From positions 8,742,001-8,806,000 of the forward strand of contig NZ_CP011125.1 of assembly GCF_000737325.1 (NCBI RefSeq): a stretch of DNA of 64,000 nt. Reading direction: 5' to 3'. How positions within the stretch are numbered: the stretch's first letter is position 1; the number at the start of each line of letters is the position of its first letter. Positions 1 to 64,000 of this stretch are shown here, piece after piece. The position numbers and the translations under genes are program-made. Below the pieces are notes generated by a model. It did no database searches. It was not told the origin of the DNA and saw only the letters and a program-made list of their open reading frames with translations. The stretch comes from Sandaracinus amylolyticus (lineage in GTDB: Bacteria; Myxococcota_A; Polyangia; Polyangiales; Sandaracinaceae).

Positions 1-768
1 GATCGCGGCCGAGAGCACCATCGTCGAGCCGAGCTGCACGACGAACATCACGAGCTTCGCGGCGAGCTGCAGCGGGTCGAGCGGGTTCGGGATCGCGCCC
101 GGCGTCATCCCACCGGCGAGGCGCGCCGGCATCGCGACGCACAGCGTCACGCCGAAGAAGCCGCCGAAGAGCACGAGGAAGATCAGGAAGATCGTCATCC
201 GATGCCCCTCGGTGAGCTCGATGCTGCGCTGCATCGACTGGATCGGACCGAGGCGCTCGACGAGGCACGCGGGCAGCGCCGCGGACAGCCAGATCCACGC
301 GATGATGCCGGGCGCGAAGCAGAACATCGCGCCGATGCCCGTGACGAACGCGACGAGGAACGACGCGATCACCAGCGGCACGATGCGGCCGAGCACCGCG
401 CGCACCGCGTCGCCGACCGACGCCTTGCGCCCGACGAGGCTCTCGACCGTCAGGTACATGATCGCGCCCTGGCCGAACGCGTACATGAGCATGATCAGCC
501 CGAGCACGCCGATGTAGCCGAGGCTCAGCAGCCCGAGCATCGAGAGCGCTTCCTCGGGGCGCGTCGACGCCAGCGACTGCTGGGTCACGTTGTAGATCAG
601 TACCTCGAGGATCGTCTGCACGATCACCGTCGGCAGCACGACGATCGCGGAGATCACGAGGAAGGGCACGAGGTTCTGCCCCACGGCGCGGAACGTCGAG
701 GCGATCGCGTCGCCGAGCTCCAAGGGCGCGGGAGGCGCGTTTGGCGCGCCCCAGGTCTGGTTCTCCAT
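1..768 (-). CDS. Polytopic membrane protein, 3' end outside window
   Basis: Read on the minus strand from an ATG at 768, the frame stays open for 256 codons to the window edge, so the C-terminus is missing. After a short soluble N-terminus (begins MENQTWGAPN, then a Pro-rich stretch) come about five or six hydrophobic segments, near residues 28-55, 75-100, 120-155, 185-215 and 235-256. The layout and the early LGDAI-x-STFR-type stretch resemble proteins with the glycerophosphodiester phosphodiesterase-type membrane domain, but no catalytic domain is visible in the available part. It is divergent from ftsK, with about 130 bp between the starts. The role is unknown; the membrane location is clear. 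Confidence 0.75.
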   Translation of the reverse strand, partial: MENQTWGAPNAPPAPLELGDAIASTFRAVGQNLVPFLVISAIVVLPTVIVQTILEVLIYNVTQQSLASTRPEEALSMLGLLSLGYIGVLGLIMLMYAFGQGAIMYLTVESLVGRKASVGDAVRAVLGRIVPLVIASFLVAFVTGIGAMFCFAPGIIAWIWLSAALPACLVERLGPIQSMQRSIELTEGHRMTIFLIFLVLFGGFFGVTLCVAMPARLAGGMTPGAIPNPLDPLQLAAKLVMFVVQLGSTMVLSAAI

Positions 769-899
769 CGCGGCCGACGTAGCAGAGCGCTCCACGCACG
801 CCAAGCCGGGCGACCTGCGAACCCCCGGAAAACCACGCGCTTTCGCGGCACCAGAAAGTTGACCTCGCGACCCTCGTGACGGCACCCTGCGATGTGGGC

Positions 900-3548
900 A
901 TGAGTGCGCACGAATCCACCATCGGAGTGCTGGCGACGACGGAGGGCGGACGTCGTCACGAGGTGCTCGGCATCCTGAGCGGCGCGGCGACCACGTTGCT
1001 CGCGCTCTCGCTCTACACCTACGACGCGCGCGGCGGCGAGAACTGGATCGGCCCGGTCGGCGAGTGGATCGCCAACATCGCGGCGACCGCGTTCGGCGCG
1101 GCCGCGTGGGTCGTGCCGTTCGAGCTCTCGCTGCTGACGATTCGTCTCTTCCAGCGACGTCGCTCGCCGGTCGGCCTCGCGCACCTCGCGAGCACGCTCG
1201 TGATCGTGCTGGTCGGCTGCGCGATGGTGCACCTCGCGATGCCGGGCGAAGAGGTGCTCGGTGGGCACCTGCCGGGCGGCATGTTCGGCGAGGTGCTCGG
1301 CGAGGTGCTGCGCTCGCTGCTCGGGCTCGTCGGCGCGTTCGTCGTCGGGACCGCGGTGATCCTGGTGACGATGGTGCTGCGCACGTCGTTCTCGATCGTC
1401 GGCGCGGCGCGCACGGTGTTCGGCGGCGCGGCCGCGGGCGCGAGCGCGGCGCGCGAGTGGACGAGCTCGGTCTGGGAGGCGTGGCAGGAAGCGCGCGAGA
1501 TCGAGCGTCGCGAGCGCGAGGAGGAAGCGGCGCGGAACGCGCCGCGCATCGTGGTCCCAGGCGCGTCGCAGTCGGAGGCCGACGAGGAGCTCGAAGAGGA
1601 AGCGATCGCCGAGGAGGACCTCGCGCCGGTCGAGCCCGCGCCCGAGCCCGTCGTCGTCGAGAAGAAGGCGAAGAAGTCGCGCGCGAAGAAGGAGAAGCCC
1701 GCGACGATCGACACCACGCCGGCCGCGAAGCCGGCGAAGGCCGCGCGCGTGGCCGCGCCGGTGATCGAAGAGGAAGACGAGGAAGAGATCGTCGCGAGCG
1801 CCGAGGAGGCATACGAGGAGGACGAGGTCGAGGAGCCCGCCCCTCCCCCGCTGCCGAGCAAGCGCCCCAGCAAGCCCGCCCCCGCGGTGGCTGCGAAGGC
1901 CGAGCCGGTCGCGAAGGGCCCGACGATCGTCGCGCCGCGCGCCGACGTCGTGAAGCAGGAGCCCGCGCGCGAGAGCGACGAGATCGAACAGAAGGGCGAG
2001 TACGTGATGCCGCCCACCTCGCTGCTCGACTCGCCCCCGTCGCAGCAGATCGAGATCGACGCCGCGACGCTGCAGAACAACGCGGTGCGCCTGGTGCAGA
2101 AGCTCGAGGCGTACGGCGTGAAGGGCCGCGTCGACGAGATCCACCCGGGGCCCGTCGTCACGATGTACGAGCTCGAGCCCGAGAGCGGCACGAAGGTCAG
2201 CAAGATCGCGGGGCTCGCCGACGATCTCGCGATGGCGCTCGCCGCGCAGAAGGTCCGCATCGTGGCGCCGATCCCGGGCAAGGCGCGCGTCGGGTTCGAG
2301 CTGCCGAACAAGCACCGACAGACCGTCTTCCTGCGCGACATCCTCGAGGATCGCCGCTGGGAGGAGAACGCGGAGAAGGCCGCGCTGCCCACCGCGTTCG
2401 GCAAGGACATCGCGGGCCAGCCGGTCTACGGCGATCTCGCGAAGATGCCGCACCTGCTCGTCGCGGGCGCGACCGGCGCGGGCAAGAGCGTCGGTCTGAA
2501 CGTGATGCTCTGCTCGCTGCTGATGAAGCGGACGCCCGAAGAAGTGCGGATGTTGATGATCGACCCGAAGGTGGTCGAGCTCGCGGTGTTCGACGGGATC
2601 CCGCACATGCTCCTTCCGGTCGTCACCGACATGAAGAAGGCCAGCCTCGCGCTGAGGTGGGCAGTCGACGAGATGGAGCGTCGATATCAGCTCTTCGCCG
2701 ACGCGGGCGCGCGCAACATCACGACGTACAACGAGCGCGTCGAGAAGGTGCTGCGCGGAGAGCTCGCGCCCGAGAAGCTCGCGCCGAAGAAGGCGGGCAA
2801 GCAGAAGGCGATCGGCGCCGACGGCGAGGACGTCTATCTCAATCCCGTCGACGACGAGGCCGCGGACGCGGTGCCGATGCCGACGAAGCTGCCGTACGTC
2901 GTGGTGGTGGTCGACGAGTTCGCGGACCTGATGATGGTCGCGGCGAAGGACGTGGAAGCGGCGATCGCGCGATTGGCGCAGAAGGCGCGCGCGGCGGGCA
3001 TCCACGTGATCCTCGCGACGCAGCGTCCGTCGGTCGACGTGATCACCGGCATGATCAAGGCGAACTTCCCGGCGCGCATCGCGTTCAAGGTGAGCCAGCG
3101 CGAGGACAGCAAGACGATCCTCGGGCGCATCGGCGCGGAGCACCTGCTCGGTCAGGGGGACATGCTGATGATCCCGCCGGGCGCGAGCGACCTGCGCCGC
3201 GTGCACAGCGCGTACGTGTCGGAGCACGAGGTGCAGGGGCTCTGCGATCACCTGCGCGAGCAGGGCAAGCCGGTGTACGACGAGAAGATCCTCGCGCCGC
3301 GCGACGAAGAGAGCGGCGAGGTGCTGGGCGACGACGGTCCGTCGCACTCGGACGATCCTCTTTATGACCGCGCGGTCGCGTGCGTGGCGACGGCCGGATA
3401 CTGCTCGATCTCGCACATCCAGCGGCAGCTGGGCATTGGCTACAACAAGGCCGCGAAGCTGGTCGAGAAGATGGAAGCGGAGGGCGTGGTCGGGCCGGCG
3501 ACGGGCAAGGCGGGTGGGCGCCGAGAGGTGTTGATCAACGCACTGTGA
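900..3548 (+). CDS. ftsK: DNA translocase FtsK/SpoIIIE
   Basis: ATP-driven DNA pump that clears chromosome ends from the closing septum and helps dimer resolution. Counting from the ATG at 900, four membrane segments lie at about 24-165, followed by an acidic/Lys/Pro/Ala-rich linker to about 365, the alpha/beta motor with Walker A (GATGAGKS) near 525 and Walker B (VVVVVDEFADL) near 670, and a C-terminal winged-helix gamma domain (about 820-880, with GYNKAAKLVEKME) that reads polar DNA motifs. An in-frame GTG at 876 would add eight residues; neither start has a strong ribosome site. About 880 residues is normal for the family. All key motor residues are intact. Confidence 0.96.
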   Translation: MSAHESTIGVLATTEGGRRHEVLGILSGAATTLLALSLYTYDARGGENWIGPVGEWIANIAATAFGAAAWVVPFELSLLTIRLFQRRRSPVGLAHLASTLVIVLVGCAMVHLAMPGEEVLGGHLPGGMFGEVLGEVLRSLLGLVGAFVVGTAVILVTMVLRTSFSIVGAARTVFGGAAAGASAAREWTSSVWEAWQEAREIERREREEEAARNAPRIVVPGASQSEADEELEEEAIAEEDLAPVEPAPEPVVVEKKAKKSRAKKEKPATIDTTPAAKPAKAARVAAPVIEEEDEEEIVASAEEAYEEDEVEEPAPPPLPSKRPSKPAPAVAAKAEPVAKGPTIVAPRADVVKQEPARESDEIEQKGEYVMPPTSLLDSPPSQQIEIDAATLQNNAVRLVQKLEAYGVKGRVDEIHPGPVVTMYELEPESGTKVSKIAGLADDLAMALAAQKVRIVAPIPGKARVGFELPNKHRQTVFLRDILEDRRWEENAEKAALPTAFGKDIAGQPVYGDLAKMPHLLVAGATGAGKSVGLNVMLCSLLMKRTPEEVRMLMIDPKVVELAVFDGIPHMLLPVVTDMKKASLALRWAVDEMERRYQLFADAGARNITTYNERVEKVLRGELAPEKLAPKKAGKQKAIGADGEDVYLNPVDDEAADAVPMPTKLPYVVVVVDEFADLMMVAAKDVEAAIARLAQKARAAGIHVILATQRPSVDVITGMIKANFPARIAFKVSQREDSKTILGRIGAEHLLGQGDMLMIPPGASDLRRVHSAYVSEHEVQGLCDHLREQGKPVYDEKILAPRDEESGEVLGDDGPSHSDDPLYDRAVACVATAGYCSISHIQRQLGIGYNKAAKLVEKMEAEGVVGPATGKAGGRREVLINAL

Positions 3549-3639
3549 TCGGCGTGCGGAGGGGTCCTGAGCTGAGCGGTGACTCGAGGCAACGACGGCC
3601 TCGACACGCTCTGAATCGGGGCGGCCTGTGCGTGAGCTG

Positions 3640-4788
3640 CTATCGGGAACAATGGTGCACGTAGGATCCGATCGCGACGTCGCTCACGATGAAGCAGCGG
3701 TCCGTGGTGAGCAGCCGGCGCGCACGGATATCGCGTGACAGCGAGACGAAATCAGGCGGAAGAACGAAGCGGCGGACGAGCGCGCCGGATCCACGGTCGA
3801 TCTGGCGCACGTCTTCCCCGAGCAAGATCGCGTCTGCGCCGAATCGCTCCACGTGAAGCGCGCCTGCGCGATCGATGCACCATTCCCAGTCGCGACCGGA
3901 GAAGCGACACACGTCGTGCTCGAGCGTCACGTAGAAGCCTTCTGCCCCATCACTCTCCAGCTGAATGTTGGACTCGGGTGGCATCACGCACGCCACCGAG
4001 CCTGTCCGTGCGTCCACGATGACGTTCCCGTCGCCGCGCTCCACCGCGACCCAGTGCCCTGCCGAGTGCGCCAGTCGAACCTCCGACTGACTCCAGAGCG
4101 CAGCGAGGCCTCTTCCTGCGTCGGCGCGCCAGAGTGACACCGCATTGACGTGCTCGGACGTCATGGGCACCCCCAACTGTCCCGTGATCAGGAACGGGTA
4201 CGCATGGTCGAAGAGCTGTCCTTCGGGCTCTTGCGTTTCGCGACCGTCCAGGCTCCGAAGAACCAACGGCGGCATGCCGCCGCGGTCGACCAGAACGTAC
4301 GGCCCGAAGAACGACGCGCGGACCGGTGCGACGTCGGCGCGCCGCCACGCAACACTTCCGCCGCGGACGAGGATGATCTCGCCAGAACGAGCGGAGACGA
4401 CCACCTCGTCGTCGGGCTCGTCCACGTCGGCCGACCACACGCCCGCTGGAACACTCAGCCGCCAGACCGGACGCATGGAGGGAAGGTCGCGAAGCACGAG
4501 CTGAGTCGCGCCCTCGGGCTCCGCGACCAACACGTGCGTCCGACCGACGGCCATCGGAATGCCGGGTCCAGCGCTCGGGCCATCGATCGCGACCACGGGT
4601 GCGTGGCCGACGGGCAGCGCCACGACGGCTGACGGCGGCACACAGACCCGATGCGATCCGGAACCGCACGCGAGCACGGAAACAGCCAGCAGGCCCGCGA
4701 CGGCACGGCTCGCCATTTCGCGCACCGTGCGAGTCTCGCTGCGTGCCGTCGTCGGTGCGGGGCGGGCCCTCTCCTTGCAGCTCGCCAT
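3640..4788 (-). CDS. Lipoprotein of unknown function, probable beta-propeller-like repeats
   Basis: A 382-residue minus-strand protein. The ATG at 4788 follows an AAGGAG-type site six to eight bases upstream, so I prefer it over the internal ATG at 4716. A signal peptide ends in VSVLAC, a lipobox, so the mature protein is probably lipid-anchored. The remainder is beta-rich, with repeated short strands such as WRLSVPAG, VWSADVDEPDD and SLWRADAG, which suggests a WD/PQQ-type propeller, though no family motif is certain. It is divergent from the gene at 5224; the shared upstream region holds a 42-bp tandem array. Function unknown. Confidence 0.75.
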   Translation of the reverse strand: MASCKERARPAPTTARSETRTVREMASRAVAGLLAVSVLACGSGSHRVCVPPSAVVALPVGHAPVVAIDGPSAGPGIPMAVGRTHVLVAEPEGATQLVLRDLPSMRPVWRLSVPAGVWSADVDEPDDEVVVSARSGEIILVRGGSVAWRRADVAPVRASFFGPYVLVDRGGMPPLVLRSLDGRETQEPEGQLFDHAYPFLITGQLGVPMTSEHVNAVSLWRADAGRGLAALWSQSEVRLAHSAGHWVAVERGDGNVIVDARTGSVACVMPPESNIQLESDGAEGFYVTLEHDVCRFSGRDWEWCIDRAGALHVERFGADAILLGEDVRQIDRGSGALVRRFVLPPDFVSLSRDIRARRLLTTDRCFIVSDVAIGSYVHHCSR

Positions 4789-4866
4789 CGGCTCCTTCCC
4801 TACATCGGCGCGTGTTCCCGATCGTCCCGAAGTCGTAGCGCGAAAGCACCAATCCGGATGTTCGTC

Positions 4867-5115
4867 GATGCGTCCAGCTCGTGCCTCGATGGGTCGACCC
4901 TTCGGGCGACCAGTCCAGCTCGAATCGCGATGGGTCGGCCCTCCGGGCGACTCAATCCAGCTCGACGTTCGATGGGTCGACTCTTCGGGCGACCCAGTCC
5001 AGCTCGAACCGCGACGGGTCGACCCTTCGGGCGACTCAGTCCAGCTCGACGTGTGATGGGTCGACCCTTCGTTCGCCCCAATCGAGCTCGTTGGTCGGTG
5101 GGTCGAACCATCACG
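4867..5115. repeat. 42-bp tandem repeat array (about six copies)
   Basis: The core GGGTCGACCC (a perfect 10-bp palindrome) or a variant recurs at 4891, 4932, 4974, 5016, 5058 and 5100, giving spacings of 41, 42, 42, 42 and 42 bases. Between cores lie TTCGGGCGAC and CAGTCCAGCTCGA segments. Because 42 is a multiple of three, all frames stay open, which produces long spurious reading frames on both strands. The array fills most of the 435-bp region between two divergent genes (starts at 4788 and 5224). It may be a stretch of binding sites spaced by four helical turns; that is inference. Confidence 0.9.
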
Positions 5116-5223
5116 CTCCGAAATCGACGTCGGTCGCGCAACGGTCGCCCGCTCGGTCCGACGAAGGGCCATCTGCGCGGGGCACCTCGGCCCCGTGCCC
5201 TCCCCTCTCGACCTCGAGGAGAC

Positions 5224-6012
5224 ATGGCCGTGGGCATCCTTCCGAACGACAGTCCGATCTACTTCCACTCGCCCCGCTTCGACGGGCCTTCCGGCGTGCT
5301 GCTGGTGCGGCGCCTCATCAAACACGCGCCCGCCGATCCCTCGCCGCTGCTGCGCCGCGTGCTCCGGCAGATGCGCACCGACGGCGAGGCGCTGCGCGTC
5401 GTCATCCAGGAGCGCGACGCGGCCAGCCCGGCGCGCAGTCGGCCGTTCGGCCTCGCGCACGCACGTGCGTGGAGCGCGCTGCACGCGCGTCTCGACGCCG
5501 GCACCAAGCTCGCGACCGACGTGTATCCGCTCGCGCCGCGCGCGGCGGAGCTGATCGAGTCGATCTTCCCGAACGGGCTCGTGTTCGTCGCGGGCAACTA
5601 CGACACCGCGTTCTTCGAGGGCGAGACGCGTCTCGCGAAGATCGTAGAGCGCGTCGAGCGCGACGTGATCGCGATCGCGGGCGCGCCGTTCCTCGACGGC
5701 GTGCGCATCACCCACGCTGCCCTCGGCGAGGTGCTGGGGCTCGGCCGCTCGACGCCCGAGGTGCCGAGCACGACGGCGGTGCAGGACGCGATCGCGCGCA
5801 CGATGAAGTCGGTCGCGGCCTACAGCCGCGTGCTGGTCGCGGAGCTCGACGAGGACGACGAGGCGTCGGTCGCGCGGTTCCGGCGCGCGGTGGGGCCGCT
5901 CGACGCCTACCGCGCGTCGACGCGTGCGAGCGCCGATCAGCCGCAGGTCGAGCCGACGCCCGGCGACGACGACCCGGACGAGCCGCTGCCGCCGACGCCG
6001 CCGGTCTCGTGA
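5224..6012 (+). CDS. Hypothetical protein with acidic, proline-rich tail
   Basis: A 262-residue protein beginning at an ATG preceded by GAGGAG. No signal peptide or membrane span is seen, so it is probably cytoplasmic. Residues 1-220 look like a mixed alpha/beta fold with a hydrophobic VLLVRRLI stretch near 28 and a helical second half; the last 30 residues are a low-complexity tail rich in Asp, Glu and Pro. I do not recognise a family. It is transcribed away from the 42-bp repeat array, and the following lipoprotein gene starts 77 bp downstream. Codon use matches the neighbours, so I consider it real. Confidence 0.72.
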   Translation: MAVGILPNDSPIYFHSPRFDGPSGVLLVRRLIKHAPADPSPLLRRVLRQMRTDGEALRVVIQERDAASPARSRPFGLAHARAWSALHARLDAGTKLATDVYPLAPRAAELIESIFPNGLVFVAGNYDTAFFEGETRLAKIVERVERDVIAIAGAPFLDGVRITHAALGEVLGLGRSTPEVPSTTAVQDAIARTMKSVAAYSRVLVAELDEDDEASVARFRRAVGPLDAYRASTRASADQPQVEPTPGDDDPDEPLPPTPPVS

Positions 6013-6089
6013 TCGCGGTCGAATCGGGGCGCGGGTGTGCCGTGAGGTGCGCTTGAAATGGGTGCAACTCTCGGCACGATCGCGCCTCG

Positions 6090-6806
6090 ATGGTTCGTTC
6101 GTTCGCGCTCCTGATGCTCGTGCTCGTCGGCTGTTCTCCGGCGCCTCGCGCGACGAGTGATGCCTCGGCTTCGAGGGATGCATCGACGAGCACGCGCTGC
6201 GTCGCGCCCGAGGGCGTGAGCGCGTCACCGCGCACCATCGACGAGGTCGTCGCGCTGATCAACGCGCTGCCCTCGCCCGTGACGATCCCGTGCTTCCTCG
6301 AGGCGCTCGATCGGCCGCTCTACGTCGAGGCGACGCTCAGCCGCGTGAGCGCGCAGCCGGCGTTCGGCGAGCGCAGCCCGCGCATCTTCCTGTTCGTCGG
6401 TGATCTCGTGCTCTCGATCGTGCCCGATGGCGAAGGCGCGCCGCTGCTCGAGATGTCCGAGTTCGTCGAGGAGACGCGGAGCCGAAAGGCCGAGCTGCAC
6501 ATGCCGATCGCGACGCCGGTCTCGAGCGCGGCGCCCTACGAGCGCGTTCTCTACGAGACCGGCACGACGTGCGGCGGGTGCCACCGCAGCGAGGAGCGCG
6601 ACGAGACGATCGACTTCACCGACGCGTTCGTGTCGGGCGCGCTGCGGCCGCGCGACGACGATCTCGTCGACCTCGATGCGCTGCGCAGCGAGTGGCTCGC
6701 GTGCAGCCCGCAGGAAGAGCCCGATCGCTGCGCGATGCTCGAGGCGCTGTTCGCGCACGGGCTCGTCGCGCACCGCAGCTTCCCCGAGCACATCCCGACG
6801 CTGTGA
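6090..6806 (+). CDS. Lipoprotein with a single c-type heme motif
   Basis: A 238-residue protein whose signal peptide ends in LVLVGC, a lipobox, so it should be membrane-anchored. A CGGCH motif near residue 161 is the CxxCH signature for covalent heme attachment, preceded by ETGTT and followed by charged residues. Only one such motif is present and a sixth ligand cannot be assigned. The region before it (about 40-150) is alpha/beta without a recognised fold. Its end is 78 bp from the convergent hydrolase gene. A role in extracytoplasmic electron transfer is possible, but the motif could also occur by chance. Confidence 0.72.
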   Translation: MVRSFALLMLVLVGCSPAPRATSDASASRDASTSTRCVAPEGVSASPRTIDEVVALINALPSPVTIPCFLEALDRPLYVEATLSRVSAQPAFGERSPRIFLFVGDLVLSIVPDGEGAPLLEMSEFVEETRSRKAELHMPIATPVSSAAPYERVLYETGTTCGGCHRSEERDETIDFTDAFVSGALRPRDDDLVDLDALRSEWLACSPQEEPDRCAMLEALFAHGLVAHRSFPEHIPTL

Positions 6807-6884
6807 GCGCGATCGACGCGGCGCGAATCGCTCGTTCCGCGCGCGAGATGCGTCGGCCGGCTCCAGTCGCTGCGTCGAGCGGGC

Positions 6885-7667
6885 TCAGGCGACGAACGTC
6901 GCGACGATCGGCGCGACCACGTCGGGCGCGGCGCCGTGGTCCTGCCCGTCGAGCACTTGGTAGCGTCCGTCGGGGAGCAGCTCCGCGATGCGCTTCGCGG
7001 TGTCGCGGAAGAACGGCGCGCTCTCGGTGCCTGCGAGCACGAGCGTCGGGATCCGGATCGCGCGCACCAGCTCGCGCGGGATGACGCCGCCGGTTCGCAG
7101 CTCGCCCATCACCTCGAAGTCGTGGAGCATCGTGGGCGCCATCGCGAGCATCTTCGGGTCGCGCGCCATCGCCTCGATCATCTCGGGCGGGACCCCTGCC
7201 GCGCCGAGGAACGTCGTGATCGCCTCGGCGCGCCGGTCCTCGTGCAGCAGGTCGCGCACCTGCTCCGCGAGCCCTCGCGCGCCGCGCACGCTCTCGTCGT
7301 CGTCTCCGCCGTACGGGGGCTCGTGCAGCACGAGCTTGGTGATCGCGAGCCCGCGCACCGCAGCGTTCAGCGCGAGCGCCGCGCCCGACGAGTGACCGTA
7401 GACCGCCGCGCTCCCACCGACCTCGGCGATCAGCGCGGCGATGTCCTCGATCTCGCGCTCGAGCGAGCACGGCGCTCGATTGCCGCTCTCGCCGCGACCG
7501 CGACGGTCGTAGTCGATCGCCGTCAGCCGGCTCGCGAGCTCGTGCGCGAGCGGGCGGGTGCGATCGCGATCACACAGGATGCCTCCCACGACGATCACCG
7601 GGGCGCCTCGCCCGCGACGATCGAACGCGATGCGCGTGCCGTCCTTCGACGTGACGAAGCTCGTCAT
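6885..7667 (-). CDS. Alpha/beta hydrolase
   Basis: A 260-residue soluble protein of the alpha/beta-hydrolase fold. It has the early glycine-rich VVGGILCD turn (oxyanion region), a nucleophile elbow GHSSG near residue 92 giving the catalytic Ser, a late Asp candidate in the TLVLAGTES strand region, and the final His in DGQDHGA near 245. The substrate cannot be read from the sequence. The ATG overlaps the stop of the upstream membrane gene by four bases (ATGA), so it is translationally coupled and is the last gene of the ECF42 cluster that starts at 10634. Confidence 0.9.
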   Translation of the reverse strand: MTSFVTSKDGTRIAFDRRGRGAPVIVVGGILCDRDRTRPLAHELASRLTAIDYDRRGRGESGNRAPCSLEREIEDIAALIAEVGGSAAVYGHSSGAALALNAAVRGLAITKLVLHEPPYGGDDDESVRGARGLAEQVRDLLHEDRRAEAITTFLGAAGVPPEMIEAMARDPKMLAMAPTMLHDFEVMGELRTGGVIPRELVRAIRIPTLVLAGTESAPFFRDTAKRIAELLPDGRYQVLDGQDHGAAPDVVAPIVATFVA

Positions 7668-8077
7668 GCGCGCGCTCCGCGAAGGAGACCGCCCAGCCAC
7701 ACGCTCGGCAGCGCCGTCGCGGCGACCGCGACTCCGTACCACTTCGGCCCGAATTCCGGGCCTGCGTCCCACGTCGCGATCGCGCCGACGGTGCCCGCGA
7801 GCAGCCCGATCGCGCCGAGCACCCCGACGTGCGTCATCGGTCGCGCGGGCGCGAGACGCGCGGTGAGCCACCCGCCCGCGACGCTCACGACGACTCGATA
7901 GCCGAGCGCGAGCACGAACAGCGGCTCCGCCATCGGCTGTCCGAGCGGCGGATAGATCCCGGTCGCGTGCAGCACCATGTCGATCGCGGTCGACACCACC
8001 GCCACGACGAGCGCGCCGGCGAGCACGGCGCGCGTGCTGCGCAGCGCCGACGGGACGAGCGTGAGCGAGGTGCTCAT
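7664..8077 (-). CDS. Small four-helix membrane protein
   Basis: A 137-residue protein with about four hydrophobic segments, roughly residues 15-38, 49-72, 80-100 and 112-132, and almost no soluble part. Its last codons overlap the start of the hydrolase gene (7664-7667), and it follows the DoxX gene by one base. This tight packing places it in the ECF42 operon. I do not recognise the family; small membrane proteins of unknown function are common around such sigma factors. Confidence 0.82.
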   Translation of the reverse strand: MSTSLTLVPSALRSTRAVLAGALVVAVVSTAIDMVLHATGIYPPLGQPMAEPLFVLALGYRVVVSVAGGWLTARLAPARPMTHVGVLGAIGLLAGTVGAIATWDAGPEFGPKWYGVAVAATALPSVWLGGLLRGARA

Positions 8078-8078
8078 C

Positions 8079-8486
8079 TCACTTCCCTCGCAAGAGCGCG
8101 ATCACGCGCGCGTCGCGCAGGGCGAGCGAGCCCCAGAGCATCGCGGCGATCACCAGCGGGAACCAGAACGGCGTCTCGCTGCGCACGTGGATCGCGACCG
8201 CGCCGCCGAGGAACCCGGTGAACGCGAGCGCACCGAGCAACGACGTGCGCGGCACGAGGTAGAGCGCGAGGCACGCGAGCTCGAGCGCGCCGATCACCGG
8301 CGCGAGGTGCATCGGGATGCCGAGCCGCGCGTGCGCCTCGACGACGCCCTCGACGGTCGTGAACTTCACGAGCCCGTCGACGAGCAGGAACAGGGCGGCG
8401 AGCCCACCGAGGATGCGTCCGGTCCAGAGGCGCGCCTTCGTCGGCGCGATCGAGACGGGCTGCTGCTGCGTGAGTGCGATGTCCAT
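8079..8486 (-). CDS. DoxX-like membrane protein
   Basis: A 135-residue integral membrane protein with four predicted helices (about 22-42, 60-80, 85-105, 112-130). The pattern GRILGGLAALFLLVDGLVK followed by a Glu-containing second helix (IGALELACLALYL) fits the DoxX-like group of small quinone-linked or redox-sensing membrane proteins. The start at 8486 has a good AAGGAGAG site. It lies between the VOC gene and a small membrane gene in one minus-strand operon. The exact role is unknown; the family call is fairly safe. Confidence 0.85.
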   Translation of the reverse strand: MDIALTQQQPVSIAPTKARLWTGRILGGLAALFLLVDGLVKFTTVEGVVEAHARLGIPMHLAPVIGALELACLALYLVPRTSLLGALAFTGFLGGAVAIHVRSETPFWFPLVIAAMLWGSLALRDARVIALLRGK

Positions 8487-8499
8487 GTTCGTCTCTCCT

Positions 8500-8928
8500 T
8501 CAGGCCTTGGTCGGCGCGGCGGCGCAGTGGAACGTCCACGAGATGCCGAAGCGATCGGTGAGCCCACCGAGCTTCGCGCCGAAGAACGTGTCGTGGAGCG
8601 GGTAGAGCACGCGCCCGCCCGCGGCGAGCGCGTCGAACTTCGCAGCGGCCTCGGCGGCGTCGTCGAAGTCGAGCGACACGTGGACGCGGCTCGCCGTCGC
8701 GACCTCCATGCCGGGCGGTGCATCGCTGAGCAGGACGCGCGACGCGCCGAGGCGGAGCACGCAGTGCATCACGCGCGCCGCATGGCCCGGCACCGACGCG
8801 AACTCCTTCACGTCGCCGTAGCGCATGATCCGCTCGACCTGCGCGCCGAGCGCGCGCTCGTAGAGCGCGATCGCGGCCGCGGCATCACCGTCGAACGAGA
8901 GGTAGGGATCGACCTGCTGGATCGTCAT
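8500..8928 (-). CDS. VOC-family (PhnB/glyoxalase-like) protein
   Basis: A 142-residue protein with the paired beta-alpha-beta-beta-beta modules of the vicinal-oxygen-chelate superfamily. It begins with a YLSFDGDAAAAIALYERALGA stretch typical of PhnB-type members and ends with DRFGISWTFH, where a closing motif with His is usual. It probably acts in the cytosol on a small metabolite, but substrate and metal are unknown. It sits 81 bp downstream of the ECF42 sigma factor and 13 bp before the DoxX gene, a combination often met with this sigma group. Confidence 0.88.
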   Translation of the reverse strand: MTIQQVDPYLSFDGDAAAAIALYERALGAQVERIMRYGDVKEFASVPGHAARVMHCVLRLGASRVLLSDAPPGMEVATASRVHVSLDFDDAAEAAAKFDALAAGGRVLYPLHDTFFGAKLGGLTDRFGISWTFHCAAAPTKA

Positions 8929-9009
8929 CGGAGCCTCCTTGTGTGCTCCGAGGACGAACGAGCCCGGGCCGTCCCGACACTCGATCCCGTCTTTTTTGTT
9001 TTTTGGCGC

Positions 9010-10263
9010 TCAGCCCTTCGCGTCGGCCTGGAGACGGTCGAGGTGCATCCGGATGTGGGCCGCCTCCGCGGGGGTGCGCGCGAGCGCGATCGCCTGGCCG
9101 AACGCGGTGCGCGCCTCGGCGTCGCGTCCGAGCTGCAGGAGCAGCGCGCCCTTCAGCCCGAAGAAGTGGAAGTACCCGGAGAGCTTCGGCGCGAGGGGCT
9201 CGATCATCGCGAGCGCGTCCGCCGCGCCGCGCGTCTTCGACACCGCGACCGCGCGGTTCAGCGTGATCACGGGCGACGGAGCGAGTCGCTCGAGCGTCGC
9301 GTAGAGCCGATCGATCTGCGCCCAGTCGGTGTCCTCGGGGCGCGACGCGCGCGCGTGGAGCGCCGCGATCGCGGCCTGCACCTGATACGGATCGGGACGA
9401 CGATGGCGCAGCGCCTTGTCGAGCAGCGCGAGGCCCTCGTCGATCAGCGCGCGATCCCAGCGGCTGCGATCCTGCGCCTCGAGCAGGACGATCTCGCCGT
9501 GCGCGTCGAAGCGCGCCGCGCTGCGCGCGTGCTGCAGCAAGAAGAGCGAGGTGAGCCCCATGATCTCGGGCTCGTGGCGGAACAGGCGCATCAAGATGCG
9601 CGCGAGACGGATCGCCTCGTCGCACAGCGGAGCGCGCGCGCTCGCGCTCTCGCCGTTCGGCGCGGAGTAGCCCTCGTTGAACATCAGGTAGAGCACCGAC
9701 GCGACCGCGCTCAGGCGCTCCGCGCGCTCGGGCGCGCCGGGCGTCTCGTACGGCACGTTCGCGTCCGCGATGCGCGCCTTCGCGCGCGTGATGCGCTGCT
9801 CCATCGCGGCCTCGCTGACGAGGAACGCGCGCGCGATCTGCGGCACCGAGAGCCCACACACGATGCGCAGCGCGAGCGCGATCTGCTGCGTCGCGGGGAT
9901 CTCCGGGTGAACGCAGATGAAGAGCAGACGCAGGACGTCGTCGCGGTACTGCGCTCCGTCGAGCCCTTCCGCGAGCGACGTCTCGGCGTCGTCGGTGTCG
10001 GAGATCGCGTCCTCGTCGGGGAGGTCGCGCTGCTTCTTGCGGCGCCGCACGACGTCCATCGCGGCGTTGCGCCCGACGAAGATGAGCCACGACGCGGGAT
10101 CGCGCGGCGGCCCGTTCTGCGGCCAATTCTTGAGCGCGCGGAGGCACGCTTCCTGATACGCCTCTTCGGCGAGGTCGAGATCACGGAAGTAACGCAGCAG
10201 CGCGCCGACGACCTGAGGTCGCGCCGCGCCGAGCGCCGTGCCGATCCACGCGAGCTCGCTCAC
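9010..10263 (-). CDS. ECF42-type RNA polymerase sigma factor with C-terminal extension
   Basis: A 417-residue sigma-70-family protein. Region 2 lies at about 10-85 (YFRDLDLAEEAYQEA, then WLIFVGRNAAMDVVRRR), region 4 at about 110-170 (ICGLSVPQIARAFLVSEAAM-like recognition helix), and a 240-residue C-terminal extension of helical, TPR-like segments follows. This architecture is typical of group ECF42, which has no anti-sigma factor and is regulated through its extension. The GTG start at 10263 overlaps the stop of the DGPF gene by four bases. It probably directs transcription of its own cluster downstream to 6885. Confidence 0.93.
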   Translation of the reverse strand: MSELAWIGTALGAARPQVVGALLRYFRDLDLAEEAYQEACLRALKNWPQNGPPRDPASWLIFVGRNAAMDVVRRRKKQRDLPDEDAISDTDDAETSLAEGLDGAQYRDDVLRLLFICVHPEIPATQQIALALRIVCGLSVPQIARAFLVSEAAMEQRITRAKARIADANVPYETPGAPERAERLSAVASVLYLMFNEGYSAPNGESASARAPLCDEAIRLARILMRLFRHEPEIMGLTSLFLLQHARSAARFDAHGEIVLLEAQDRSRWDRALIDEGLALLDKALRHRRPDPYQVQAAIAALHARASRPEDTDWAQIDRLYATLERLAPSPVITLNRAVAVSKTRGAADALAMIEPLAPKLSGYFHFFGLKGALLLQLGRDAEARTAFGQAIALARTPAEAAHIRMHLDRLQADAKG

Positions 10264-10634
10264 GTCGGGCTGCTCCCGTTCGGTGCGAAGTAGCGCAGCG
10301 GGCGGATCTCGAACGTGCCGTGGCTCCCGCTCGCACCGCCGAGCTTCTTCGCGGTGTCGATCGCCTCCTCGAGCGACTCGCACTCGACGACGTAGAAGCC
10401 GAGGAGCTGCTCCTTCGTCTCGGCGAAGGGGCCGTCCATCACGATCGTCTCGCGACCCTTGCGCAGCGAGGTCGCGGCGGTGGTGGGCATCAGGCGCGCG
10501 ACCGGGCCGAGGCGTCCCTTCGCGCGCAGCTCGTCCTGGACCGCACCGAGCCGCTTCATCACGGCGTCGTCCTGATCCTTCGTCCAGGCCTCGACGACCT
10601 CTTCCGAGTCGTAACAGAGGATCGCGTAGAGCAT
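10260..10634 (-). CDS. DGPF/YCII-domain protein
   Basis: A 124-residue protein with the YCII-related (DGPF) domain: MLYAILCYDSEE at the N-terminus, the signature DGPFAETKEQLLGFY at about 72-87, and the SLEEAIDTAKKL helix. Members are conserved partners encoded next to ECF42 sigma factors; here the gene is first in the operon and overlaps the sigma gene by four bases. No enzymatic function is established. Upstream (10635-10727) is the divergent promoter region shared with a methyltransferase gene. Confidence 0.92.
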   Translation of the reverse strand: MLYAILCYDSEEVVEAWTKDQDDAVMKRLGAVQDELRAKGRLGPVARLMPTTAATSLRKGRETIVMDGPFAETKEQLLGFYVVECESLEEAIDTAKKLGGASGSHGTFEIRPLRYFAPNGSSPT

Positions 10635-10727
10635 CGGAGTCGCACCTCGTCCTTTCGTAAGACGAACGAGTATGGCCGGCGCCGACAGACGATTTTCAGA
10701 ATCTGCGTCCCGTGGCAGATCGCCTCG

Positions 10728-11444
10728 ATGGACGCGCTCTTCCGGCTCTACGAAGGCCTCGCGCTGCTGGCGCCCGGCGACGAGGAGACGTCGCGGGCGG
10801 CGCTGCGCCGGGTGATGCCGCTGCCGCCGGGGGCGCGGGTGCTCGACGTCGGCGCCGGCACCGGGCGCAGCGCGCGCATGATCGCGAGCGCGGTGCCCGA
10901 CGCGGAGGTCGTCGCGATCGACGTGCACGTGCCCTTCCTCGAGGAGGCGATGCGCGACGCACCGCCGAGCCTGCGGACGCGCGTCGAGTCGATGGACGCG
11001 CTCTCGGACCCGGACGAGAGCGTCGATCTGATCTGGTCCGAGGGCGCGGCGTACGTGATGGGCTTCGAGTCGGCGCTGCGCTCGTGGCGGCGCGTCGTGA
11101 AGCCGGGTGCCCACGCGGTGGTGAGCGAGCTGTGCTGGCTGCGCGACGAGCGGACCGATACAGCGCGCGCGTTCTGGGCCGAGGCGTACCCCGACATGAC
11201 CGACGTCGAGGGCGCGAGATGCCGCGCCGAGAACGCAGGCTTCGCGGTGATCGAGACGATCGTGCTGCCCGAGCGCGCGTGGGACGCTTACTACGCACCG
11301 CTCGAGGCCCGCTGCGACGCGCTCGCTGCCGATCCCTCGATGAACGAGGCGATCGAGAGCGCGCGCCGCGAGATCGCGCTGTGGCGCGCGACGCGCGGCG
11401 AGTACGGGTACGTGCTGTTCGTGGCGGCGCGCGTCAGCCGCTGA
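10728..11444 (+). CDS. SAM-dependent methyltransferase (class I)
   Basis: A 238-residue protein with a Rossmann methyltransferase fold. Motif I is VLDVGAGTGRSA near residue 38, the acidic end of strand 2 is VVAIDVH near 63, and motif IV-like VDLIWSEGAAYVMG lies near 100. The second half (WAEAYPDM onward) resembles class I enzymes acting on small molecules. The substrate is unknown. It is divergent from the DGPF/ECF42 operon, and its 3' end overlaps by 11 bp the end of the convergent Uma2 gene. Confidence 0.9.
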   Translation: MDALFRLYEGLALLAPGDEETSRAALRRVMPLPPGARVLDVGAGTGRSARMIASAVPDAEVVAIDVHVPFLEEAMRDAPPSLRTRVESMDALSDPDESVDLIWSEGAAYVMGFESALRSWRRVVKPGAHAVVSELCWLRDERTDTARAFWAEAYPDMTDVEGARCRAENAGFAVIETIVLPERAWDAYYAPLEARCDALAADPSMNEAIESARREIALWRATRGEYGYVLFVAARVSR

Positions 11445-12018
11445 GCTCGACGCCTGCGTAGAGCGCGTCGATCGGCAGCGCGACGGTTCGCTCGTTCCCG
11501 AGCGCGAGCGTCACGTCGCCTCCGCGATGCTCGCGGAAGCTCCACACCCCTTCGGGGCCTCGCGTGTAGATCTCGACGCGCTGCTGGTCCTGCGAGATCA
11601 GAACGAACGACTGCATGCTCGTGATCGTGCGATACGCGGCGAACTTCTCGCCGCGGTCGAACGCCTCGGTCCCCGCGGAGAGCACCTCGATCACGACCGT
11701 CGGGTTCAGCAGCACGTCGTGGTGCTCGTCTTCCAGCTGCGCTCGACCGCAGACCACGGTGGCATCGGGGTACACGTATCGATCGCTGCCCGGGATCCGC
11801 ACGCGGAGGTCGGACGGGTAAGGCCGGCACGCGCTCCGATCGAGGCGCGTGCCCAGCGCGATGACCAGGTTCGCGACGATCGCGTTGTGCGCGAGCGATG
11901 CGCCGGCCATCGCGTACACCGCGCCGTCCCAGAGGATGTGCTTCTCGGAGCTGGCACGCTCGGCCGCGAGGTACTGCTCTCGCGTCATGCGCACGAGCGT
12001 GGCTGCGCCGCCTGCCAT
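11434..12018 (-). CDS. Uma2-family (DUF820) putative endonuclease
   Basis: A 194-residue protein of the Uma2 family, which adopts a PD-(D/E)XK restriction-endonuclease-like fold. The active-site pattern is visible: an early Glu in EQYLAAE, YPDATVV near 108, PTVVIEVLS near 125 (the E-x-L motif) and the Lys in DRGEKFAAYR near 143. No biological role is firmly established for the family, although members are often abundant in large genomes. It converges on the methyltransferase gene and is divergent from the kinase pair. Confidence 0.9.
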   Translation of the reverse strand: MAGGAATLVRMTREQYLAAERASSEKHILWDGAVYAMAGASLAHNAIVANLVIALGTRLDRSACRPYPSDLRVRIPGSDRYVYPDATVVCGRAQLEDEHHDVLLNPTVVIEVLSAGTEAFDRGEKFAAYRTITSMQSFVLISQDQQRVEIYTRGPEGVWSFREHRGGDVTLALGNERTVALPIDALYAGVELSG

Positions 12019-12118
12019 CGTGGGCAGTCTATCCGCCGATGCGCTCGCGGGCCCGCGCGCTGTGCTCCACACAGCCACATCGCGGCGGGACCTCGCGCTG
12101 CGGTATACCGGTCGAGCC

Positions 12119-14658
<2,540 letters not shown>

Positions 14659-15035
14659 CCCGAACGCGCGCGCGCATCGTTCGAAGTCGTCTCCAATTGC
14701 CGCGCCACCGGGCGCGCAGTCGGGCGCCGAAGGCGCGCGCTGCGACCCGCGAGCGTCCGAGCCGCGCGAAGCGCGTCTCGGTCGCGAGCTCTCCTCAGCC
14801 CCACCGAGTGAGACGGCAGACGCCGCGTCACGGCGCGGGGGTGGGGGTCCGGCGCCCTCACGCAGCGGGTCCGGTCGACGGCAACGCGAGATCGTCGGCG
14901 AGCGAGCGCCGCGCGCGAACGCGCGCAAGCGAGCGAAGCGCCGCGCCCCGACGCTCTCACCGTCACAGTCCGGCAGCCGCGAGTACCAGGGCGCCGGACC
15001 CCCACCCCCGCGCCCCCGCCGACGCTTCTCCAGCT
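14659..15035. terminator. Convergent intergenic region with a perfect 27-bp inverted repeat
   Basis: No gene is seen here. The arms at 14832-14858 and 14990-15016 are perfect reverse complements over 27 bases (GGCGCGGGGGTGGGGGTCCG... in the left arm), separated by 131 bases. The flanking genes converge on this region, so a bidirectional transcription stop is the simplest role, but the arms are much farther apart than in an ordinary hairpin terminator and there is no T-run. A similar pair of arms occurs at 42721-42922. Confidence 0.6.
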
Positions 15036-16058
15036 CTAGACGTCGTCCCGTCGAACGGACCAGACGAAGCCGTCGTACCAGAAGTGCATCAGCGACACGA
15101 CCATCGTCACCGCCCACCACGCGTGCAGATCCGGCTGGAAGAGCTCCGCCATCGCGCCGTACGCGAGCGTCGACCCGAGGAACACGACGAGCGCGATCGA
15201 CCGCGCGCCCGGCACCCGCAGCAGCCCCGCGATCCGATCGCGCTCCGACCACCACACGAGCGCGAGGTACTGCACCGCGTGGAAGAGGTTCATCACGAAG
15301 AACGCCTCGCCCCACGAGTTCAGGCCCCACGTGTAGATCGAGCAGAGGCCCGTCGACGCGACGAGCCAGATCTTGACCTTCGAGATCGGCACCCCGCGCC
15401 GCAGTCGTCGCACCGACGCGATCACGTACGCGATCACCATCGCCGTCCCGATCGCGATCACGCACCACGCGAGCGCGCCGCGGTGTCCCTCGGCATACGC
15501 CGGGACCGACGCGAGCAACAGCGAGAGCGGATCCTCGAACCCCTCGAGCTCGCCGAAGACCTCGACGTGATCGATCAGCGTCGCGCCCGCGAGGATCGGC
15601 CCCGCGTACAGCAGCTGGTTCATCCAGAAGTCGAGCGCGCGATCCTCGTGAGGCGGCGCGCCCGCGTTGCGATCGTAGATGCGCGCGAAGCCGAACGTCT
15701 GCGCGCCCGAGTGGTACACGTCCCAGAACGTCGCGACGATCGTCGCGACCACCGCGATCCACTCCGACCACATCAGCGCGGCCCACAGCGCCGCGGGCAC
15801 GAGGAGGAAGCGCGACGGATGGCGCCGGAACACCGTCGGGTTCGCGTGGCTGCGGAACACCACCGCGACGAGGTGCGCGTGGATCACCACGCCGATGAAG
15901 AGCCCCGATGCCGTGAGGTCGCCGGGCCCGATCGAGAGCGCGACGCGCGTGAGGTCGGTGCCCGAGATCGCGATCCCCACGATCAGCGCGAGCACCGGCG
16001 GCGCGAGGAAGAACGCGACGTCGTAGCCCGCCGAGACGATCCACGGCTTCCGCTTCAC
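15036..16058 (-). CDS. Polytopic membrane protein, unknown function
   Basis: A 340-residue integral membrane protein with about eight to nine hydrophobic helices spread over the whole length and His-containing helices ([42 protein letters not shown]). The regularly placed histidines could bind heme or metal, but no family is recognised. The GTG start at 16058 overlaps the stop of the upstream membrane gene by four bases, so the two are coupled. Last gene of a three-gene minus-strand operon beginning at 17373. Confidence 0.82.
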
Positions 16059-16693
16059 GCCTCGTGCTCTCGCATCAGCCGCGCTCGCAGCGCGAGGAGG
16101 AACGTCGTGGTGCCCGCGAGCTCGAGCGTCTCCTCGACCCAGTCGAGCATGCCGTAGACGAGGTTGTCGTCGCCCGCGCGCTCGGTCCACCAACCGAGCG
16201 GCAGCTCCATGCCGAGCGCGCCGCTCACGAAGATCACCGCGGCGAGCACGAAGCGCCGTCGATCGATCACGGGCAGGCGCAGCAGGAAGCGACCGAACGC
16301 GAGCGCGAGGAGCACGACGACGAGCGCGCCGGGGATCACCCAGCTGAAGTAGAGGACCCCGCGTCCCTCGAAGAGCCCGCCGAGGTGCTCGTGGATCTCG
16401 ATCGCCTCGTCGAGCGACGCGAACGCGAAGATCGCGGCGAGCGCGAGCCACGCACCCCGATCGCGCGGCGCACGCTCGGCGCACAGCACGAGCGCGGCGC
16501 TCGCGAGCACGAGGAGCGCGCTCGCGTACCACGTCGGCACGTTCGCCTCGAAGCTCAGCGCGACGAGCTCGACCAGCGCGTCCGGCCAGCCGAGCACGTA
16601 CCCGCCGATCTCCGCGCACGCGCCCGCGATCGCGACGAGGCTCGTCAGCGCGACGAGCCCGATCGCGATCGGATCACGAGCACGCCGCGCCAC
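16055..16693 (-). CDS. Membrane protein, unknown function
   Basis: A 212-residue protein starting at a GTG (16693) two bases after the stop of the upstream lipoprotein gene. Hydrophobic helices lie at about 8-30, 48-68, 75-92, 108-130 and 140-165. A conserved-looking acidic and His segment, [16 protein letters not shown], sits between helices, and the C-terminal part contains [23 protein letters not shown] do not recognise the family; the packing with the next gene suggests a two-subunit membrane unit. Confidence 0.78.
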
Positions 16694-16695
16694 GA

Positions 16696-17373
16696 TCAGA
16701 AGCGAACGCGCACGCCGTGACCGCGCCCGTGTCCCCACCCGCGATGCTTGCGGTGCTTGCGGTGCTTCCCGTGCCAGTGCTCCTCGACGACGATCACACC
16801 GGCGGGCGCGGTCTCGACCACGACGACCGCGGGCAGCACGACGAACGTCGCGACGTGACCGACCCAGCGCGCGCCGCCCACGACGAGCACGACGTCGACC
16901 GGTCCGGGCACGATCCGAGCGCGCCGCACGCGTCCGCCGAAGCGTCGCTCGCCGGGCTCCCACGCGAGCTCGACGGTGCGCACGCCGCCGGTCACCGGCA
17001 CCACGACCGTGAGCTCCGCGTCGGGCGGCGGCGCCTCGCCGACGACGTACGCGTAGACCTCACCCGACTCGTGCGGCACGACCTCGACCGGATAGGCGCC
17101 CGCCATCACGACGGTGCCGCCGTGCGACGGCGCCGGCGGCGGCGTGACGACCACCGGGGCCGCAGGGGCCGCCGCGGCGACCACCGGCGGCGCGACGACG
17201 ACGCCGGGTGGCGCAGCGGCCGCGGCGATCACCGGCGGCTCCGCGACCACGACCGCCGTGGGCTCGCTGCCACACGCGAGCGCGCCGATCATCACGCACC
17301 CGACGCTCGCGCCGGCGATCACGCGCGGCGCCGTGAGCCCGCCGGCGACCCAACGTTCGAGCTTCTCGATCAT
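16696..17373 (-). CDS. Lipoprotein with Ala/Val/Pro repeats and a His/Lys-rich tail
   Basis: A 225-residue protein. An N-terminal hydrophobic stretch ends in IGALAC, a plausible though not ideal lipobox. Residues 40-85 are a low-complexity Ala-Pro-Val spacer, followed by a beta-rich domain (about 90-190). The last 25 residues are strongly basic with alternating His, Lys, Arg and Gly ([16 protein letters not shown]). Such tails can bind metal ions or polyanions such as cell-surface polysaccharide; the actual ligand is unknown. First gene of the operon with the two membrane proteins downstream. Confidence 0.75.
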
Positions 17374-17503
17374 CCCCGTACGATCCTCGCTTCCGCGTGT
17401 GCGCCTCAAGGCGCAGCTGCGAGCGTGGATGGCCGCCGGGATCGCGGCCTTCACCGCGCGGAGATGCGGCGCTCACCCACACGAGCGCCCGACGCTTGTA
17501 TCT

Positions 17504-18907
<1,404 letters not shown>

Positions 18908-18942
18908 CGCTGCACTTCGAGCTTGCACGGCGTCACGGTATC

Positions 18943-19440
18943 TCACTCGTGATCGATCGAGGTCTCGTCCGAGGACGGCGCGTGCGCGTGCGCGCCCAGC
19001 AGCGGATCGCTGCGTCGCGCGCGCGGTGCGTCGATCACGTTGGGCAGCGAGGCGCGCACCGCGTCGATCAACACGTCGAGCTCGGCCGGCGCCGGGACGA
19101 AGCGAGCACCGAGCGCGCGCGCATCACGCGCGAACCCGCCCTCGGCGTCGTGCCCCGACACGAGCACCACCGGTACGCGCGGCTGCTCCGAGGACTGCCG
19201 CAGCGCGCGCAAGAAGCGCAGCGCGTCCTCGCTCCGCACACCCTCGCAGGTGACGACGACGTCGACGTGGAAGCTGCCCAGCACGGCGAGGGCCTGCGCG
19301 ATCGTCGCGGTGCCGATCGGTCGCGCGCCGACTTGGCGCAGGCGCTCGAGGAGCGGCTCGACGTGCGCGGGCACGCCGTCCACCACGAGCACCGCCGGCG
19401 CGACGACCGACGGGGAAAAACGCGACACGCCCCCCGACAT
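18943..19440 (-). CDS. Degenerate receiver-domain protein
   Basis: A 165-residue protein with the length and strand pattern of a CheY-like receiver: AVLVVDGVPAHVEPLLERL, then HVDVVVTCEGVRS, then VPVVLVSGHDAEG. The phospho-acceptor position after the third strand, normally Asp, reads Thr-Cys-Glu, and the first acidic pair has only one Asp, so phosphorylation is unlikely. The tail after residue 130 is basic/acidic and disordered. The start at 19440 has a GGGAG site. The stop codon abuts the tentative right end of the IS110 element, so the original C-terminus may have been different. Confidence 0.75.
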   Translation of the reverse strand: MSGGVSRFSPSVVAPAVLVVDGVPAHVEPLLERLRQVGARPIGTATIAQALAVLGSFHVDVVVTCEGVRSEDALRFLRALRQSSEQPRVPVVLVSGHDAEGGFARDARALGARFVPAPAELDVLIDAVRASLPNVIDAPRARRSDPLLGAHAHAPSSDETSIDHE

Positions 19441-19522
19441 CCAGCTCCCTGGCAGAGTGGATCTGCGCCCGCACATGCCCGTCACAAGGCCCACGCGGAC
19501 GCGCCCCGGTGGACACGAGGTC

Positions 19523-20143
19523 TCAGCGCTGCGACGTGCGGTAGAGCGCCATCTCCTCTCCGAGCGCGCGCTGCACCGCGGGACGTGCGCGCACCCGCGC
19601 GAGGTACGCGGTGAGCGAGGGCCACTTCGCGAGATCGATCGGCGTCGCGGGGGCCCAGCCGAGCACGGTCGACGCGTACGCGTCGGCGACGCTGAAGGCA
19701 TCGAGCAGGAACACGCGGCGCTCGAGGTGCGCGGCGAGGAACGAGAGGCGCGCCTCGGACTTCGAGAGCGCGTAGGCGCGCACCGCGTCGGGCGCATCCC
19801 GATCGAGCAGCGGGTTGAGCACGGTCTTGTGCAGCTCGGTGCCGACGAAGCTGAGCCACTCGTGCAGCCTGCTGCGCCCGGCGGGATCGCGCGGCGCGAG
19901 GTGCGCCTCGGGGTGGCGATCCGCGAGGTGCTGGAGGATCGACGCGTTCTCGGTGAGGAGCGCGCCGTCGTCGGTGCGCAGCGCGGGCACGAGCCCGAGC
20001 GGATGCACCGCGCGGTAGTCGGTGCCGTCGGGCAGCGCCTTCGTGCGCGGCTCGACCGGCACGAAGCGCGCGTCGACGCCGATCTCGTAGAGCGTGATGC
20101 GAGCGGCCATCGAGCACGCGAGCGGCGAGAAGAAGAGCTCCAT
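19523..20143 (-). CDS. Glutathione S-transferase
   Basis: A 206-residue GST. The thioredoxin-like N-domain starts MELFFSPLACSMAARITLYE, with a Ser/Cys near position 10-11 as the candidate catalytic residue, and includes LVPALRTDDGALLTENASIL, the glutathione-binding Glu-Asn/Ser motif. The helical C-domain follows from about 85 with SVADAYASTVLGW. It conjugates or reduces electrophiles with glutathione or a related thiol. An AGGAGG site precedes the ATG at 20143. It is divergent from a LysR regulator 77 bp away that probably controls it. Confidence 0.92.
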   Translation of the reverse strand: MELFFSPLACSMAARITLYEIGVDARFVPVEPRTKALPDGTDYRAVHPLGLVPALRTDDGALLTENASILQHLADRHPEAHLAPRDPAGRSRLHEWLSFVGTELHKTVLNPLLDRDAPDAVRAYALSKSEARLSFLAAHLERRVFLLDAFSVADAYASTVLGWAPATPIDLAKWPSLTAYLARVRARPAVQRALGEEMALYRTSQR

Positions 20144-20190
20144 TCGGTTTCCTCCTGGTCGCCTCACTCTCCGCCGCGCGTCGCGATGCA

Positions 20191-20230
20191 TCCAACGCAT
20201 TGCTCTTGTAGAGTCGATGCGTGGAACGCA
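20191..20230. promoter_or_regulatory. Candidate LysR operator in the GST/LysR divergent promoter
   Basis: The 77-bp gap between the divergent GST and LysR genes contains TCCAACGCAT (20191-20200) and ATGCGTGGA (20217-20225), an imperfect inverted repeat with one base missing, and the direct repeat AACGCATTG at 20194 and 20224. LysR-type regulators usually bind such dyads next to their own gene. The site overlaps the LysR start codon, consistent with autorepression. Based on position and symmetry only. Confidence 0.4.
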
Positions 20231-21138
20231 TTGCCCACCGAGTCCCGGCCCCGCGCCTCGACGTGCGCGATCTGCGCGTCGTGATCGCGATCGCGGAGGC
20301 AGGAACGACCGCGAAGGCCGCGTCGCTGCTGCACCTGACGCAGCCCGCCGTGAGCCGCGCGCTGCTCGCGGCGGAGGAGCGCCTCGGCGTGCCGCTCTTC
20401 GCGCGGACGTCGCGAGGGCTGGTGCCGACCGCGGCGGGCGAGGCGCTGGTGAGCGGCGCGGCGCGCGTGCTGGTCGATCTCGGCGAGCTCGAGCGGCGCG
20501 TCGCGCTCCCGGCCACACCGCCGTCGCGCGTGCGGATCGTGTGCGAGTGCTACACGGCGTACCACTGGCTGCCGTCGACGCTGACCACGCTCCGGCGCTC
20601 GCTGCCCGACCTCGACGTCGCGCTCGCGGTCGAGCACACGGGGCGCCCGGTGCCGTCGCTCGAGGCGAGCGAGGTGGACGTCGCGCTGCTCACGACGTCG
20701 CAGGTGCCGCGCGGCATCGAGCAGAAGGCGCTCTTCAGCGACGAGATCGTGTTCCTCGTCGCGCGCACGCACCCGCTCGCCGCCCGGCGCGCGCTGACGC
20801 CCGACGATCTGCGCGCGCACACGCTGATCACGGGGCTCGCGCCGGCCGAGGAAGGGCGCTGGTTCATGCGCCGCGTGTTCGGTCGGGCGCGCCCGAAGCT
20901 GCGCTTCGATCGGCTGCCGCTCACCGAGGCGATCATCGACGTGACCCGCGCCGGCATGGGGATCGCGGTGCTCTCGGAGTGGATCGCGAGGCCGCACCTC
21001 GAGCGCGGCGATCTCGTCGCGATGCGGCTCGCGTCGGGGCCGCTGCGGCGTGGATGGCGGATGGCGTGGCGGCCCGAGGTCGCCGACGCCGCGGAGCGAC
21101 TGCACGCGGCGCTCAGCGCGACCTCCACCGGACGCTGA
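20221..21138 (+). CDS. LysR-family transcriptional regulator
   Basis: A 305-residue regulator. The winged HTH at residues 14-75 contains LRVVIAIAEAGTTAKAAS and LTQPAVSRALLAAEERLG; the effector domain (about 90-300) is a periplasmic-binding-protein-like fold. The HTH and the domain sequence DIVFLVARTHPLA-type segments resemble MetR, but the effector cannot be fixed. It starts with GTG at 20221. The divergent GST gene is the likely target. The acyl-CoA oxidase gene ends 24 bp downstream on the other strand. Confidence 0.92.
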   Translation: MERIAHRVPAPRLDVRDLRVVIAIAEAGTTAKAASLLHLTQPAVSRALLAAEERLGVPLFARTSRGLVPTAAGEALVSGAARVLVDLGELERRVALPATPPSRVRIVCECYTAYHWLPSTLTTLRRSLPDLDVALAVEHTGRPVPSLEASEVDVALLTTSQVPRGIEQKALFSDEIVFLVARTHPLAARRALTPDDLRAHTLITGLAPAEEGRWFMRRVFGRARPKLRFDRLPLTEAIIDVTRAGMGIAVLSEWIARPHLERGDLVAMRLASGPLRRGWRMAWRPEVADAAERLHAALSATSTGR

Positions 21139-21161
21139 GAAAGGGCGCGCGTGCGCGCGGA

Positions 21162-23477
21162 TCACCAGCGCGGGTGCGCGGGATCGTGGAACGCGATCGG
21201 GGCCGCGAGACACGCGTCGGGGATGCCGAACGCGTCGACCAGCGGGACCGCGGCGTCGCGCAGCTCGCGCGCGATCTTCGGGACGAGCTTGCGGATCGCG
21301 CGCGTCTGACCTCCGTCGAGCTCGCCGTTCTCGACGAACCACGCCGCGCGCGCCTCGAGCGTCGCGAGCGCGTGGAGGTCGCGCAGCTTCGCGAGCCACG
21401 CGCGCGTGTCGTCGTCCGGCGCGCGATCGACCGCGCCCGCGATCGCGTCCATCACGCGCCGCTCCACGTGCGCCTCCGCGAGCGCGACGAGGTGCTCCTG
21501 CAGCTCCATGAGCACGTCCTGCGCGTCCATGCCCGCGTCGCTGCGCTTCTTCGCGCGCGCCGCGGCGCTGCGCAGCAGCGACTCCTCGCGCCATGCGAAC
21601 GCGGCGCGCTGCATCTCGGGATCGCGCAGGCTCGCCTCGTCGGCGCGGTGCGCGCGGAACGGCGCCTTCTCGCGCATCGTCAGCACGGCCGCGGACGCGA
21701 GCGCGCGCACCAGCGCGACCGGCCCGCCGGTGAAGCGCTTCGCGTACCTCCCGAGCAGCTCGCGCGCGACGAGCTGCAAGAGCACCGTGTTGTCGCCCTC
21801 GAACGTCGTGAAGACGTCGGTGTCGCTCTTCAGATCGGCGAGGCGGTTCACCGACAGGTAGCCCTGCCCGCCGCACGCCTCGCGGCACGCTTGGAGCGTC
21901 CTCGTCGCGTGCCACGTCGCGATCGCCTTGAGCCCGGCGGCGTGCGCCTCGAGCTCGCGCGTGTCCTTCGCGCCCTCGCGCTGCGCGCGCAGATACGCCT
22001 CGCGCAGCTCGTCGATCGCGAACGACAGCGCGTACGTCGTCGCGAGCGGGATCAGCAACCTCCGTTGGTGCGTCGGGTACTCGAGGAGCAGCGTCTCGGG
22101 CTCCTTCGTCGGCCCGAATTGCCGGCGCTCCGACGCGTATCGGATCGCGATCGCGAGCCCGACCTTCGACGCCGACACCGCCCCCGCCGCGACCGACACG
22201 CGCCCTCCGACGAGCGTGCCGAGCATCGTGAAGAAGCGCTTGCCCGGGCTGGTGATCGCGCTCTCGTACGTGCCGAGGTCGGTGATGCGCGCGTGCCGCG
22301 AGAGCAGGTTCGCGCGCGGCACGCGCACGTGGTCGAACCAGATGCGCCCGTTGTCGACGCCGTTGAGCCCCATCTTGTGCCCGCAGTCGCCGGTGCGGAC
22401 GCCGGGCAGCTCCTCGCCGTTCGCGTCGCGGATCGGCACCAGCACCGCGTGCACGCCATGTCGCTCGCCCGCGACCTCGAGCTGTGCGAACACCGTCGCC
22501 ACGTGCGCGTCGCGCGCCGCGTTGCCCGCCCAGTCCTTGCGCGCGCTCTCGCTCGGCGTGTGCACGACGATTTCGTCGCTCTCGGCGTCGTAGCGCGCGA
22601 TCGTCTCGAGGTCGGCGACGTTCGAGCCGTGCCCCACCTCGCTCATCGCGAAGCAGCCGAGCAGGCCCAGCGACGCGACCTCGTGCAGGTACTTCGCGCG
22701 CTGCGCATCGTCGCCCAGGAAGAAGATCGATCCGCCGAAGAGCCCCCACTGCACGCCGTTCTTGATCAGCAGCGAGAGATCGCCGTACGCGAGGGTCTCG
22801 AACGCCGCGAGGTACCCGCCGAGATCGGGCGCGTCGGTGGTCACGCCGGGATATGCGAGCGCGCCAATTCCGACCGTCTTCGCGAGCTCCTCGAGCCAGC
22901 CGAGCACCTTCGCGCGGTGCTCTTCCTTGGTCAGCCCGTACGCCGAGCGATGCGCGGGCTCGGCGAGGAACGCGCGGACCGTCTCGCGCACCGCGACGTG
23001 AGGTCCGTCGAGCATCGCGCGCATCGCGGCGACGTCGGGGCGCGGACCGCGCGCGAAGGGTCGCGGCGCGTCGTGCTCGTACGGCGTGATCACGTCGTCG
23101 AGCGCGTGCGCGGCGTCGAGCGCGAGCAACGACTCGATCTCCGCGAGCGCGTGCGCCGTCGCCTCGCACGCGTGGCCATCGACCATCGACGACGCGAGCT
23201 GCGCGAGCGAGAGCCGGCGCGTCGGACGCATCGTGCCGACGGAGCGCTCGAGCGTGCGCCGCAGCGTCGCGAGCTCCGCGGCGCTCGGAGGACGCGCCGG
23301 GTCGAGCCATTGCTCGAGCGCGATGCGCAGCGCGGGCTTCAGCCACGGCTGTGCCTCGAGGCGCTCGCGCAGCACCCGCACGTCGTCGGGCGAGAGCGCG
23401 TCGTCTGCCCACGCCACGTAGAGCATGGGCAGGAAGGGTTGGAGCTCGGGGGTCGCGAGCGCGCCGGTGCGGTCCAT
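21162..23477 (-). CDS. Acyl-CoA oxidase/dehydrogenase family enzyme
   Basis: A 771-residue flavoenzyme, longer than ordinary acyl-CoA dehydrogenases (about 390) and similar in size to acyl-CoA oxidases. Visible landmarks are FAMSEVGHGSNVADLETIA (FAD/substrate loop) near 275, the GLNGVDNGRIWFDHVRVPR strand, ASERRQFGP near 445 and the TTFEGDNTVLLQLVA motif near 575 that is characteristic of the oxidase group. The catalytic Glu is probably in that last motif. It would oxidise acyl-CoA at the alpha-beta bond. The N-terminal 130 residues are an extra helical region. Confidence 0.92.
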   Translation of the reverse strand: MDRTGALATPELQPFLPMLYVAWADDALSPDDVRVLRERLEAQPWLKPALRIALEQWLDPARPPSAAELATLRRTLERSVGTMRPTRRLSLAQLASSMVDGHACEATAHALAEIESLLALDAAHALDDVITPYEHDAPRPFARGPRPDVAAMRAMLDGPHVAVRETVRAFLAEPAHRSAYGLTKEEHRAKVLGWLEELAKTVGIGALAYPGVTTDAPDLGGYLAAFETLAYGDLSLLIKNGVQWGLFGGSIFFLGDDAQRAKYLHEVASLGLLGCFAMSEVGHGSNVADLETIARYDAESDEIVVHTPSESARKDWAGNAARDAHVATVFAQLEVAGERHGVHAVLVPIRDANGEELPGVRTGDCGHKMGLNGVDNGRIWFDHVRVPRANLLSRHARITDLGTYESAITSPGKRFFTMLGTLVGGRVSVAAGAVSASKVGLAIAIRYASERRQFGPTKEPETLLLEYPTHQRRLLIPLATTYALSFAIDELREAYLRAQREGAKDTRELEAHAAGLKAIATWHATRTLQACREACGGQGYLSVNRLADLKSDTDVFTTFEGDNTVLLQLVARELLGRYAKRFTGGPVALVRALASAAVLTMREKAPFRAHRADEASLRDPEMQRAAFAWREESLLRSAAARAKKRSDAGMDAQDVLMELQEHLVALAEAHVERRVMDAIAGAVDRAPDDDTRAWLAKLRDLHALATLEARAAWFVENGELDGGQTRAIRKLVPKIARELRDAAVPLVDAFGIPDACLAAPIAFHDPAHPRW

Positions 23478-23646
23478 CGGCGGGGCACGTAGGCGCGGAC
23501 GATCACCGCCGGCAGGAGGGTCCGCGGCTGGGGCGAGGCCGCATGCCCGCAAGGCCCACACTCGCCCACTGATCAGGTCGTCCTGGCCGATCGGGGAGGA
23601 CCGACGGGCCGAGACTCGTCATAATCTCGTCCTTCGTGAGCACGAC

Positions 23647-24585
23647 GTGAGCCGCCACGCGACTGCGATCATCTCGGGCTTCCTCCTCTGCGCGATCGGC
23701 GTCGCTGCGGCCCCAGCCGCCGCCCAGGAGCCGACGCCACCGCACCGAGCGCCGCCGCGCACGCGCATCGACGGCATCGCAGCGCCGATCACCGGCGGGC
23801 TCGCGGCGGCCGCGCTCGGCGCGGGGCTCGGCATCTACGTCGCGCCGACGTCGCAGCACTCCCCCGACGTCGGCGTGTGGCGCGGCGGCATCGTCGCCGA
23901 CGAGCCGTTCCGCGACCTGCTGCGCGCGAGCAGCCCGCGCGGGATCAGCATCGCGGGCCACACGAGCGACGCGCTGATGCTCGGCACGATCGCGTACACC
24001 GCGCTCGTCGACTCGCTGCTCGTGCCGCTGGTGCAGGGCGATCTCGATCTCGCGTGGCAGGCCTCGCTCGCGCACTCGCTCGCGTTCGGTCTGACGCTCA
24101 CCGCGGGCGGCATCGTGAAGCGCGTGACGAACCGCGCGCGCCCCTACGAGCGCGAGTGCGCCACGAACCCGAGCGCGCCCGGCTGCCAGTCGCACGACAT
24201 CTACGAGAGCTTCTACAGCCTGCACACCGGGCTCGCCGCGACGTCCGCGGGCTTCTCGTGCGCGCTGCACCTCGAGCGCAACCTCTTCGGCGATCTGGGC
24301 CACGACATCGCGTCGTGCGGCGGCTCGATCGCCGCGGCGACGGTGACCGGGCTGCTCCGCGTCGTCGCGGATCGTCACTATCTCTCCGACGTCATCATCG
24401 GCGGGCTGCTCGGCTTCGCGGTCGGCTACCTCGTCCCGATGATCGTGATCCCGTCGCGCGCGTCGCGCCTCGAGGGGCTGAGCGACGAGCCGCGCTCCGA
24501 CTTCGCGTGGTCGATCCTGCCGATGGCGTCGCCCGGAGACTCGGGCGGCTTCGCGGCGGGCGCGTCGGTGTTCGGCACGTTCTGA
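23647..24585 (+). CDS. PAP2-superfamily phosphatase, membrane-associated
   Basis: A 312-residue protein with a signal-like N-terminus (ending AAPAAAQEP) and several hydrophobic segments. The three PAP2 phosphatase motifs are present: KRVTNRARPYERE near 160, SFYSLHTG near 196 (a variant of the PSGH motif with Ser-Leu-His-Thr), and RVVADRHYLSDVIIGGLLG near 245 with the catalytic His and Asp. It probably dephosphorylates a lipid phosphate at the envelope. The start is the GTG at 23647; a CATAAT hexamer about 25 bp upstream could be a -10 element. Confidence 0.9.
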   Translation: MSRHATAIISGFLLCAIGVAAAPAAAQEPTPPHRAPPRTRIDGIAAPITGGLAAAALGAGLGIYVAPTSQHSPDVGVWRGGIVADEPFRDLLRASSPRGISIAGHTSDALMLGTIAYTALVDSLLVPLVQGDLDLAWQASLAHSLAFGLTLTAGGIVKRVTNRARPYERECATNPSAPGCQSHDIYESFYSLHTGLAATSAGFSCALHLERNLFGDLGHDIASCGGSIAAATVTGLLRVVADRHYLSDVIIGGLLGFAVGYLVPMIVIPSRASRLEGLSDEPRSDFAWSILPMASPGDSGGFAAGASVFGTF

Positions 24586-24630
24586 TCGGAGCGCGCGCGC
24601 ACACGCGACGAGCCTATCTGTCTCGTCGCG

Positions 24631-25599
24631 ATGACGAGCACCGGCTGGTTCGCGCGGATGTCGCCGCCCGAGCGGCGCACGTTCTGGTCGTGCTTCTGGG
24701 GCTGGGCGCTCGATGCGATGGACGTCCAGATCTACAGCCTCGTGATCCCGACGATCATCGCGACGTGGGATCTCTCGACGCGCGAGGCCGGCGAGATCGC
24801 GACCGCGACGTTGCTGTCGTCGGCGCTCGGCGGATGGATCGCAGGCGCGCTCGCCGATCGCATCGGTCGGGTGCGCACGCTGCAGCTCACGATCCTCTGG
24901 TTCTCGATCTTCACGCTCGTGTGCAGCCTCGCGCAGACGTTCGAGCAGCTGCTCGTCGCGCGGACGCTCATGGGGCTCGGCTTCGGTGGCGAGTGGACCG
25001 CGGGCGCCGTGCTGATCGGCGAGGTGATCCGCCCCGAGCACCGGGGTCGCGCGGTCGGCACGGTGCAGTCGGGCTGGGCGGTCGGCTGGGCGCTCGCGCT
25101 CACGGCGCAGGTCGTGACGTTCCAGCTCTTCGAGCCGGAGATCGCGTGGCGCGCGCTCTTCGCGGTCGGCGTCGCGCCCGCGGCGCTGGTGCTCGTGCTG
25201 CGTCGCTTCGTCGCCGAGCCGCCGGTGTTCGAAGAGACGCGGCGGCGCGTCGGAGCGCGCGCGCGGCTGCGCGAGATCGTCTCGCGACCGCTGCTACGCA
25301 TCACGGTGCTGACGTCGCTGCTCACGACCGGCGCGCAGGGCGGCTACTACGCGATCGCGACCTGGCTGCCGACGTACCTCGAGACCGAGCGCGGGCTCGG
25401 CTCGCTCGGCACCAGCGCGTACCTCGCGGTGGTGATCGCGGGATCGTTCGCCGGGTACCTCACGGGCGCGCACCTCGCGGATCGCATCGGGCGCCGCGCG
25501 CTGTTCTTCGTGTTCGCGATCGGCGCCGCGGCGATCGTCGTCGCGTACACGAGCGTCGAGCTCGACGACGGGTCGACGTGGACGCTGCATGCCGGCTGA
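24631..25599 (+). CDS. MFS transporter, shortened (about nine helices)
   Basis: A 322-residue carrier of the major facilitator superfamily, of the type that moves aromatic or other organic acids with protons. It has GALADRIGRVRTL (loop 2-3 signature), RTLMGLGFGGEWTAGA in helix 4, PEHRGRAVG, and the repeat signature AHLADRIGRRALF after helix 8. It stops after about helix 9, whereas the family has 12 helices and about 430 residues. The last eleven bases overlap the start of the amidohydrolase gene, as if the final quarter had been deleted. Function of the shortened form is doubtful. Confidence 0.85.
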   Translation: MTSTGWFARMSPPERRTFWSCFWGWALDAMDVQIYSLVIPTIIATWDLSTREAGEIATATLLSSALGGWIAGALADRIGRVRTLQLTILWFSIFTLVCSLAQTFEQLLVARTLMGLGFGGEWTAGAVLIGEVIRPEHRGRAVGTVQSGWAVGWALALTAQVVTFQLFEPEIAWRALFAVGVAPAALVLVLRRFVAEPPVFEETRRRVGARARLREIVSRPLLRITVLTSLLTTGAQGGYYAIATWLPTYLETERGLGSLGTSAYLAVVIAGSFAGYLTGAHLADRIGRRALFFVFAIGAAAIVVAYTSVELDDGSTWTLHAG

Positions 25600-26410
25600 T
25601 CCGACCCCGCCGGGCGCCTGCGACGCGCACGCGCACGTGATCGGCGCGTCGATGAGCGCGGCGCGCAGCTACACGCCGCCCGAGGCCACCGTCGAGTCGT
25701 ACCTCGCGATGCTCGACGCGCACCGCATCGCGCGCGGCGTGCTCGTGCAGATCAGCGTGCACGGCACCGACAACCGCGTGATGACGGACGCGGTGAGCGC
25801 CCACAGCGATCGGCTGCGCGGCATCGCAGTCGTGCACGCCGACGCGCCCGATGCGGAGCTCGCGCGCCTCGCGTCGTCGGGCGTGGTCGGGCTGCGGCTC
25901 AACACGGCGTTCGGCGGCGGCCCGAGCCTCGACGATCTCGAGCGCCTCGCGGCGCGCTGTCGCGAGCTCGACTGGCACCTCGAGCTCCTTCTCGATCATC
26001 GCGCGCTGCCCGAGCTCGCGCCGCGCCTCGAGCGACTGCCGGTGCCGTTCGTGCTCGATCACCTCGGGCACGTCCCGGTGTCGGCGGGGATCGCGCACCC
26101 CGCGGCCCAGGCGATGCTGTCGCTGCTGCGCGGAGCGCACTGCTGGGTGAAGCTCTCGGGCGCGTATCGCGTGTCCGCGACGGGCCCGCCGCATCGCGAC
26201 ACGATCCCGATCGTGCGCGCGCTCGTCGACGCGCGCGCCGATCGCCTGGTGTGGGGCAGCGACTGGCCGCACACCGCGCACGCCGGTCCGACGCCGCGGG
26301 TCGGCGCGCTGCTCGATCTGCTCCGCGAGCAGGTGCCCGACGCTGCGCAGCGCGACGCGATCCTCGTCGACAACGCCGCACGTCTCTACCGCTTCGGCGA
26401 GGGCGGGTGA
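25589..26410 (+). CDS. Amidohydrolase family protein (PDC hydrolase-like)
   Basis: A 273-residue TIM-barrel metal-dependent hydrolase of the amidohydrolase_2 group, closest in style to 2-pyrone-4,6-dicarboxylate lactonase. Metal and substrate residues are visible: CDAHAHVIG near residue 11, VQISVHGTD, DHLGH near 155, KLSGAYR near 185 and WGSDWPH near 225. It would open a lactone or hydrolyse a related ring acid. It overlaps the MFS gene by 11 bp, consistent with uptake and breakdown of the same compound. The stop codon lies five bases before the structured region upstream of the reverse transcriptase. Confidence 0.9.
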   Translation: MPADPTPPGACDAHAHVIGASMSAARSYTPPEATVESYLAMLDAHRIARGVLVQISVHGTDNRVMTDAVSAHSDRLRGIAVVHADAPDAELARLASSGVVGLRLNTAFGGGPSLDDLERLAARCRELDWHLELLLDHRALPELAPRLERLPVPFVLDHLGHVPVSAGIAHPAAQAMLSLLRGAHCWVKLSGAYRVSATGPPHRDTIPIVRALVDARADRLVWGSDWPHTAHAGPTPRVGALLDLLREQVPDAAQRDAILVDNAARLYRFGEGG

Positions 26411-26599
26411 TCGAGGTACGCTGGGCGCGATGGCGGCGGCGCGCGTCGAGCCGATCGAGGCGCACGCCTCGGTCTCCGCGAGGCTTCCTCGCGGACGCTT
26501 CGTACCTCCAGCATCGACGTCGCACGTGCCCCGGCTGCGGAACCGCAGCGACCGCACGCGCAGGACCGGAATCGTCGACGCACGCCGCCGCCCTCTCCG
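26411..26599 (+). ncRNA. Candidate retron msr-msd region upstream of the reverse transcriptase
   Basis: This 189-bp gap holds no gene but several perfect hairpins: CGAGGCG-CA-CGCCTCG (26456-26471), a 9-bp stem TCCGCGAGG-CTT-CCTCGCGGA (26475-26495) and GCTGCGG-AA-CCGCAGC (26534-26549). GAGGTACG at 26415-26422 is the exact reverse complement of CGTACCTC at 26501-26508, enclosing the first two hairpins, as the a1/a2 repeats of a retron enclose msr and msd. Retron RNAs lie directly upstream of the reverse transcriptase. The 94-nt span between these repeats is short for a retron, so the true a2 may be elsewhere. Confidence 0.42.
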
Positions 26600-27970
26600 A
26601 TGACCGAGTGGACGTTCGACGCCGACGACCTGGACGAGGACGAGGAGGACGCAGATCCGCCGCCCGGCCCAGCCGAGCTGCGCTTGGCCCGCGCGCTCGC
26701 GCTCGCGTTCCTCGGCACCGACGGACGCCGGCGCGCGATGATCGAAGCCGCGCTCGCGACGCTGCACGTGCCCGACGAGGCGCGCGCACGCGCGTGGATC
26801 GGCGCGCTCGTCGCGCTCGTGCGGCGCACCTTCGATCCGCTAAGGCGCGCGTCGCTCGACGAGCTCACGACGACGATCGCGCATGGTCGCGCGCTCGCGC
26901 GACGCGACCGCGGCGTCCACGTGGTGCGCTGGGTGGCCACGCCCGGCGAGATGCGCGCGCCGCGATGGGACGTGCCGCGGATCGACACGGTGGGCGATCT
27001 CGCGCGCTGGCTCGACGTCGAGATCGGCGAGCTCGACTGGCTCGCGGATCGGCGCGCGATGTTGGTGCGCGCGCGCGTCGGCCCATTGCATCACTACGTG
27101 CGCACGTGGGTGCCGAAGCCGAGCGGCGGCGCTCGCCTCATCGAGGCGCCGAAGGCGCGGCTCGCCGCGATCCAGCGCCGCGTGCTGCGCGAGGTCCTCG
27201 AGCGAGTCCCGATGCACGACGTCGCGCACGGCTTCCGGCGCGGGCGCTCGGTCGCCACGTTCGTCGCGCCGCACGTCGGACGTGCCGTCGTGGTGCGCGT
27301 CGACCTCGAGGACTTCTTCGCGAGCGTCACGCGCGGCCGCGTGATCGGCATCTTCCGCAGCGCGGGCTACCCGGAGGAGATCGCGCGCACGCTCGCTGCG
27401 CTCTGCACCACGCGCACGCCGGCGTCGGAGATGCGCGGCATCGAGCACGCGGTGCGCGCGCGGCTGCGCGTCCCGCACTTGCCGCAGGGCGCGCCGACGT
27501 CGCCTGCGCTCGCGAGCCTCGCGGCGTTCCGTCTGGATGCGCGCATCGAGGGCCTCGCTCGCGCGGTCGGCGCGCGATGCACGCGGTATGCGGACGACGT
27601 CGCGCTCTCGTTCGAGCGCGATCGATCCCACGGCGCGATCGATCGTGTGATCGCGCGCATCGCCGAGATCGCGCGCGAGGAGGGCTTTGGCGTCGCGTCG
27701 CACAAGACGCGCGTCATGCGCCGCGGCGCGCGCCAGTCGCTCGCCGGCGTGGTGGTGAACGAGAGGCCCGCGGTCGCGCGCGAGGAGTACGAGCGACTGC
27801 GCGCGATCCTCCATCGCGCGGCGACGCGAGGCCCGAGCCCCGACGAGCTCGGGGCGCATCGCGATCTGCGCGCTCACCTCGCAGGGCGCATCGCGTGGAT
27901 CGCCCAGTGGAGCGAGCGTCGCGGCGCGAAGCTGGCGGCCATGCTCGCCCGCATCGACTGGAGCGCGTGA
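26600..27970 (+). CDS. Retron-type reverse transcriptase
   Basis: A 456-residue reverse transcriptase. Motifs in order: WVPKPSGGARLIEAPK (about 170-185), a retron domain-X-like HGFRRGRSVATFVAPHVG, catalytic VDLEDFFASV (234-243), LPQGAPTSPALASL (about 294-307), YADDVALSF (about 330-338), and RQSLAGVVVN (about 377-386), which corresponds to the retron VTG region but reads LAG. The Asn of the usual NAxxH motif is replaced by Val. The first 165 residues are an extension like that of myxobacterial retron enzymes. No group II maturase, endonuclease or DGR partner is nearby. The start has no strong ribosome site. Confidence 0.88.
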   Translation: MTEWTFDADDLDEDEEDADPPPGPAELRLARALALAFLGTDGRRRAMIEAALATLHVPDEARARAWIGALVALVRRTFDPLRRASLDELTTTIAHGRALARRDRGVHVVRWVATPGEMRAPRWDVPRIDTVGDLARWLDVEIGELDWLADRRAMLVRARVGPLHHYVRTWVPKPSGGARLIEAPKARLAAIQRRVLREVLERVPMHDVAHGFRRGRSVATFVAPHVGRAVVVRVDLEDFFASVTRGRVIGIFRSAGYPEEIARTLAALCTTRTPASEMRGIEHAVRARLRVPHLPQGAPTSPALASLAAFRLDARIEGLARAVGARCTRYADDVALSFERDRSHGAIDRVIARIAEIAREEGFGVASHKTRVMRRGARQSLAGVVVNERPAVAREEYERLRAILHRAATRGPSPDELGAHRDLRAHLAGRIAWIAQWSERRGAKLAAMLARIDWSA

Positions 27971-28020
27971 CCCGCGCTTCGCGGCTCACCCTCCCCGCTG
28001 CGATCGGGCATCCTTCGCGC

Positions 28021-28992
28021 GTGCTCCGCGTCGCGCTCCTGATCGCCCTCGTCGCGTGCTGCGTCGCGCCCGCGCCGACCCGTGCCCAGGAGCGCGCGCT
28101 CACCGACGCGATCACCGTCGACGGCCGCGATCCATGTCTCGAGGCCCCGCGGCTCGCGACCCAGGTCGGTGCCTGGCTCGAGCGCGACCGCATCGCCGAC
28201 GCGCTCGGCGTCTCCGTTCGCACCGACGCGGGCGCCACGTCGTTCGTCATCACCCACGGCGGCGAGGAGGTCGCGACCCGCCGCTTCGATCGCCTGCCCT
28301 CCGAGTGCCCCGACCGCCGCGCCGCGGTCGCGCTCGCGATCGCGCTCGCGCTCGACGCCGCGATCCTCGAGTCCATCGGCATCCCTGCGCCCGCGCCCGC
28401 CGTCGCGCCGACGCCGACTCCCGATCCCACGCCGCCGCGCGTCGACCCGCCTCCTCCGCCGGCCGGAGAGCGCCCCGCGTTCTCGATCGAGCTCGAGGCG
28501 TGGCTCGCGCTCGAGCTCCTGCCCGACCCCGCGCTCGGCGGCCTCCTCGCGGTGTCGTGGATCATCGATCCGGGCGTGCGCATCCGTGGTGGCGTGCTCG
28601 CAACGCAGCTGGTCGGCGCCTCGGTCGTGCCCGGTGGCGCGGACGTCTCGCTCCTCACCGGCCGCATCGACGCGTGCGTCGATCGCAGCGTCCTGCCACA
28701 CGTCCTGCTCGGTGGATGCGCCGGTGTGCTCGGCGGCGCGCTCCTCACGAGCGGACGCGATCTGCCGACCGTCTACGCGCCGGTGCTGCCCTGGGCCGGT
28801 GCCGCCGTGCGCGCGGAGCTGCGCTGGCTGCCCGTCGACCCGCTTGCGCTCACCATCGGCGCCGAGGGAGTGTTCTCCTTCGTGCAGCCCAGGCTCGACG
28901 TCGGCGACGGAACCGGTGGTGTGGTCGCGTCGCGCTCACTCTCGACGGCGGGGCTCGCCATCGTGATCGCGACAGCCTTGGTGATCGAATGA
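28021..28992 (+). CDS. Secreted protein of unknown function linked to ECF sigma factor
   Basis: A 323-residue protein from a GTG start with a clear signal peptide (VALLIALVACCVAPAPTRAQ). Residues 30-115 form an alpha/beta domain with two cysteines, residues 120-150 are a Pro/Thr-rich spacer, and the rest is beta-rich with repeated Gly-Val strands, which suggests a surface or outer-membrane associated domain. Its stop overlaps the ATG of the sigma factor gene (ATGA), so it belongs to that operon and may be its signal sensor or output. I do not recognise a family. Confidence 0.78.
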   Translation: MLRVALLIALVACCVAPAPTRAQERALTDAITVDGRDPCLEAPRLATQVGAWLERDRIADALGVSVRTDAGATSFVITHGGEEVATRRFDRLPSECPDRRAAVALAIALALDAAILESIGIPAPAPAVAPTPTPDPTPPRVDPPPPPAGERPAFSIELEAWLALELLPDPALGGLLAVSWIIDPGVRIRGGVLATQLVGASVVPGGADVSLLTGRIDACVDRSVLPHVLLGGCAGVLGGALLTSGRDLPTVYAPVLPWAGAAVRAELRWLPVDPLALTIGAEGVFSFVQPRLDVGDGTGGVVASRSLSTAGLAIVIATALVIE

Positions 28993-29552
28993 AGGCCCCC
29001 GCGACCCCCGGTCATGCAGCCATTGCGAGCACGGACGACGCGGAGCCGGAGCGAACCGGCGCCGCGGAGCTGTTCCGGGCGCATGCTGGCTTCGTGGCGG
29101 GTTTCCTCACGCGCATGGGTGCGAGCAACGTGGACGTCGACGATCTCACGCAAGAGGTCTTCCTGGTGGCGCACCGCCGCGGCGGTTACGTCGCCGGGCC
29201 CGCCCGTCCCACGACCTGGCTCGCGGAGATCGCGCTGCGCGTGCTCTCGACCCACCGCCGCACGAAGCGCCGCAAGCCCGAGAAGATGGCGGGCGACGAG
29301 CTCGACGCGATGATCTCGGATCGCGCGGCCGCCGACGACCAGGTCTCGGCGCGGCGTGCGCTCGCTCGCGTGCAGCGTTGTCTCGAGGGCCTCGACGAGG
29401 AGCACCGGGCCGTGTTCGTGCTCTTCGAGCTCGAGGGAGAGCCTTGCAGCGCCATCGCTGCGGCCCTCGGGATCCCCGTGGGCACCGTGTACTCACGGCT
29501 GCATCACGCCCGGAAGAAGTTCACCGACGCGTGGGGAGGGGGGACGCCGTGA
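28989..29552 (+). CDS. ECF RNA polymerase sigma factor
   Basis: A 187-residue ECF sigma factor. Region 2 (about 27-92) reads ELFRAHAGFVAGFLTRMG, VDDLTQEVFLVAHRRG and TTWLAEIALRVLSTHRR; region 4 (about 122-178) has LDEEHRAVFVLFELEGEP and a recognition helix IAAALGIPVGTVYSRLHHARKKF. It is coupled by overlapping start/stop codons to the secreted protein gene upstream (28989-28992) and to the membrane protein gene downstream (29549-29552). The latter is the probable anti-sigma factor. Confidence 0.94.
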   Translation: MKAPATPGHAAIASTDDAEPERTGAAELFRAHAGFVAGFLTRMGASNVDVDDLTQEVFLVAHRRGGYVAGPARPTTWLAEIALRVLSTHRRTKRRKPEKMAGDELDAMISDRAAADDQVSARRALARVQRCLEGLDEEHRAVFVLFELEGEPCSAIAAALGIPVGTVYSRLHHARKKFTDAWGGGTP

Positions 29553-30321
29553 CCGATCGCGAGCTGCAAGATCCGCCGCGCCTCGTCGACGACCTCGGCA
29601 CGCCGCCGGAGCTGCGCGACGCGCTCCGACGTTCGGCGGCGATCGTCCCGGCGTTCGACGCGAGCGGGGGCCTCGCGAAGCTGGAGCAGGCGATCCAGAG
29701 CGGCGGTGGAGCGACGGGAGCGGGGGGAGCGGCGGTGCTGGCGCGGCGGGGGCCGCCGGCGTCGCCGCGGTGGTGGTCGCGCTCGCGGTGATCGGCGGCG
29801 CGGTGGTGTGGGCCACGAGCGGGGGGGACACCGCGAGGGAGCCCGACGAGACCGCGGCCGACACCGCGAGCGTGACCGCCATCGAAGAGAGCGCGGCCGA
29901 GACCGAGGCCGAGATCCCGGCCGAGCCCGAGATCGCGCCCGAGGCCGAGGTCGCGGTGCCCGACGTGCCGGCGGTGCCCGAGCTCGAGGTGCAGCCGGTG
30001 CCGGGGGCGCGCCCGACCACGACACGTCGGGGCGACGACGCGCCGAGCGACGAGGACGCGCTCGCAGCGGAGATGCGCGAGCTCGCCGAAGCGCGCCGAG
30101 CGCTCGCGTCGGAGCCGGCGCGCGCGCTCGCGATCCTCGAGCGTGGCCGCCGCGAGCACGGCCCGCGCAGCCTGTTCGCGGAGGAGCGCGAAGCGCTCAC
30201 CGTGCTCGCGCTCGCGGCCCTCGAGCGCGATCCCGAAGCGCAGCGCCGCGGCGAGCGCTTCCTGGCGGCGCACCCCGAGAGCCCGCACGCCGAGCGCGTG
30301 CGCCGCAGCATCGAGGAGTGA
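29549..30321 (+). pseudogene. Putative anti-sigma membrane protein, apparent -1 frameshift
   Basis: The GTG at 29549 overlaps the sigma factor stop and opens a frame with a soluble N-terminus (TDRELQDPPRLVDDLG...). At the G6 run 29722-29727 this frame degenerates and stops at 29791, while the adjacent frame continues into a transmembrane helix (VAAVVVALAVIGGAVVW), an acidic Ala/Glu/Pro spacer and a helical C-terminal domain ending at 30321. One additional G in the run would join them into a 257-residue protein of anti-sigma layout. Options are a true mutation, a sequencing error or a programmed shift. Confidence 0.7.
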
Positions 30322-30331
30322 TGTCGAGCGC

Positions 30332-30363
30332 GGCTATCCGCTCATCCGGATGAGCGGATAGCC
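30332..30363. promoter_or_regulatory. Perfect 32-bp palindrome upstream of the encapsulin operon
   Basis: The sequence GGCTATCCGCTCATCC is followed at once by its exact reverse complement GGATGAGCGGATAGCC, giving 16-bp arms with no spacer. It lies ten bases after the putative anti-sigma gene and about 85 bases before the cargo gene. With no loop and no T-run it is a poor terminator; an operator for a dimeric regulator is more likely. It is the strongest simple palindrome noticed in the window. Confidence 0.6.
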
Positions 30364-30448
30364 ACCTTCGCTCACGACACCAATCGAGTCCTCGCTGCCG
30401 GGACCCGAGCTCGTGCGCGCTTGACGCGCTTCGACGGCGCGCCCCACG

Positions 30449-30790
30449 ATGCCCGGAATGGCGAGCGAAGAGCGCGCGCACGGCCCTGCGACCAAGGTCG
30501 CGATCCGGAACCTCTCGGCCCTCAAGCCCGAGCACCAGCAGCTCCTCCGCACGCTGCTGGCCGACGCCGGCATGGCGACCGCGACGCTCGAGACGCTGGT
30601 CGAGCATCTCCTCGAAGAAGAGGACACGCGGCTGCAGACCGCGCTCTCGCGCGTGAAGGCGGGGCACTCGACGGTCGAGGCCGCGTCGGCGGCGAGCGCG
30701 CGCCGCGGCGCGACGGTGGGCTCGCTGCGCACCGAGCGTGGAAGCGCGCCGGGCGGCGCGCGCGGCACCGTGGGATCGCTGCGCAAGTAA
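30449..30790 (+). CDS. Putative encapsulin cargo protein with two loading peptides
   Basis: A 113-residue protein with a helical domain (residues about 15-80; LVEHLLEEEDTRLQTAL is one helix) and a flexible Gly/Ala/Arg tail. The tail ends in RGTVGSLRK, and about 18 residues earlier carries ATVGSLRTE. Both match the family 1 encapsulin loading peptide known from Myxococcus (LTVGSLRR). The shell gene lies two genes downstream on the same strand. The domain lacks the ExxH pattern of encapsulated ferritins and is not a peroxidase or flavin protein, so the cargo type is unfamiliar. An internal ATG at 30458 is an alternative start. Confidence 0.82.
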   Translation: MPGMASEERAHGPATKVAIRNLSALKPEHQQLLRTLLADAGMATATLETLVEHLLEEEDTRLQTALSRVKAGHSTVEAASAASARRGATVGSLRTERGSAPGGARGTVGSLRK

Positions 30791-30791
30791 C

Positions 30792-31499
30792 GTGGCGCGC
30801 ACCATCGCGATCACGATCGCCGCGGCGCTGATCGCGGGGATCGCGGGCTACACGCTCGGCGCGTCGAGCGCACCGCAGGTGGCGATCGAGCCCTCGCCCG
30901 AGCCCGACCGCGAGCCGCGCGAGGAGGACGACGCGCTCGCGCTCGAGTCGGATCCCTCTGCGCTGCAGGCCTGTGAGGACCGACTCGCGTCCGCCGAAGC
31001 GGCGCTCGCGCTGCGACCGGCGCGCGCCGAGGGCCCTGCGATCGATCCCGCGACGCTGCCCGAGCCGGCGCGCGTGGCGCTCGAGTCGCCCGAGGTCTCG
31101 CGCGCCATCGACGCCGAGGTCGAGCGCCGCATGACCGAGCGCATCGAGCAGGAGCGCGCGCGCCGCGAGGCCGAGTGGGCGGCGCGTCGGGCCGAGCTGC
31201 GCGAGCGCCTCCGCGCGATCGGCATCGACGACGCGACGATGGGCGAGATCACGCCGACGCTCTGCGCGATCCGCGACGTGTACCGGCAGGCGTGGCAGGA
31301 CCGGCGCGCGGGCGCTGGCGGCGGTGGCGGCGGCGATGCGGGCGTGCGCGGTGGACGGCGCGCGCTGCGCGAGGCGACGCGCCCGATGCGCGAGGAGGTC
31401 GAGCAGGCGCTCGGCCCCGAGCGGACGGCCCGCCTCGAGGACGAAGGCGGCATGCGCGCGCTGGGGATGGCCGCGGAGTGCGGCGACGGACCGCGCTGA
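30792..31499 (+). CDS. Membrane-anchored helical protein in the encapsulin operon
   Basis: A 235-residue protein starting with GTG one base after the cargo stop. One N-terminal transmembrane helix (IAITIAAALIAGIAGYTLG, residues 4-23) is followed by an acidic Pro/Glu stretch and a long charged helical, probably coiled-coil region (residues about 100-160, VERRMTERIEQERARREAE), a Gly-rich hinge and a final helix with one cysteine. No encapsulin loading peptide is present. It lies between cargo and shell genes, so a membrane tether or regulator is possible. I do not recognise a family. Confidence 0.75.
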   Translation: MARTIAITIAAALIAGIAGYTLGASSAPQVAIEPSPEPDREPREEDDALALESDPSALQACEDRLASAEAALALRPARAEGPAIDPATLPEPARVALESPEVSRAIDAEVERRMTERIEQERARREAEWAARRAELRERLRAIGIDDATMGEITPTLCAIRDVYRQAWQDRRAGAGGGGGGDAGVRGGRRALREATRPMREEVEQALGPERTARLEDEGGMRALGMAAECGDGPR

Positions 31500-31539
31500 C
31501 GGCGCTGCAGCGACGCGCGCGTTCGTCTACTCTCGCGGC

Positions 31540-32361
31540 ATGAACCAGAGCCCGCTCACCGACGAGCAGTGGGAGTTCCTGCAGCAAGAGGTCGTGCGTG
31601 AAGCGCGACGCACGTTGGTCGGTCGCCGACTCCTCGGCATCTACGGTCCACTCGGCGCCGGTCTCGAGTCGGTCGCGGTCGAGCAGTACGGCCCGGACGA
31701 AGACGCGGAGATCGAGTTCCTGAGCCGCACCGATCCCAAGCCGATCCACGGCGCGAACGAGGTCATCCTCCGCGTCCCGATCCTCTACAAGGACTTCGTC
31801 CTCCACTGGCGCGACGTCGCCTTCAGCAAGAAGCTCGGCGCGCCGCTCGACGCGTCGCGCGCGATCCGCGCGGCGCACGCGGTCGCGGATCGCGAGGACA
31901 CGCTGATCTTCAACGGCGATCCGCGCCTCGGGATCGAGGGCCTGCTGAACGCGCGCGGGCGCAAGACGGTCGCGCGCAGCGACTGGACGAAGTACGGCAA
32001 CGCGTACCGCGACGTCGTGCGCGCGACCGAGGTGCTGCTCGAGAGCAACCACCACCGCCCGTTCGCGCTCGCGGTGTCGGCGCAGGACTACGCGCGCCTG
32101 GTGCAGCAGCTCGAGGGCCAGTTCGCGCCGGAGATCGACTCGATCCTGCGCCTGTGCGACGACGGCGTGTACACCACGCCGACGATCCCGCAGGGCAAGG
32201 CGGTCCTGCTCTCGACCGGCGATCAGAACTTCGACATCGCGGTCACCGAGGACCTCACGATCGCGTACCTCGGCGAGCGCGATCAGGACTATCCATTCCG
32301 CGTCTACGAGTGCCTCGCGCTGCGCATCAAGCGCCCGAGCGCGATCTGCACGATCGAGTGA
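31540..32361 (+). CDS. Encapsulin shell protein (family 1)
   Basis: A 273-residue HK97-fold protein that assembles into a hollow compartment. It follows the family 1 layout throughout: PLTDEQWEFLQQEVVREA (N-terminal arm), VGRRLLGIYGPLGAGLESVAV, PILYKDFVLHWRDV (E-loop region), DTLIFNGDPRLGIEGLLNARG, PFALAVSAQDYARL (P-domain) and a C-terminal FDIAVTEDLTIAYLGERDQDYPFRVYECLALR. Length and sequence agree with Thermotoga and Myxococcus shells. No phage packaging, tail or integrase genes are nearby, so it is not a prophage capsid. It ends the operon with the tagged cargo and is followed by a strong hairpin. Confidence 0.95.
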   Translation: MNQSPLTDEQWEFLQQEVVREARRTLVGRRLLGIYGPLGAGLESVAVEQYGPDEDAEIEFLSRTDPKPIHGANEVILRVPILYKDFVLHWRDVAFSKKLGAPLDASRAIRAAHAVADREDTLIFNGDPRLGIEGLLNARGRKTVARSDWTKYGNAYRDVVRATEVLLESNHHRPFALAVSAQDYARLVQQLEGQFAPEIDSILRLCDDGVYTTPTIPQGKAVLLSTGDQNFDIAVTEDLTIAYLGERDQDYPFRVYECLALRIKRPSAICTIE

Positions 32362-32375
32362 GCCTCGACCGGAGT

Positions 32376-32441
32376 GCTCGTCCCGCAGGTCCCGCACGGG
32401 AGCGCGCGAAGCGCGCAGACGGTAGGGACCCGCGGGCGAGC
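32376..32441. terminator. Bidirectional terminator-like hairpin after encapsulin
   Basis: Arms at 32376-32393 (GCTCGTCCCGCAGGTCCC) and 32425-32441 pair with one mismatch and one missing base; a second hairpin GCGCGC-GAA-GCGCGC (32402-32416) sits inside. It lies between the end of the encapsulin gene and the end of the convergent AgmX-domain gene, so it can stop transcription from both sides. No T-run follows, as is common at this GC content. Confidence 0.65.
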
Positions 32442-32454
32442 GACGCTTCTCGCG

Positions 32455-33225
32455 TCACTCGCCGTACGCCGCGATGTTCCCGTCGAAGCGATGCTCCATC
32501 GGGAACGGCGCGCTCGGCGGGCGCGGCACGGTCCAGCGGCTCATCTCGCGCGTCAGGCACTCCGTGAGCTGCGGGAACAGATCGCCCGCCGGGATCGCGC
32601 CGCGCATGCGACCGTCGGCCTGGATCGTCAGCTCGACGCGCAGCTGTCGCTCCGGGGACTCGAGCGCGCGCCGCGAGCGCTCGAAGCACGCGTGCACCGA
32701 GGGCTGATGCGACTCGAGCGCGCGCACGACCGACTCGCGATACGCCGCGGTGCGCGGATCGCCCGCCGCCCCGCCACCACCACCGCCACGCTGCTCGCGG
32801 AACGCGAGCTCGAGCGTCAGCGTCGTCGCGCGCGCCCGCGAGCCGAAGCGCAGCCCGCTCAGCGCGCGCTGCACGCATGCGCGCGCGTTCTGCTCGTCCG
32901 GACGCGCGTCACCGTCGAAGCGGACCTCGGTGACGCGGCCCGGCGGCGACACCGTGAGCACTGCATTCACCGGCCGTCCGATCAGCGGCGCGGCCTCGTT
33001 CGCGCACGCCGCGAGCGCCTCGGTGACGCGATTGGGCAGCTCGTCGAGCTGCGACTGCGGGATCGACGCGCCGCTCATCTCGTACCCGACCGCGGCGCCC
33101 GAGGCGGTGCGCGGGATGCCGGTCGCCGGACCGGGCGAAGCGGCGCTCCCTTGCGCGTGGGCCGCGCCGATCGGGGCGAGCATCGCGAGAGAGATCACCA
33201 CGCTGGGGATGATTCGTCGCTGCAT
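32455..33225 (-). CDS. Secreted protein with two AgmX-type C-terminal domains
   Basis: A 256-residue protein with a signal peptide (VVISLAMLAPIGAAHAQ). Two related alpha/beta domains follow: about 55-140 (RVTEALAACANEAAPLIGRPVNAVLTV, with ACVQRALSGLRF) and about 160-250 (VVRALESHQPSVHACFERSRR, then LTECLTREMSRWTVPRP). This is the layout of the AgmX/PglI C-terminal domain, a TonB-C-like fold common in myxobacteria, each with a Cys pair. It is periplasmic or surface-exposed. A GTG three bases earlier (33228) is an alternative start. Divergent from a second AgmX-domain gene. Confidence 0.85.
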   Translation of the reverse strand: MQRRIIPSVVISLAMLAPIGAAHAQGSAASPGPATGIPRTASGAAVGYEMSGASIPQSQLDELPNRVTEALAACANEAAPLIGRPVNAVLTVSPPGRVTEVRFDGDARPDEQNARACVQRALSGLRFGSRARATTLTLELAFREQRGGGGGGAAGDPRTAAYRESVVRALESHQPSVHACFERSRRALESPERQLRVELTIQADGRMRGAIPAGDLFPQLTECLTREMSRWTVPRPPSAPFPMEHRFDGNIAAYGE

Positions 33226-33260
33226 CACCCACCAATGTAGCCCCCGCGCGTCCGTTCATT

Positions 33261-33307
33261 CGATCCGCGGACGGTGTTCCCGTCCGTTCCGACGGGCCCG
33301 CGGATCG
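33261..33307. promoter_or_regulatory. Nested inverted repeat between divergent AgmX-domain genes
   Basis: CGATCCGCGG (33261-33270) is the exact reverse complement of CCGCGGATCG (33298-33307); inside, GGACGG and CCGTCC form a second dyad. The structure sits in the middle of the 137-bp divergent promoter region, where it could serve as a shared operator. No regulator gene is adjacent. Confidence 0.4.
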
Positions 33308-33362
33308 CACCGTCCCGCTGCGTGCTTGAATGACGGCGCACGTCCCACGCGTCTGAGGACCC

Positions 33363-34091
33363 ATGCGCACCGCCTTCCTTCTCGGTCTCGCGCTCTCGTT
33401 GTCGTCGCTCGCGACCATCGCCCACGCGCAGGACCCCGCGGCGAGCGCGCGCACCGTCGCGCAGTGCCTGCGTGAGCACGACGAGCAGGTGCAGCGTCTG
33501 ATGCGCCTGCTCGAGCAGGCCGAGACGCGCGCGCACGAGCCCGGGATCGCCGACGACGTCCGGCGCGACGCGGCCGCGTCGGTCACCGCGCTCGTCGATC
33601 GCATCCGCGCGCACGCGCAGCAGGTGCGGCACTGCATCGAGCGCAACCCGATCCCGGTGCACGTCGACGGCACGGTCACCGAGACCACCGCGGACCCCGC
33701 GCACGACTCGCTCGCCGCCGATCGCGGCACCGTGCACCAGATCGAGAGCGGCACCCAGCTCGCGCCCTCGGTGCGCGCGGTGCGCGGCGAGCGCGTCGAC
33801 GGCTCGGGCCAGGCCCCGGACGAGAACGTGCGCGCCGCGATGCGCGGGATCGGATCGCGGCTCGCCGCGTGTTACGGCCAGTACCTCGATCGCGCGGCGC
33901 ACCGCGCCGGCGAGGTGACGCTGACGTTCACCGCGAGCGACGGCGGGCGCGTCGGCAGCGCGCAGCTCGAGGGCGCGGGCGGCTTCGACACCACGATGCG
34001 CCAGTGCGTCGAGCGCGCCGCCGTCGAGATGGTGGTGCGCGGACAGCGCGGTCGCGCGGTGTACTCGTACGTCGTGCGCTTCGGCGACTGA
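33363..34091 (+). CDS. Secreted protein with AgmX-type C-terminal domain
   Basis: A 242-residue protein with a signal peptide (LLGLALSLSSLATIAHAQ). Residues 28-95 form a helical, charged segment with two cysteines (QCLREHDEQVQRLMRLLEQ); a linker leads to the C-terminal domain (about 150-242) containing ENVRAAMRGIGSRLAACYGQYL, GEVTLTFTASDGGRVGSAQL and TTMRQCVERAA. The last domain matches the AgmX/PglI C-terminal fold and resembles the halves of the divergent neighbour. Probably an envelope protein of the motility or TonB-like type; the precise role is unknown. Confidence 0.85.
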   Translation: MRTAFLLGLALSLSSLATIAHAQDPAASARTVAQCLREHDEQVQRLMRLLEQAETRAHEPGIADDVRRDAAASVTALVDRIRAHAQQVRHCIERNPIPVHVDGTVTETTADPAHDSLAADRGTVHQIESGTQLAPSVRAVRGERVDGSGQAPDENVRAAMRGIGSRLAACYGQYLDRAAHRAGEVTLTFTASDGGRVGSAQLEGAGGFDTTMRQCVERAAVEMVVRGQRGRAVYSYVVRFGD

Positions 34092-34700
34092 TCACGCGCC
34101 GGCGAGCTCGCGATCGATCTGCTCGCGACGCTGGAACGCCGGGCGCGCACGCACGCGCTCGAGGTACGCGTGCATCGCGGGCGTCGGCGTGATCGCCTCC
34201 ACGATGCTCACCGCGTAGTGCAGCATCGCGCCGATCTGCACGTCGGCCGCGGTGAACCGGTCGCCGACGAGGTACGGCGACGCGGAGAGCGCGCGATCGA
34301 CGTGTCGCACCGCGTCGTCGAGCGTGCCGAACGACACGCCCAGCGGCACGTACGACCAATCCGAGAGCCGCGCGGTGATCGCGGGGTCGAGCACCGCGTC
34401 GGAGTAGACGAGCCAGCTCAGGAACGCCGCGCGACGCGGGTCACCGAAGCGCGGGGCGAGCCCGGTCTCGGGGAAGCTCTCCGCGAGGTGCAGCGCGATC
34501 GCCGCGCGCTCGGTGATCGTCACGCCGTCCAGCACGACGGCGGGCACCTTCTTGTGCGCTTGGATCTCGCGGTACCCCTCGGGCGCGCCGCCGGTCGCGC
34601 GGATCGGCACGACGTCGAGCTGATACGGCACGCCGAGCTCCTCGAGGAGCCACACGGTCGACGACGAGCGCGAGTAGGGAGCGTGGAAGAGCTTGATCAC
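34092..34700 (-). CDS. Glutathione S-transferase
   Basis: A 202-residue GST: the thioredoxin-like N-domain begins IKLFHAPYSRSSSTVWLLEELG, with a Ser/Tyr near residue 9-10 in the catalytic position, and includes VPAVVLDGVTITERAAIALHL, the cis-Pro and glutathione gamma-Glu binding motif. The helical C-domain contains FTAADVQIGAMLHY. The GTG start (34700) and its AAGGAGAA site are part of a hairpin: CGGTTCG (34700-34706) pairs with CGAACCG (34715-34721), leaving the ribosome site in the loop. Its end abuts the end of the convergent AgmX gene without a gap. Confidence 0.92.
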   Translation of the reverse strand: MIKLFHAPYSRSSSTVWLLEELGVPYQLDVVPIRATGGAPEGYREIQAHKKVPAVVLDGVTITERAAIALHLAESFPETGLAPRFGDPRRAAFLSWLVYSDAVLDPAITARLSDWSYVPLGVSFGTLDDAVRHVDRALSASPYLVGDRFTAADVQIGAMLHYAVSIVEAITPTPAMHAYLERVRARPAFQRREQIDRELAGA

Positions 34701-34759
34701 GGTTCGTTCTCCTTCGAACCGGACGATGACCGGCGTCAGTGTCAGGTGATTGTCAGGAT

Positions 34760-36100
34760 ATGTCCGGCGCTCGATCCGCGCGCTACGACGCGGTCGTGCT
34801 CCTTCCTCCCGGGCTGTCCCGCGACGACGTGATCGCGCTCGAGCGCCGTCACGTCTGGCCTCCGTACACGTCGAGCGAGAAGCACGAGCAGCAGGAGCCG
34901 CTCGTGATCGTGCGCGGCGAGGGCGCGTGGATCGTCGACGCGAACGAGCGCCGCTACCTCGACGGAGTGTCGTCGTGGTGGACCTGCACGCTCGGCCACG
35001 ATCCGCCGCGCCTGCGCCGCGTGCTGCGCGAGCAGGCGGAGCAGCTGATCCACGTCGCGGCCGGCGGCATCACCCACGCGCCGATCGCGCTGCTCGCGAA
35101 GGAGCTCGCCGAGGTCGCGCCCTCGGGCCTGACGCGCACGCACTTCAGCGACGACGGGAGCACGTCGGTCGAGGTCGCGATCAAGATCGCGTTCCAGCAC
35201 TGGCAGCAGAACGGGCGCCCGAAGCGTCATCGCTTCGTCGCGCTCGCGGGCGCGTACCACGGCGACACGATCGGTGCGGCGAGCCTCGCGGCGCTCGAGG
35301 AGTTCAGCGGCGTGTTCGGCCCGCTGCTCTTCGACATCGTGCGCCCGCCGCCGCCCGACGAGGGATGGGACGCGGTGATCGATCACGTCGAGCGCGAGCT
35401 GCGCGCGCGCCCCGACGAGATCGCGGGCGTGGTGGTCGAGCCGCTGATCCAGGGCGCGGCCGGGATGCGCATGCACCCGCCCGAGGTGCTGCAGCGCCTG
35501 CGCGCGATCACCCGCGAGATCGACACGTTCCTGATCGCCGACGAGGTCTTCACCGGCTACGGCCGCACCGGGCACATGTTCGCGTGTCAGCGCGCGGGCA
35601 TCACGCCGGACCTGATGTGCATCGCGAAGGGCTTCACCGCCGGCATCCTCCCGATGGCCGCGACGATGGCGACCGATCGTGTGTACGACGGGTTCCGCGG
35701 CGGCCCGTCACGCGCGCTGATGCACGGCCACACGTTCTGCGGGCACCCGCTCGGCGCGGCGATCGCGCGCGAGGTGCTCGCGATCTATCGCGACGAGAAG
35801 ATCGTCGAGGGCGTCGCGCCGCGCGCCGCGACGATCGCGCGACGGTTCGCGAAGATCGCGGAGATTCCCGGCGTGCGGCGGGTGCGTCACCTCGGGACGA
35901 TCGGCGCGGCCGACCTCGGAGAAGGCGGCTACTCCGGCGCGATGGGCCACCGCGTGTACGAAGAAGCGCTGCGCCGCGGCGCGTACCTGCGCCCGCTGGG
36001 CGACACCGTGTACGTCGCGCCGCCGCTGAACGTGACGTTCGAAGAGCTCGAGCTCCTGCTCGACATCCTCGAGGAGTCGATCCGCGCCGCCATCGCGTAG
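34760..36100 (+). CDS. bioA: Adenosylmethionine-8-amino-7-oxononanoate aminotransferase
   Basis: A 446-residue class III PLP aminotransferase for biotin synthesis, which converts KAPA to DAPA using SAM as amino donor. Family landmarks are ALERRHVWPPYTSS at the N-terminus, the SSWWTCTLGH tyrosine/tryptophan loop characteristic of BioA, ALAGAYHGDTIGAAS, ADEVFTGYGRTG with the PLP-binding Asp near 260, and IAKGFTAGILPMA with the Schiff-base Lys near 290. The ATG at 34760 is preferred over a GTG at 34739. Other biotin genes are not nearby. Its product is cytoplasmic. Confidence 0.93.
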   Translation: MSGARSARYDAVVLLPPGLSRDDVIALERRHVWPPYTSSEKHEQQEPLVIVRGEGAWIVDANERRYLDGVSSWWTCTLGHDPPRLRRVLREQAEQLIHVAAGGITHAPIALLAKELAEVAPSGLTRTHFSDDGSTSVEVAIKIAFQHWQQNGRPKRHRFVALAGAYHGDTIGAASLAALEEFSGVFGPLLFDIVRPPPPDEGWDAVIDHVERELRARPDEIAGVVVEPLIQGAAGMRMHPPEVLQRLRAITREIDTFLIADEVFTGYGRTGHMFACQRAGITPDLMCIAKGFTAGILPMAATMATDRVYDGFRGGPSRALMHGHTFCGHPLGAAIAREVLAIYRDEKIVEGVAPRAATIARRFAKIAEIPGVRRVRHLGTIGAADLGEGGYSGAMGHRVYEEALRRGAYLRPLGDTVYVAPPLNVTFEELELLLDILEESIRAAIA

Positions 36101-36109
36101 CCTGTCGCG

Positions 36110-37150
36110 ATGATCGACTGGGACGCGCTGCGCTCGGGACGCGTCGACGGCCGCAGCGCCCGCGTGCGCGGCGCGCGCATCGGCGATGCGATCGGTGCGA
36201 TCGAGCTCGACGCCTCGGTCCGCTACGAGTCGATCGCGAGCGGTCCGCGCAGCCACGGGACCGACGGCGCGTTCGACATCCTGCCCGACGGTCGTCGCGT
36301 GCCCGTCTCGCCCGAGACGCTGCGCGAGGAGGTCGCCGCTCGCGGCGGACGAGTGTTCGTCGCGGGCACCACGTTCGAGCTGCGCGACGGCGTCGTGCGA
36401 CGCATCTGGGTGCGTGGACCGGGGCTCGAGGCCTTGCGCATCCGTGCCGAGGAGGAGATCGATCGCGCCTTCGGTCGTCCCGATGGTGTGGAGCTCGTGC
36501 TCGGGTGGCGCGTGCATCACTTCTTCGCGGCGGCGATCTCGATCGCGTGGGACGCCGCGACCGCGCGCGTCGAGCACGTCGCGTTCGGCGAGGTGATCTG
36601 GAGGCCGCGGGTGCTCGGCGCGATCGACGTGCTGCACGAGTGGCTCGGCTCGCCGCTGGCGGGCGATCCCACCGCGCGCGCGCCGAGCGACGGATCGCTC
36701 GCCGTGCGTCACGCGCGGGTGAACGCGCTGCTGCGCGCGTTCGAGCTGGGATCGCCGCAGAGCTTCGCGCGCGGTGAGTTCCTGCGGGCGCGCGCGCTCG
36801 ACGCCCATCCGCGCGCGCTCGCGAGGCTCGCGAAGCACGCCGGAGACCGTCGACCGCGGGATTTCTCTCTCGTGATCCTGTTCACCACGCTCATGCGTTA
36901 CCGCCGAGACGCCGACCGCGTGGTCCGCGGAAGCGAGGGATGGCTCGAGGCGGGCGACGCAGGCGTGCTCACCGCGCTCGCGCTCCAGGACCGCGCGAGC
37001 CGCGCGCTCGGAGCCGCGCTCGTCGACATCGACGACGTGCTCGCGGAGCTGATCGCGCCCGACGGGCGAACGTTCACCGAGCCCGATCTCGTCGCGCGCT
37101 GGGGCTGGCCCGACGTCGATCTCTTGCACCTGCGAGCCCAGGAGCTCTGA
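36110..37150 (+). CDS. Hypothetical protein
   Basis: A 346-residue soluble protein that begins nine bases after bioA, so it is probably co-transcribed with it. No signal peptide or membrane span is seen. Residues 20-110 look beta-rich (FDILPDGRRVPVSPETLREE, VFVAGTTFELRDGVVRRIWVRG), the middle is alpha/beta (VELVLGWRVHHFFAAAISIAWD), and residues 190-330 are helical. I recognise no family or motif. Base composition and codon pattern match the surroundings. Confidence 0.72.
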   Translation: MIDWDALRSGRVDGRSARVRGARIGDAIGAIELDASVRYESIASGPRSHGTDGAFDILPDGRRVPVSPETLREEVAARGGRVFVAGTTFELRDGVVRRIWVRGPGLEALRIRAEEEIDRAFGRPDGVELVLGWRVHHFFAAAISIAWDAATARVEHVAFGEVIWRPRVLGAIDVLHEWLGSPLAGDPTARAPSDGSLAVRHARVNALLRAFELGSPQSFARGEFLRARALDAHPRALARLAKHAGDRRPRDFSLVILFTTLMRYRRDADRVVRGSEGWLEAGDAGVLTALALQDRASRALGAALVDIDDVLAELIAPDGRTFTEPDLVARWGWPDVDLLHLRAQEL

Positions 37151-37182
37151 TCAGCGCCCGCGATCGCGCCGATCGTGTTCGC

Positions 37183-39456
37183 TCACGCCGGGAGCAGCCC
37201 GTCCACGAGCGCGCGCATCCGCCCTGCGATGCCCACCGAGATCGACTCCGGCGGCGGCTGTCGCACCACGTGCAGCGTCCCTTCGCGCCGCGTCACCTCG
37301 AAGCGGCAGTGCCCGTCGCGGTCGCGCCACACGTCGACGTCGACCTCGCCTCGCCCGACGCGCAGCTTCCGGACGCGCAAGCGATCGAGGCACGTCGGCA
37401 AGAGCGGATCGAGCGCGAGGAGATCGAGCGGCGCGACGTTGAAGATGCCCAGCATCGCGTGGAGCAAGCCCGGGATCGCGCTCACGTTCCACGCCTGGAT
37501 CAGATCGGCGCGCGGGTACGCGCCGGGGTGCGGCAGCTCGTCCTTCGTGTACCCACCGACGCACTCGGGCACTCGGAACCCGGGGTACAGCGACGCGAGC
37601 GCGAGCGTCGCGTCCGCGAGCTGCAGCGCGCGCCGATCGAACCCGAAGCGGCGCAGCCCGAGCGCGATCGTCGCGCTCTCCACGCTCCACACCGAGCCGC
37701 AGTGGTACGACAGCGGCTGGTACGCGGGGTGCGCCGACGAGAGCGTGCGGAACCCCCAGCCGCTCCAGAGATCGGGCGCGAACATCCGGTCGACCACGCG
37801 CTCCATCACGTCCTGCGCGACGATCCCCGACGCGAGGCAGTGCCCGACGTTCGACGTGATGCTGCGCAGCAGGCGCCCGTCGCGATCGAGCGCGAGCCCG
37901 TAGTAGCTCTCGTCCTCCATCCAGAACGCGCGGTGGAAGCGCTGCTTCAGATCGCGCGCCGCGCTCCACAGCGCGCGCGCGTCGCCCTGGCGCCCGAGCG
38001 TCCACAGCACGATCGCGAGCAGCTCCTGCGCCGCGAACCAGTAGCCCTGGATCTCGCACGCCGCGATCGGCGAGCGCGCGGGCGTTCCGTCGGCGTGCAC
38101 CATCGCGCCGCCGCTGTCCTTCCAGCCCTGGTGCTCGGGCCCGTCGGGCGAGCGCGTGTGGTAGTGGAGGAAGCCGCCCTGCGCCTGCTCGCGCGCCCAG
38201 TCGAGGATGCGCCGCGCGGTGTCGAGGTGCGGTCGGATCAGCGCCTCGTCGCCGCGCAGCGCGTAGAGCTGCGCGAGCGCGATCACGTACATCAGCGGGC
38301 TCGCCACGTCGGCGTAGCTCACCGCGAACGCGCCGTCGCCGAGCCGCGCGCGCGGCCCGCGCCGCACCTGCTGCGGCACGCGCCCCGGCTGCGCGTCGAT
38401 GCGCGGATCGTCGCGCGTGCTCTGGTGACGACCGAGGCGCGCCAGCGCCGCGTCGAGCATCGCGCCCCCGTCGACGAACGAGGCCTGCCATCCGGTCGTG
38501 AGCGCGTCGCGCCCGAAGAGCGCGGGATAGATCGGCAGCCCCGCCTGCGGCGCGAGCCACTCGCGCGCGCGCCCCTCGAGCAGCGGCAGCGACGCGAGGT
38601 CCTCGAGCGCCGCCGCGATCACCAGCGGCTCCACGCCGTGCCCGCTCGTGTCGACCACGACGTGCGACGCGCGCCACCGCTCGAGCACGCGCTCGCGCGC
38701 GGCGATCCCTTCACCCGTCAGCGCGTCCTCGAAGTCGATCGCGCGCACTCGCATCGCGAGCACGACCTCCTCGCGCGGCGCGAGCTCGACCGTCCATCGC
38801 ACGCCGCACTCGTGCGCGCGCGCACCCGGCGCCTCGACGTGCGTGACGTACGGCAGCTCGGGGTGCGTGGAGCGCAGCTCGAGCGACGACCCCGCGCACA
38901 CCGCGCGCTCCCAGATGCGCACCGGCGCCTCGCGATCGCCGATCGTGTCGCCGATGTCCGCCCAGTCGCCGTCGAGCGCGACGTCGATCACCAGGCGCAC
39001 GTCGCGCTGCGCGCGGTTCGCGACCACCAAGCGCGACTCGAGCCCGTCGATCTCCACCGAGTGCGTCACCCGCAGGTCGATCGCGCGGTGGGGCACACCG
39101 TCGGGCCCCAATGACTCCTCGGAGCGCGCGAGCCCCGAGCCGCCGCCCCCGAATTCCTCGAGCTCGGGGTGCACGTAGACGAGATCGAGCGTGTGCGCGC
39201 CCTCGCCGCCCAGCGCGCAGAGGTGCGGCGCTCGCCCGTTCACGAGCAGCCGCAGCGTGCGCAGATACCGCGTCTCGCGGAACCACAGACCGCTGCTCGA
39301 CACGCCGCGCCCGAGCTCGCCGCGCACGTCGGTCACGAGCATCGTCGGCCCGCGCCACGCGAGCCGCACCTCGGGTCTGATCTCGGCGCGCAGGACCACG
39401 ACGAGCCCCGAAGCACGCGGAGTGCCCTCGAACGAGTGCGGGGCGCCTCGCCTCAC
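37183..39456 (-). CDS. Glycogen-debranching-type glycoside hydrolase (amylo-alpha-1,6-glucosidase fold)
   Basis: A 757-residue protein with an N-terminal beta-sandwich domain of the GDE_N_bis type (about 20-230) and a C-terminal (alpha/alpha)6 barrel (about 270-700). Barrel landmarks include LPIYPALFGRDALTTGWQ with an acidic residue, HQGWKDSGGAMVHADG, AACEIQGYWFAAQELL, NVGHCLASGIV and a late CVGGYTKDELPHPGAYPRA. These fit enzymes of GH133/GH63-like type that cleave alpha-linked sugars. The GTG at 39456 is two bases from the ATG of the divergent gene, so a shorter true start is possible. Confidence 0.88.
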   Translation of the reverse strand: MRRGAPHSFEGTPRASGLVVVLRAEIRPEVRLAWRGPTMLVTDVRGELGRGVSSSGLWFRETRYLRTLRLLVNGRAPHLCALGGEGAHTLDLVYVHPELEEFGGGGSGLARSEESLGPDGVPHRAIDLRVTHSVEIDGLESRLVVANRAQRDVRLVIDVALDGDWADIGDTIGDREAPVRIWERAVCAGSSLELRSTHPELPYVTHVEAPGARAHECGVRWTVELAPREEVVLAMRVRAIDFEDALTGEGIAARERVLERWRASHVVVDTSGHGVEPLVIAAALEDLASLPLLEGRAREWLAPQAGLPIYPALFGRDALTTGWQASFVDGGAMLDAALARLGRHQSTRDDPRIDAQPGRVPQQVRRGPRARLGDGAFAVSYADVASPLMYVIALAQLYALRGDEALIRPHLDTARRILDWAREQAQGGFLHYHTRSPDGPEHQGWKDSGGAMVHADGTPARSPIAACEIQGYWFAAQELLAIVLWTLGRQGDARALWSAARDLKQRFHRAFWMEDESYYGLALDRDGRLLRSITSNVGHCLASGIVAQDVMERVVDRMFAPDLWSGWGFRTLSSAHPAYQPLSYHCGSVWSVESATIALGLRRFGFDRRALQLADATLALASLYPGFRVPECVGGYTKDELPHPGAYPRADLIQAWNVSAIPGLLHAMLGIFNVAPLDLLALDPLLPTCLDRLRVRKLRVGRGEVDVDVWRDRDGHCRFEVTRREGTLHVVRQPPPESISVGIAGRMRALVDGLLPA

Positions 39457-39470
39457 GTATGCTCCGCGCC

Positions 39471-40640
39471 ATGCCTCGTCGTTGGATGGTGCTGCTCGTC
39501 GCGCTCGCGACCAGCGGGTGCGGAACCAAGACCTCCCTCGAGATCCCGCCGCCGGCGCCCTGCACGCCGTCACCACCGCCCGCGCCGCTCGACCGTTGTG
39601 AGACCTGGGAGCGCGGTGAGTCGGTCGTGCTCGACGTCGGGGACGACGTGGGCTCGGTCGCACACCGCGGCGGCGCCGCGCTCGCGTATCGCCAGTTCCT
39701 CGGCGGCTCCAGCGAGGTTCGCGCCCTCGATGTCGACGCCGAGGGCATGCCCCGCGGAGCCGCGCTCACCGTGTCGAGCGTGCGCGTGGGCGGATCCTCG
39801 CTGGGCGTCGAGCCCGGCGCCGCGGGCGACTGCTCGCTCTACGCGCTGGCCTACGAGGCCACCGACGTCGAGAAGGCGAGCACGCTCGCGATCGTCGACC
39901 CCGACGGCTACACCCGCACCGTCGCGCACGACCCCGACGAGGCCGCCTGGGACCTCCGCTCCGATGGCGAGACGCTCACCTGGCTCGCGCTGCGGCGCAG
40001 ACGCCTCTTCGACCCCGACGCCTTCCAGCTCGTGCGCGCCGATCGAGGCGGCCGCGAGCTCGAGCGCGTCCCGCTCGGAGGCAGGATCGGCCTGCACATC
40101 GGCTATGCGCGGCGCCAGCTGCGCGATGACGGCAGCTTCGTGATCGTCGGCAACGCGGCCGACGGGATCGCGATGGACGTGTTCGACCCCGCTGGAGCGC
40201 GGATCGCGACCACGCGGCTCTCGGATCGCGACCTCGCCCACGCGTCCTCGGTGCTGCGCGATGGAGCGCTCTGGGTCGTGTGGAGCGACCGCGACAAGCC
40301 GGCCGATCCTCCCGACGCGCTGCACGCGGTGCAGGTCGATGCCGGGGGAGAGATCGCGGACCGCATCGAGCTGGAGCTCGGCGACACCCGCCCGCTCCAT
40401 CGCTTCGAGGTCACCTGGACCGGCGGCAGCTACCTCGTCCCCGTCGCCGATGACACGCAGTGGTACGTCGGCGTGTTCGCGCCCGACGGCGCGCGTCGCG
40501 CGCTCCTCCCGATGTCCCCCGACGCGCGCGACGCCGAGGTCCTCCGCACCGACACCGGCGCGCTGGTCATCGCGATCGAGCAGGACGACCCCACAACGCG
40601 CCCGCTCGTCGTCGCGACGCCGCTCCGCTGCGCTCGGTAG
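39471..40640 (+). CDS. Lipoprotein of unknown function
   Basis: A 389-residue lipoprotein: signal peptide MVLLVALATSGC with a good lipobox, then a Pro-rich spacer (EIPPPAPCTPSPPPAP) and a long beta-rich domain with repeated strand-turn units (for example GGSSEVRALDVDAEG, LAYEATDVEKASTLAIVDPDG, GALWVVWSDRDKP). The pattern is that of a beta-propeller on the cell surface; no enzyme motif is seen. An ATG at 39459 gives four more residues. It is divergent from the glucosidase gene, and a response regulator follows 45 bp downstream. Confidence 0.78.
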   Translation: MPRRWMVLLVALATSGCGTKTSLEIPPPAPCTPSPPPAPLDRCETWERGESVVLDVGDDVGSVAHRGGAALAYRQFLGGSSEVRALDVDAEGMPRGAALTVSSVRVGGSSLGVEPGAAGDCSLYALAYEATDVEKASTLAIVDPDGYTRTVAHDPDEAAWDLRSDGETLTWLALRRRRLFDPDAFQLVRADRGGRELERVPLGGRIGLHIGYARRQLRDDGSFVIVGNAADGIAMDVFDPAGARIATTRLSDRDLAHASSVLRDGALWVVWSDRDKPADPPDALHAVQVDAGGEIADRIELELGDTRPLHRFEVTWTGGSYLVPVADDTQWYVGVFAPDGARRALLPMSPDARDAEVLRTDTGALVIAIEQDDPTTRPLVVATPLRCAR

Positions 40641-40685
40641 CGCAATGGCCCGATCCAGCTCCCGTGCTAGCCTCGCTGCCCTCCG

Positions 40686-41087
40686 ATGGTGTCTGCGCCT
40701 CCGACCACCGGTCGCCCGAAGATCTTCGTCGTGGAGGACGAAGAAGATCTGCGGCGCATGCTGAGCAAGATCCTCGGCACGGTGGGCGACGTGACGACCG
40801 CGGTCGACGGTCAGGATGCGTACACGCGCCTCACCGGCGGCTTCGTCCCCGACGTGATCGTCACGGACCTCATGATGCCGCGGATGGACGGGCTCACGCT
40901 CGCCACGAAGCTCAAGGCGGACCCCGTGCTCGGCCGCGTGCCGGTCGTGATGCTCACCGCGAAGACCCAGGCGCGCGACGTGATCGCCGGCATCAACGCC
41001 GGCGCGCGGCACTACGTCACGAAGCCCTTCAAGACCGAGGAGCTCGTTGGCAAAGTCCGCAAAGCGCTCGCCGCACGCGGCAAGTGA
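40686..41087 (+). CDS. CheY-like single-domain response regulator
   Basis: A 133-residue receiver domain with all functional residues: the acidic cluster VVEDEEDLRR near 16, the phospho-acceptor Asp in VIVTDLMMPRMDG near 61, the switch Thr in VVMLTAKT near 90, and the KPF lysine in YVTKPFKTEEL near 113. There is no output domain, so it acts through partner proteins. The gene overlaps the 5' end of lnt by 41 bp if the TTG start of lnt is used, so both come from one transcript. Confidence 0.92.
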   Translation: MVSAPPTTGRPKIFVVEDEEDLRRMLSKILGTVGDVTTAVDGQDAYTRLTGGFVPDVIVTDLMMPRMDGLTLATKLKADPVLGRVPVVMLTAKTQARDVIAGINAGARHYVTKPFKTEELVGKVRKALAARGK

Positions 41088-42720
41088 GCCCGCCCCGAAG
41101 ACGCCGCTGGTGATCCGCGCGCGCCCCTGGGCGCTGCTCGTGATCTCCGCGGTGCTGATGTTCCTCGGCTTCGCGGGGTTCGGCATCTGGCCGCTCGCGT
41201 TCGTCGGCATCATCCCCGCGCTCTTCGTCTTCGATCCGCTCGAGACACGCGGCGGCTTCGAGCGCCCGCCCGGCAAGCACTTCTTCTGGCGCGCGCTCTT
41301 CTTCGGCTACGTCGCGGAGCTCGGCGGCTTCTACTGGCTGACCAACACGCTGGTGGACTTCTCGGGGTTCCCGGTCGTCGTCTGCCTGCTCTTCGCGTCG
41401 ATCTTCTATCTCTTCCAGGGCCTGCAGTTCGTCGCGATCCTCGCGCTCTGGGCGCGCGCCCGTGCCCGCGGCTTCTCCGCGACGCCCGCGCTCGTCGCCG
41501 CGTACCTCGCGAGCGAGACGCTCTTCCCGATGCTCTTCGAGCACTACTACGGGAGCGCGTTCCACCCGGTCCCGCTGCTCATGCAGATCGCCGATCTCGG
41601 CGGCCCGATGATGTGCACCGCGCTCGCGATGGTCGTCGCCGGCGCGCTCTACGACGCGGGCAGCACGTGGACGCGCGAGCGCCGCGTCCCGAAGCTCTGG
41701 CCCGGCATCGCGCTCGCGTCGGTGATCTTCGCGTGCGCGTACGGCGCGTACCGCCTGCACGAGACCGACGCGCGCATCGCCGCCGCGCCGCAGCTCACCG
41801 TGGGCGTCGTGCAGACGAACATGGGGCTCTTCGAGAAGTGGCAGAACCCCGCGATGGGCGTGCGCCGCCACGTCGAGCAGACCGCGGAGATCGCCCAGGA
41901 GCACGACCCCGATCTCGTCGTGTGGCCCGAGTCGGCGGTGACGTACTTCCTGCCGAGCGGCCTCACGAACGTGCGCGACTGGCGCTGGGCGCGCCGCCTC
42001 GGGCTCGACCGCGTGCAGGTGCCGATCGTGTTCGGCGCGCTGCGCCAGCACGTGACCGCCGAGGGCGCCGAGCAGGATCGCAACACCGCGTTCGTGACCG
42101 ACGCGCGCGGCGAGATCGTCGGCGTCTACGACAAGACGTACCTGCTCGCGTTCGGCGAGTACATCCCCTTCGGCGACTGGTTCCCGATCGTCTACGACAT
42201 CTCGCCGATGAGCGGCCGCTTCACGCCCGGCGACGATCCCGACGCGGTGCCGTTCACCGCGCGCGACGGGCGCACGTACCGGCTCTCGATCCTCATCTGC
42301 TACGAGGACATCGTCTCGACGTTCGTGCGTCGCGCCGAGGCGCAGGGCGACCCGCACCTCTTCGTGAACATCACGAACGACTCGTGGTTCGGCGACACCC
42401 AGGAGCCCTGGGTGCACCTGCACCTCGCGCGCTTCCGCGCGATCGAGCACCGCCGCTTCCTCATCCGCGCGACGAACTCGGGCGTGAGCGCGATCATCGA
42501 CGCCGCGGGGCGCCTCACCGAGCAGAGCGGCACGTTCGTGCGCGCGAACCTGGTGGGCGAGGTCGCGATGCTCGAGGGCGGCACGACGCTCTACCAGCTG
42601 CTCGGCGCGTGGCCGGGCTGGGTCGGGTTGGTGGTGATCGCGCTGATGGGGTTCCTGCCTGCTCGGTACTTGCCTCGTCGGGCGCGGCCGTCGGCGCTGG
42701 ACGGTTCGGCTTCGGCGTGA
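41047..42720 (+). CDS. lnt: Apolipoprotein N-acyltransferase
   Basis: A 557-residue inner-membrane enzyme that adds the third acyl chain to lipoproteins. About six N-terminal membrane helices (residues 25-245) are followed by a nitrilase-like domain with the catalytic triad Glu in WPESAV (about 295), Lys in YDKTYLLAFGEYIP (about 362) and Cys in LICYED (about 418), and a last helix near 525. The large number of lipoproteins in this window makes it useful here. The TTG at 41047 gives the full start; a GTG at 41110 is an alternative. Confidence 0.94.
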   Translation: MAKSAKRSPHAASEPAPKTPLVIRARPWALLVISAVLMFLGFAGFGIWPLAFVGIIPALFVFDPLETRGGFERPPGKHFFWRALFFGYVAELGGFYWLTNTLVDFSGFPVVVCLLFASIFYLFQGLQFVAILALWARARARGFSATPALVAAYLASETLFPMLFEHYYGSAFHPVPLLMQIADLGGPMMCTALAMVVAGALYDAGSTWTRERRVPKLWPGIALASVIFACAYGAYRLHETDARIAAAPQLTVGVVQTNMGLFEKWQNPAMGVRRHVEQTAEIAQEHDPDLVVWPESAVTYFLPSGLTNVRDWRWARRLGLDRVQVPIVFGALRQHVTAEGAEQDRNTAFVTDARGEIVGVYDKTYLLAFGEYIPFGDWFPIVYDISPMSGRFTPGDDPDAVPFTARDGRTYRLSILICYEDIVSTFVRRAEAQGDPHLFVNITNDSWFGDTQEPWVHLHLARFRAIEHRRFLIRATNSGVSAIIDAAGRLTEQSGTFVRANLVGEVAMLEGGTTLYQLLGAWPGWVGLVVIALMGFLPARYLPRRARPSALDGSASA

Positions 42721-42922
42721 GGCGCGGGGTGGTGGGGCCGACGCCCTGGGTGCTCGCGGGCTGCTGTTCGAGCGGGTGAGAGCTTCGGGAGGCGGTGGGC
42801 GCATCGCGGCGCGAGGCGCGCCGCGATGACTGTCGACAGTCCGTGGTCGGCCTCGGCGGCCCCCGTCGCACGGGGGCGTCGGCCCCCGTCGCACGGGGGC
42901 GTCGGCCCCACCACCCCACGCC
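42721..42922. terminator. Long inverted repeat with two inner 23-bp hairpin units after lnt
   Basis: Arms at 42721-42746 and 42897-42922 are reverse complements at 25 of 26 positions (GGCGCGGGGTGGTGGGGCCG at the left). Inside, a 23-bp unit occurs twice (42859 and 42882), each able to form GCCCCCGT-CGC-ACGGGGGC. The arm sequence is close to that at 14832-15016. It lies directly after the lnt stop, so transcription termination is likely, but a dispersed repeat family is also possible. No gene is seen here. Confidence 0.55.
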
Positions 42923-43353
42923 CGGTACCGCGGTTCTGCCGTCTCACCGGGGGATGGTGGAGATGGCTCGCGACGTGGTCGCGCTTCGCCGCGCCCACGA
43001 CGCTCGCGCGTAGCACCGCGCTCCGCGCGTGTGCGCGCTTCGCGCGAGATCGTCTTGTCTCGGTCGTCGGCGATCCTCGAACCGACGAGGGGCGCTGGCG
43101 CTCTGGGCGGTCTTCGAGCGGGCGTGAGCACCCTCGTGCTCGTGGGTCGAGCGCGACGGCGGCGCGCGTGCCGGCGACCGGACATTCCGCGAGCGATGTC
43201 TGGTCGCTCGCGACGGGTACCGGACATCTGTCGCGGACATTGGCGTGGAGCGTCCCGTCGATCGGACTTCGGTCCAGCGAGTGGCCGTTGCTCGCGCGAC
43301 ATGACGGCCATCCGTCGCGCGAAATGGCGTGGAGTGTCCTATGCTGTCCGGTC
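42923..43353. promoter_or_regulatory. Gene-free upstream region of the XRE regulator with repeated GGACAT sites
   Basis: No convincing gene is seen in this stretch. In its last 170 bases the word CCGGACA occurs near 43187 and 43219, CGGACATTGG near 43234, and its inverse TGTCCGG at 43345. The unit GGCGTGGAGCGTCC (43242) recurs as GGCGTGGAGTGTCC (43326), just ahead of the regulator start. Such clustered direct and inverted words next to an XRE gene suggest operators for that regulator. There is no experimental basis. Confidence 0.4.
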
Positions 43354-43770
43354 ATGAGCCGGCGGATGACGTTCCCCGATGCCCTCTGGGCCGCGCGTGA
43401 GTCGCTGCGCCTCGAGCAACGCGAGCTCGGCGCGCTGATCGGGGTCGCGACCCGCACCATCGCGCGGTGGGAGCACGGCGACGCGCTGCCGCGCGGGAAC
43501 GTGCGCAGCGCCATCGTGGCGGCGATCGCGAGCCGCGACGCGGCGCGCGCCAAGGACGTCGCGGTCGCGCTCGACGTGCCGGTCCCCACCCCGCAGCCGC
43601 CGCCCGACCAGGCGCCGAAGGTCGAAGCGCTCGATGCCGCGGTCTATCTCGCCGCCGATGCGCTCGGCGTCCCGGCTGCCGCAGCGCGCCCGGTGCTCGC
43701 GCGGTTCCTCCTGCACCTCGCGGCGTCGCGCATCTCCCTCGATGAAGCGCGCGCGAAGCTGAAGCCGTGA
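43354..43770 (+). CDS. XRE-family DNA-binding protein
   Basis: A 138-residue protein with an N-terminal helix-turn-helix of the Cro/XRE type (residues 10-42: ARESLRLEQRELGALIGVA, TRTIARWEHGDALP). A Pro-rich linker (PVPTPQPPPDQAP) leads to a small C-terminal helical domain. Repeated words immediately upstream are likely binding sites. Its stop codon overlaps by one base the start of the ATP-grasp gene (TGATG at 43768-43772), so the two are coupled. Confidence 0.88.
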   Translation: MSRRMTFPDALWAARESLRLEQRELGALIGVATRTIARWEHGDALPRGNVRSAIVAAIASRDAARAKDVAVALDVPVPTPQPPPDQAPKVEALDAAVYLAADALGVPAAAARPVLARFLLHLAASRISLDEARAKLKP

Positions 43771-44573
43771 TGCGCACGCTGATCCTCTCGCGCCGCCACA
43801 CCCCCGACTCGCAAGCGCTGTGGCGCGCCGCGGTCGATGCGGGCTGGGACGTGGTGCGCGCCCAGCGCTACGCCGTCCCGCCGGAGCTCGCGGGGCGCAC
43901 CGACGTCGCGTTCTACGCCGAGACGTTGCTCGCGGACGCGCTGGCGCCCGAGCTCGGCGTGGTGCTGCTCGAGCCCGACGTGCGGTGGCTCGCGGAGCTG
44001 CCCTCGGCGTACCGACTGCGCGAGATCCGCGCGACCACGCTCGCCGCGGTGCGCGAGGTGCGCGAGCGCGCGTTCGTCAAGCCGGCGGACGAGAAGGTGT
44101 TCGCGGCGCGCGTGTACGAGCCCGGCGAGCGCATCGACGAGCACCACGCGCTGCCCGACGCGCTCCCGGTGCTGGTCTCGGAGCCGGTACGGTTCGAGAT
44201 CGAGGTGCGCGCGTTCGTCGTCGATCGCGAGGCCGCGACGCTCTCGGCGTACGTGCGCGACGGCGACATCGCGCGCGCCGAGGACGGCACGTGGCCGCTC
44301 GACGCGCGGGATCGCGAGGACGCGATCACGTTGCTCGCGTCGCTGCTCGCCGATCCCGAGGTCGCGCTCCCGCCCGCGGTGGTGATCGACGTCGGCCGCA
44401 TCGAGGGTCGCGGCTTCGCGGTGGTCGAGGCGAACGCAGCGTGGGCCGCGGGCATCTGCGGCTGTGATCCCGACGCGGTCCTCCGCGCAGTGGCGCGCAC
44501 CTGCGTGCCCACGTCGTCGCTCGACGACATCACACGCCGCTGGGCGCGCGCCGCCTCGCTCGCGATCGAGTGA
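43770..44573 (+). CDS. ATP-grasp domain protein (DUF4343-like)
   Basis: A 267-residue protein. The N-terminal third has an alpha/beta region, followed by ATP-grasp-type features: AFVKPADEKVFAARVYEPGE near 108, with the nucleotide-binding Lys, the RFEIEVRAFVVDREA strand pair near 147, and VVIDVGRIEGRGFAVVEANAAWAAG near 210-235 with the metal-binding Glu and Asn. It probably ligates or phosphorylates a small substrate; the acceptor is not identifiable. Its last ~115 codons and the DNA downstream are partly duplicated at 44834-45385. Confidence 0.85.
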   Translation: MRTLILSRRHTPDSQALWRAAVDAGWDVVRAQRYAVPPELAGRTDVAFYAETLLADALAPELGVVLLEPDVRWLAELPSAYRLREIRATTLAAVREVRERAFVKPADEKVFAARVYEPGERIDEHHALPDALPVLVSEPVRFEIEVRAFVVDREAATLSAYVRDGDIARAEDGTWPLDARDREDAITLLASLLADPEVALPPAVVIDVGRIEGRGFAVVEANAAWAAGICGCDPDAVLRAVARTCVPTSSLDDITRRWARAASLAIE

Positions 44574-44590
44574 GGTGATCAGCGAACGCG

Positions 44591-44793
44591 GGAACAGCCG
44601 TGCACGTGCACGTGGCGCGTGGACGATTCACGACGCGGTGGGGTGCAACGGCGGCGCCGCGCTCCGCACGACACGCCGCGTGCGGTCGCGACGTCGCGCG
44701 GCGTCACGCGCGGGAGAAAGGGCCCGCGATCGGGCTGGCCGAGTCGTGACTCGTACACGTGCACGTGCCACGTGTCACGTGCACGGCTGTTCC
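44591..44793. repeat. MITE-like element with inverted ends, copy 1
   Basis: The left end GGAACAGCCGTGCACGTG (44591-44608) is the exact reverse complement of the right end (44776-44793); the match continues for eight more bases after one inserted base. The element is 203 bp, rich in CACGTG words and carries no gene. It starts 18 bases after the stop of the ATP-grasp gene. A second copy lies at 45122-45330. Non-coding, hairpin-ended and present twice, it resembles a miniature transposable element, but both copies could have arisen from the one local duplication. Confidence 0.65.
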
Positions 44794-44833
44794 ACCGCAG
44801 GCGACCGCTCGCGCCGTCAGCGATCGTGCGGGG

Positions 44834-45104
44834 GCGACGCTCTCGGCGTGCGTGCGCGACGGGCGACATCGCGAGTCACTGCTCGCGCGAGGTCGCGCTG
44901 CCGCCCACGGTGGTGATCGACGTCGGCCGCATCGAGGGTCGCGGCTTCGCGGTGGTCGAGGCGAACGCAGCGTGGGCCGCGGGCATCTGCGGCTGTGATC
45001 CCGACGCGGTCCTCCGCGCAGTGGCGCGCACCTGCGTGCCCACGTCGTCGCTCGACGACATCACACGCCGCTGGGCGCGCGCCGCCTCGCTCGCGATCGA
45101 GTGA
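44834..45104 (+). pseudogene. Partial duplicate of the ATP-grasp gene
   Basis: From 44834 the sequence repeats the ATP-grasp gene from 44235 onward, with about 68 bases missing between the CGACATCGCG block and the TGCTCGC block. From 44890 it matches 44359-44573 at a fixed distance of 531 bases with only a few changes, and ends at the same stop codon (45102-45104). It retains only about the last 65 codons intact, including the EANAAWAAGICGCDPDAV motif, and has no start or ribosome site of its own. A decayed tandem copy. Confidence 0.85.
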
Positions 45105-45121
45105 GGTGATCAGCGAACGCG

Positions 45122-45330
45122 GGAACAGCCGTGCACGAGCACGTGGCACGTGCACGTGGACGATTCACGACGCGGTGGGGTGCAACGCCGGCGCCGCGCT
45201 CCGCATGACACGCCGCGTGCGGTCGCGACGTCGCGCGGCATCACGCGCGGGAGAACGGGCCCGCGATCGCGCTGGCCGAGTCGTGCCTCGTACACGTGCA
45301 CGTGCCACGTGTCACGTGCACGGCTGTTCC
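45122..45330. repeat. MITE-like element with inverted ends, copy 2
   Basis: A 209-bp near-copy of the element at 44591-44793, again 18 bases after a copy of the ATP-grasp stop codon, with a six-base expansion in the CACGTG-rich left end. The right end CACGTGCACGGCTGTTCC is unchanged. The spacing from copy 1 is 531 bases, the same as that of the flanking duplicated gene, so this copy came with the local duplication. The rest of the gap to 45511 holds only a possible promoter. Confidence 0.65.
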
Positions 45331-45433
45331 ACCGTCAGCGACCGCTCGCGCCGTCAGCGATCGTGCGCGAGCGACGAGCCCGTCACCGGATCGTCCCACC
45401 GCTGGCCCCCCGATGGGGTACCTCCGAGTCAGG

Positions 45434-45468
45434 TTGACAGCCGCCCTCCGACGTCGTTGGATGGCGGC
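45434..45468 (+). promoter_or_regulatory. Possible promoter and dyad ahead of the nuclease/repeat operon
   Basis: TTGACA at 45434-45439 is a perfect -35 hexamer; TTGGAT follows after 17 bases as a weak -10. Between them GCCGCCCTCC and GGATGGCGGC form a dyad matching at nine of ten positions. If used, transcription would start near 45470, which favours the GTG at 45512 as the first start codon over the ATG at 45461. Sequence match only. Confidence 0.35.
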
Positions 45469-45511
45469 TTCTTTTTTTCGGCCCCGAGCCGTTCCCGCGG
45501 AGCCCCACCCG

Positions 45512-46525
45512 GTGCGGAAGAGCGTTCTGAATCTGGTCGCCCTGCTCGTGCTCGCCCTCGCGCTCGGGAGCTCGGCCGGCACCCCATCGCACGCGATCGC
45601 CGACGAGTGGACGCGCGTGTTCGTCAACGGCCAGCTCGTCCCGGTGCGCTTCAACGACGGCGACAGCTTTCGCGTGCAGGGCGGTCCGCTCGCGGGCTCG
45701 CAGTGCCGCCTCGGCGGGTTCAACACGCTCGAGAGCTTCGGCCCCGCGCACCAGTGGGGCGACTGGCATCCCTACGAGCTCTTCGTGATCGCCAAGCAGG
45801 CGCTGGCCAACGGTCGCCGCGGCACCTGGCACTGCACGACCGACGGCAACCGCGACGGCTACGGGCGCCTCCTCATGGACTGCCCCGACCTCGCGATGAG
45901 CCACATCTCGCAGGGCCTCGCGATGGCCTACATGGTCGACGACAGCCCGACGCGCCCCGAGTACATCCGCGCGCAGCGCGAGGCGATCGAGAACCGCCGC
46001 GGCATGTGGGCCCACGGCGTGCCCGACTACGTGATGACCTCGGTGCACTCGGCGGACGAGGACCCGAGCCGCGAGCACCACTACAACCGCCTCATCTCGA
46101 CGCACGACGGCCACTCGGAGTCGATGCAGCACAACGACACCTACGCGGAGTGCGCGTGGGTCTGCAACGACGAGATCCGCGCCGACGAGCGCGCCGTCGA
46201 GGCCAGCGCGCGCCGGGTGCGCGAGGACGCGACGCTCGCGCCGCTCGCCGCCGACGTGCCGAACTACCAGCTGCTCGAGATGGTGCGCCGCTACGCGCGC
46301 CTCGGAGAGCTCCCCGAGTACACGCCGTCCGCGCTCGCCGAGCCGCTGCGCGCGCGCCTCGCGTCGGAGCGCACGTCGGGGCAGCTCGGACAGACGCGCA
46401 CGGAGCGGGGCTCCTGCATGATCGCGGTCCCGTTCGGCCGCTGGTACGGGCGCGAGCGCGCGACCTGCCTGCGCGGTCACGGCACCGCGCCCGACGGCAC
46501 GCGCTGGTCGCACGCATCCCACTGA
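45512..46525 (+). CDS. Secreted SNase-like nuclease
   Basis: A 337-residue protein from the GTG at 45512, which has a GGAG site nine bases upstream; an ATG at 45461 would add 17 residues. A signal peptide (LNLVALLVLALALGSSAG) precedes a staphylococcal-nuclease-like domain at about 35-180: VRFNDGDSFRVQGG, CRLGGFNTLES, and DGNRDGYGRLLMDCPDL, with several added cysteines. The C-terminal half (about 190-330) is helical with Cys pairs and no known domain. Probably an exported nuclease that needs calcium. First gene of a five-gene operon to 51741. Confidence 0.82.
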   Translation: MRKSVLNLVALLVLALALGSSAGTPSHAIADEWTRVFVNGQLVPVRFNDGDSFRVQGGPLAGSQCRLGGFNTLESFGPAHQWGDWHPYELFVIAKQALANGRRGTWHCTTDGNRDGYGRLLMDCPDLAMSHISQGLAMAYMVDDSPTRPEYIRAQREAIENRRGMWAHGVPDYVMTSVHSADEDPSREHHYNRLISTHDGHSESMQHNDTYAECAWVCNDEIRADERAVEASARRVREDATLAPLAADVPNYQLLEMVRRYARLGELPEYTPSALAEPLRARLASERTSGQLGQTRTERGSCMIAVPFGRWYGRERATCLRGHGTAPDGTRWSHASH

Positions 46526-46556
46526 CATCGCTGCTCCCCGCGGCACCTGCTGAAAA

Positions 46557-48410
46557 GTGAATCGCTTGGACCTCCGACGTTCTCGTGTGTCGATCGCGGC
46601 GCTGCTCGCGCTGTCCGCCGCGCTCGTGCCCGGATGCTTCGATCCGGACCTGATCCCCGAGGGCCCGCCGCTCGGCTACGAGACGGACGAAGAGACGTGC
46701 CAGAACGGGCACGACGACGACTTCGACCGCCTCGTCGACTGCCTCGACGAGGACTGCATCATGCGCGGCTGGTGCGACGAGATCATCCGCCAGGTGCCGA
46801 CGATCGAGCCCGAGGACGACGCGGTCTCGTGCAGCGATCGCATCGACAACGACGACGACGGCCAGTTCGACTGCGGTGATCGCAGCTGCCAGGGGATCCT
46901 CGAGCTCTGCTGCTCGATCGAGCTCAGCGACGAGCTCTGCAGCAACGGCTTCGACGACGACGGCAACGGCTTCGCGGACTGCGCGGACAACGGCTGCCGC
47001 AACAACGCGTTCGTGACGGTCTGCGACCGCGAGACCGACTGCGCCGACGATCGCGACGACGACGGCGACGGCATCTTCGACTGCGACGACACCGACTGCG
47101 CGACGGCCGCGGTCTGCACCGGCGGCGAGCTCGACTGCGGCAACGGCGCCGACGACGACGACGACGGCGCGACCGACTGCCGCGACCCCGACTGCCGCAC
47201 GAGCGCGGCGTGCCAGGGCGCGGAGGACACGATCGCGCGCTGCAGCGACGCGGTCGACAACGACGGCGACATGCAGATCGACTGCGCGGACCAGGAGTGC
47301 GCGACCAGCACGGACATGCGCATCGTGCTGTATTGCGACGGCCGCAACGGGCCGGAGAACACGCTCGATCGCTGCATGGACGGCGTCGACAACGACGCGA
47401 ACAACTTCGTCGACTGCGCCGACTTCGGGTGCTCGCGCGCGACCGACCCCGCGATCGCCGAGTACTGCACGAGCGTCCTCGAGAACACGCTCGAGCGCTG
47501 CATGGACGGCGTCGACAACGACCGCAACGGGTTCGTCGACTGCAACGACTTCGGCTGCTCGCGCGGCACGCCGGACATCGTGGAGTACTGCGCGGAGGCC
47601 GACGAGACGTCGCTCGAGGAGTGCCGCGACGGCATCGACAACGAGGGCGATCGCTTCATCGACTGCGCGGACTTCTCCTGCACGATGGTCGATCGCGGCG
47701 CGTCGCCGGAGGCGGTCGAGTACTGCACGAGCCGCGCGGAGACCGACCTCACGCGCTGCACCGACGGCATCGACAACGACGGCAACGGCTTCGCGGACTG
47801 CGGCGACTTCTCGTGCTCGCGCTCGACGGATCGCGCGATCGTCGCGGCGTGCCGGCTCCAGGGCGAGCGCAGCTTCGATCGCTGCCGCGACGGGCGCGAC
47901 AACGACGGCAACGGGTTCGGCGACTGCTCGGACTTCTCGTGCCGCGACGTGGTCGACATCTCGTTCACGATCGCGCTGCCGTGCACGGTCGGCGAGGCGT
48001 GCGCGCTCGGCGACGGCACGCCGGCGCACTGCTACGCGGCGACGAGCGAGGATCGACCCGACGAGCCGCTGACGGTGTGCGCGGTGATCCGCGCGCCGTG
48101 CCGCGAGAGCGCGGTGTTCGAGCAGCCGCTGCCCGAGCTGAGCGGCGGCTACGTCCTCCAGGACCCGGCCCGCCAGGCGCGCGACGCGTGCTGCGATGGC
48201 GTCGACGGCGACGGCGACGGCTTCGCCGACTGCGAGGACTGGGACTGCAACTGGGATCCGCTCGCTCGCAGCGAATGCGTCAACGTTCCGCGGCAGGTCT
48301 GCGACGAGGACAGCGACTGTCCGCCTTGCGGTCGGGGTCGCTGCGGAGAGCCGACCGAGCCCGACGGCGTTCGCCACTGCGAGATGCTGATCGCTCCGAT
48401 CTGCGGCTGA
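46557..48410 (+). CDS. Surface lipoprotein with twelve D-x-D-x-D-G cysteine-framed repeats
   Basis: A 617-residue protein with a signal peptide ending LVPGC (lipobox). Twelve units of the type C-x-DGIDNDGNGF-x-DC follow between about residues 48 and 560, for example CMDGVDNDRNGFVDC and CTDGIDNDGNGFADC. The Asp pattern is that of EF-hand-like calcium loops, and the motif is the MopE-type metal-binding repeat; flanking Cys pairs probably form disulfides. A non-repeat insert (about 480-530) precedes the last unit. The next gene encodes a barrel with three of the same units. Confidence 0.9.
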   Translation: MNRLDLRRSRVSIAALLALSAALVPGCFDPDLIPEGPPLGYETDEETCQNGHDDDFDRLVDCLDEDCIMRGWCDEIIRQVPTIEPEDDAVSCSDRIDNDDDGQFDCGDRSCQGILELCCSIELSDELCSNGFDDDGNGFADCADNGCRNNAFVTVCDRETDCADDRDDDGDGIFDCDDTDCATAAVCTGGELDCGNGADDDDDGATDCRDPDCRTSAACQGAEDTIARCSDAVDNDGDMQIDCADQECATSTDMRIVLYCDGRNGPENTLDRCMDGVDNDANNFVDCADFGCSRATDPAIAEYCTSVLENTLERCMDGVDNDRNGFVDCNDFGCSRGTPDIVEYCAEADETSLEECRDGIDNEGDRFIDCADFSCTMVDRGASPEAVEYCTSRAETDLTRCTDGIDNDGNGFADCGDFSCSRSTDRAIVAACRLQGERSFDRCRDGRDNDGNGFGDCSDFSCRDVVDISFTIALPCTVGEACALGDGTPAHCYAATSEDRPDEPLTVCAVIRAPCRESAVFEQPLPELSGGYVLQDPARQARDACCDGVDGDGDGFADCEDWDCNWDPLARSECVNVPRQVCDEDSDCPPCGRGRCGEPTEPDGVRHCEMLIAPICG

Positions 48411-48452
48411 GCGCGACTCGTCATTCGATTTTCAGGGAGAGAGACGGTTCCG

Positions 48453-50147
48453 ATGAAGCACCTCCGACTGCGCGGCGCGGCCGCGCTCCTCCTGCCCGTG
48501 ATCGCGCTGGCGATCGCCTGCCCGCCAAGCGCCGCGCGTGCCCAGGACACGACGACCGAGCCGACGACGCCGGAGCCGCCCGCGGAGAGCTCGCCCGAGA
48601 CGACGCCCGCGACCTCGCCGACGCCGACGAGCACGAGCGAGACCGTCTGCAACGATCGCCGCGACGACGACGGCGACGGCCTGGTCGACTGCGCGGACGC
48701 GGAGTGCTTCGAGAACGACCTCTGCCACGCGGGCGGCGGCGAGGAGCGCACCAGCGCGGCGTGCAGCGACTGGATCGACAACGACGGCGACCAGATGGTC
48801 GACTGCGAGGACGCCGACTGCCAGACCCCGCAGATCGCGGCGTGTCAGGGCAGCTGGCGCGGCGGCGCGCAGGCGAGCGGCGGCGCGGCCGGTGGTGCGG
48901 CGGCGGTCGGCGAGGAGGACCTCCCGGAGCTCGGCGAGGGCCAGAGCGTCGAGGATCTGATCGGCCGCGGCGGTGACGCGAACGGCGAGCGCACCGACGA
49001 GCTGTGCAGCGACGGCATCGACAACGACTTCGACGGCCGCAGCGACTGCGCGGACTTCGGGTGCCGCTTCGATCCCCAGGTCACGGTGTGCAACGGCACG
49101 CCCGGCCTGCGCTTCTCGGTGGTCGCGGGCGTCGGCGCGAACATCGGCTGGGACTACGACCAGTCGGGCAGCGAAGAGCGCATCACGAACACGCCCGAGG
49201 CGGGCTTCACGCTGCTCCAGCTGCGCGCGCTCGGCCCGATCCCGTTCATCGAGAACTCGTTCTTCCTCATCAACGTGCGCGCCGAGGATCGCGTCCGCCT
49301 GACGTTCGCGAACTTCCAGATCCCGATCTCGGATCTCGGCCACTACATCTCGATCAACAGCGGCTTCGGCGGTCTGTCGCCGGGCCTGATCATCTCGGCG
49401 GCGCGCCAGCCGCTGCTCGATCCGCCGTTCTACATGTACCGCGCGTTCGAGCAGGGGAACGGCGCGGCCCTCGAGGTCGGCGGTCCGATCGACGAGCGCG
49501 GCGTGATCCGCTTCCGCGCGTGGGGCGCGGCGGGCGCGGGCGAGTTCACCGGCAACGTCGGTGGTCGGTTCTTCCGCAGCGACGATCGCAACTTCGCGTG
49601 GGCCGCGGGCGGCGCGTTCCAGTTCAACCTGATCGGGTTCTTCGATCGCTTCGACTCGCCGTTCCTCTACACCGCGGTGCCGCTCACGTGGGGCGTCGCG
49701 GTCGGCGGCAAGTACGACCAGCGCCCGGCCGAGCGCTTCGCGGCGACGAACGCGTTCTCGCTGCTCCAGGTCTGGCACTTCTCGCTGCGCGTCGAGAACT
49801 ACACGCGCTTCGTGATGGACGATCCGCAGACCATCCCGGTGCAGAGCGCGTTCAACGTGCAGCTCGGCGTGCTGCTGATCCCGCGCGTGCTCTTCTTCGC
49901 GGCGGACGTCGGCGGCGTGTGGCAGGTCCAGCCGTGGTCGACGGGCGCGGAGCCGACGAGCGATCCGAGCTATCGCGAGCAGCTCGACACGTTCCAGTGG
50001 CGCGCGGCGCTGCACTGGTACTTCTTCCGCAGCACCGGGATCCTCGCGGTCATGTACCGCGAGGCGCACAACGAGGAGAACCCGTCCGACGAGGACGCGC
50101 CCGAGCTCGAGCGCGAGCTGCGCCTCGAGGCACGGTTCCGCTTCTGA
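48453..50147 (+). CDS. Outer-membrane beta-barrel with N-terminal calcium-type repeats
   Basis: A 564-residue protein with a signal peptide (ALAIACPPSAARAQ), a Thr/Pro-rich spacer, then three cysteine-framed repeats (CNDRRDDDGDGLVDC, CSDWIDNDGDQMVDC, CSDGIDNDFDGRSDC) at about 65-205. Residues 215-564 form alternating amphipathic strands and finish in RFRF, with the C-terminal Phe that marks outer-membrane barrels. It resembles phosphate-selective or general porins. The repeats are the same as those of the lipoprotein encoded upstream, so the two may bind each other through calcium. Confidence 0.88.
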   Translation: MKHLRLRGAAALLLPVIALAIACPPSAARAQDTTTEPTTPEPPAESSPETTPATSPTPTSTSETVCNDRRDDDGDGLVDCADAECFENDLCHAGGGEERTSAACSDWIDNDGDQMVDCEDADCQTPQIAACQGSWRGGAQASGGAAGGAAAVGEEDLPELGEGQSVEDLIGRGGDANGERTDELCSDGIDNDFDGRSDCADFGCRFDPQVTVCNGTPGLRFSVVAGVGANIGWDYDQSGSEERITNTPEAGFTLLQLRALGPIPFIENSFFLINVRAEDRVRLTFANFQIPISDLGHYISINSGFGGLSPGLIISAARQPLLDPPFYMYRAFEQGNGAALEVGGPIDERGVIRFRAWGAAGAGEFTGNVGGRFFRSDDRNFAWAAGGAFQFNLIGFFDRFDSPFLYTAVPLTWGVAVGGKYDQRPAERFAATNAFSLLQVWHFSLRVENYTRFVMDDPQTIPVQSAFNVQLGVLLIPRVLFFAADVGGVWQVQPWSTGAEPTSDPSYREQLDTFQWRAALHWYFFRSTGILAVMYREAHNEENPSDEDAPELERELRLEARFRF

Positions 50148-50165
50148 GCGGACGAGAGTGAGGAC

Positions 50166-50801
50166 GTGGTGCTCCGCTTTTCGAATCGCGCACTGATCGC
50201 GCTGCTGCTCGGGCTGACCGGCTGTCTCGGTGAGCCCGAGCCGGTGGACGACGGCACCTACGACCCCGAGGTGGGCAACCTCTTCGAGGGCTCGATCCAG
50301 CTCTCGGACCAGCGCGTGCTCGAGCTCGAGGCGAGCGATCTCCCGTCGACTCCCGCGCCCTGTCAGCCGCCGCAGCGCGTCGTGATCACGAACATCACCG
50401 ACGGCGACACGTTCGCCGCGGTGCGCGAGTCCGACAGCCAGCCGATCGACGTGCGCATGATCGGCGTGGACACCCCGGAGACCGAGAAGCGCAACGACGA
50501 GACCGGCGAGATCACGCCCGCCGAGTGCTACGGCAACGAGGCGTGGGCGTTCACCGAGCTGCTGCGCGGGCGCTACGTGTGGCTGACGTACGACGCGGAG
50601 TGCCAGGACCACTTCGGTCGCGACCTCGCGTACGTGTGGGTCGGCTCGGGGCCGGGCGACATGTGGAACCGGCAGCTCGCGGCGCGCGGCTTCGCGGAGC
50701 CGCTGACGATCGAGCCGAACTCGTCGAACGCGCCGGTGATCGCGGAGGACAGCGCGGCGGCGCAGGCGGCGGGGCTCGGGCTCTGGTCGGCGTGCGAGTG
50801 A
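50166..50801 (+). CDS. SNase-like nuclease lipoprotein
   Basis: A 211-residue protein with a lipobox-ended signal peptide (LLLGLTGC). The staphylococcal nuclease fold is clear at about 70-200: NITDGDTFAAVRE, VRMIGVDTPETEK with the Arg and Asp catalytic positions, ECYGNEAWAFTELLRG, and DHFGRDLAYVWVG. Cysteines are added in pairs. It would cut DNA or RNA outside the cytoplasm in a calcium-dependent way. A second GTG at 50169 is possible. The fourth gene of the operon, separated from the barrel gene by 18 bp. Confidence 0.9.
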   Translation: MVLRFSNRALIALLLGLTGCLGEPEPVDDGTYDPEVGNLFEGSIQLSDQRVLELEASDLPSTPAPCQPPQRVVITNITDGDTFAAVRESDSQPIDVRMIGVDTPETEKRNDETGEITPAECYGNEAWAFTELLRGRYVWLTYDAECQDHFGRDLAYVWVGSGPGDMWNRQLAARGFAEPLTIEPNSSNAPVIAEDSAAAQAAGLGLWSACE

Positions 50802-50805
50802 CGCC

Positions 50806-51741
50806 GTGAGGCGCGCGGTGATCGCGCTCGCGATGCTGGGCGTCGCGAGCGCGTGCACCTGCGAGCCGGCGCACACGCCCGAGGTCGAGGTCGAGGTCGT
50901 CGATGTCCCGCGCGACGCGCTGCCGCGCGCGCGACGCGGCGATCTCCCCGCGGCGACGCCGATGGTGACCCTCGAGGTGCGCGAGGACGGCTTCACCGTC
51001 GACAACCGCGCGCTGATCGCGACGTGGCCGGAGCGCGATCGCGCGCGCCTGTCCGACGCGGAGATCCACGCCGAGGTCCCGGTGGCGAGCGAGGCGCTCG
51101 AGGTGCCCGCGCTCTCCGAGGTGATGGCGCGCGCGCGACGCACCGAAGAAGCGCGCGCGGAGGGCGGAGGCACGCCCATCGCGTACGCGCTGCGAGCGGC
51201 CCCCGAGGTGTCGTGGCGGCGCGTATCGCAGGCGATGTGGAGCGCCGGGCGCGAGGGCTGGGCCGAGCCGCGGGTCGTGCTGCTCGACGGCGAGCGCGAG
51301 GTCGTGCTCGCGCTGCCGCCTTCGCACCGCGGTCGGCGCGCCGACGTCGAGCGCGAGGTCGCAGCCGCGCTCGAGGCGCTCGGCGAAGGCACACCGCGGC
51401 GCGAGGGCGCGACACGCCACGCCGAGGTCGAGCCCGCGTCGCCGTCGATCACGATCACCGCAACGCTCGACGTGCAGGTGACGCTCCGAGGCGAGCCTCT
51501 CGCACCCTCGTGCGACGCGGTGTCGCCGTCGGCGCCCGCGATCCCGGCGCGCGAGCGTCACGTCGACGTCGACGCGCTCGCGCGCTGTCTCGACGCCGCG
51601 CGCGCGACCGCGACGCTCGCGCCCGACGAGCGCGCGCTCTTCGCGGTCGCGGCGGCGCCGAGCGTGCAGTTCGGCGAGATCACCGCGGTGCTCGAGACGC
51701 TCGCGTCGCGCGGCGAGATCGCGATCCGCGCGACGCCCTGA
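50806..51741 (+). CDS. Lipoprotein, last gene of the nuclease/repeat operon
   Basis: A 311-residue protein whose signal peptide ends GVASAC, a lipobox. It starts with GTG four bases after the preceding stop. Residues 50-75 (VTLEVREDGFTVDNRALIA) recall the periplasmic strand pattern of ExbD/TolR, and the pattern seems to repeat near 140-165 with VVLLDGEREVVLAL, but the rest is Ala/Glu/Arg-rich helix without a recognised fold. It is envelope-located; a part in energising transport through the nearby barrel is only a guess. Confidence 0.72.
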   Translation: MRRAVIALAMLGVASACTCEPAHTPEVEVEVVDVPRDALPRARRGDLPAATPMVTLEVREDGFTVDNRALIATWPERDRARLSDAEIHAEVPVASEALEVPALSEVMARARRTEEARAEGGGTPIAYALRAAPEVSWRRVSQAMWSAGREGWAEPRVVLLDGEREVVLALPPSHRGRRADVEREVAAALEALGEGTPRREGATRHAEVEPASPSITITATLDVQVTLRGEPLAPSCDAVSPSAPAIPARERHVDVDALARCLDAARATATLAPDERALFAVAAAPSVQFGEITAVLETLASRGEIAIRATP

Positions 51742-51822
51742 TCATCCCGCCGCGACCCGGCCCACATCTGGCTGCGCGATTCGATGCGCGCCGTGGGCCG
51801 GTCGTCGTGCGGCGAGAGGGCG

Positions 51823-52461
51823 TCAGCTCGCGACGGCGCGGATGGTCACGTTCACGCGGATCGTGTTCGCGACCTTGAGGCGCACCGGCGCGCTGATCGA
51901 CACCTGGTGATCGGCGAGCGCGATGTCGAAGCTCGCCTGGGCGCGGATCACGTCGCCGGTGATGCCCTCGGCGCGCAGCTCGTCGTTGAGCGGCACGAGG
52001 CGCACCTGCGCGCTCGCGGTGATGTCGCGGGTCACGCCGTGCAGCGTGAAGCGGCCGCGGATCGTCACGCGCTGCGTCTCGTTCGGGCGCAGCGCCGTCG
52101 CGCCCTCGATGCCGGTGATCTCGAGCGTCGCGTTCGGGAAGCGCTGCGCGTCGAGCCAGTCGCTGCCGCGGAGGTGCTCGTCGCGCAGGTCGAGGCCAGT
52201 GCGCATCTGCGCGATGTCGACGCTCACCGTGCCGCGCGCCGTCGCGAGGTTCGCGGGATCCACGCTGAGCTCACCGGTGACCGCGTTGTTCACGCCGGTG
52301 ATGCGCTCGAGCGGCGCGTCCGAGACCCACTGGATCCGGCTGCCGCCGCCGCGCGTCATGCGGAACGTGCGCGCCTGCGCGGAGGCTTCCGAGGCGACGA
52401 ACGACGTCACCGCCACGAACGCGAGCATCGAGATGAACCAACCGGACGTGCGCAGTCGCAT
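51823..52461 (-). CDS. YceI-family secreted protein
   Basis: A 212-residue protein with a signal peptide (FISMLAFVAVTSFVASEASAQ) and the YceI lipocalin-like barrel: RGGGSRIQWVSDAPLERITG, VSVDIAQMRTGLDLRDEHLRGSDW, RFPNATLEITGI and FTLHGVTRDITASAQV. Family members bind long apolar isoprenoids in the periplasm. A good AAGGAAAG site precedes the ATG at 52461. The gene upstream on the same strand starts 130 bp away; no partner cytochrome b gene is adjacent. Confidence 0.93.
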   Translation of the reverse strand: MRLRTSGWFISMLAFVAVTSFVASEASAQARTFRMTRGGGSRIQWVSDAPLERITGVNNAVTGELSVDPANLATARGTVSVDIAQMRTGLDLRDEHLRGSDWLDAQRFPNATLEITGIEGATALRPNETQRVTIRGRFTLHGVTRDITASAQVRLVPLNDELRAEGITGDVIRAQASFDIALADHQVSISAPVRLKVANTIRVNVTIRAVAS

Positions 52462-52592
52462 GCTTTCCTTGCTCCTCACGAGTTCTTCGTGTTCTCGCTT
52501 CACCGCTTGCCCGCGGCGGCGTGAGTACCTCTGCTCGCGCGAAGGTTCGCAGCGGGGGCTCCCTCGAACAAGAGGGATTTCCCCGGAATTCG

Positions 52593-54059
52593 TTACCGGC
52601 ACCCGTCGGGGTTCGACGCGAGCGGAGCGCCGGGATTCATGATCGCGTCGCGGATCGCCGCACCTGGCGCATCGAGCAGCTCGACACCCGCGACCCCTCG
52701 GCGCACCCCGAGCCAGGCGAGCGTCTCGTCGACGTCGGGGAACTCGTCGCGGTCGATCCAGGGCGCGATCACCTGCGCGAACGGGCCTCCGTCGCCGCCA
52801 TCCATCGCGCGCACGAGCTCGTCGGCGCGCAGCGTCTCGTCGCGGCGGTCGGACGCGCGCACCATGGCGTCGTCGAGCGAGCCCTGCCCGTCCGAGCTGC
52901 GGCGATACGCGACGTCCGCCATGAGCGCGAGCGCGGCGCCGGACCAGTAGACCCGCCCGAAAGCGTATGTACGCAGCATGTCGCGCGACTCCTCGCGGAG
53001 CGTCCGACCGGTGCCCTCGCTGCGCCCGCGCGCGAACCCGTGGAGCATCTCGTTCCACGCTTGCTCGGGCGTCAGCATCCCTTCGCGCGCGCGCAGGACC
53101 TGCTGGTAGTACGTCGCGAGGCCCTCGGTGATCCACGCCTCGTCGCGCTCGACGAACGGGCTCGCGAGGTGCGTGAACTCGTGCACCGCGGTCCAGTCGG
53201 GCACCAGCGCGTCGGGGCGCGCGTTCTCGCCGACGAGCAGCGCGATGGTCGGCAGCGCGCCGCGTCCCACGATCCCGAAGAGCACCGGCGTGTCGGCGAA
53301 CGGCGTCGGCACGACGATCACGCCCGCGCGCTCGGCAGGAAATCGACCGAGCACGCGCGACACCGCGCGCCCCGCGGTGCCGAGCCACGCGCGTCGCTGC
53401 TCCGCGTCGATCTGCAGCGCGCCGTCGAGCACCACCGCGTCGATGCATCCGCCGGGCACCGGCACGCGCTCGACCTCGAGCTCGCCGAACGCGACGTACG
53501 CGATGTAGCGGAACGCGCGCTCGTCGATGCGCATCCACCCTTCTTCGTCGGCGTCGGGCCACACCGTCGACGCGCGCACGCCGTCGGGGAGCACGAACCG
53601 CGCGAGCATCGCCGTCGACGCATCGCGCGGCGAGGGCGCGCGCAGCCAGAGGCTCGTCGGCGCGACCAGATCGTCGCCGACGCGATAGCTCCCGGGCGCG
53701 CCCGGCGTCGCGCGGCGGCCCGGCGCGAGATCGACGCGATACCGCACGCACTCGCCGGGCGCGACGCCGCGCAGCGAGATCTCGCCGTCGATCGGGAGCG
53801 CGTGCGGCCCGTCCGCGCGCAGCACCTCCGCGGTCTCGACGCGCGCGCGTCCTTCCTCGTGGATCGCGGCGAGCGCGTCGGGCACTCCGTCCTCGAAGCA
53901 CACCGTCGTGTGCATGTGCTCGAGGTCGGGCTCGAGCGCGAACGTGTACCGCACGGTGCGCGCGGGCAGCGGCGCTGGAGGGCTCGGCGGCGCGCTCGCG
54001 CCGCACGACGCGAGCACGAGCACGATGCCGAGCGCCGCCGACCTCACACGCGCGAGCAT
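52593..54059 (-). CDS. Lipoprotein with zinc metallopeptidase (gluzincin-like) domain
   Basis: A 488-residue protein with a signal peptide ending LVLASC (lipobox). The central part holds VHEFTHLASPF (HExxH zinc motif near residue 300) followed 18 residues later by EAWITEGLATYY, whose Glu is the third zinc ligand, as in M1-type aminopeptidases. The N-terminal 280 residues are beta-rich and the C-terminus helical. The lack of a clear GxMEN motif leaves the exact peptidase family open. The 41-bp tandem array lies immediately upstream. Confidence 0.85.
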   Translation of the reverse strand: MLARVRSAALGIVLVLASCGASAPPSPPAPLPARTVRYTFALEPDLEHMHTTVCFEDGVPDALAAIHEEGRARVETAEVLRADGPHALPIDGEISLRGVAPGECVRYRVDLAPGRRATPGAPGSYRVGDDLVAPTSLWLRAPSPRDASTAMLARFVLPDGVRASTVWPDADEEGWMRIDERAFRYIAYVAFGELEVERVPVPGGCIDAVVLDGALQIDAEQRRAWLGTAGRAVSRVLGRFPAERAGVIVVPTPFADTPVLFGIVGRGALPTIALLVGENARPDALVPDWTAVHEFTHLASPFVERDEAWITEGLATYYQQVLRAREGMLTPEQAWNEMLHGFARGRSEGTGRTLREESRDMLRTYAFGRVYWSGAALALMADVAYRRSSDGQGSLDDAMVRASDRRDETLRADELVRAMDGGDGGPFAQVIAPWIDRDEFPDVDETLAWLGVRRGVAGVELLDAPGAAIRDAIMNPGAPLASNPDGCR

Positions 54060-54402
54060 AACCCCGCCGCCACGAAGACGACGCGCGTCGCGAGGCCGCG
54101 AGCTCGGGCGCTCGCACGGCGATGTCCGCGCGCGACATGGCTCCGCGACCGCTCGCGCCGCGATGTCCGCGCGCGACATGGCTCCGCGACCGCTCGCGCA
54201 GCGATGTCCGCGCGCGACATGGCTCCGCGACCGCTCGCGCAGCGATGTCCGCGCGCGACATGGCTCCGCGACCGCTCGCGCCGCGATGTCCGCGCGCGAC
54301 ATGGCTCCGCGACCGCTCGCGCAGCAATGTCCGCGCGTGACACGGCGTCTGGCCGTCCGGGAACGGTGTCGTCGTCGGCGCGCTCGCGCCGGTCGCGCGT
54401 GA
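54060..54402. repeat. 41-bp tandem repeat array (six copies at 54121-54350)
   Basis: The unit begins GATGTCCGCGCGCGACAT and occurs at 54121, 54162, 54203, 54244, 54285 and, with changes, 54326, always 41 bases apart. Each unit contains the dyad ATGTC-CGCGCGC-GACAT and the block GCGACCGCTCGCGC. No gene is seen in the whole gap from 54060 to 54402. It lies between two minus-strand genes, upstream of the metallopeptidase gene and downstream of the FGE-domain gene. There are no variable spacers, so it is not a CRISPR array. Confidence 0.92.
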
Positions 54403-55602
54403 TCACTCCGCCGGCAGCGTGCGGACGAGGCGCAGGCCGACGACGTTCTCGCGCATGTCGAAGCGACGCGCGCCGCGGTTCGCGCTGCGACACGCGAAGT
54501 CGCCGAACGCGAACGACCCACCGCGGATGACACGCGTGGTGCGCGTCCCGAAGGGCCCGACCGGATCGACCTGCGCGCCCGCCGGATACTCGTCGTAGCC
54601 GTCCCAGACCCACTCGTAGACGTTGCCCGTCATGTCGTGGAGCCCCCACGGGTTCGCGGGCTTCTGCGCGACGGGGTGGGTCACGCCGGCGCCGTTGCTG
54701 GTGCACCAGCCGATCTCGTCGACGCGCTCGATGTCGTCGCCGATCGGAAAGGCAGTGCGCGATCCCGCGCGCGCGGCGTACTCCCACTCGGCCTCGGTCG
54801 GGAGGCGATATCCCTCGCAGTCGAGCCCGCGGAATTCGGCGCGCGAGCACTGGAAGCTGCCGGGGCACATGCTCCACGTCCCGGGCACTTCGGTGGGATC
54901 GGGGCAGCCCTCGCCGAGCGCGCCGGTGCACGCGAGGTCGTAGCAGCGCGGCAGGCCTTCCGCGTCGCTCATGCGGTTCGCGAGCTCGAGCGCCTCGAAC
55001 CAGCTGATCGACTCGACGGGGCACTCGTCACCGCAGCTGCCGAAGTAGCTCGGTCGTGTGCCGGTGAGGCGCTCCCAGAGGCCCTGCGTGACCTCGGTGC
55101 GCATCACCCAGAACGGCCGCGTGAGGGTCACGACGTGCAGCACCTCGTCGTCCTCGCGGCCGCGCTCGCCGGGCGGCGAGCCCATCGAGTAGGGCTCCGG
55201 CTCGAGCACGACGCCGCCGCAGCCGCACTCGGCGTCGTCGCAGTCGGTCGCGCCGTCGCACTCGTTGTCGACCGCGTCGTCGCAGATCTCGGGAACGCCG
55301 GGCCGCACGTCGGGAGCGGTGTCGTCGCAGTCTCCGCCCTCGGTCACGGCGCCCGCGGGGAGCGAGCACCCTCGCACTGGCTCGGCGCCGAATCCGTCGC
55401 CGTCGACGTCGCGGAAGAACGTCTGGAGCACGCCCTCGTCGACCTCGCCGTCGCAGTCGTCGTCGACGTCGTTGCAGCGCTCGACCTCGCACGCGCCGGC
55501 GTCCTGCCGGGCGAGCGACGCATCGTGCGCGACGACGTCGATCCCGCTGCGCGCACCACACGCAGCGAGGAGCAGGAACATCGGGAGCAGCCGAGCGCTC
55601 AC
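54403..55602 (-). CDS. FGE-sulfatase-domain lipoprotein with D-x-D-x-D-G repeats
   Basis: A 399-residue protein with a lipobox (MFLLLAAC). Residues 35-125 carry calcium-type repeats (CNDVDDDCDGEVDEG, RDVDGDGFG, CDDAVDNECDGATDC). Residues 135-395 are a formylglycine-generating-enzyme (SUMF1-like) domain: FWVMRTEVTQGLWERL, PVESISWFEALELANRMS, YRLPTEAEWEYAARAG, DMTGNVYEWVWDG and TRVIRGGSFAFGDFACRSAN. Only the second of the two active-site cysteines of true FGE is present. Its GTG overlaps the stop of the DUF2063 gene, placing it in the MNIO operon. Probably not a true sulfatase activator. Confidence 0.9.
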   Translation of the reverse strand: MSARLLPMFLLLAACGARSGIDVVAHDASLARQDAGACEVERCNDVDDDCDGEVDEGVLQTFFRDVDGDGFGAEPVRGCSLPAGAVTEGGDCDDTAPDVRPGVPEICDDAVDNECDGATDCDDAECGCGGVVLEPEPYSMGSPPGERGREDDEVLHVVTLTRPFWVMRTEVTQGLWERLTGTRPSYFGSCGDECPVESISWFEALELANRMSDAEGLPRCYDLACTGALGEGCPDPTEVPGTWSMCPGSFQCSRAEFRGLDCEGYRLPTEAEWEYAARAGSRTAFPIGDDIERVDEIGWCTSNGAGVTHPVAQKPANPWGLHDMTGNVYEWVWDGYDEYPAGAQVDPVGPFGTRTTRVIRGGSFAFGDFACRSANRGARRFDMRENVVGLRLVRTLPAE

Positions 55603-56309
55603 GCGCGAGACCCGAGCAGCGCGCCCGCTTCGAGCAGCGCGGTCAGCAGGGCGCTCATCTTCTCGACGAACGCCTGATCCGGCGCGCGCCCTTCGGCGGC
55701 GAGCACCTCGCGCACTCCGTCGATCGCGGGACGATCGCCGCGTGCCCACGCGCGCACCAGCGCGAACGACGTCGCATCGAGCGTGCGCGTCTCGACCACG
55801 TGATCGGGACGTCGATGCACGCAGACGAAGAACGCGCCCGCAGGCGGAGGCTCGACGTCCCGATGCACCGCGTGGCCGAGCGCGAGCACGCGCAACGTGG
55901 GGTGCGCGACCGGGATCTTCTCGAGATCGAGCTCGACGACGTCGCCGTGCACCTCGCCGGCGCGCCACGCGAGCTCCCATCTCGTCGACTCGAGGAGCAG
56001 CACGTCGCGCGCGTGGCCCTCGACGCGCGGAAGCGCGAACGCGACGAGCTCGGGGATCACCTCGCGGAAGAAGCGCGAGCGCGGCGGCGCCTCGGCGAGG
56101 AACGCATCGAAGAGCGCGCTGGTCCGCGCGCGTCCGAGCGCGGCCTCGGTCTTCGGGAGCACCTTCGAGACGAGCTCGCGCAGCCGCGAGCGCACGAGCT
56201 CGCGATAGAGGAGCGCACGCTCGCTCCCCACGAGCGCCAGGTCCTCGCGCGACGGAGCGGCGTCGAAGCACACGCGCTGCATCGCGCGCTGCAGATCGGC
56301 GACCGTCAC
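55599..56309 (-). CDS. DUF2063-type partner protein of the MNIO enzyme
   Basis: A 236-residue protein. The N-terminal helical domain (about 5-95: TVADLQRAMQRVCFD, ELVRSRLRELVSKVLPKT, RSRFFREVIPELVAFALP) matches the DUF2063 domain that accompanies DUF692 enzymes in bufferin/HvfC-type clusters and recruits the precursor peptide. The C-terminal half is alpha/beta without a known motif. The GTG at 56309 overlaps the stop of the MNIO gene, and its own stop overlaps the FGE gene start, so three genes are coupled in a row. Confidence 0.87.
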   Translation of the reverse strand: MTVADLQRAMQRVCFDAAPSREDLALVGSERALLYRELVRSRLRELVSKVLPKTEAALGRARTSALFDAFLAEAPPRSRFFREVIPELVAFALPRVEGHARDVLLLESTRWELAWRAGEVHGDVVELDLEKIPVAHPTLRVLALGHAVHRDVEPPPAGAFFVCVHRRPDHVVETRTLDATSFALVRAWARGDRPAIDGVREVLAAEGRAPDQAFVEKMSALLTALLEAGALLGSRA

Positions 56310-57136
56310 GTGCGTGCTCCGTCCGCGATCGCGCGGAGGCGTCGCAGCTCGTCGAGCAGCACGTCGAGCGAGGGGAAGTTCCCGTCGCGCTCGAGCAGCA
56401 CCGGCACGTCGGGCATGCGCGCGAGCGTGTGCCCGAGCAGCGCATAGACGTCGTCGCAGACGGGCTCGGCGTGGGTGTCGATGATCGGCTGTCCCGTGCG
56501 CACGAGGTGCCCCGCGACGTGGATCTGCACGACGCGATCGGCAGGCACGCGATCGAGGTACGCGCGCGCGTCGAACCCGTGGTTGCGCGCGTTCACGTAG
56601 ACGTTGTTCACGTCGAGCATGAGCCGGCACCCGGAGCGCTCGAGCACCTCGAGCACGAAGTCGATCTCGCGCATCTCCGGCGCGCCGGGGTGCACGTAGT
56701 AGCTGACGTTCTCGATCGCGATGGGCCGCCCGATCGCGTCCTCGACCTGGGCGATGCGCGCGCACGCGACGTCGACCGACTCGCGCACGAAGGGCATCGG
56801 CATGAGGTCGTGCAGCGCGACTCCGTCGACGCCGCCCCAACAGAGGTGATCGCTGTACCAGGGCGCGTCGATCGCATCGAGGAACGCGCGGAGCGTGCGG
56901 AGGTACGCCGGCTCGAAGGGCTCGATCGAGCCGAAGCAGAGCGAGAGCCCGTGGGGCACGACCGGCCAGACCGCGCGGGCGTCGGCGAGGTGTCGCTCGA
57001 AGGTGCCGGCGCGCTCGACGTAGTTCTCGGGGTGGATCTCGACCCACTCGATCTCCGCGGGCCGCCGCGCGAGCATCTCCGCGGCGATCTCCTGCCGCAG
57101 ACCGAGCCCGATCCCTCGTGCTTCCTTCGCTGCCAT
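56306..57136 (-). CDS. MNIO (DUF692) peptide-modifying iron oxidase
   Basis: A 276-residue TIM-barrel enzyme of the multinuclear non-heme iron oxidase family (MbnB, TglH, BufB). Iron ligands are all visible: HPENYV near 46, SDHLCW near 108, AIENVSYYV near 157, LMLDVNNVYVNARNHG near 185, QIHVAGH near 218 and DTHAEPV near 234. Relatives use the irons to rearrange cysteine residues of ribosomal peptides. AGGAG precedes the ATG. It is encoded between the cysteine peptide gene (95 bp upstream) and the DUF2063 partner, the standard arrangement. Confidence 0.94.
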   Translation of the reverse strand: MAAKEARGIGLGLRQEIAAEMLARRPAEIEWVEIHPENYVERAGTFERHLADARAVWPVVPHGLSLCFGSIEPFEPAYLRTLRAFLDAIDAPWYSDHLCWGGVDGVALHDLMPMPFVRESVDVACARIAQVEDAIGRPIAIENVSYYVHPGAPEMREIDFVLEVLERSGCRLMLDVNNVYVNARNHGFDARAYLDRVPADRVVQIHVAGHLVRTGQPIIDTHAEPVCDDVYALLGHTLARMPDVPVLLERDGNFPSLDVLLDELRRLRAIADGART

Positions 57137-57157
57137 CCTGCTCCTGAAACGACGAGA

Positions 57158-57182
57158 GCCGGCGCACGTCTCGTACGCCGGC
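57158..57182 (-). terminator. Hairpin between precursor peptide and MNIO genes (attenuator)
   Basis: GCCGGCG (57158-57164) pairs with CGCCGGC (57176-57182) around an 11-base loop, in the 94-bp gap after the peptide gene. A partial terminator or processing stem here would let the precursor be made in excess over the enzymes, a common layout in peptide clusters. There is no T-run after it. Confidence 0.45.
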
Positions 57183-57230
57183 CCCCTTCGCGATCGCGAC
57201 GCGACGCGCGCCGCGCTCAGCGCGAGGAGA

Positions 57231-57491
57231 TCAGGTCCCCGAGCCCTCGGCCGGCGCCTCGCCGGTCGACTCGCCGGCCGCGCCGCCGCAGCTGCCCGCG
57301 CCGCACGACGCCTGGGTGCCCGTCGCGTCGCCGGTCGACTCGGTCGTCGTCGTCTCGGTCGTGGTCTCGCTGCCCGACGAGGCGGTCTCGCCCGTCGACT
57401 CCGAGCTCTGGGCGCTGCCGCCGCCACACGCGCTCAGGCCGAGCAGGGCCGACGCAGCCACCACGAGCGAGGTCTTCAGCTTGCTGTTCAT
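57231..57491 (-). CDS. Short cysteine peptide, probable MNIO substrate, lipoprotein type
   Basis: An 86-residue peptide. Residues 1-21 form a signal peptide that ends LLGLSAC, a lipobox, so the mature product would be lipid-anchored at Cys22. A long Ser/Thr/Glu/Gly spacer (24-60) leads to ASCGAGSCGG (61-70), two Cys-Gly pairs in the style of the EGKCG/CGxGxCG cores of HvfA/BufA peptides, then a Gly/Glu/Ala tail. It is the first gene of the MNIO operon. Modification is inferred from the neighbours. It was too diverged for a family name. Confidence 0.82.
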   Translation of the reverse strand: MNSKLKTSLVVAASALLGLSACGGGSAQSSESTGETASSGSETTTETTTTESTGDATGTQASCGAGSCGGAAGESTGEAPAEGSGT

Positions 57492-57956
57492 GGTCTCAGA
57501 TCTCCCGGTTCCATTGGGGTTCGAGCCGCACTCGGGGCCTTGCAGGGCCCGGCTCCCGGTCCGGTGGCCGAAGACTAAGCCGAAATACACGCCGGCTGAC
57601 AAGAGCCTGCGAGCACGTTCCGGCCGAGCGGCCGTTTCCGCCTGGAACGTTCGTATCCAGCGTGAATCGCTCCGAGCCCCGCGCGCCGCGCAGCTCGCCG
57701 CGCCTCGCGACCCCGGCAATGCGCCTGGGCGCGCGAAACGCCGACCCGAGCGCGAGACGGTCTCTCGCGACGGCCCTCGCCGGACGTCTCGCGAAAGCCC
57801 ACCGAGCAAGAGGCGCCCGGCCGACGTCTCGCGAAAAGCCTACCGAGGAAGAGCCGCCGGCGCGACGTCTCGCGTCACCGTCGCGGCGGGCGTCAAGCGG
57901 CCACCGAGCAAGAGCAAGCGGGGCTGGGGCCCCGCGCGCAGCGTTTGGGGTGGGGG
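57492..57956. repeat. Gene-free region with 40-41-bp repeats upstream of the MNIO operon
   Basis: No gene is seen. The word GACGTCTCGCG occurs at 57783, 57823 and 57864 (spacings 40 and 41), followed each time by an accompanying ACCGAG-AAGAG block (57801, 57842, 57903). The third unit is imperfect. The array lies about 290 bp upstream of the start of the precursor peptide and could hold binding sites. The region next to the start (57492-57600) shows no clear promoter words. Confidence 0.7.
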
Positions 57957-58007
57957 CCCCGATCCGGCTCCGCCGGTCGGGGGGAGGGGTCTTCCAAGAC
58001 CCCTCCC
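57957..58007 (-). terminator. Double hairpin terminator of the 60.4-58.0 kb lipoprotein operon
   Basis: Two stems lie just past the minus-strand stop at 58014. GGGAGGGGTCTT (57982-57993) pairs perfectly with AAGACCCCTCCC (57996-58007) over 12 bases with a two-base loop. The second stem, CCCCGATCCGGC (57957-57968) with GCCGGTCGGGG (57972-57982), has one bulged base. Both fit a strong stop for the operon that ends here and insulation from the MNIO operon that follows. Confidence 0.72.
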
Positions 58008-58013
58008 GCAAGC

Positions 58014-59726
58014 TCAGCGCAGCTCGGGCGGGAGCAGCAGGAGGAAACGGCCCTCCGCGTCGCTCGTCGCGCGCCCGATCGGCACCGCGCGCTCACCGAC
58101 GATGGCGTACGCCGTGATCTCGGCGCCCGCGATCAGCGCCCCGTCGTCGAAGCTCGCCTGTCCGCGGACCGCGATCGGGTGCCCGACGTCGAGCACCTCG
58201 GTCCACTCGCGCGCGGCCATCGCGAACGCGGGACGCACCACCCACGGCCATCCGCTGCCCTCGGCCGGCTCCGCGATCAGGTCGTAGACGCCCACGTCGA
58301 GGAGCAGTCGGAAGTTGCCGAGCGGGTCGGTGATCGTCTCGTTCGGCCGGTTCAGCAGCGATGCCTCGTCGAGCCGCGGGCCGGGCAGCGGTGCGTTCAG
58401 CGGGACCGCGCGGACGCGCGCGTCGAACACCGGCTCGCCGGCCGAGCGCTGCAGGATGCCGCTCAGCCGCGCGCGCTCCGGGAGCACGAACACGGGGCCC
58501 ACGGTGTCGTCGGTGATCCGACGGTGCTCGACGTAGACGCCGAGCTCCGGCTCGAGAGGACGGATCTCGATGTCGTACTCGCCGGGAAGGACGCGCGCCT
58601 CGAACCCGCCGGGCGGCAATGGTGCGAGCGAGCACCCGATCGGCGTGCCGGCCGCCGCGCCCGCCGACGTCGTCAGCTGCAGCGCGAACGTGCCCGTGAG
58701 CCCGGTGCCGTCGTCCTCGAGCTGGCGCGAGCGCAGCGTGATCGTCGCACCGACCGCCGCGCCCCCGGCGGGCATCTCGACCGTCCCGGCGAAGCACGCG
58801 CCGGTCTGATCGGGCGTCGGCACGAGCACCCGCACGCGCGGATCGTCGGTCGGCCCTTCGTAGACGAGCACCGCGGGATCGACCGTGATCGTCGGGAACG
58901 CCGCGGCTGCCTGATAGGCGGGCGGCGCCGAGACCACGAGACGCCAGTTGGTCGCGGCCGGATCGACGAAGAGCTCGAAGACGCCTTCGTCCTCGCCCAT
59001 CGTCGACGTCGTCGCGACCGATGACACGAGGCGCCCGGTCTCGTCGATCGCGCGCACCTCGAGCCCGTCGTGCCCGGTGCCCACGAGATCGACCAGCGTG
59101 CCCGCGAGCCGGAAGTGCTCCTCGTTCGGGCGCAGCGTCACGTCGTAGCGCTGCCCGCCCATCAGCTCGAGCACCGCGCGCGTCGGCGCGAGGCGGCGCG
59201 CGTCCTCGCCGCGCGGCCGGACCTCCACGTCGTAGACGAGGCCGGGCACGAGCTGCGTCGCGAACTCGTGAGCGCGCATCGGCTCCATGCCCGCGGTCTC
59301 GACACCGGGCGTGCTGACCGACAGCCGCGGCGCGACCGGCACGAGGACGCTGGTGCGCGGCGCGAACACGACGTCGGCTTCGACCGGGCGCGTCCCGCCC
59401 TCGCGCACCCAGCCGGTCACCGGCACCGGCGCGCGCACCGCGATCTGGATGCTCGCGTCGACGCCGCTCGCCGCGAACGAGCCGCTCGACGTGACGAGCG
59501 CGGGACGCCCTTCGTCGATCGACGCGGGCAGCACCATCTGCACGTTGAACGCGTACGGCGCGGCCGTCTCCGCGACGCAGATCCCCATCTCGCGATCGCA
59601 GCGCGATCCACCGCAGTCCGCGTCCTCGCCGCACGCGTTCATGGGCGGGGTGCGCGGCGGATCGATCGTCAGCGTGCACCCCGAGAGCGCACCGGCGACG
59701 AGCAGGGCGAGGCTCGCGCGGGTCAC
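58014..59726 (-). CDS. Large lipoprotein with carboxypeptidase-regulatory-like repeats
   Basis: A 570-residue protein starting at the GTG at 59726, with signal peptide ALLVAGALSGC (lipobox) and an EGF-like Cys cluster (CGEDADCGGSRCDREMGIC) at about 32-50. The rest is a row of beta-sandwich segments, several of the type G-x-V-x-L-x-G-T-V-x-x-D (LAGTLVDLVGTGHDGLEV, LSGILQRSAGEPVFDARV, VRGQASFDDGALIAGAEI), which resemble carboxypeptidase-regulatory-like (CarboxypepD_reg) folds. Probably a surface adhesion or sugar-binding protein. Its start overlaps the upstream stop by four bases. Confidence 0.82.
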   Translation of the reverse strand: MTRASLALLVAGALSGCTLTIDPPRTPPMNACGEDADCGGSRCDREMGICVAETAAPYAFNVQMVLPASIDEGRPALVTSSGSFAASGVDASIQIAVRAPVPVTGWVREGGTRPVEADVVFAPRTSVLVPVAPRLSVSTPGVETAGMEPMRAHEFATQLVPGLVYDVEVRPRGEDARRLAPTRAVLELMGGQRYDVTLRPNEEHFRLAGTLVDLVGTGHDGLEVRAIDETGRLVSSVATTSTMGEDEGVFELFVDPAATNWRLVVSAPPAYQAAAAFPTITVDPAVLVYEGPTDDPRVRVLVPTPDQTGACFAGTVEMPAGGAAVGATITLRSRQLEDDGTGLTGTFALQLTTSAGAAAGTPIGCSLAPLPPGGFEARVLPGEYDIEIRPLEPELGVYVEHRRITDDTVGPVFVLPERARLSGILQRSAGEPVFDARVRAVPLNAPLPGPRLDEASLLNRPNETITDPLGNFRLLLDVGVYDLIAEPAEGSGWPWVVRPAFAMAAREWTEVLDVGHPIAVRGQASFDDGALIAGAEITAYAIVGERAVPIGRATSDAEGRFLLLLPPELR

Positions 59727-60364
59727 AGCTGGCACCCCCTCGCGTCGACGCCGTTCATTCCGTCGGTGTCCGAGATGACCCACCACGTCGCGGTCGCGAC
59801 GTCTCCTTGGGTCTGCGGCGCGCGGCCGATCGGGCCGGCGAACGCGCTCGACACCACGACCTCGATGCGGTGGCAGCCCTCGGGCTCGAGGAACGATCGC
59901 GGCACGAAGATCTCCACCTCGCGGAGCACGCTCGGCGGGTTCGGCGGGATCGGCGCGCTCCCGGTGAGCATCGGGGTGTCGGAGTCGAAGTCGATGTAGA
60001 CGCGGTACTCGAGGCGCTGCGCGACGTTGGGGTCGCGCACGTCGAGCTCGAGCGGCAGCCGCTCCAGCGTCGTGACCCCGCCGTCGGCGTCGACCTCGAG
60101 CTCGCTCGGGAACTGGATCAGGCTGTTCAGCGGGAACAGCGCGGTGTCCGCCGACTCGATCGAGGGCGGGTAGTTCTGCGGGACGTCGTACTGCACGTTC
60201 TGCGTCAGGCAGCCCGGGAGCGTCACCATCAGCGCACCGGCCGCGATCATTCCTGCGCCCGCGAATGCAGCGCGGGTGCCACGCGATGCGCGAGCCACGG
60301 TGCGCGCGGATCGCGCGGCAATTCGCGCGATCCGGTCGAACGCTGCCCGAGCCGCCCGCGACAT
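59723..60364 (-). CDS. Lipoprotein, unknown function
   Basis: A 213-residue protein from the ATG at 60364. An Arg/Ala-rich N-terminus of about 35 residues precedes a hydrophobic stretch ending VTLPGC, a lipobox; the long basic lead is unusual and an internal start is possible. The mature part is beta-rich (about 60-200: QYDVPQNYPPSIESAD, LEYRVYIDFDSDTPML, CHRIEVVVSSAFAG), with a Cys pair. It is translationally coupled to the large lipoprotein downstream, and both probably work together at the surface. The family is not recognised. Confidence 0.78.
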   Translation of the reverse strand: MSRAARAAFDRIARIAARSARTVARASRGTRAAFAGAGMIAAGALMVTLPGCLTQNVQYDVPQNYPPSIESADTALFPLNSLIQFPSELEVDADGGVTTLERLPLELDVRDPNVAQRLEYRVYIDFDSDTPMLTGSAPIPPNPPSVLREVEIFVPRSFLEPEGCHRIEVVVSSAFAGPIGRAPQTQGDVATATWWVISDTDGMNGVDARGCQL

Positions 60365-60425
60365 CGATGTCAGACCTCCGATCCCGCGATGGGATCGACG
60401 CGATGCGTCATCACGGCTCCCGTGA

Positions 60426-62252
60426 TCACTCGGTCGGCGGGCCGCCGGGCTCGGGCGCGTCGGGCATGCCTTCGAGGTACCGGAAGATGGTGCGCGGATC
60501 GACGCCGAGGTCGCGCGCGGTCTTCGTTCGGTTCCCGTTGTTCCGCTCGAGGACCTCGAGGATGTAGCGGCGCTGGAAGTCCTCGCGCGCCTGCGTGAGC
60601 GTCATGATCGGCTGCAGGGCCTCGGGGAAGAGGTCCATGTCCTCGGGGCCGACCAGCGTCTTGTCGCAGAGGACGATCGCCTTCTTGATGCGGTTCTCGA
60701 GCTGCCGGATGTTGCCCGGCCACTCGTACTTCCGGATCGCGATCAGTGCGTTCGGCGTGAAGCCCTTCACCTTCGGGTTCAGCTCCTCCGCGTACTTCGC
60801 GAGGAAGAACTTCGCGAGGATCAGCACGTCGTCGCCGCGCTCGCGCAGCGGCGGCAGGTGCAGGTTCACGACGTTGAGGCGGTAGTAGAGATCCTCGCGG
60901 AACGTGCTCTTGCGGATCTCGTCCTCGAGGTTGCGGTTGGTCGCCGCGACCACGCGGATGTCGACGCGCTCGACCTTGGTGTCGCCGACCTTGACGACGA
61001 CCTTCTCCTGGAGCGCGCGCAGCAGCTTCACCTGCAGCGGCTGCGGCATCTCGCCGATCTCGTCGAGGAAGAGCGTTCCTCCGTGCGCCGCCTGGAACTT
61101 GCCCTGGCGCGTCGCGATCGCGCCCGTGAAGGCGCCGCGCACGTGGCCGAACAGCTCGCTCTCCATGAGGTTCTCGGGGATCGCGCCGCAGTTCACGACG
61201 ACGAAGGGCCCGGCGTGGCGCGGCGAGCGACGGTGGATCTCGCGCGCGATGAGCTCCTTGCCGGTGCCCGTCTCGCCCGTGATGAGCACCGAGATGTCCG
61301 TCGACGCGACCTTCTCGACCTTGCGGAAGACCTCGACGAGCGAGGGGTTCGTGCCGACGATGTCGCCGAAGCGACGCTCGTTGAGCTGCTCCGCGAGCTG
61401 ATCGCGATCGCTGCGGAGCTGATCGAGGAGCATCGCGTTCTGCAGCAGCAGCGACGCCTGCGACGCGAAGATGGTCAGCACGTCGAGCGAGCTCTCCTCG
61501 AAGAGGCCGCGCACGCTGTCGTTGCCGACGTAGATGAGCCCGAGGAGCTGGCCCTGCGCGATCAGCGGCGCGCACATCACGCTCGCGAGCTGCAGGTTCA
61601 TCACGCTCTGGCTCGCGCCGAAGAACGTGTCGTTCACCGCGTCGCTCACGATGAGCGGCTGACGCGACTCGAGCACCTTCTTCACGATCGAGTCGCTCAG
61701 CAGCTGCTCGGCCTCGGGCAGAGGGCGGCCCGCGAGGTGGCGCGCGACGCTGATCTTCGTCTCGCCGTTCTCGAGCAGGACGAGGAAGCCCTTCGACGCG
61801 TGCGTCGCCTCGAGCACGGTGTCCATCAGGAGCTCGAGCTGCTCCTGCATCGAGCGGCTCTGCATGAGCCGCATCGAGAGCTCGTGGAGCTTGCGCAGCC
61901 CCGAGAGCTCGGCCGCGACCGATGCGTCCGCGTCGCCCTCGGGCGCGTCGCGATCGACCGACTCGTCGAACGCCGAGAAGACGAGCTCGACGCCGCCGAG
62001 CGTGAGGCGATCCGCGTGCTGGATCTTGCAGCGGCGCTTCTTCTTGCCGTTGATCAGGATCTCGCCGTCGCGGTCGACCTCGTTGAGGTTGAACTCGCGG
62101 CCGTCGAAGACGATCTGCGCGTGGTACTCGGCGAGCGAGCGGTCGTCGATGGGGATGTCGTTGCCGCCGGCGCGGCCGATCGACGTGAGCTTCTTGAAGA
62201 TCGAGTAGACCTTCGGCCGCCCTTCGGGCCGGATCCACTTCAGCGAAGGCAT
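60426..62252 (-). CDS. FHA-GAF sigma-54-dependent transcriptional activator
   Basis: A 608-residue activator. FHA domain (about 1-105; [12 protein letters not shown] is the phosphopeptide loop), GAF domain (about 125-275), AAA+ motor (about 300-535) with Walker A GETGTGKE, the sigma-54 contact loop GAFTGA, and Walker [13 protein letters not shown], and a Fis-type HTH (about 565-600: [20 protein letters not shown]). The FHA domain suggests control by a Ser/Thr kinase, a typical myxobacterial arrangement, and two kinases are encoded in this window. Targets are unknown. Confidence 0.96.
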
Positions 62253-62360
62253 CGCGACCAGTCTACTCCGGAAGCGCGGGCGGGGCGCGGAATCGCGACG
62301 CCGAGCGTACGTGTCATGCGTGCGCGCCGATCGGTATCCTCGGGCGCCGGAGGGGGCAGC

Positions 62361-63764
62361 GTGAAGGCGACGACGCGGACGATCCTGGTCACGATCGCGA
62401 TGGGGCTCGGTGCGTGCAGCGGTGGGAGCGAGGCGCCGCCCACACCGACCCGGCCCGCAGCCGCGCATCCCACGACGCCTCCACCGACCACGACGCCCGC
62501 GACGAGCGAGCCGACCGCCACGACCGAGCCCGCGGCGACGACGCCTCCGACGCCGCCGCCCGCGCCCGAGCCCGCCGCGGCGCAGGCCGATCCGCTGCGC
62601 GCGCGCATCCAGGCGGATCCCAACGACGCGCAGGCGCGCTGCGAGCTCGGGTGGCTCTACTTCGACGTGGGCAACCTCGACGGCGCGGACGCGGAGACGC
62701 GGCGTGGCGTCGCGACCCTCGAGAACGACTTCCGCCTCGCCGACGCCTCGAAGCGCAACACGCTCGGCGCGTGCCTCTACAACCGCGGGCGCATCGCGGA
62801 GGCGCGGGCGCGCGCGCTGACCGACGCGGAGGCGACGCGCACCGGCCTGACGAGCGCGCTCGGCGACTACGAGCGCTCGCTCTGGTATCGCGAGAACGAG
62901 GCGGTGCGCGGGCGATGGAACGACGTCGCGACCGAGCTCGGCCGCCGCGGCGAGCGACCGGAGACCGTGCCCGCGACGCTGTGGACCTACGCGACCGGGC
63001 GGGAGAACGAGGTGTGCGGCGCGCCGGTCGAGGAGGGCGACGACACGATCGGCGAGGACTCGACCGAGGGCAGCTGCGCGGTGCACGTCGAGGCGGTCGC
63101 GCGCGGTCGTGAGCGGCGACAGGCCGCGGTGATCTCGATCGGCGACTACGACGACGCGGGCACGCCCGATCAGGTCTGGGACGATCGCGGCGAGACCTCG
63201 TACGAGCTGCTCACGTTCGACGGACAGAGCTGGATCACGCGCGGGCCGGTGTACTCGGTCGAGGGGATGGACTCGACGGTCACGATCGATCTGCGCTTCC
63301 AGGACGTGCAGCCGGGCGGCGACCCCGAGGTCCTCGTGGTGGTCGAGGACGAGTGGTACATGGAGGCCGACGACGACGAGGACTACGAGTCGACCGACAC
63401 GTACGGCACGCACGGCGAGCTCTCGATCTGCGGCGTGCCCGAAGGCGCGACCGACATGCTCTGCGCGGAGATCGTCACGCGCGAGGAGAGCCACGGCGGT
63501 GAAGAAGAGCGCGTCGAGAGCGTCGCGGTGCGCTTCGCGGGCGAGGGGCGCGTGACGATCCGCGGCCGCATGGAGGGCGAGCGCGTGCGCGAGGAGACGA
63601 CGGTCGCGCAGATCTGGACCGACGAGCTCGCGGCGCGCGAGCGTGCCGCGCTCGAAGCGCAGCGACGCGCGCAGCAGGCCGCGACGCCGCCGCCCACGCC
63701 GCCGCGCGAGATCACCGGCACGACCACGCCGACGACGACCGGCGCGCCCACCGAGGTGCGCTGA
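62361..63764 (+). CDS. Lipoprotein with TPR-like segment
   Basis: A 467-residue protein from the GTG at 62361 with a strong GGAGG-type site. The signal peptide ends MGLGAC (lipobox). A Pro/Thr/Ala-rich spacer (about 25-75) is followed by a helical part resembling two TPR units (NDAQARCELGWLYFDVGNLDG, TLGACLYNRGRIAEA) and then a beta-rich domain with acidic loops (about 240-420). It ends in a Thr/Pro tail. Divergent from the sigma-54 activator. The function is unknown. Confidence 0.8.
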   Translation: MKATTRTILVTIAMGLGACSGGSEAPPTPTRPAAAHPTTPPPTTTPATSEPTATTEPAATTPPTPPPAPEPAAAQADPLRARIQADPNDAQARCELGWLYFDVGNLDGADAETRRGVATLENDFRLADASKRNTLGACLYNRGRIAEARARALTDAEATRTGLTSALGDYERSLWYRENEAVRGRWNDVATELGRRGERPETVPATLWTYATGRENEVCGAPVEEGDDTIGEDSTEGSCAVHVEAVARGRERRQAAVISIGDYDDAGTPDQVWDDRGETSYELLTFDGQSWITRGPVYSVEGMDSTVTIDLRFQDVQPGGDPEVLVVVEDEWYMEADDDEDYESTDTYGTHGELSICGVPEGATDMLCAEIVTREESHGGEEERVESVAVRFAGEGRVTIRGRMEGERVREETTVAQIWTDELAARERAALEAQRRAQQAATPPPTPPREITGTTTPTTTGAPTEVR

Positions 63765-64000
63765 TCAGCGGCAGTCCCAGACGCGCGCGACGACGACACC
63801 GGAGGACACGGTGTCGTGCGCGATCGTGCACGACGCGAGCGCAGCCTCGTGCTGGTCGAGCTCGTACGCGAATCGCTGCGAGATCACCCACTGCGCGCCT
63901 GCGCCGCGGTGCTCGATCAGATCGTCGCGCAGCGGATCGTGGAGGTCGCGACAGCTCGTGCGGTACTCGACGCGCTCGCCCTCGCCGGCGTGCGCGTTGA
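63765..64000 (-). CDS. C-terminal part of a gene cut by the window edge
   Basis: On the minus strand the frame is open from the window edge to a TGA at 63767-63765, giving 77 residues (YRTSCRDLHDPLRDDL ... VVVARVWDCR). Three cysteines suggest an exported or disulfide-bonded protein. The stop lies directly next to the stop of the convergent lipoprotein gene. The amino end is missing, so no family call is possible. Confidence 0.55.
   Translation of the reverse strand, partial: NAHAGEGERVEYRTSCRDLHDPLRDDLIEHRGAGAQWVISQRFAYELDQHEAALASCTIAHDTVSSGVVVARVWDCR

What the first reader, a model, noticed from the sequence alone, without database searches (positions are those of the whole stretch)
26411..27970. 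Retron-like reverse transcriptase with a hairpin-rich upstream region
Seen: RT motifs LPQGAPTSP and YADD, an N-terminal extension of about 165 residues, and three perfect hairpins plus an 8-bp enclosing inverted repeat in the 189 bp upstream. Known: myxobacterial retrons have such extended RTs and the RNA template just upstream. The domain X and VTG signatures are altered (Val for Asn, LAG for VTG), so this could be a diverged or new retron group, or an RT with another use. No obvious effector gene is adjacent.
Basis: partly seen in the sequence, partly recalled or inferred. Interest (0 to 1): 0.82.

Follow-up and report, generated by a model that had tools for sequence, protein, structure and literature searches.

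The report
Effector-less retron with conserved RNA template
This is a real retron, a bacterial gene that copies its own folded RNA into short DNA strands; it belongs to a widespread branch outside the numbered retron types, carries no partner toxin gene beside it, and has a relative in the myxobacterium in which retrons were first found.

Summary
The finding holds and becomes sharper. The ORF at 26600-27970 is a retron-lineage reverse transcriptase (RT); the 18-nt arms a1 (26432-26449) and a2 (26575-26592) enclose a canonical msr-msd RNA. Between the two species of the genus this RNA is almost invariant except for a 30-nt block where the msd hairpin is rewritten yet still pairs. Across 35 relatives, 28 of 35 base pairs show compensatory changes. 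A covariance model finds the RNA at 70 of 71 further RT loci (65 of 66 truly held out), not at Mx65 or Mx162. The RT clade has 100/100 support, lies outside the Mx65/Mx162 group, and PADLOC leaves it untyped ('RT_other/RT_outgroup'). Myxococcus xanthus DSM 16526 holds one beside Mx65 and Mx162. In 168 of 202 clade pairs DNA similarity stops at a1 and at the RT stop codon, so the unit is RNA + RT only; no recurring neighbour gene was seen. The N-terminal extension is a four-helix domain without known relatives. msDNA (54-79 nt) is predicted, not shown; the biological role is open.

The parts
26432..26449 (+). a1, 5' arm of the enclosing stem; identical in the sister species
26450..26450 (+). 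predicted branching (priming) guanosine, in GAGC directly after a1; invariant in the 35-row alignment
   Evidence: the GAGC/CAGC context is described in PMC6868368
26453..26474 (+). msr hairpin 1 (9 pairs, one G-U)
26475..26495 (+). msr hairpin 2 (9 bp, 3-nt loop), the most conserved hairpin of the clade
   Evidence: (helix 3)
26522..26562 (+). msd hairpin; 26527-26556 is the variable block (11 of 30 identical to the sister species) yet paired in both
   Evidence: (helices 4, 5)
26496..26574 (-). predicted msDNA: begins opposite the invariant G26574, ends somewhere in 26496-26521 (54-79 nt); end not determined
   Evidence: inference and PMC6868368 section 6
26575..26592 (+). a2, 3' arm of the enclosing stem, ends 7 nt before the RT start codon
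26600..27970 (+). retron-lineage reverse transcriptase, 456 aa
26669..26899 (+). N-terminal four-helix domain (about residues 24-100), no known family or confident fold match

Best explanation
A functional, two-part retron (RNA plus RT) of an untyped clade. Shown by sequence: an msr-msd RNA gene in front of an intact RT under purifying selection, conserved as one unit across phyla. Inferred from retron biochemistry: the a1-a2 stem presents G26450; the RT uses its 2'-OH to start DNA opposite G26574, copies the msd hairpin and stops before msr hairpin 2, leaving a 54-79-nt branched msDNA held in the RT. Inferred with less confidence: since no effector gene travels with the unit, the RNA-protein complex acts through its own N-terminal helical domain or through a host protein encoded elsewhere, most likely as an infection or DNA-stress sensor, as other retrons do (that role about 0.45). 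The confidence below is for 'a working msDNA-making retron of a separate, effector-less clade'.
For: RT: best PADLOC models RT_other 4.1e-151 and RT_outgroup 4.3e-142; the top 18 Foldseek PDB hits of a pLDDT-92 model are all retron RTs, best Ec86 1.0e-21; clade 100/100 in an IQ-TREE tree of 61 rows with group II RTs as outgroup. RNA: 28 of 35 pairs compensatory, 94.3% of cells paired against 75.6% in shuffles and 39-46% when slid; window match 102.6 bits, E 2.9e-16, next best 18.4 bits; 70 of 71 further loci matched, 35 of 36 control loci not. Selection: dN/dS 0.24 for the RT, 0.157 for the RT part; a1, msr, 3' msd and a2 95-100% identical against 83.3% in the amidohydrolase CDS, 86.7% in the RT part and 79.2% in the N-terminal extension. 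Unit limits: 168 of 202 pairs confined to a1-RT stop within 60 nt.
Against: No msDNA has been shown. The window RT carries Ser306 where 62 of 62 other clade rows have Asn, and nine other departures from columns at least 90% conserved. VTG and the Asn/Ala of NAxxH are absent. No defence context was found, so the phage-defence role has no support of its own here.
Confidence: 0.85

Rival explanations
1. The upstream RNA is a cis-regulatory structure or terminator of the RT gene, not a template.
For: The RT starts 7 nt after a2, so folding could govern translation; the energy alone is only modestly unusual.
Against: A distant a1/a2 stem, an invariant CxAG at its end and an invariant G opposite, a conserved msr and a freely changing but paired msd hairpin are what a template needs and a terminator does not.
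Confidence: 0.05
2. A decaying retron: once active, now without function in this genus.
For: Ser306 for an otherwise invariant Asn and other departures; the N-terminal part evolves fast, dN/dS 0.51.
Against: Open reading frame kept in both species, RT part dN/dS 0.157, catalytic Asp235/332/333 kept, RNA nearly frozen with a compensatory msd.
Confidence: 0.06
3. A tripartite defence retron whose toxin is unlinked, very small or very divergent.
For: Known retrons are typically tripartite (PMC12548924); ORFs under 70 aa were not compared.
Against: Similarity stops at the RT stop codon in most of 202 pairs (168 confined to the unit within 60 nt); no recurring neighbour family.
Confidence: 0.25
4. 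A retron of the Mx65/Mx162 group (type XIII of PADLOC).
For: Same phylum, N-terminal extension, GAGC as in Mx65 and a substituted region-X Asn as in Mx65.
Against: Tree, PADLOC ranking and RNA all separate them; the N-terminal parts do not align.
Confidence: 0.03

Closest known systems
Retron Mx65 (Retron-Mxa2), Myxococcus xanthus
   Same: RT domain 44% identical over residues 115-446; N-terminal extension; GAGC priming context and substituted Asn in region X
   Different: RT in another clade, best PADLOC model RT_XIII, RNA not matched by model R1, N-terminal part does not align
Retron Mx162 (Retron-Mxa1), Myxococcus xanthus
   Same: 35% identity over residues 117-456; chromosomal, extended RT
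   Different: type XIII model, NAxxH and VTG kept, different RNA; msd 162 nt in the literature (PMC6868368) against a predicted 54-79 nt here
PADLOC RT_other / RT_outgroup families
   Same: full-length match of the RT including the N-terminal extension
   Different: these are protein profiles without a numbered type; no RNA or function goes with them in what I could read
Retron Ec86 (solved structure 7v9x)
   Same: best structural match, 26% identity
   Different: Ec86 was solved with its effector (title); its chain of 314 residues has no N-terminal domain of this kind

Membership tests
Retron (RNA + RT sense) | RT within the retron lineage, apart from group II introns and other RTs | tested here: met
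Retron (RNA + RT sense) | msr-msd transcript next to the RT: 8-30-base a1/a2 stem ending at a conserved G, 1-3 msr hairpins, one msd hairpin | tested here: met
   feature list from PMC6868368 section 6
Retron (RNA + RT sense) | His of region X (reported as fully conserved) | tested here: met
   His225; 39 of 39 clade rows; PMC4244168 passages
Retron (RNA + RT sense) | Common but not defining: Asn/Ala of NAxxH and VTG (VTG in 47%, Asn in 62%, Ala in 87% in PMC4244168) | tested here: not met
   F-V-A-P-H and LAG; clade: LAG 14 of 39, VTG 9 of 39
Retron (RNA + RT sense) | 2'-5' branched msDNA product | not testable with these tools
   needs nucleic-acid isolation
Typed tripartite defence retron | linked or fused effector | tested here: not met
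   limits: ORFs under 70 aa and unlinked genes not tested; N-terminal domain of unknown function
Type XIII (Mx65/Mx162 group) | RT best matched by the RT_XIII profile and inside that group in a tree | tested here: not met
   RT_XIII 336 bits against RT_other 502 bits; tree
Type XIII (Mx65/Mx162 group) | shared RNA family | tested here: not met
   R1 finds nothing at L205 (Mx65) and only 9.1 bits at L206 (Mx162)
PADLOC RT_other/RT_outgroup | full-length profile match | tested here: met
Group II intron, DRT or DGR RT | best profile and structural matches to those | tested here: not met
   TIGR04416 50 bits against a cut-off of 300, Drt2 25 against 390; retrons rank first

The most novel reading that the evidence does not exclude
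A separate retron type, present in at least five phyla, that works as RNA + RT alone: the four-helix N-terminal domain, or the msDNA itself acting on a host factor, replaces the toxin, and the role may be a housekeeping one (for example DNA-stress sensing) rather than phage defence. Its member in Myxococcus xanthus would be a third, so far unreported retron of the species in which retrons were discovered.
Probability: 0.35. Interest if true: 0.8.

Novelty: new variant of a known kind. Interest (0 to 1): 0.6.

Why it matters
The present picture of retrons is built on types with a linked or fused toxin, and I know of no settled function for the original myxobacterial retrons. This clade keeps a strongly conserved RNA and an RT, shows no linked toxin in the neighbourhoods examined, and occurs in genera that can be worked with (Myxococcus, Rhodococcus, Burkholderia). 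It makes the question 'what does a retron do without an effector?' directly testable, and adds a compact RNA + RT unit (about 1.5 kb), with an RNA family absent from the Rfam copy, to the set of candidate DNA-producing systems.

Tried and rejected
Direct genome-contig search with the window RT found no relative; an alignment query did. Rfam gave no hit for the window, none above gathering for the RNA at ten clade and Mx loci except an unrelated RNase P RNA, and chance-level hits with a relaxed threshold. I first thought the window was Mx65-like because of GAGC and the lost Asn; the Mx65 locus itself refuted it. Fold searches of the N-terminal domain gave nothing usable (Foldseek best E 2.1; VIA best Z 5.5 for a calcium-binding protein, within the noise stated for helical models); Pfam gave only single-member hits (best E 0.002) among 54 members. 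A DNA-energy test of the predicted msDNA strand was uninformative (z 0.11). A search for the RNA elsewhere in the own genome found one full copy; the other 39 short matches, mostly within the GC-rich a1/msr part, look like composition. An empty site was sought through the upstream amidohydrolase: of 28 genomes only the own one and the sister species have it, so the age of the insertion is not resolved. A first tree used a mis-cut group II outgroup and was replaced.

Choices that affect counts: A3 (35 rows) was picked by eye from loci whose a1/a2 stem had been found by maximal complementarity, so helix 1 and to a lesser degree helix 2 are biased towards pairing; helices 3-5 are not. Left out of A3: rows where the script chose a wrong stem (L045 and its duplicate L152, L132), one without a recognisable stem (L137; its match covers only the RT part), and others kept back. 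Of the 71 loci, five (L063, L097, L211, L213, L215) repeat records that are in A3; of the other 66, 65 matched, 64 at E <= 0.0011 (L108 only 0.078; L098 none, with 137 nt of DNA before its RT match). The match of L079 is on the opposite strand. The tree left out five long-branched reference RTs that were. A6 is a batch of 140 (of 141 chosen; one very long ORF dropped) unrelated neighbour ORFs from 30 loci selected, aligned only to scan them together; they were chosen by GC3 pattern and length, so some may be spurious and L207 gave none.

Literature seen: PMC6868368 (passages, section 6), PMC8934634 (one passage, section 11), PMC12548924 (outline, passages), PMC8867640 and PMC4244168 (passages), PMC9306752 (search listing only). 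The paper that, as I recall, set up the retron types (10.1093/nar/gkaa1149) and PMC176553 are not held. That the M. xanthus copy or this RNA family is unreported rests on ten searches of an open-access library only.

Full report
WHAT IS THERE. The ORF at 26600-27970 encodes 456 aa. Pfam sees RVT_1 at residues 171-374, E 1.8e-20. PADLOC ranks RT_other (502 bits, residues 23-455) and RT_outgroup (472 bits) above RT_XIII (336 bits) and all other retron types. NCBIfam retron models match below their cut-offs. The AlphaFold2 model (63-row alignment A4) has mean pLDDT 92.4, and its 18 best PDB matches are retron RTs, Ec86 first (E 1.0e-21). Neighbours are ordinary: an amidohydrolase ending at 26410, an MFS transporter, and further upstream PAP2, acyl-CoA oxidase and LysR genes.

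THE RNA. Against the same-genus genome G002 the locus is syntenic. Identity by part: amidohydrolase 83.3%, a1 21 of 21, msr 75 of 77, a variable block 26527-26556 11 of 30, 3' msd 18 of 18, a2 20 of 21, RT N-terminal part 79.2%, RT part 86.7%. The one change in a2 restores the one mismatch of the window's a1-a2 stem. The variable block is the inner msd hairpin, which pairs in both species with different bases. This pattern, nearly frozen msr and arms with a rewritten but paired msd, is what a template RNA predicts.

CLADE-WIDE TEST. Upstream regions of 32 homologues with the same N-terminal extension were inspected: all but L137 show, by eye, an enclosing stem and a hairpin like 'CTCTCCGGGGnTACCCCGGGG' (for L132 the stem picked by the script was the wrong one). 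A 35-row alignment (A3) folds with 35 pairs, 28 with changes on both sides; 94.3% of cells pair against 75.6% (shuffled) and 39-46% (slid), covariation score 0.494 against 0.162 and 0.07-0.10. The pair next to the last pair before the priming site occurs as G-C, A-U and C-G (18, 14 and 2 rows). Model R1 gives the window 102.6 bits at 26431-26593 and nothing else above 18.4 bits in 64 kb, one copy in the genome, a match in 70 of 71 further loci (65 of the 66 that repeat no row of A3) and, among 36 control loci, only at L236, which the tree places inside the clade.

PLACE IN THE RETRON WORLD. PMC8934634 gives Mx65 as FNOH01000027.1 37959-39242 in M. xanthus DSM 16526. Genome G613 has exactly that ORF on its contig 27, an Mx162 RT (recognised by recall of the protein) on contig 7, and on contig 5 an RT 44% identical to the window's over residues 29-454, with the R1 RNA in front (102.8 bits). 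So M. xanthus has three such loci, and the window's is a relative of the third. In the Myxococcus-genus search 13 of 27 genomes have a match below 1e-150; in the class search 19 of 317 have one below 1e-110. In the tree of 61 rows the clade (39 rows) is one side of a branch with 100/100 support. The titles of 77 R1-positive loci from the named collection map to Actinomycetota 25, Pseudomonadota 17, Planctomycetota 16, Acidobacteriota 10, Myxococcota 5, and one each of Verrucomicrobiota, Bdellovibrionota, Cyanobacteriota and unplaced (the single records may be name clashes).

NO PARTNER GENE. Clustering 6124 flanking stop-to-stop frames of at least 70 aa gave no recurring family other than frames overlapping the RT, one cluster of 11 loci that holds an ABC-ATPase-like frame and lies at scattered positions, and synteny within groups of close relatives. 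Of 202 clade pairs whose DNA match covers at least 95% of the unit and that have 500 nt of flank on both sides, 168 match only within 60 nt of a1 and of the RT stop codon; in the other 34 the match runs further on at least one side, often in close relatives. Pairs are not independent, and a fast-evolving or small gene could escape. Among 140 neighbour ORFs of 30 loci no PADLOC family occurs more than once at E <= 1e-10 and the commonest Pfam family occurs in 4.

THE N-TERMINAL DOMAIN. Helices at residues 24-38, 44-54, 60-77 and 86-94 (alone), 26% mean column identity with one invariant column and no polar catalytic pattern, no family and no convincing fold match. It evolves about three times faster than the RT part (dN/dS 0.51 against 0.157). 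Three Amycolatopsis RTs of 334-341 aa lack it while keeping the RNA. It is therefore unlikely to be needed for DNA synthesis in general and is a candidate adaptor or effector; an enzyme seems unlikely.

HOW IT PROBABLY WORKS. Shown: RNA, RT, selection, unit limits. Inferred: the transcript folds, G26450 primes opposite G26574, the RT copies the msd hairpin, RNase H trims (PMC6868368 section 6), leaving 54-79 nt of DNA. Less sure: the role. A sensor function is my best guess; phage defence has no independent support here, and the sampled sites lie mostly among housekeeping-type genes rather than in defence islands.

CAUTIONS. Helix 1 of A3 is biased by how the ends were chosen; E-values of R1 are rough; the root of the tree rests on a very long outgroup branch; Ser306 and nine other departures in the window's RT are unexplained; the claim of novelty is limited to an open-access library and to the PADLOC and Rfam copies at hand.

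Noticed in passing
L079:5520-5694: R1 match of 86 bits lies on the strand opposite to the RT, directly upstream of it: the RNA block looks inverted in place between its own arms (Solirubrobacterales MAG); true inversion or assembly artefact.
   Followed up: partly
L093, L095, L106 (Amycolatopsis): RT ORFs of 334-341 aa without the N-terminal domain but with the RNA kept: a natural deletion of the domain.
   Followed up: partly
L093, L095, L096, L100, L106: These Pseudonocardiaceae loci share upstream neighbours, among them a PHP-domain polymerase gene that resembles error-prone DnaE2 (resemblance by eye).
   Followed up: no
L207:4608-5003: RNase P RNA gene about 1.4 kb from the third retron of M. 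xanthus DSM 16526.
   Followed up: no
window genome G000, 14 RVT_1 matches: Besides three retron-type RTs the genome has eight strong RVT_1 matches of which the two read are group II intron-type and nearly identical, one further RT at 724011-724580 that P0001 does not find, and two partial matches at 8290759-8291401.
   Followed up: partly
window 27515-27517 (residue 306 of the RT): Ser where 62 of 62 other clade RTs have Asn, just after the QGAPTSP motif; shared by the sister species.
   Followed up: no
L089, L105, L107, L108, L112, L113, L121 (Planctomycetota): Subgroup whose proteins start somewhat like Mx65 (MGLFDFL-type) and whose R1 matches are weak: a possible link between this clade and the Mx65 group.
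   Followed up: no

What the first reader, a model, noticed from the sequence alone, without database searches (positions are those of the whole stretch)
30449..32361. Encapsulin operon whose cargo carries two loading peptides and is of an unfamiliar type
Seen: a 113-residue protein ends in RGTVGSLRK and has a second copy ATVGSLRTE about 18 residues earlier; an intact encapsulin shell gene lies on the same strand 750 bp downstream. Known: myxobacterial family 1 encapsulins load cargo through LTVGSLRR-like tags, and cargos are normally ferritin-like, peroxidase or flavin proteins. Inference: this cargo is none of those, since its helical domain lacks the iron-site ExxH pattern, so the compartment may have a new function. 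Two tags could raise occupancy or bridge two shell subunits.
Basis: partly seen in the sequence, partly recalled or inferred. Interest (0 to 1): 0.92.

Follow-up and report, generated by a model that had tools for sequence, protein, structure and literature searches.

The report
Encapsulin with small double-tagged helical cargo
A soil-type bacterium carries a real protein-shell organelle gene next to a small cargo protein with two shell-docking tags; the cargo belongs to no described cargo family, but it sits where related shells keep their iron-oxidising cargo and resembles part of it, so it is probably an odd, stripped-down iron-handling cargo rather than a wholly new kind of compartment.

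Summary
The ORF at 30449-30790 has TVGSLR at residues 89-94 and 107-112. An intact family 1 encapsulin shell lies at 31540-32361, and a membrane-anchored protein gene (30792-31499) sits between them. The tagged protein is real and under purifying selection. Relatives found in five other genomes always lie directly upstream of the same shell clade; four Sandaracinaceae have two tags and two more distant genomes have one. It is the only C-terminally TVGSL-tagged protein that the tag searches found in its genome. "Unfamiliar type, new function" is only partly supported. The gene occupies the encB position of other Myxococcota. Its second helix matches the EncB metal helix better than any of 450 shuffled controls and keeps the HxxxE pair. 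A sister-clade shell has a divergent cargo with the same [ED]H-x23-HxxEE pattern. Best explanation: a shortened, divergent ferritin-like cargo with a rewired His/Glu metal site, tethered bivalently inside a T=3-type shell (about 50%). Structure prediction was inconclusive (pLDDT 62), and no biochemistry exists. It is a new variant of a known kind.

The parts
30449..30790 (+). Small tagged cargo gene (113 aa as first ATG; conserved start probably 30458, 110 aa)
   Evidence: dN/dS 0.11-0.41 in three ortholog pairs
30497..30652 (+). Conserved helical domain, residues about 17-68, with KPEH (26-29), LAD-GMA (37-43), LVEHLLEEE (50-58)
   Evidence: invariant columns K26 E28 H29 L33 L37 A38 D39 G41 M42 A43 L50 V51 H53 L54 E56 E57 E58
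30710..30730 (+). Inner targeting peptide ATVGSLR (residues 88-94)
30764..30784 (+). C-terminal targeting peptide GTVGSLR (residues 106-112)
30792..31499 (+). Membrane-anchored, coiled-coil-rich protein of unknown family between cargo and shell; present only in this genome and its congener G182
31540..32361 (+). Family 1 encapsulin shell protein, EncA-type clade
   Evidence: NF041155 E 4.9e-72, PF04454 E 2.9e-58, PDB EncA hits, shell tree
30325..30370 (.). Abutting inverted repeat (23-nt arms, 87% complementary) just after the upstream gene, probably a transcription boundary

Best explanation
This is a family 1 encapsulin operon of the M. xanthus EncA (T=3) type. Its dedicated cargo is a short, strongly diverged ferritin-like (EncB-lineage) protein: two helices that probably pair with another subunit into a four-helix bundle. 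The EncFtn ferroxidase histidine is gone, and the invariant E28/H29 on helix 1 and H53/E57(/E58) on helix 2 would form a re-arranged His/Glu metal site. A flexible tail carries two targeting peptides, which dock each cargo chain to one or two shell subunits on the inner surface, and the compartment handles iron. Shown here: sequence, tags, operon, conservation, and association with one shell clade. Inferred: loading (by analogy with LTVGSLRR tags), T number, dimerisation, metal binding, iron function, and bivalent docking.
For: The tagged gene lies directly upstream of the shell in all six genomes (in this genus with one inserted gene), which is the encB-encA arrangement of other Myxococcota (for M. 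xanthus PMC8229669). The shells of the family form one clade (100/99) inside the EncA-type shells. Profile comparison with EncB-type cargo aligns LVEHLLEEE with the EncB metal helix. The core-versus-core score of 19.4 was reached by 0 of 300 column shuffles and 0 of 150 reversed-block shuffles; reversed sequence gave 12.3. In that register H53-E57 matches the conserved HxxxE pair, E58 matches Glu62 and, without gaps, E28 matches Glu32 of EncFtn (sites described in PMC11202242). The one-tag orthologue is modelled as two long helices, and EncB, EncD and EncC of M. xanthus are among the 62 chains Foldseek ranked highest for it. The sister-clade shell (98/93) has a divergent cargo ending LTVGELIGR with the same [ED]H-x23-HxxEE pattern.
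Against: HMMER finds no ferritin-like match at all. hhalign probability with EncB is only 16-55% and rests mainly on helix 2. The ungapped helix-1 register is my own reading; hhalign prefers a gapped one. The model of the window protein itself is four short helices with pLDDT 62 and no fold match. The Z scores for EncB/C/D (4.8-5.5) lie within the background for helical hairpins. In the G192 relative E58 is Q and E28 is D, so the supposed ferroxidase carboxylates are not strictly kept. The genome already has a canonical EncFtn encapsulin elsewhere, so this one need not store iron.
Confidence: 0.5

Rival explanations
1. The cargo is a new, non-ferritin helical protein that replaced EncB next to the shell; its invariant H29/H53/E56/E57 bind a different cofactor (another metal or heme), so the compartment does different chemistry.
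For: No family match anywhere. Own set of invariant residues. EXXH lost in all members. The similarity to EncB is confined mainly to one acidic helix. Own shell clade.
Against: EncB position and helix-2 similarity above all controls. Short acidic helices are easily matched, but shuffled and reversed controls keep that composition.
Confidence: 0.27
2. The cargo is an EncD-like flavin-dependent ferric reductase rather than a ferroxidase.
For: EncD is also a small M. xanthus cargo, and EncD proteins are ferric reductases, some once mistaken for ferroxidases (PMC11202242). EncD 8vjn aligns to the one-tag model with Z 5.3, tied with EncB. In G192 an FAD-type oxidoreductase-like gene lies just upstream of cargo and shell.
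Against: No sequence match to any PDB chain, which includes EncD. The EncD sequence could not be obtained for a direct comparison. EncD is not encoded next to the shell in M. xanthus.
Confidence: 0.13
3. The protein is a non-enzymatic adaptor or mineral nucleator: acidic EEE patch inside the shell, two tags cross-linking shell subunits to favour the T=3 size.
For: Small size, two tags in four genomes, acidic invariant patch. Cargo presence shifts M. xanthus EncA from mixed T=1/T=3 to T=3 only (PMC11202242).
Against: Invariant histidines and the retained HxxxE pair suggest a defined site. Two relatives have one tag only.
Confidence: 0.08

Closest known systems
EncB/EncC of Myxococcus xanthus (FLP-TP, encapsulated ferritin-like proteins; PDB 7s5c, 7s5k, 7s8t)
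   Same: Small helical protein; EncB is encoded directly upstream of an EncA-type shell; disordered tail, TVGSL-type targeting peptide, similar metal-helix motif with HxxxE.
   Different: Lacks the EXXH histidine, has a shorter domain, two tags in Sandaracinaceae, invariant H29, no significant HMMER match.
IMEF cargo of Firmicutes (PDB 6n63)
   Same: Encapsulated, lacks EXXH; its ferroxidase site uses two His and two Glu (PMC11202242), a composition this cargo could also supply.
   Different: IMEF is a 192-aa four-helix monomer in T=4 shells of Firmicutes; no sequence relation seen.
EncD of M. xanthus (flavin-binding ferric reductase; PDB 8vjn)
   Same: Small tagged cargo of a T=3 EncA-type shell that is not a ferroxidase.
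   Different: Encoded away from the shell; no sequence match found; flavin binding of the present protein untested.
EncFtn system of Haliangium ochraceum / Rhodospirillum rubrum
   Same: Family 1 encapsulin with a C-terminally tagged helical cargo.
   Different: Different shell clade and SLGIGSL tag; the present genome has a separate locus of that kind (L042).

Membership tests
Family 1 encapsulin (shell) | Shell protein matches the family 1 equivalog model | tested here: met
   NF041155 E 4.9e-72, 242 bits against cut-off 100
Family 1 encapsulin (shell) | Cargo with TVGSL-type targeting peptide in the same operon | tested here: met
   two tags, conserved position in six genomes
Family 1 encapsulin (shell) | Assembles into an icosahedral shell and loads the cargo | not testable with these tools
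   needs purification and microscopy
FLP-TP / EncFtn (EncB type) | EXXH motif of the ferroxidase centre in helix 2 | tested here: not met
   EncFtn His65 position is R, A or L in all six members
FLP-TP / EncFtn (EncB type) | Two long helices that dimerise into a four-helix bundle and a decamer | tested here: inconclusive
   one-tag orthologue modelled with helices 2-28 and 33-54 at pLDDT 62; window protein modelled with four short helices
FLP-TP / EncFtn (EncB type) | Sequence homology to EncB/EncFtn | tested here: inconclusive
   no HMMER hit; hhalign above all 450 controls but probability 16-55%
FLP-TP / EncFtn (EncB type) | Gene upstream of the EncA-type shell, C-terminal targeting peptide | tested here: met
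IMEF | About 190-aa four-helix monomer, Firmicutes, T=4 shell | tested here: not met
   110-113 aa, Myxococcota, EncA-type shell
EncD | Flavin-binding ferric reductase | not tested
   EncD sequence not obtainable here; structural second look Z 5.3, within background
DyP peroxidase / hemerythrin / bacterioferritin cargo | Match to the Pfam or NCBIfam model of that family | tested here: not met
   none of these models listed up to E 10

The most novel reading that the evidence does not exclude
A previously undescribed cargo family, not ferritin-like, with a bi-histidine/glutamate site and two docking tags, gives a clade of T=3-type encapsulins in Sandaracinaceae and relatives a chemistry other than iron storage.
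Probability: 0.27. Interest if true: 0.78.

Novelty: new variant of a known kind. Interest (0 to 1): 0.52.

Why it matters
The survey of family 1 encapsulins (PMC8346489) lists a handful of cargo classes and 90 systems it could not assign. This would be a defined, conserved cargo class for such orphan systems. It tests whether the ferroxidase histidine is needed for an encapsulin iron compartment. It also provides a natural case of cargo with two targeting peptides, with one-tag relatives for comparison, which is useful for understanding and engineering loading.

Tried and rejected
A scan of viral contigs found no relatives. Order- and phylum-wide searches added nothing beyond six genomes plus G192; many hits with E between 0.001 and 1 are noise from GC-rich frames. 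Weak VIT1 Pfam hits (best E 0.027, 5 of 6 members) were judged to be chance helical similarity. Foldseek gave no match with E under 1 for either model. VIA second look: unrelated hairpins outrank EncB/C/D; for the window protein nothing reached Z 5. Attempts to reach EncD through tag patterns in related genomes failed, and no M. xanthus-like genome came up. The primary EncB/EncD papers are not held, and no held paper was found that speaks of two targeting peptides on one cargo. Chance origin of the second tag was rejected because it is conserved in four genomes.

Full report
Setting. The window is part of a single-contig 10,327,335-base genome.

Observation. The ORF 30449-30790 encodes 113 residues ending RGTVGSLRK, with a second ATVGSLR 18 residues earlier. 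The start shared with relatives is the fourth codon, Met at 30458. The shell at 31540-32361 is a family 1 encapsulin (NF041155, E 4.9e-72; Linocin_M18, E 2.9e-58), closest in the PDB to 9fy6 and M. xanthus EncA. It is found only in this genome and its congener G182, so it is probably a late insertion in a two-gene unit. An inverted repeat at 30325-30370 separates the operon from the upstream gene, and the next downstream gene is on the other strand.

Tags versus chance. In the whole genome the pattern TVG[ST]L[RS] in GC-rich codons occurs four times and T[VI]GSL 14 times. Apart from this gene, none is the C-terminus of a plausible soluble protein; one lies near the end of a hydrophobic membrane protein and one in an improbable 65-aa frame. 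Codons with A or T in the third position were not covered.

Family. Searches of 184 genomes of the order, about 380 of the phylum, and the GTDB contig collection found relatives in five further genomes at 86, 61, 56, 46 and 44% identity. In every one the gene lies upstream of an orthologous shell on the same strand, with no other gene between except the inserted gene of this genus. Four Sandaracinaceae carry two tags (TVGSLR/TVGSLR, TVGSLR/TVGSLR, TVGDLR/TVGPLR, TVGDLR/TVGDLR); two MAGs of another family carry one. dN/dS is 0.41, 0.39 and 0.11 in three ortholog pairs. Invariant domain residues are K26 E28 H29 L33 L37 A38 D39 G41 M42 A43 L50 V51 H53 L54 E56 E57 E58.

Context of the shell. In most other Myxococcota with EncA-type shells examined, the gene directly upstream encodes an EncB-type ferritin-like protein with EExEH and a C-terminal VGSL-like tag; M. 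xanthus has the same encB-encA order (PMC8229669). A maximum-likelihood tree of 21 shells puts the six present shells in one clade (100/99) and the G192 shell as their sister (98/93), apart from the EncB-type shells. Directly upstream of the G192 shell is a 148-aa protein ending LTVGELIGR. hhalign aligns it over 53 columns in the register H29-H, H53-H, E56E57-EE (probability 32%), and the pattern [ED]H-x23-HxxEE appears in 10 of 200,000 shuffles of it (the pattern was chosen after seeing it). Cargo type therefore tracks a shell lineage.

What the cargo is. No profile library or PDB sequence search gives a significant match. Profile comparison with nine EncB-type cargos aligns LVEHLLEEE with the EncB metal helix. 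With trimmed cores the score is 19.4, against 0 of 300 column shuffles and 0 of 150 reversed-block shuffles reaching it, and 12.3 for the reversed sequence. In this register H53-E57 matches the EncFtn HxxxE pair and E58 the Glu62 ligand; with no gap E28 matches Glu32; the His65 position is R, A or L. The ligand roles are taken from PMC11202242 and residue numbers of the ligands partly from memory of the R. rubrum structure. So the protein fails the defining EXXH test for EncFtn membership, while its second helix is probably related. H29 and H53 are equidistant from the predicted turn (29+53 = 82, loop centre about 41), so they could face each other in a hairpin; this is inference.

Structure. 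AlphaFold2 with five sequences gave mean pLDDT 62 for both attempts. The window protein came out as four short helices and the one-tag orthologue as two long helices, 2-28 and 33-54. Foldseek found nothing significant. In the second look at the 62 best-ranked chains for the orthologue model, EncB (Z 5.5), EncD (5.3) and EncC (4.8) appear, but unrelated hairpins score higher, so this is a hint only.

Other cargo in the genome. No EncB-type gene was found by profile (best E 0.05). A separate canonical EncFtn encapsulin locus exists at about C1:3837-3839 kb with an SLGIGSLR-tagged cargo. The present shell therefore has this protein as its only recognised cargo.

Mechanism and confidence. That this is a bona fide encapsulin cargo I hold at about 0.93 (inferred from tags, synteny and conservation; loading not shown). 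That it is a diverged ferritin-like, iron-handling cargo with a rewired His/Glu site I hold at 0.5. A non-ferritin cargo with another cofactor has 0.27, an EncD-like reductase 0.13, and an adaptor or nucleator 0.08. Two tags probably give bivalent docking, consistent with conservation in four genomes, but one tag suffices in two relatives.

Cargo status, two tags and absence of EXXH are right. The step from missing EXXH to a new function is not secured: IMEF cargo also lacks EXXH and has a ferroxidase centre (PMC11202242), and the synteny and helix similarity point back to the EncB lineage.

Novelty. Family 1 encapsulins are well known, and 90 systems of unassigned operon type were noted in a 2021 survey (PMC8346489). 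A conserved, clade-specific, double-tagged minimal cargo is a new variant of a known kind.

Noticed in passing
window 26600-27970 (+): Stand-alone reverse transcriptase (RVT_1, E 1.8e-20, 456 aa), with a similar gene in synteny in the congener G182; possibly retron-like, no partner examined.
   Followed up: no
window 28977-29552 (+): ECF-type sigma factor gene followed by an overlapping frame with one membrane segment, possibly its anti-sigma partner, just upstream of the encapsulin operon.
   Followed up: no
window 30792-31499 (+): Membrane-anchored coiled-coil protein inserted between cargo and shell only in this genus; its C-terminal part loosely recalls periplasmic metal-sensor (CpxP/Spy-like) proteins by eye, with no family match.
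   Followed up: partly
L042 (own genome C1:3830000-3846000), about 7544-8727: Second encapsulin locus of the genome: canonical EncFtn cargo with EEIEH and SLGIGSLR tag followed by a distant shell (27% identical to the window's shell).
   Followed up: partly
L096 (G192) 4306-5910: FAD-dependent oxidoreductase-like gene directly upstream of a tagged cargo and encapsulin shell; possible electron donor for the compartment.
   Followed up: no
L070 (G247, second shell): A genome with an EncB-type encapsulin has a second, divergent EncA-type shell with no recognisable tagged cargo within 1.5 kb.
   Followed up: no

Follow-up and report, generated by a model that had tools for sequence, protein, structure and literature searches.

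What five closely spaced genes, encoding two proteins of the staphylococcal nuclease (SNase) type, a repeat-rich lipoprotein, an outer-membrane barrel and a further protein, might do together is the question raised by one locus of the window, the stretch of 64,000 nucleotides from Sandaracinus amylolyticus analysed here. As assigned in our analysis, with positions counted from the first letter of the window, the genes are:

45512..46525, + strand: SN1 (gene 1), 337 amino acids, a divergent SNase-type protein, predicted to be secreted or periplasmic
46557..48410, + strand: repeat lipoprotein (gene 2), 617 amino acids, lipobox VPGC, 12 acidic double-disulfide repeats
48453..50147, + strand: predicted outer-membrane barrel (gene 3), 564 amino acids, three repeats, 16 predicted strands
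50166..50801, + strand: SN2 (gene 4), a nuclease lipoprotein with lipobox LTGC and a PF00565 domain, accessory
50806..51741, + strand: gene 5, 311 amino acids, a probable lipoprotein (ASAC) without a family of its own

An earlier note on this DNA had described five same-strand genes with gaps of 4–42 bp and nucleases in first and fourth place. We reproduced the coordinates and found gaps of 31, 42, 18 and 4 bp in order. Each of the five + strand open reading frames ends with an in-frame stop, and the start codons of genes 1 to 5 (GTG, GTG, ATG, GTG and GTG) are plausible. The placement of the nucleases also stands, as gene 4 scores above the PF00565 cut-off and gene 1, which scores below it, has an SNase fold in its predicted model. 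A sigma-70 promoter scan of the locus found none, and a terminator-like hairpin at 45452–45468, just 5' of SN1, is at chance level.

Conservation of a three-gene core

The order SN1–lipoprotein–barrel was present in all 16 relatives that were fetched and in 66 of 80 SN1 loci, or 66 of the 68 with room to show the trio, with all three genes on the same strand. The number of repeats in the lipoprotein varies from 8 to 18 across loci, and the barrel has exactly three in 64 of 66. When a sample of 377 genomes of the phylum was searched, SN1 was found in all 60 genomes that encode the barrel; it lies 1.7–3.1 kb upstream of the barrel on the same strand in 56 of them, and in the other four the genes are on separate contigs. 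A further 31 SN1-type matches in the 377 genomes do not adjoin a barrel, of which four come from these split-contig genomes and the remaining 27 have no module visible beside them. No repeat proteins were found beside stand-alone SN1 genes in 12 fetched regions or in loci L078 and L102. The trio occurs in many myxobacteria and related bacteria and spans 16 families of the phylum, and its retention across them is, as judged from sequence, a strong sign of joint function. Conserved gene order, to which the earlier note had looked for support, was thus borne out for genes 1–3 and failed for the five genes as a unit. SN2 is present in nine of the 15 relatives whose sequence continues beyond the barrel (that of L036 stops there, and that of L045 continues for less than 1 kb) and gene 5 in five of 16, which rules out a conserved five-gene unit. 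The conserved core is three genes, SN1, the repeat lipoprotein and the barrel.

Properties of the core proteins

SN1 comprises an N-terminal signal-like segment, an SNase fold at approximately residues 38–167 and an additional C-terminal part (approximately residues 173–337) that had no structural match among the matches listed. Its PF00565 score of 19.6 bits is under the curated cut-off of 21, and 55 of 72 SN1 homologues match this family at E 0.01 or better. Since a search of the PDB with an SN1 profile gave no match, fold comparison was used instead, and the predicted model was found to adopt the SNase (OB) fold (Z 12.7, rmsd 2.8 over 114 residues). In SNase, R35, E43 and R87 are catalytic, and D21 and D40 are calcium ligands. 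Alignment of the 72 SN1 sequences revealed that the equivalents of R35, E43, R87, D21 and Y85 are unchanged in every one. The D40 position, that of the calcium ligand Asp40, is Asn in all 72, and likewise in 14 inspected SN1 sequences without the module. SN1 therefore shares the fold and the R35/E43/R87/D21 equivalents of the SNase family (PF00565), which includes S. aureus Nuc, B. subtilis YokF/YncB and Haloferax Hvo_1477, but differs from it in the Asn at D40, in its additional C-terminal part and in having, mostly, two constant neighbours. For the earlier note, nucleases without catalytic residues would have counted against its proposal; both SN1 and SN2 keep R35, E43, R87 and D21. Its statement that SNase-type enzymes need calcium is qualified for SN1, in which the aspartate that serves SNase as a calcium ligand is replaced throughout.

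The NCBIfam profile NF033662, 'acidic double-disulfide repeat', matched 12 stretches of gene 2 and three of gene 3, which scored 264.7 and 92.7 bits, respectively, against a cut-off of 41. A separate pattern count returned the same 12 and three repeats, in agreement with the twelve plus three copies of one unit claimed previously. As NF033662 has 60 matches genome-wide, in 20 open frames, the sharing of this repeat is less striking than the constant gene order. The repeat is matched by the C-rich domain of teneurin-4 (E 4.2e-7 with a profile, 4.8e-4 with a single sequence), which is described as binding three Ca2+ via eight acidic residues (PMC9058538, available text). The spacing of acidic ligands and cysteines is equal in our repeats and in the teneurin-4 domain (PDB 7plp), and each of the 15 repeats of genes 2 and 3 keeps between five and eight of teneurin's eight acidic ligands, with all eight present in two, one in each gene. 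Whereas the teneurin domain has six cysteines forming three disulfides and occurs as a single copy, the repeats have four framing cysteines, lack the third disulfide and form tandem arrays of 3–18 in bacterial envelope proteins. This homology backs the previous description of the repeats as calcium-type, and those of the lipoprotein and the barrel are probably calcium-binding knots.

In the barrel protein, a signal-like segment and a low-complexity linker precede the three repeats (first cysteines at residues 66, 104 and 185), and strands begin at residue 220, giving 16 in the predicted model. All twelve cysteines of the three repeats are constant in 53 of 53 barrels. The closest fold to the model is that of OprP/OprO, the phosphate and polyphosphate porins of Pseudomonas (Z 25.3 versus 22.9 for the next porin), which also have 16 strands, so that the porin-like character suggested earlier is upheld at the level of a predicted structure. 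Unlike OprP/OprO, to which its identity is about 10%, the barrel carries N-terminal calcium-type repeats, and no porin family was found among the Pfam matches of 36 barrels at E 0.1. With regard to an arginine ladder like that of OprP/OprO, 15 R/K positions in the barrel encoded in the window have a basic residue in at least 80% of 53 aligned rows. By a crude strand-parity estimate, the inward pore positions are mildly basic (12.3 basic versus 9.2 acidic); as this charge is nearly balanced, anion selectivity of the pore is not evident. Both termini of 16-strand porin barrels are periplasmic, and the repeats of the barrel, perhaps with the whole complex, are therefore likely to face the periplasm. 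This predicted topology argues against the 'surface machine' of the earlier note.

Possible roles in the cell envelope

In the cell envelope, the trio is probably concerned with DNA or the products of its breakdown. We tentatively favor, at somewhat less than an even chance, the interpretation that the proteins of genes 1–3 form a nuclease-porin module, associated with the outer membrane, which acts on DNA or its products and may be tied to import. From the sequences and predicted models we infer an arrangement in which SN1 would cut nucleic acid within the envelope and the repeat lipoprotein, with its anchor in the outer membrane, would serve as a scaffold stiffened by calcium. The barrel would be an OprP/OprO-like 16-strand pore that passes nucleotides and phosphate, and its three repeats, on the periplasmic side, may dock it onto the matching scaffold. 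Such a module might act on DNA destined for, or discarded by, an import route. The overall reading in the earlier note, of a machine that binds calcium, degrades DNA and imports the products, is thus supported in part, by gene order, catalytic residues, teneurin homology and the OprP/OprO fold, and weakened with respect to its five genes, the D40 position of SN1 and its surface site.

The suggestion of an import route comes from family f26, in which the module lies beside a single comEC gene and an ExbB/ExbD set. A ComEC domain is encoded 0.75–2.0 kb downstream of the barrel, on the same strand, in 19 genomes, all from this family (19 of 21), and this comEC is the only one of its genome; barrel-comEC gaps in named loci are 0.1–1.2 kb and do not by themselves indicate one transcript. 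ExbB/ExbD genes are found upstream of the module in related loci. This direct linkage may relate the module to ComEC-based natural DNA uptake, but outside f26, within the reach of the contigs, none of the 39 genomes with a barrel has comEC beside the module, and there were no pilus, ComEA or DprA genes among the annotated recurrent neighbors. In the genome of the window itself, comEC is 3.3 Mb from the module. The comEC and ExbB/ExbD neighborhood points to DNA import as much as to phosphate feeding.

The alternative that survives best, although we consider it unlikely, is phosphorus scavenging at the surface, in which outward-facing lipoproteins and degradation of extracellular DNA would be combined with import of nucleotides or phosphate through an OprP-like pore, and the comEC neighborhood would be incidental. 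In addition to the barrel fold and SN2, a nuclease lipoprotein with a full set of catalytic residues, this has a precedent in Haloferax Hvo_1477, an SNase-type putative lipoprotein reported to be required for growth on DNA, mainly as a phosphorus source (PMC3929857), for which the available text of that report mentions no dedicated porin. However, the barrel repeats are expected to be periplasmic, the 36 barrels match no Pfam porin family, the pore is just mildly basic, and no phosphate genes are among the annotated recurrent neighbors. Rather unlikely, in our view, is the most specific form of the import hypothesis, that the trio is an unrecognized outer-membrane or periplasmic part of Myxococcota DNA import. 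As a nuclease-porin complex on a calcium scaffold, it would trim DNA ahead of transport by ComEC or in its course and vent or recover nucleotides of the discarded strand, and in some lineages ExbB/ExbD-type proteins would drive or position it.

Because the D40-to-Asn change is constant and SN1 has an additional C-terminal part, SN1 could also be non-working as a nuclease and serve as a nucleic-acid-binding or structural protein, making the module a calcium-stabilized porin-lipoprotein assembly of the outer membrane. The Asn in SN1 sequences with and without the module, the score under the Pfam cut-off and the five to eight acidic ligands in each repeat are consistent with this, but the invariance of R35, E43, R87, D21 and Y85 exceeds the needs of a binding role, and we judge it improbable. 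Very improbable is an envelope barrier whose nucleases destroy incoming DNA, of phages or other foreign sources, once it reaches the periplasm, with the porin venting the products, since its support, apart from envelope nucleases with complete catalytic triads, is a match of SN2 to the PADLOC candidate model 'SNc+LTD' (SN1 only at E 0.0071) that arises because the SNase domain, the sole matching element, is shared, and no defense genes are among the annotated recurrent neighbors.

A joint function of a nuclease, a repeat lipoprotein and a porin is recorded by no family name, and our literature search, which covered a minority of subscription journals, found no paper on the module. If true, the nuclease-porin interpretation would show a way in which some Gram-negative bacteria could link the cutting of DNA inside their envelope to the passage of what is released, and it would give studies of DNA uptake or DNA feeding in myxobacteria a starting point that can be tested.

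Accessory genes of the locus

SN2 and gene 5 are local additions outside the conserved unit. ExbD was matched weakly by three of six gene 5 homologues (best E 6.9e-4), and a profile comparison of gene 5 with the ExbD proteins of comEC-type loci gave a probability of 2%. SN2 is a plain member of the SNase family, with a PF00565 score of 53.9 bits (cut-off 21); the equivalents of R35, E43, R87 and D21 are present in nine of nine SN2 sequences, and that of D40 in eight of nine, being Asp in the window protein. In Sandaracinaceae and some of their relatives, SN2 thus joins the trio as an extra predicted nuclease of the SNase type.

Organisation and conservation of the locus

The genome carrying the window is a single contig of 10,327,335 bases, and the run of five same-strand genes at 45512-51741 that the earlier note had described was borne out, with intergenic gaps of 31, 42, 18 and 4 bp:

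45512-46525 (+), SN1, a divergent staphylococcal-nuclease-type protein, 337 aa
46557-48410 (+), repeat lipoprotein, 617 aa
48453-50147 (+), barrel, 564 aa
50166-50801 (+), SN2, a lipoprotein nuclease
50806-51741 (+), gene 5, a probable lipoprotein, 311 aa

From the translations, we read lipobox-like cysteines in genes 2 (VPGC), 4 (LTGC) and 5 (ASAC), and signal-like N-termini in genes 1 and 3. Before the locus, a tandem duplication at 44370-45130 comprises the 3' end of the upstream ORF and its downstream sequence; the two copies of the stretch, at ~44370 and ~44900, are ~530 bp apart. Beyond the locus, a 41-bp unit stands in tandem at 54109-54346 (5.8 copies, 95% matches), and several frames read through the array.

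A full-length barrel was found in 17 of the 56 genomes searched, the window's own included (E 1.2e-149 or better), and one region was fetched from each of the other 16. The proposed operon held for its first three genes, as SN1, lipoprotein and barrel lay in this order on one strand in all 16 regions, but not for the last two, SN2 being present in nine and gene 5 in five. Flanking genes were common to part of the set at most. A search of public genomes with SN1 found 98 relatives, of which 80 were kept; their record titles are mostly Myxococcota or older delta-proteobacterial names, and include Plesiocystis, Enhygromyxa, Paraliomyxa and Nannocystis. The barrel was present at 66 of these 80 loci, on the strand of SN1 in every case, with three repeats in 64, two in one and four in one, while the lipoprotein had 8-18 repeats (7-18 by a looser count). 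At 12 of the 14 barrel-less loci the sequence stops no more than 2.3 kb from SN1; the remaining two, L078 and L102, had enough sequence beside SN1, and no barrel was found there. In a phylum sample of 377 genomes, 77 had SN1 (E 1.8e-50 or better) and 60 had the barrel, these 60 spanning 16 families by our own count. All 60 barrel genomes carried SN1, on the same strand and 1.7-3.1 kb away in 56, the remaining four being split over contigs. Most of the 17 genomes with SN1 and no barrel encode a shorter form, whose alignment covers the profile only as far as position ~217 and then again in its final portion.

Several other arrangements were seen. SN2-like domains lie divergently upstream of SN1 at three distant loci (L085:2741-3178, L093:1274-1681 and L123:4599-5015; - strand), so the placement of a second nuclease at the locus varies. 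Loci L138-L149 have SN1-type nucleases with neither repeat proteins nor barrel nearby, and four of them (L138, L139, L143 and L148) have other neighbours in common. Proteins of one family, ~240-330 aa long, are encoded close to the trio, on the other strand, at L071, L072, L073, L076, L084, L086, L088, L095 and L104; two members tested had no Pfam match.

Relatives of the trio and its calcium-type repeat

Every part of the trio has known relatives, the trio as a unit has no name in the family libraries used, and our literature searches listed nothing on it; we therefore place it with the DNA-handling envelope nucleases, combined in this case with a porin of their own and a calcium-type scaffold. 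In the working that we propose, SN1 would cut DNA or RNA at the periplasmic face of the outer membrane, where a lipoprotein stiffened by calcium would keep it in place, and the porin, which shares the lipoprotein's repeat, would provide a pore exchanging the cleavage products, be it for food, phosphate, transformation or defence. Our tentative preference, somewhat short of an even chance, is for a general nuclease-porin module leaning to DNA that enters the envelope.

The repeat counts claimed earlier were confirmed, as the acidic double-disulfide model NF033662 (NCBIfam) matched 12 stretches in gene 2 and three in gene 3. The repeat is abundant in this genome (60 matches, counted in 20 open frames) and occurred in 0 of 14 control genomes. 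Acidic D-x-D-x-D-G-like stretches also appear in the translation of an ORF at 54403-56445 (-), which we take to resemble a sulfatase-modifying-factor domain. Teneurins were the only solved relatives found by sequence: the barrel profile matched 13 PDB sequences at E 1 or better, all of them teneurins, and the lipoprotein sequence alone matched 7plp, the human teneurin-4 C-rich domain. This domain, according to PMC9058538, holds three calcium ions through eight acidic residues and has three disulfides. The window repeats have four framing cysteines, whereas teneurin has six. Compared with teneurin at the ligand positions, each of the 15 window repeats retains 5-8 of the eight acidic residues; the fourth repeat of the lipoprotein and the first of the barrel have the full eight, and the barrel's other two have seven. 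Since these residues are kept, predicted calcium binding is well motivated; where a lipoprotein repeat has five ligands, as several do, the number of ions bound may be lower.

The barrel, the nucleases and competing readings

The barrel gene has one copy in the genome. Its predicted model (mean pLDDT 79.2) has 16 strands starting at residue 220, and as an even-stranded barrel has both ends in the periplasm, we place its three repeats there. A long stretch holding a short helix links strands 5 and 6; in porins the constriction loop is located between these strands. The Foldseek matches were porins in general, no porin Pfam family matched any of 36 barrels, and the structural ranking put OprP and OprO first (Z 25.2-25.3) and PorB next (22.9). 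Phosphorus scavenging at the cell surface is an unlikely reading of the module, if the strongest competitor to the general reading given above.

SN2 is an ordinary SNase family protein with its family residues complete. SN1 scores below the Pfam cut-off and its profile had no match among PDB sequences; its predicted model (mean pLDDT 93.8) has an SNase fold at residues 38-167. Residue numbers and roles are those of the S. aureus nuclease, the numbering being consistent with the PDB alignment. The equivalents of D19, D21, R35, E43, D83, Y85 and R87 were invariant in 72 SN1 proteins, and the catalytic residues R35, E43 and R87 are present in both enzymes, in keeping with the two nucleases of the earlier note. 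Position D40 was Asn in all 72, and also in 14 inspected SN1 sequences standing without the module. That SN1 is non-catalytic we consider improbable.

A pointer to DNA import, not proof of it, lies in the neighbourhood of ComEC. Clustering of neighbours at the 80 SN1 loci and the window placed a ComEC gene (Competence and metallo-beta-lactamase domains) downstream of the barrel on the same strand at seven loci (L070, L098, L105, L115, L116, L122 and L124), and a complete ExbB, ExbD, ExbD set upstream of SN1 at nine (L098, L105, L109, L111, L115, L116, L118, L122 and L124), with incomplete sets at L070, L080 and L121. Pfam was run on six Exb proteins and on four of the seven ComEC proteins, and the remainder were assigned by their BLAST clusters. 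When the 60 genomes with a barrel were searched specifically for ComEC, 58 gave one match each, which in 19 starts 0.75-2.0 kb past the barrel on the same strand. All 19 belong to a single family of the sample, f26, so the link is real there and was not seen in other barrel genomes; the other two of the 21 f26 barrel genomes have ComEC on a different contig, and in the window's own genome it lies 3.3 Mb from the barrel. Defence is a remote reading of the module. The L109 contig, titled as a Klebsiella pneumoniae MAG, bears a myxobacterial trio, so its title is probably wrong.

Follow-up and report, generated by a model that had tools for sequence, protein, structure and literature searches.

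Work on peptides modified by MNIO enzymes has so far centred on Pseudomonadota and on soluble copper chelators of the Lys-Cys type. The captophorins/oxazolins (FonABC, HvfABC, NgoABC; PMC13097082, PMC13419390) combine an MNIO and a DUF2063/RRE partner with a Sec-type precursor, in which five-residue Cys-Gly units with Lys before the modified Cys (EGKCG) follow an ordinary signal peptide. The FonA double repeat EAKCGEGKCG was the minimal substrate, with two repeats modified and one not, and position 3 of the repeat tolerated Ala, Arg and Thr (PMC13097082). Lipid-anchored MNIO RiPPs are already in print as 'DAG-RiPPs', which include NedA, a lipidated peptide with EGKCG repeats and a change of -4 Da per motif, and the CxxxxC lipoproteins of 'cluster X' (PMC12636315). 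A further source (PMC12452194) describes a CxxxxC precursor family with a signal peptide, MNIO and DUF2063 genes and Lactamase_B_2 in 54% of clusters, as well as the bufferins Buf1 and Buf2, which show the order precursor-MNIO-DUF2063; lipoprotein signals occur in about 16% of Buf2, and Buf1-cytochrome c-FGE fusions link an FGE-sulfatase domain to an MNIO substrate.

Reading the open reading frames of the window (the whole 64,000-nucleotide stretch of Sandaracinus amylolyticus DNA analysed here) confirmed all four minus-strand genes at 57491-54403 that the first-pass annotation had listed, with gene starts taken from a simple codon-score caller. They encode an 86-aa lipoprotein-type RiPP precursor (57231..57491), a 276-aa MNIO (DUF692/MbnB_TglH_ChrH; 56306..57136), a 236-aa partner protein with DUF2063 and RRE-type parts (55599..56309) and a 399-aa FGE-like lipoprotein (54403..55602). 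The coupling ascribed to the four genes was found for the last three, with 4-base overlaps (GTGA) at the MNIO/DUF2063 and DUF2063/FGE junctions and the GTG start of the partner gene overlapping the MNIO stop, but the peptide gene is separated from the MNIO gene by 94 bp. The operon probably runs on, on the same strand, to an M61/M1-type gluzincin metallopeptidase lipoprotein (52593..54059) and a YceI-like, lipocalin-fold protein (51823..52428), the latter likely being the last gene of the unit; neither was in the first-pass annotation's list. The order precursor-MNIO-DUF2063 is syntenic across the order; thus, the grouping of these three genes is not due to chance.

The two modification proteins were compared with profile models. 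The MNIO matched PF05114 (6e-97, 324.4 bits, cut-off 25), in agreement with its annotation as a DUF692 iron oxidase. A His/Glu/Asp/Asn set is invariant in 20/20 homologues, and the invariant residues include the iron ligands H62, H97, E142, D175, H206, D220, H222 and E249. The nearest solved structure by sequence is 3bww. The NCBIfam models HvfB (292.3 bits, cut-off 360) and BufB (291.1 bits, cut-off 310) gave near-equal scores below their cut-offs, and both models were matched by all 20 homologues. The DUF2063 partner scored above the cut-off for both PF09836 (35.6 bits, cut-off 27.2) and NGO1945_C (PF22106; 28.5, cut-off 27), so that DUF2063 and NGO1945 C-terminal domains stand in one protein, as in PME type 1; its score against HvfC (61 bits) was below the cut-off of 142.

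The precursor carries a lipobox (LSAC, Cys22), called by motif, followed by a low-complexity Ser/Thr/Glu/Gly linker and the core QASCGAGSCGG (aa 60-70; 57282..57314, minus strand), which holds the ASCGAGSCGG annotated earlier. The core divides into two five-residue units of captophorin type, QASCG and AGSCG, and the cysteines after the lipobox are Cys63 and Cys68, of which the first had been numbered Cys62. In 40 aligned precursors Cys22 is invariant (40/40) and C63, G64, G66 and C68 are at least 90% conserved. By its letters the core corresponds to the double repeat of captophorins/oxazolins, EAKCGEGKCG, with Lys exchanged for Ser at both sites and the spacing (CGxGxC) unchanged, and precursors of relatives carry EASCGEGSCG. 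The residue before the second motif Cys is Ser in 41/63 cases from Myxococcota and Lys in 57/62 from other phyla, with Lys at 3/63 motif sites in Myxococcota. A lipobox is present on 58/62 recognised precursors from Myxococcota compared with 2/22 from other phyla; these counts refer to loci with an ATG-started candidate in the motif search (62/96 and 22/52, respectively), which ranked lipobox starts higher in both groups alike. A lipid-anchored form of the Ser-Cys type thus seems to be in use across a whole phylum. The underlying set comprised 96 loci from Myxococcota, 52 others and 3 loci that stayed unassigned in the counts and were grouped with Myxococcota for the tree; the phylum label came from record titles for contig loci and otherwise from GTDB, and nine duplicate loci, including L040 (the same MNIO stretch as L039), were dropped before counting.

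We are fairly confident in reading the locus as the myxobacterial form of a captophorin/oxazolin-type RiPP cluster, with an envelope lipopeptide as product and the FGE gene as an insertion. The alignment of the core with the FonA repeat (PMC13097082) counts in favour of the captophorin-type assignment, as do the HvfA matches of 4/40 myxobacterial precursors (best 4.6e-7) and the equal standing of the MNIO against HvfB and BufB, and the locus has a signal peptide and repeated five-residue Cys-Gly units just before the MNIO gene, together with a PME1 partner. Against it, the window precursor had no HvfA or RiPP-model match in the profile search, the MNIO and its partner fall below the HvfB, BufB and HvfC cut-offs, Lys before the modified Cys is replaced by Ser or Thr in the myxobacterial form, and Ser is not among the position-3 variants that we found reported in PMC13097082. 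The myxobacterial form also differs from the described captophorin/oxazolin clusters in its lipobox, its mostly few repeats and its accessory M61-like, YceI and kinase-FGE genes, with at most one DoxX among the neighbours scanned. The lipobox Cys, by motif, is the feature shared with the DAG-RiPPs, and the core CGAGSC fits CxxxxC; NedA differs in having EGKCG repeats. Compared by description only, 'cluster X' and the window precursor family may be the same (PMC12636315). The signal peptide, CxxxxC motif and neighbouring genes are likewise shared with the CxxxxC family of PMC12452194, again by description. The lipoprotein signal recalls the Buf2 minority, but the window, in contrast to the bufferins, has no DUF2282 or six-Cys domain (DUF2282 gave no Pfam match to the window precursor at E 1 or to any of 40 precursors at E 0.01) and carries its FGE domain as a separate lipoprotein.

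Under the captophorin/oxazolin-type reading, the DUF2063/RRE partner would hold the MNIO while Cys63 and Cys68 of QASCG-AGSCG are oxidised in the cytosol to 5-thiooxazoles, with a predicted loss of 4 Da per modified Cys. After export, the lipoprotein pathway would lipidate the modified precursor at Cys22 and cleave it. The product is likely a lipid-anchored peptide with copper-binding 5-thiooxazoles, a metal chelator, most likely for Cu(I), displayed on the envelope via a flexible linker. If this is right, such clusters allow substrate rules to be probed, with Ser in place of Lys and exactly two units, and offer test cases for envelope-bound metallophores. On this point the first-pass annotation is supported: it described an MNIO and a DUF2063 partner acting on a Cys-Gly peptide that seems lipid-anchored.

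The cluster has two conserved partners, an M61-like lipoprotein and a YceI protein, which together with receptor kinases recur in the Myxococcota form. The M61-like protein has an HEFTH...E motif and a PF05299 match just above threshold (22.5 bits, cut-off 22); most of its homologues had no Pfam match, but the lipobox Cys, the HExxH motif and the Glu that provides the third ligand were invariant in 26/26. Its model (pLDDT 85.8) shares the fold of the M61/M1 metallopeptidases 4fgm (Z 27.4) and 8j9c, an M61 peptidase (Z 24.0), in a short lipoprotein form with 14% identity; in the fold search M1 peptidases came after two M61-type matches, and the second comparison covered Foldseek's top chains only. 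HExxH and the third-ligand Glu thus lie in an M1/M61-type fold. An M61-type lipoprotein was present at 34/96 myxobacterial loci compared with 0/52 others. This linkage is patchy, with 15 changes on the MNIO tree (a quick tree without bootstrap, with 41/114 inner branches open), which counts against our preferred reading. The window YceI protein matched PF04264 (9.6e-27), and YceI homologues lie near the MNIO in 26/151 loci and in none of the flanks farther out. The two proteins would probably serve in peptide trimming or handling, or in envelope stress. In the literature consulted on MNIO/DUF692 clusters we found no M61-like, YceI or kinase-FGE partners described, and a search for DUF692 with YceI found nothing; the lipid anchoring and the Buf1-cytochrome c-FGE architecture are in print. 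The first-pass annotation names a DoxX-like gene as the usual neighbour of such enzymes; a domain scan of 75 of 83 listed neighbouring genes (8 left out), with the first 25 of 72 families listed, gave at most one DoxX and at most one Lactamase_B_2, the latter in contrast to the CxxxxC family.

The FGE-like lipoprotein matched PF03781 (136.9 bits, cut-off 23.3, 1.2e-39), placing it in the FGE-sulfatase fold, and contains two PF11617 stretches, MopE-type metal-binding repeats that correspond to the calcium-type repeats annotated earlier. The first-pass annotation gave it the fourth position in a variant of the system and named beforehand, as a finding that would refute this, its absence beside homologous clusters in relatives. 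Such an absence was found. In G002, a genome of the same genus with a 95% identical MNIO, the M61-like gene starts about 40 bp past the DUF2063 stop with no FGE gene between, and the best whole-genome match covers the Ca-type repeats only; the gene is also absent at the MNIO loci of same-family and same-order outgroups. A conserved fourth gene was thus rejected: the FGE lipoprotein gene was inserted between the DUF2063 and M61-like genes specifically in this lineage. True FGEs bind copper through two cysteines (RGGSxxCxxxxC). In the window protein the first of them is replaced by Phe, with RGGSYLCHDSYC of true FGEs (2q17, 6muj) reading RGGSFAFGDFAC; because of this loss the protein is unlikely to oxidise cysteine, and it is probably a binding protein rather than a formylglycine-generating enzyme. 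The idea of another cysteine-acting fold is weakened by this. As first stated, the FGE proposal is mainly corrected, given a gene that is not conserved and an active site that is missing in part.

FGE-fold domains do recur at myxobacterial MNIO clusters, well above background, which speaks for a functional link. An FGE domain lies within -3.8/+4.8 kb of the MNIO at 17/96 myxobacterial loci, with 17 domains in 780 kb near the MNIO compared with a single one in the 515 kb of flank farther out. Transmembrane Ser/Thr kinase-FGE fusions account for 12/96 loci, with two less complete cases in addition; the 12 fusions are co-directional and either immediately follow DUF2063 or immediately precede the precursor. 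The proposed DUF692-DUF2063-FGE co-occurrence thus exists, in other Myxococcota as kinase-FGE fusions, and the variant idea is half right. It is possible, if somewhat doubtful, that FGE-fold proteins are true working parts: in the periplasm they would bind or sense the modified peptide or its metal, in Polyangium and kin as the ectodomain of a receptor kinase and in the window as a lipoprotein of its own. PF03781, an independent model, recovered these domains when run on 11 linked genomes, the FGE label changes four times on the MNIO tree, and the bufferin fusions (PMC12452194) point the same way. Against this, each of these genomes has 30 to 66 FGE domains anyway, the kinase-FGE clusters are related by descent, and the window protein differs from the kinases in type and is missing in the sister species. 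In addition, the FGE and kinase models, like those for M61 and YceI, were built by iteration on the counted loci, which favours copies near the MNIO. In a broader scheme, which we consider unlikely, the lipid-anchored Cys-heterocycle peptide that the MNIO would make in Myxococcota feeds a sensing circuit in the envelope, as its ligand or by donating metal. Ectodomains of the FGE fold that have lost the copper cysteines, on transmembrane Ser/Thr kinases or as free lipoproteins, would detect the peptide or the metal that it carries, an M61-type lipoprotein protease would trim or release it, and the window FGE would be an independent recent recruitment of that fold to the same task. If true, this would be a possible first signalling route for an MNIO peptide. 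Both copper cysteines are missing in all 11 kinase-FGE-type proteins read, and a literature search combining formylglycine-generating, threonine kinase and myxobacteria found nothing.

The remaining alternatives fared worse. A plain small lipoprotein that has lost its modification or never had one, with the MNIO acting elsewhere, would fit the peptide's low-complexity linker and its lack of a match to any precursor model, but we regard this as quite improbable: gene order and the CGxGSC motif are conserved through the order, no gene is better conserved against G002 than that of the peptide (0 nonsynonymous and 2 synonymous differences in 85 aligned codons), and elsewhere in the genome the motif pattern turns up just twice, no more often than in the reversed control. 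On the same count, further genomic copies of the precursor were rejected. We give very little credence to the FGE lipoprotein as a second enzyme converting a peptide cysteine, an idea favoured by its direct adjacency, translational coupling and PF03781 match, since it has Phe for the first copper Cys, the peptide lacks CxPxR, the motif tied to formylglycine-generating enzymes, the protein would act outside the cytosol on an already modified peptide, relatives with the same peptide lack the gene, and the 11 kinase-FGE-type proteins lack both cysteines.

A mobile element was also considered for the FGE insertion and rejected. A 41-bp tandem repeat (5.8 copies, 54109..54346) lies in the spacer between the FGE and M61-like genes and is missing from the DUF2063/M61-like junction of G002. 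Its core has no other occurrence in the genome at up to 3 mismatches, and the 5 exact pattern matches are all local. GC and GC3 of the FGE gene equal those of its neighbours; neither this nor the local repeat shows a recent foreign origin, and the composition together with the 4-base DUF2063 overlap gives the FGE gene the look of a settled operon gene. Upstream of the precursor, a lipoprotein with carboxypeptidase-regulatory-like domains (58014..59786, minus strand, exact start uncertain) has a synteny limited to the family.

Analysis of the operon by sequence reading and Pfam searches bore out the gene content in the first-pass annotation, with four minus-strand genes on the single 10,327,335-base contig of this genome. 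An 86-residue lipoprotein-type precursor peptide (57491-57231, sequence reading) is followed by the MNIO (57136-56306), its DUF2063/RRE partner (56309-55599) and an FGE-like lipoprotein (55602-54403), the last three also matched by Pfam; the MNIO/DUF2063 and DUF2063/FGE junctions each overlap by 4 bases. Downstream on the same strand lie an M61-like lipoprotein gene (54059-52593) and a YceI gene (52428-51823). The 343-bp spacer between the FGE and M61-like genes holds a 41-bp tandem repeat (5.8 copies, 54109-54346) that contains ATGTC...GACAT half-sites and has no second site in the genome. Another 41-bp repeat (2.3 copies, 57783-57874), unrelated to it, lies upstream of the precursor gene.

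Relatives encoded the same peptide type directly ahead of the MNIO: each has an MNxxLK-type start, a lipobox Cys and a low-complexity linker, with SCGxGSCG at the C-terminus. When 40 of the myxobacterial precursors were aligned, the lipobox Cys was invariant and C63, G64, G66 and C68 were at least 90% conserved, and S62, C63, S67 and C68 were invariant in 23 close precursors; of the peptide cysteines originally named, Cys68 was correct and Cys62 is actually Cys63. Unit by unit, the core QASCG-AGSCG lines up with FonA's double repeat EAKCG-EGKCG, reported in PMC13097082 as the smallest substrate; in that work a single repeat stayed unmodified, and the Lys position accepted Ala, Arg and Thr. Ser preceded the second Cys at 41/63 motif sites of Myxococcota, and Lys at 57/62 sites of other phyla. 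Among recognised precursors, 58 of 62 in Myxococcota carried a lipobox, versus 2 of 22 in other phyla. The NCBIfam HvfA model matched 4/40 myxobacterial precursors and did not match the window's own, and the window MNIO scored 292 bits with the HvfB model and 291 bits with BufB, below both cut-offs. Taken together, the core correspondence, the Ser and lipobox counts and these model scores indicate a cluster that probably works like a captophorin cluster (FonABC, HvfABC), as a lipid-anchored Ser variant. Strict membership of the Lys-Cys oxazolin group was rejected, as Lys is absent and the model cut-offs were not reached. Other MNIO loci carried a tandem pair of precursor genes, read as 83 and 92 aa, ahead of a single MNIO (L056, around 5100-5800) or unusual repeat precursors (L200, L195, L199, L202), for example with numerous GGCPTTTD units or with CKGxNxCKGxGGC repeats.

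The FGE lipoprotein had been proposed as the fourth member of the system and as a possible cysteine-acting fold, and neither proposal was supported. In the same-genus relative G002 (MNIO 95% identical), the DUF2063 stop leads directly to the M61-like gene and then YceI, and no FGE gene was found at the MNIO loci of other family or order members carrying M61 downstream. The nearest homologues (43-53% identical; genomes G017, G053 and G003) lie on different contigs from the MNIO. Given this distribution, parsimony says that the gene, which keeps the frame of the operon and has a native composition, is probably an insertion in the window's lineage. Alignment with solved FGEs placed RGGSFAFGDFAC where these read RGGSYLCHDSYC; because one of the two copper cysteines is gone, the protein is read as a likely FGE-fold binder, not a true FGE.

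We also surveyed 151 distinct MNIO loci (96 Myxococcota, 52 other phyla, 3 unassigned), with a near zone of -3.8 to +4.8 kb around the MNIO. An M61-like gene was present in this zone at 34/96, 0/52 and 1/3 loci, respectively, and FGE domains at 17/96 Myxococcota loci versus 0/52 in other phyla. Outside the other-phyla group, comparison of 780 kb of near zone with 515 kb farther out gave 37 versus 0 M61, 17 versus 1 FGE and 22 versus 8 kinase matches. YceI proteins occurred near the MNIO at 26 loci and at none of the outer flanks; the 26 include three Melainabacteria/Vampirovibrio-type loci and one Geothrix locus (L091, L092, L093, L153), outside Myxococcota, at which the YceI gene comes immediately after DUF2063. 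The slot after DUF2063 is common to a small set of envelope proteins, since in gene calls the gene starting on the DUF2063 stop encodes M61 (L032, L033, L047), kinase-FGE (L124), YceI (L058) or, in the window, the FGE lipoprotein.

The FGE link to MNIO clusters stood in another form, as kinase-FGE fusions rather than the window's lipoprotein. These were in the near zone at 12/96 Myxococcota loci, after DUF2063 at nine (including Polyangium) and before the precursor at three, with a cut-off fourth (L057) and a divergent case (L070). All four proteins scanned combined a Ser/Thr kinase domain (PF00069) with a C-terminal FGE domain (PF03781), the two separated by a hydrophobic stretch in sequences read by eye, and both copper cysteines were absent in all 11 readable proteins. 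In 11 linked genomes, PF03781 searches found 30 to 66 FGE domains each; chance alone would place about 0.6 in 11 windows of 8.6 kb and 11 were observed, in genomes picked for carrying a linked FGE domain. Families f7 and f12 include 18 genomes that have an MNIO locus of this kind, and without such picking, comparison by hand placed a kinase-FGE in the near zone in 12 of them. The label required four changes on the MNIO tree.

The M61-like protein had a match in 33/56 relatives by whole-genome search. In 18 of these 33, comparison by hand placed it no more than about 5 kb away from the MNIO, and two (G031, G054) had no MNIO match. The lipobox Cys, HExxH and third Glu were invariant in 26/26 proteins. 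The structure predicted from 13 sequences (mean pLDDT 85.8) best matched 4fgm among solved structures (Z 27.4, rmsd 3.6, 419 aligned), and the M61 peptidase 8j9c gave Z 24.0. The M1-type lanthipeptide protease EryP was also in the Foldseek list; at most, this match shows that a fold of this type has served in RiPP maturation before.

Alongside the observed anatomy, motif, conservation, linkage and fold, we propose that the MNIO and partner would form two 5-thiooxazoles in the peptide, that Sec and the lipoprotein enzymes would anchor it, and that the anchored product may bind Cu(I) or a similar metal in the envelope. The M61-like protein might release or trim the peptide by proteolysis, and kinase-FGE might act in sensing. 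The cluster, first proposed as an undescribed variant, is a variant of published systems, since MNIO peptides with a lipid anchor, fusions of FGE with bufferin and CxxxxC lipoproteins have already been described (PMC12636315, PMC12452194). No description of the Ser form as a phylum-wide rule, or of the three recurrent partners (M61-like, YceI, kinase-FGE), was found in the MNIO/DUF692 cluster literature searched. At L066 (6506-8365, plus strand), and also in G041:C3, MNIO and DUF2063 share a single open frame, about 620 aa long and with no stop, a natural fusion resembling the engineered HvfBC fusion of PMC13419390. Locus L184 carries two MNIO-DUF2063 pairs face to face within 4 kb, and in two same-family genomes (L038, L042) a lipoprotein with CxxCH haem motifs lies upstream of the precursor.
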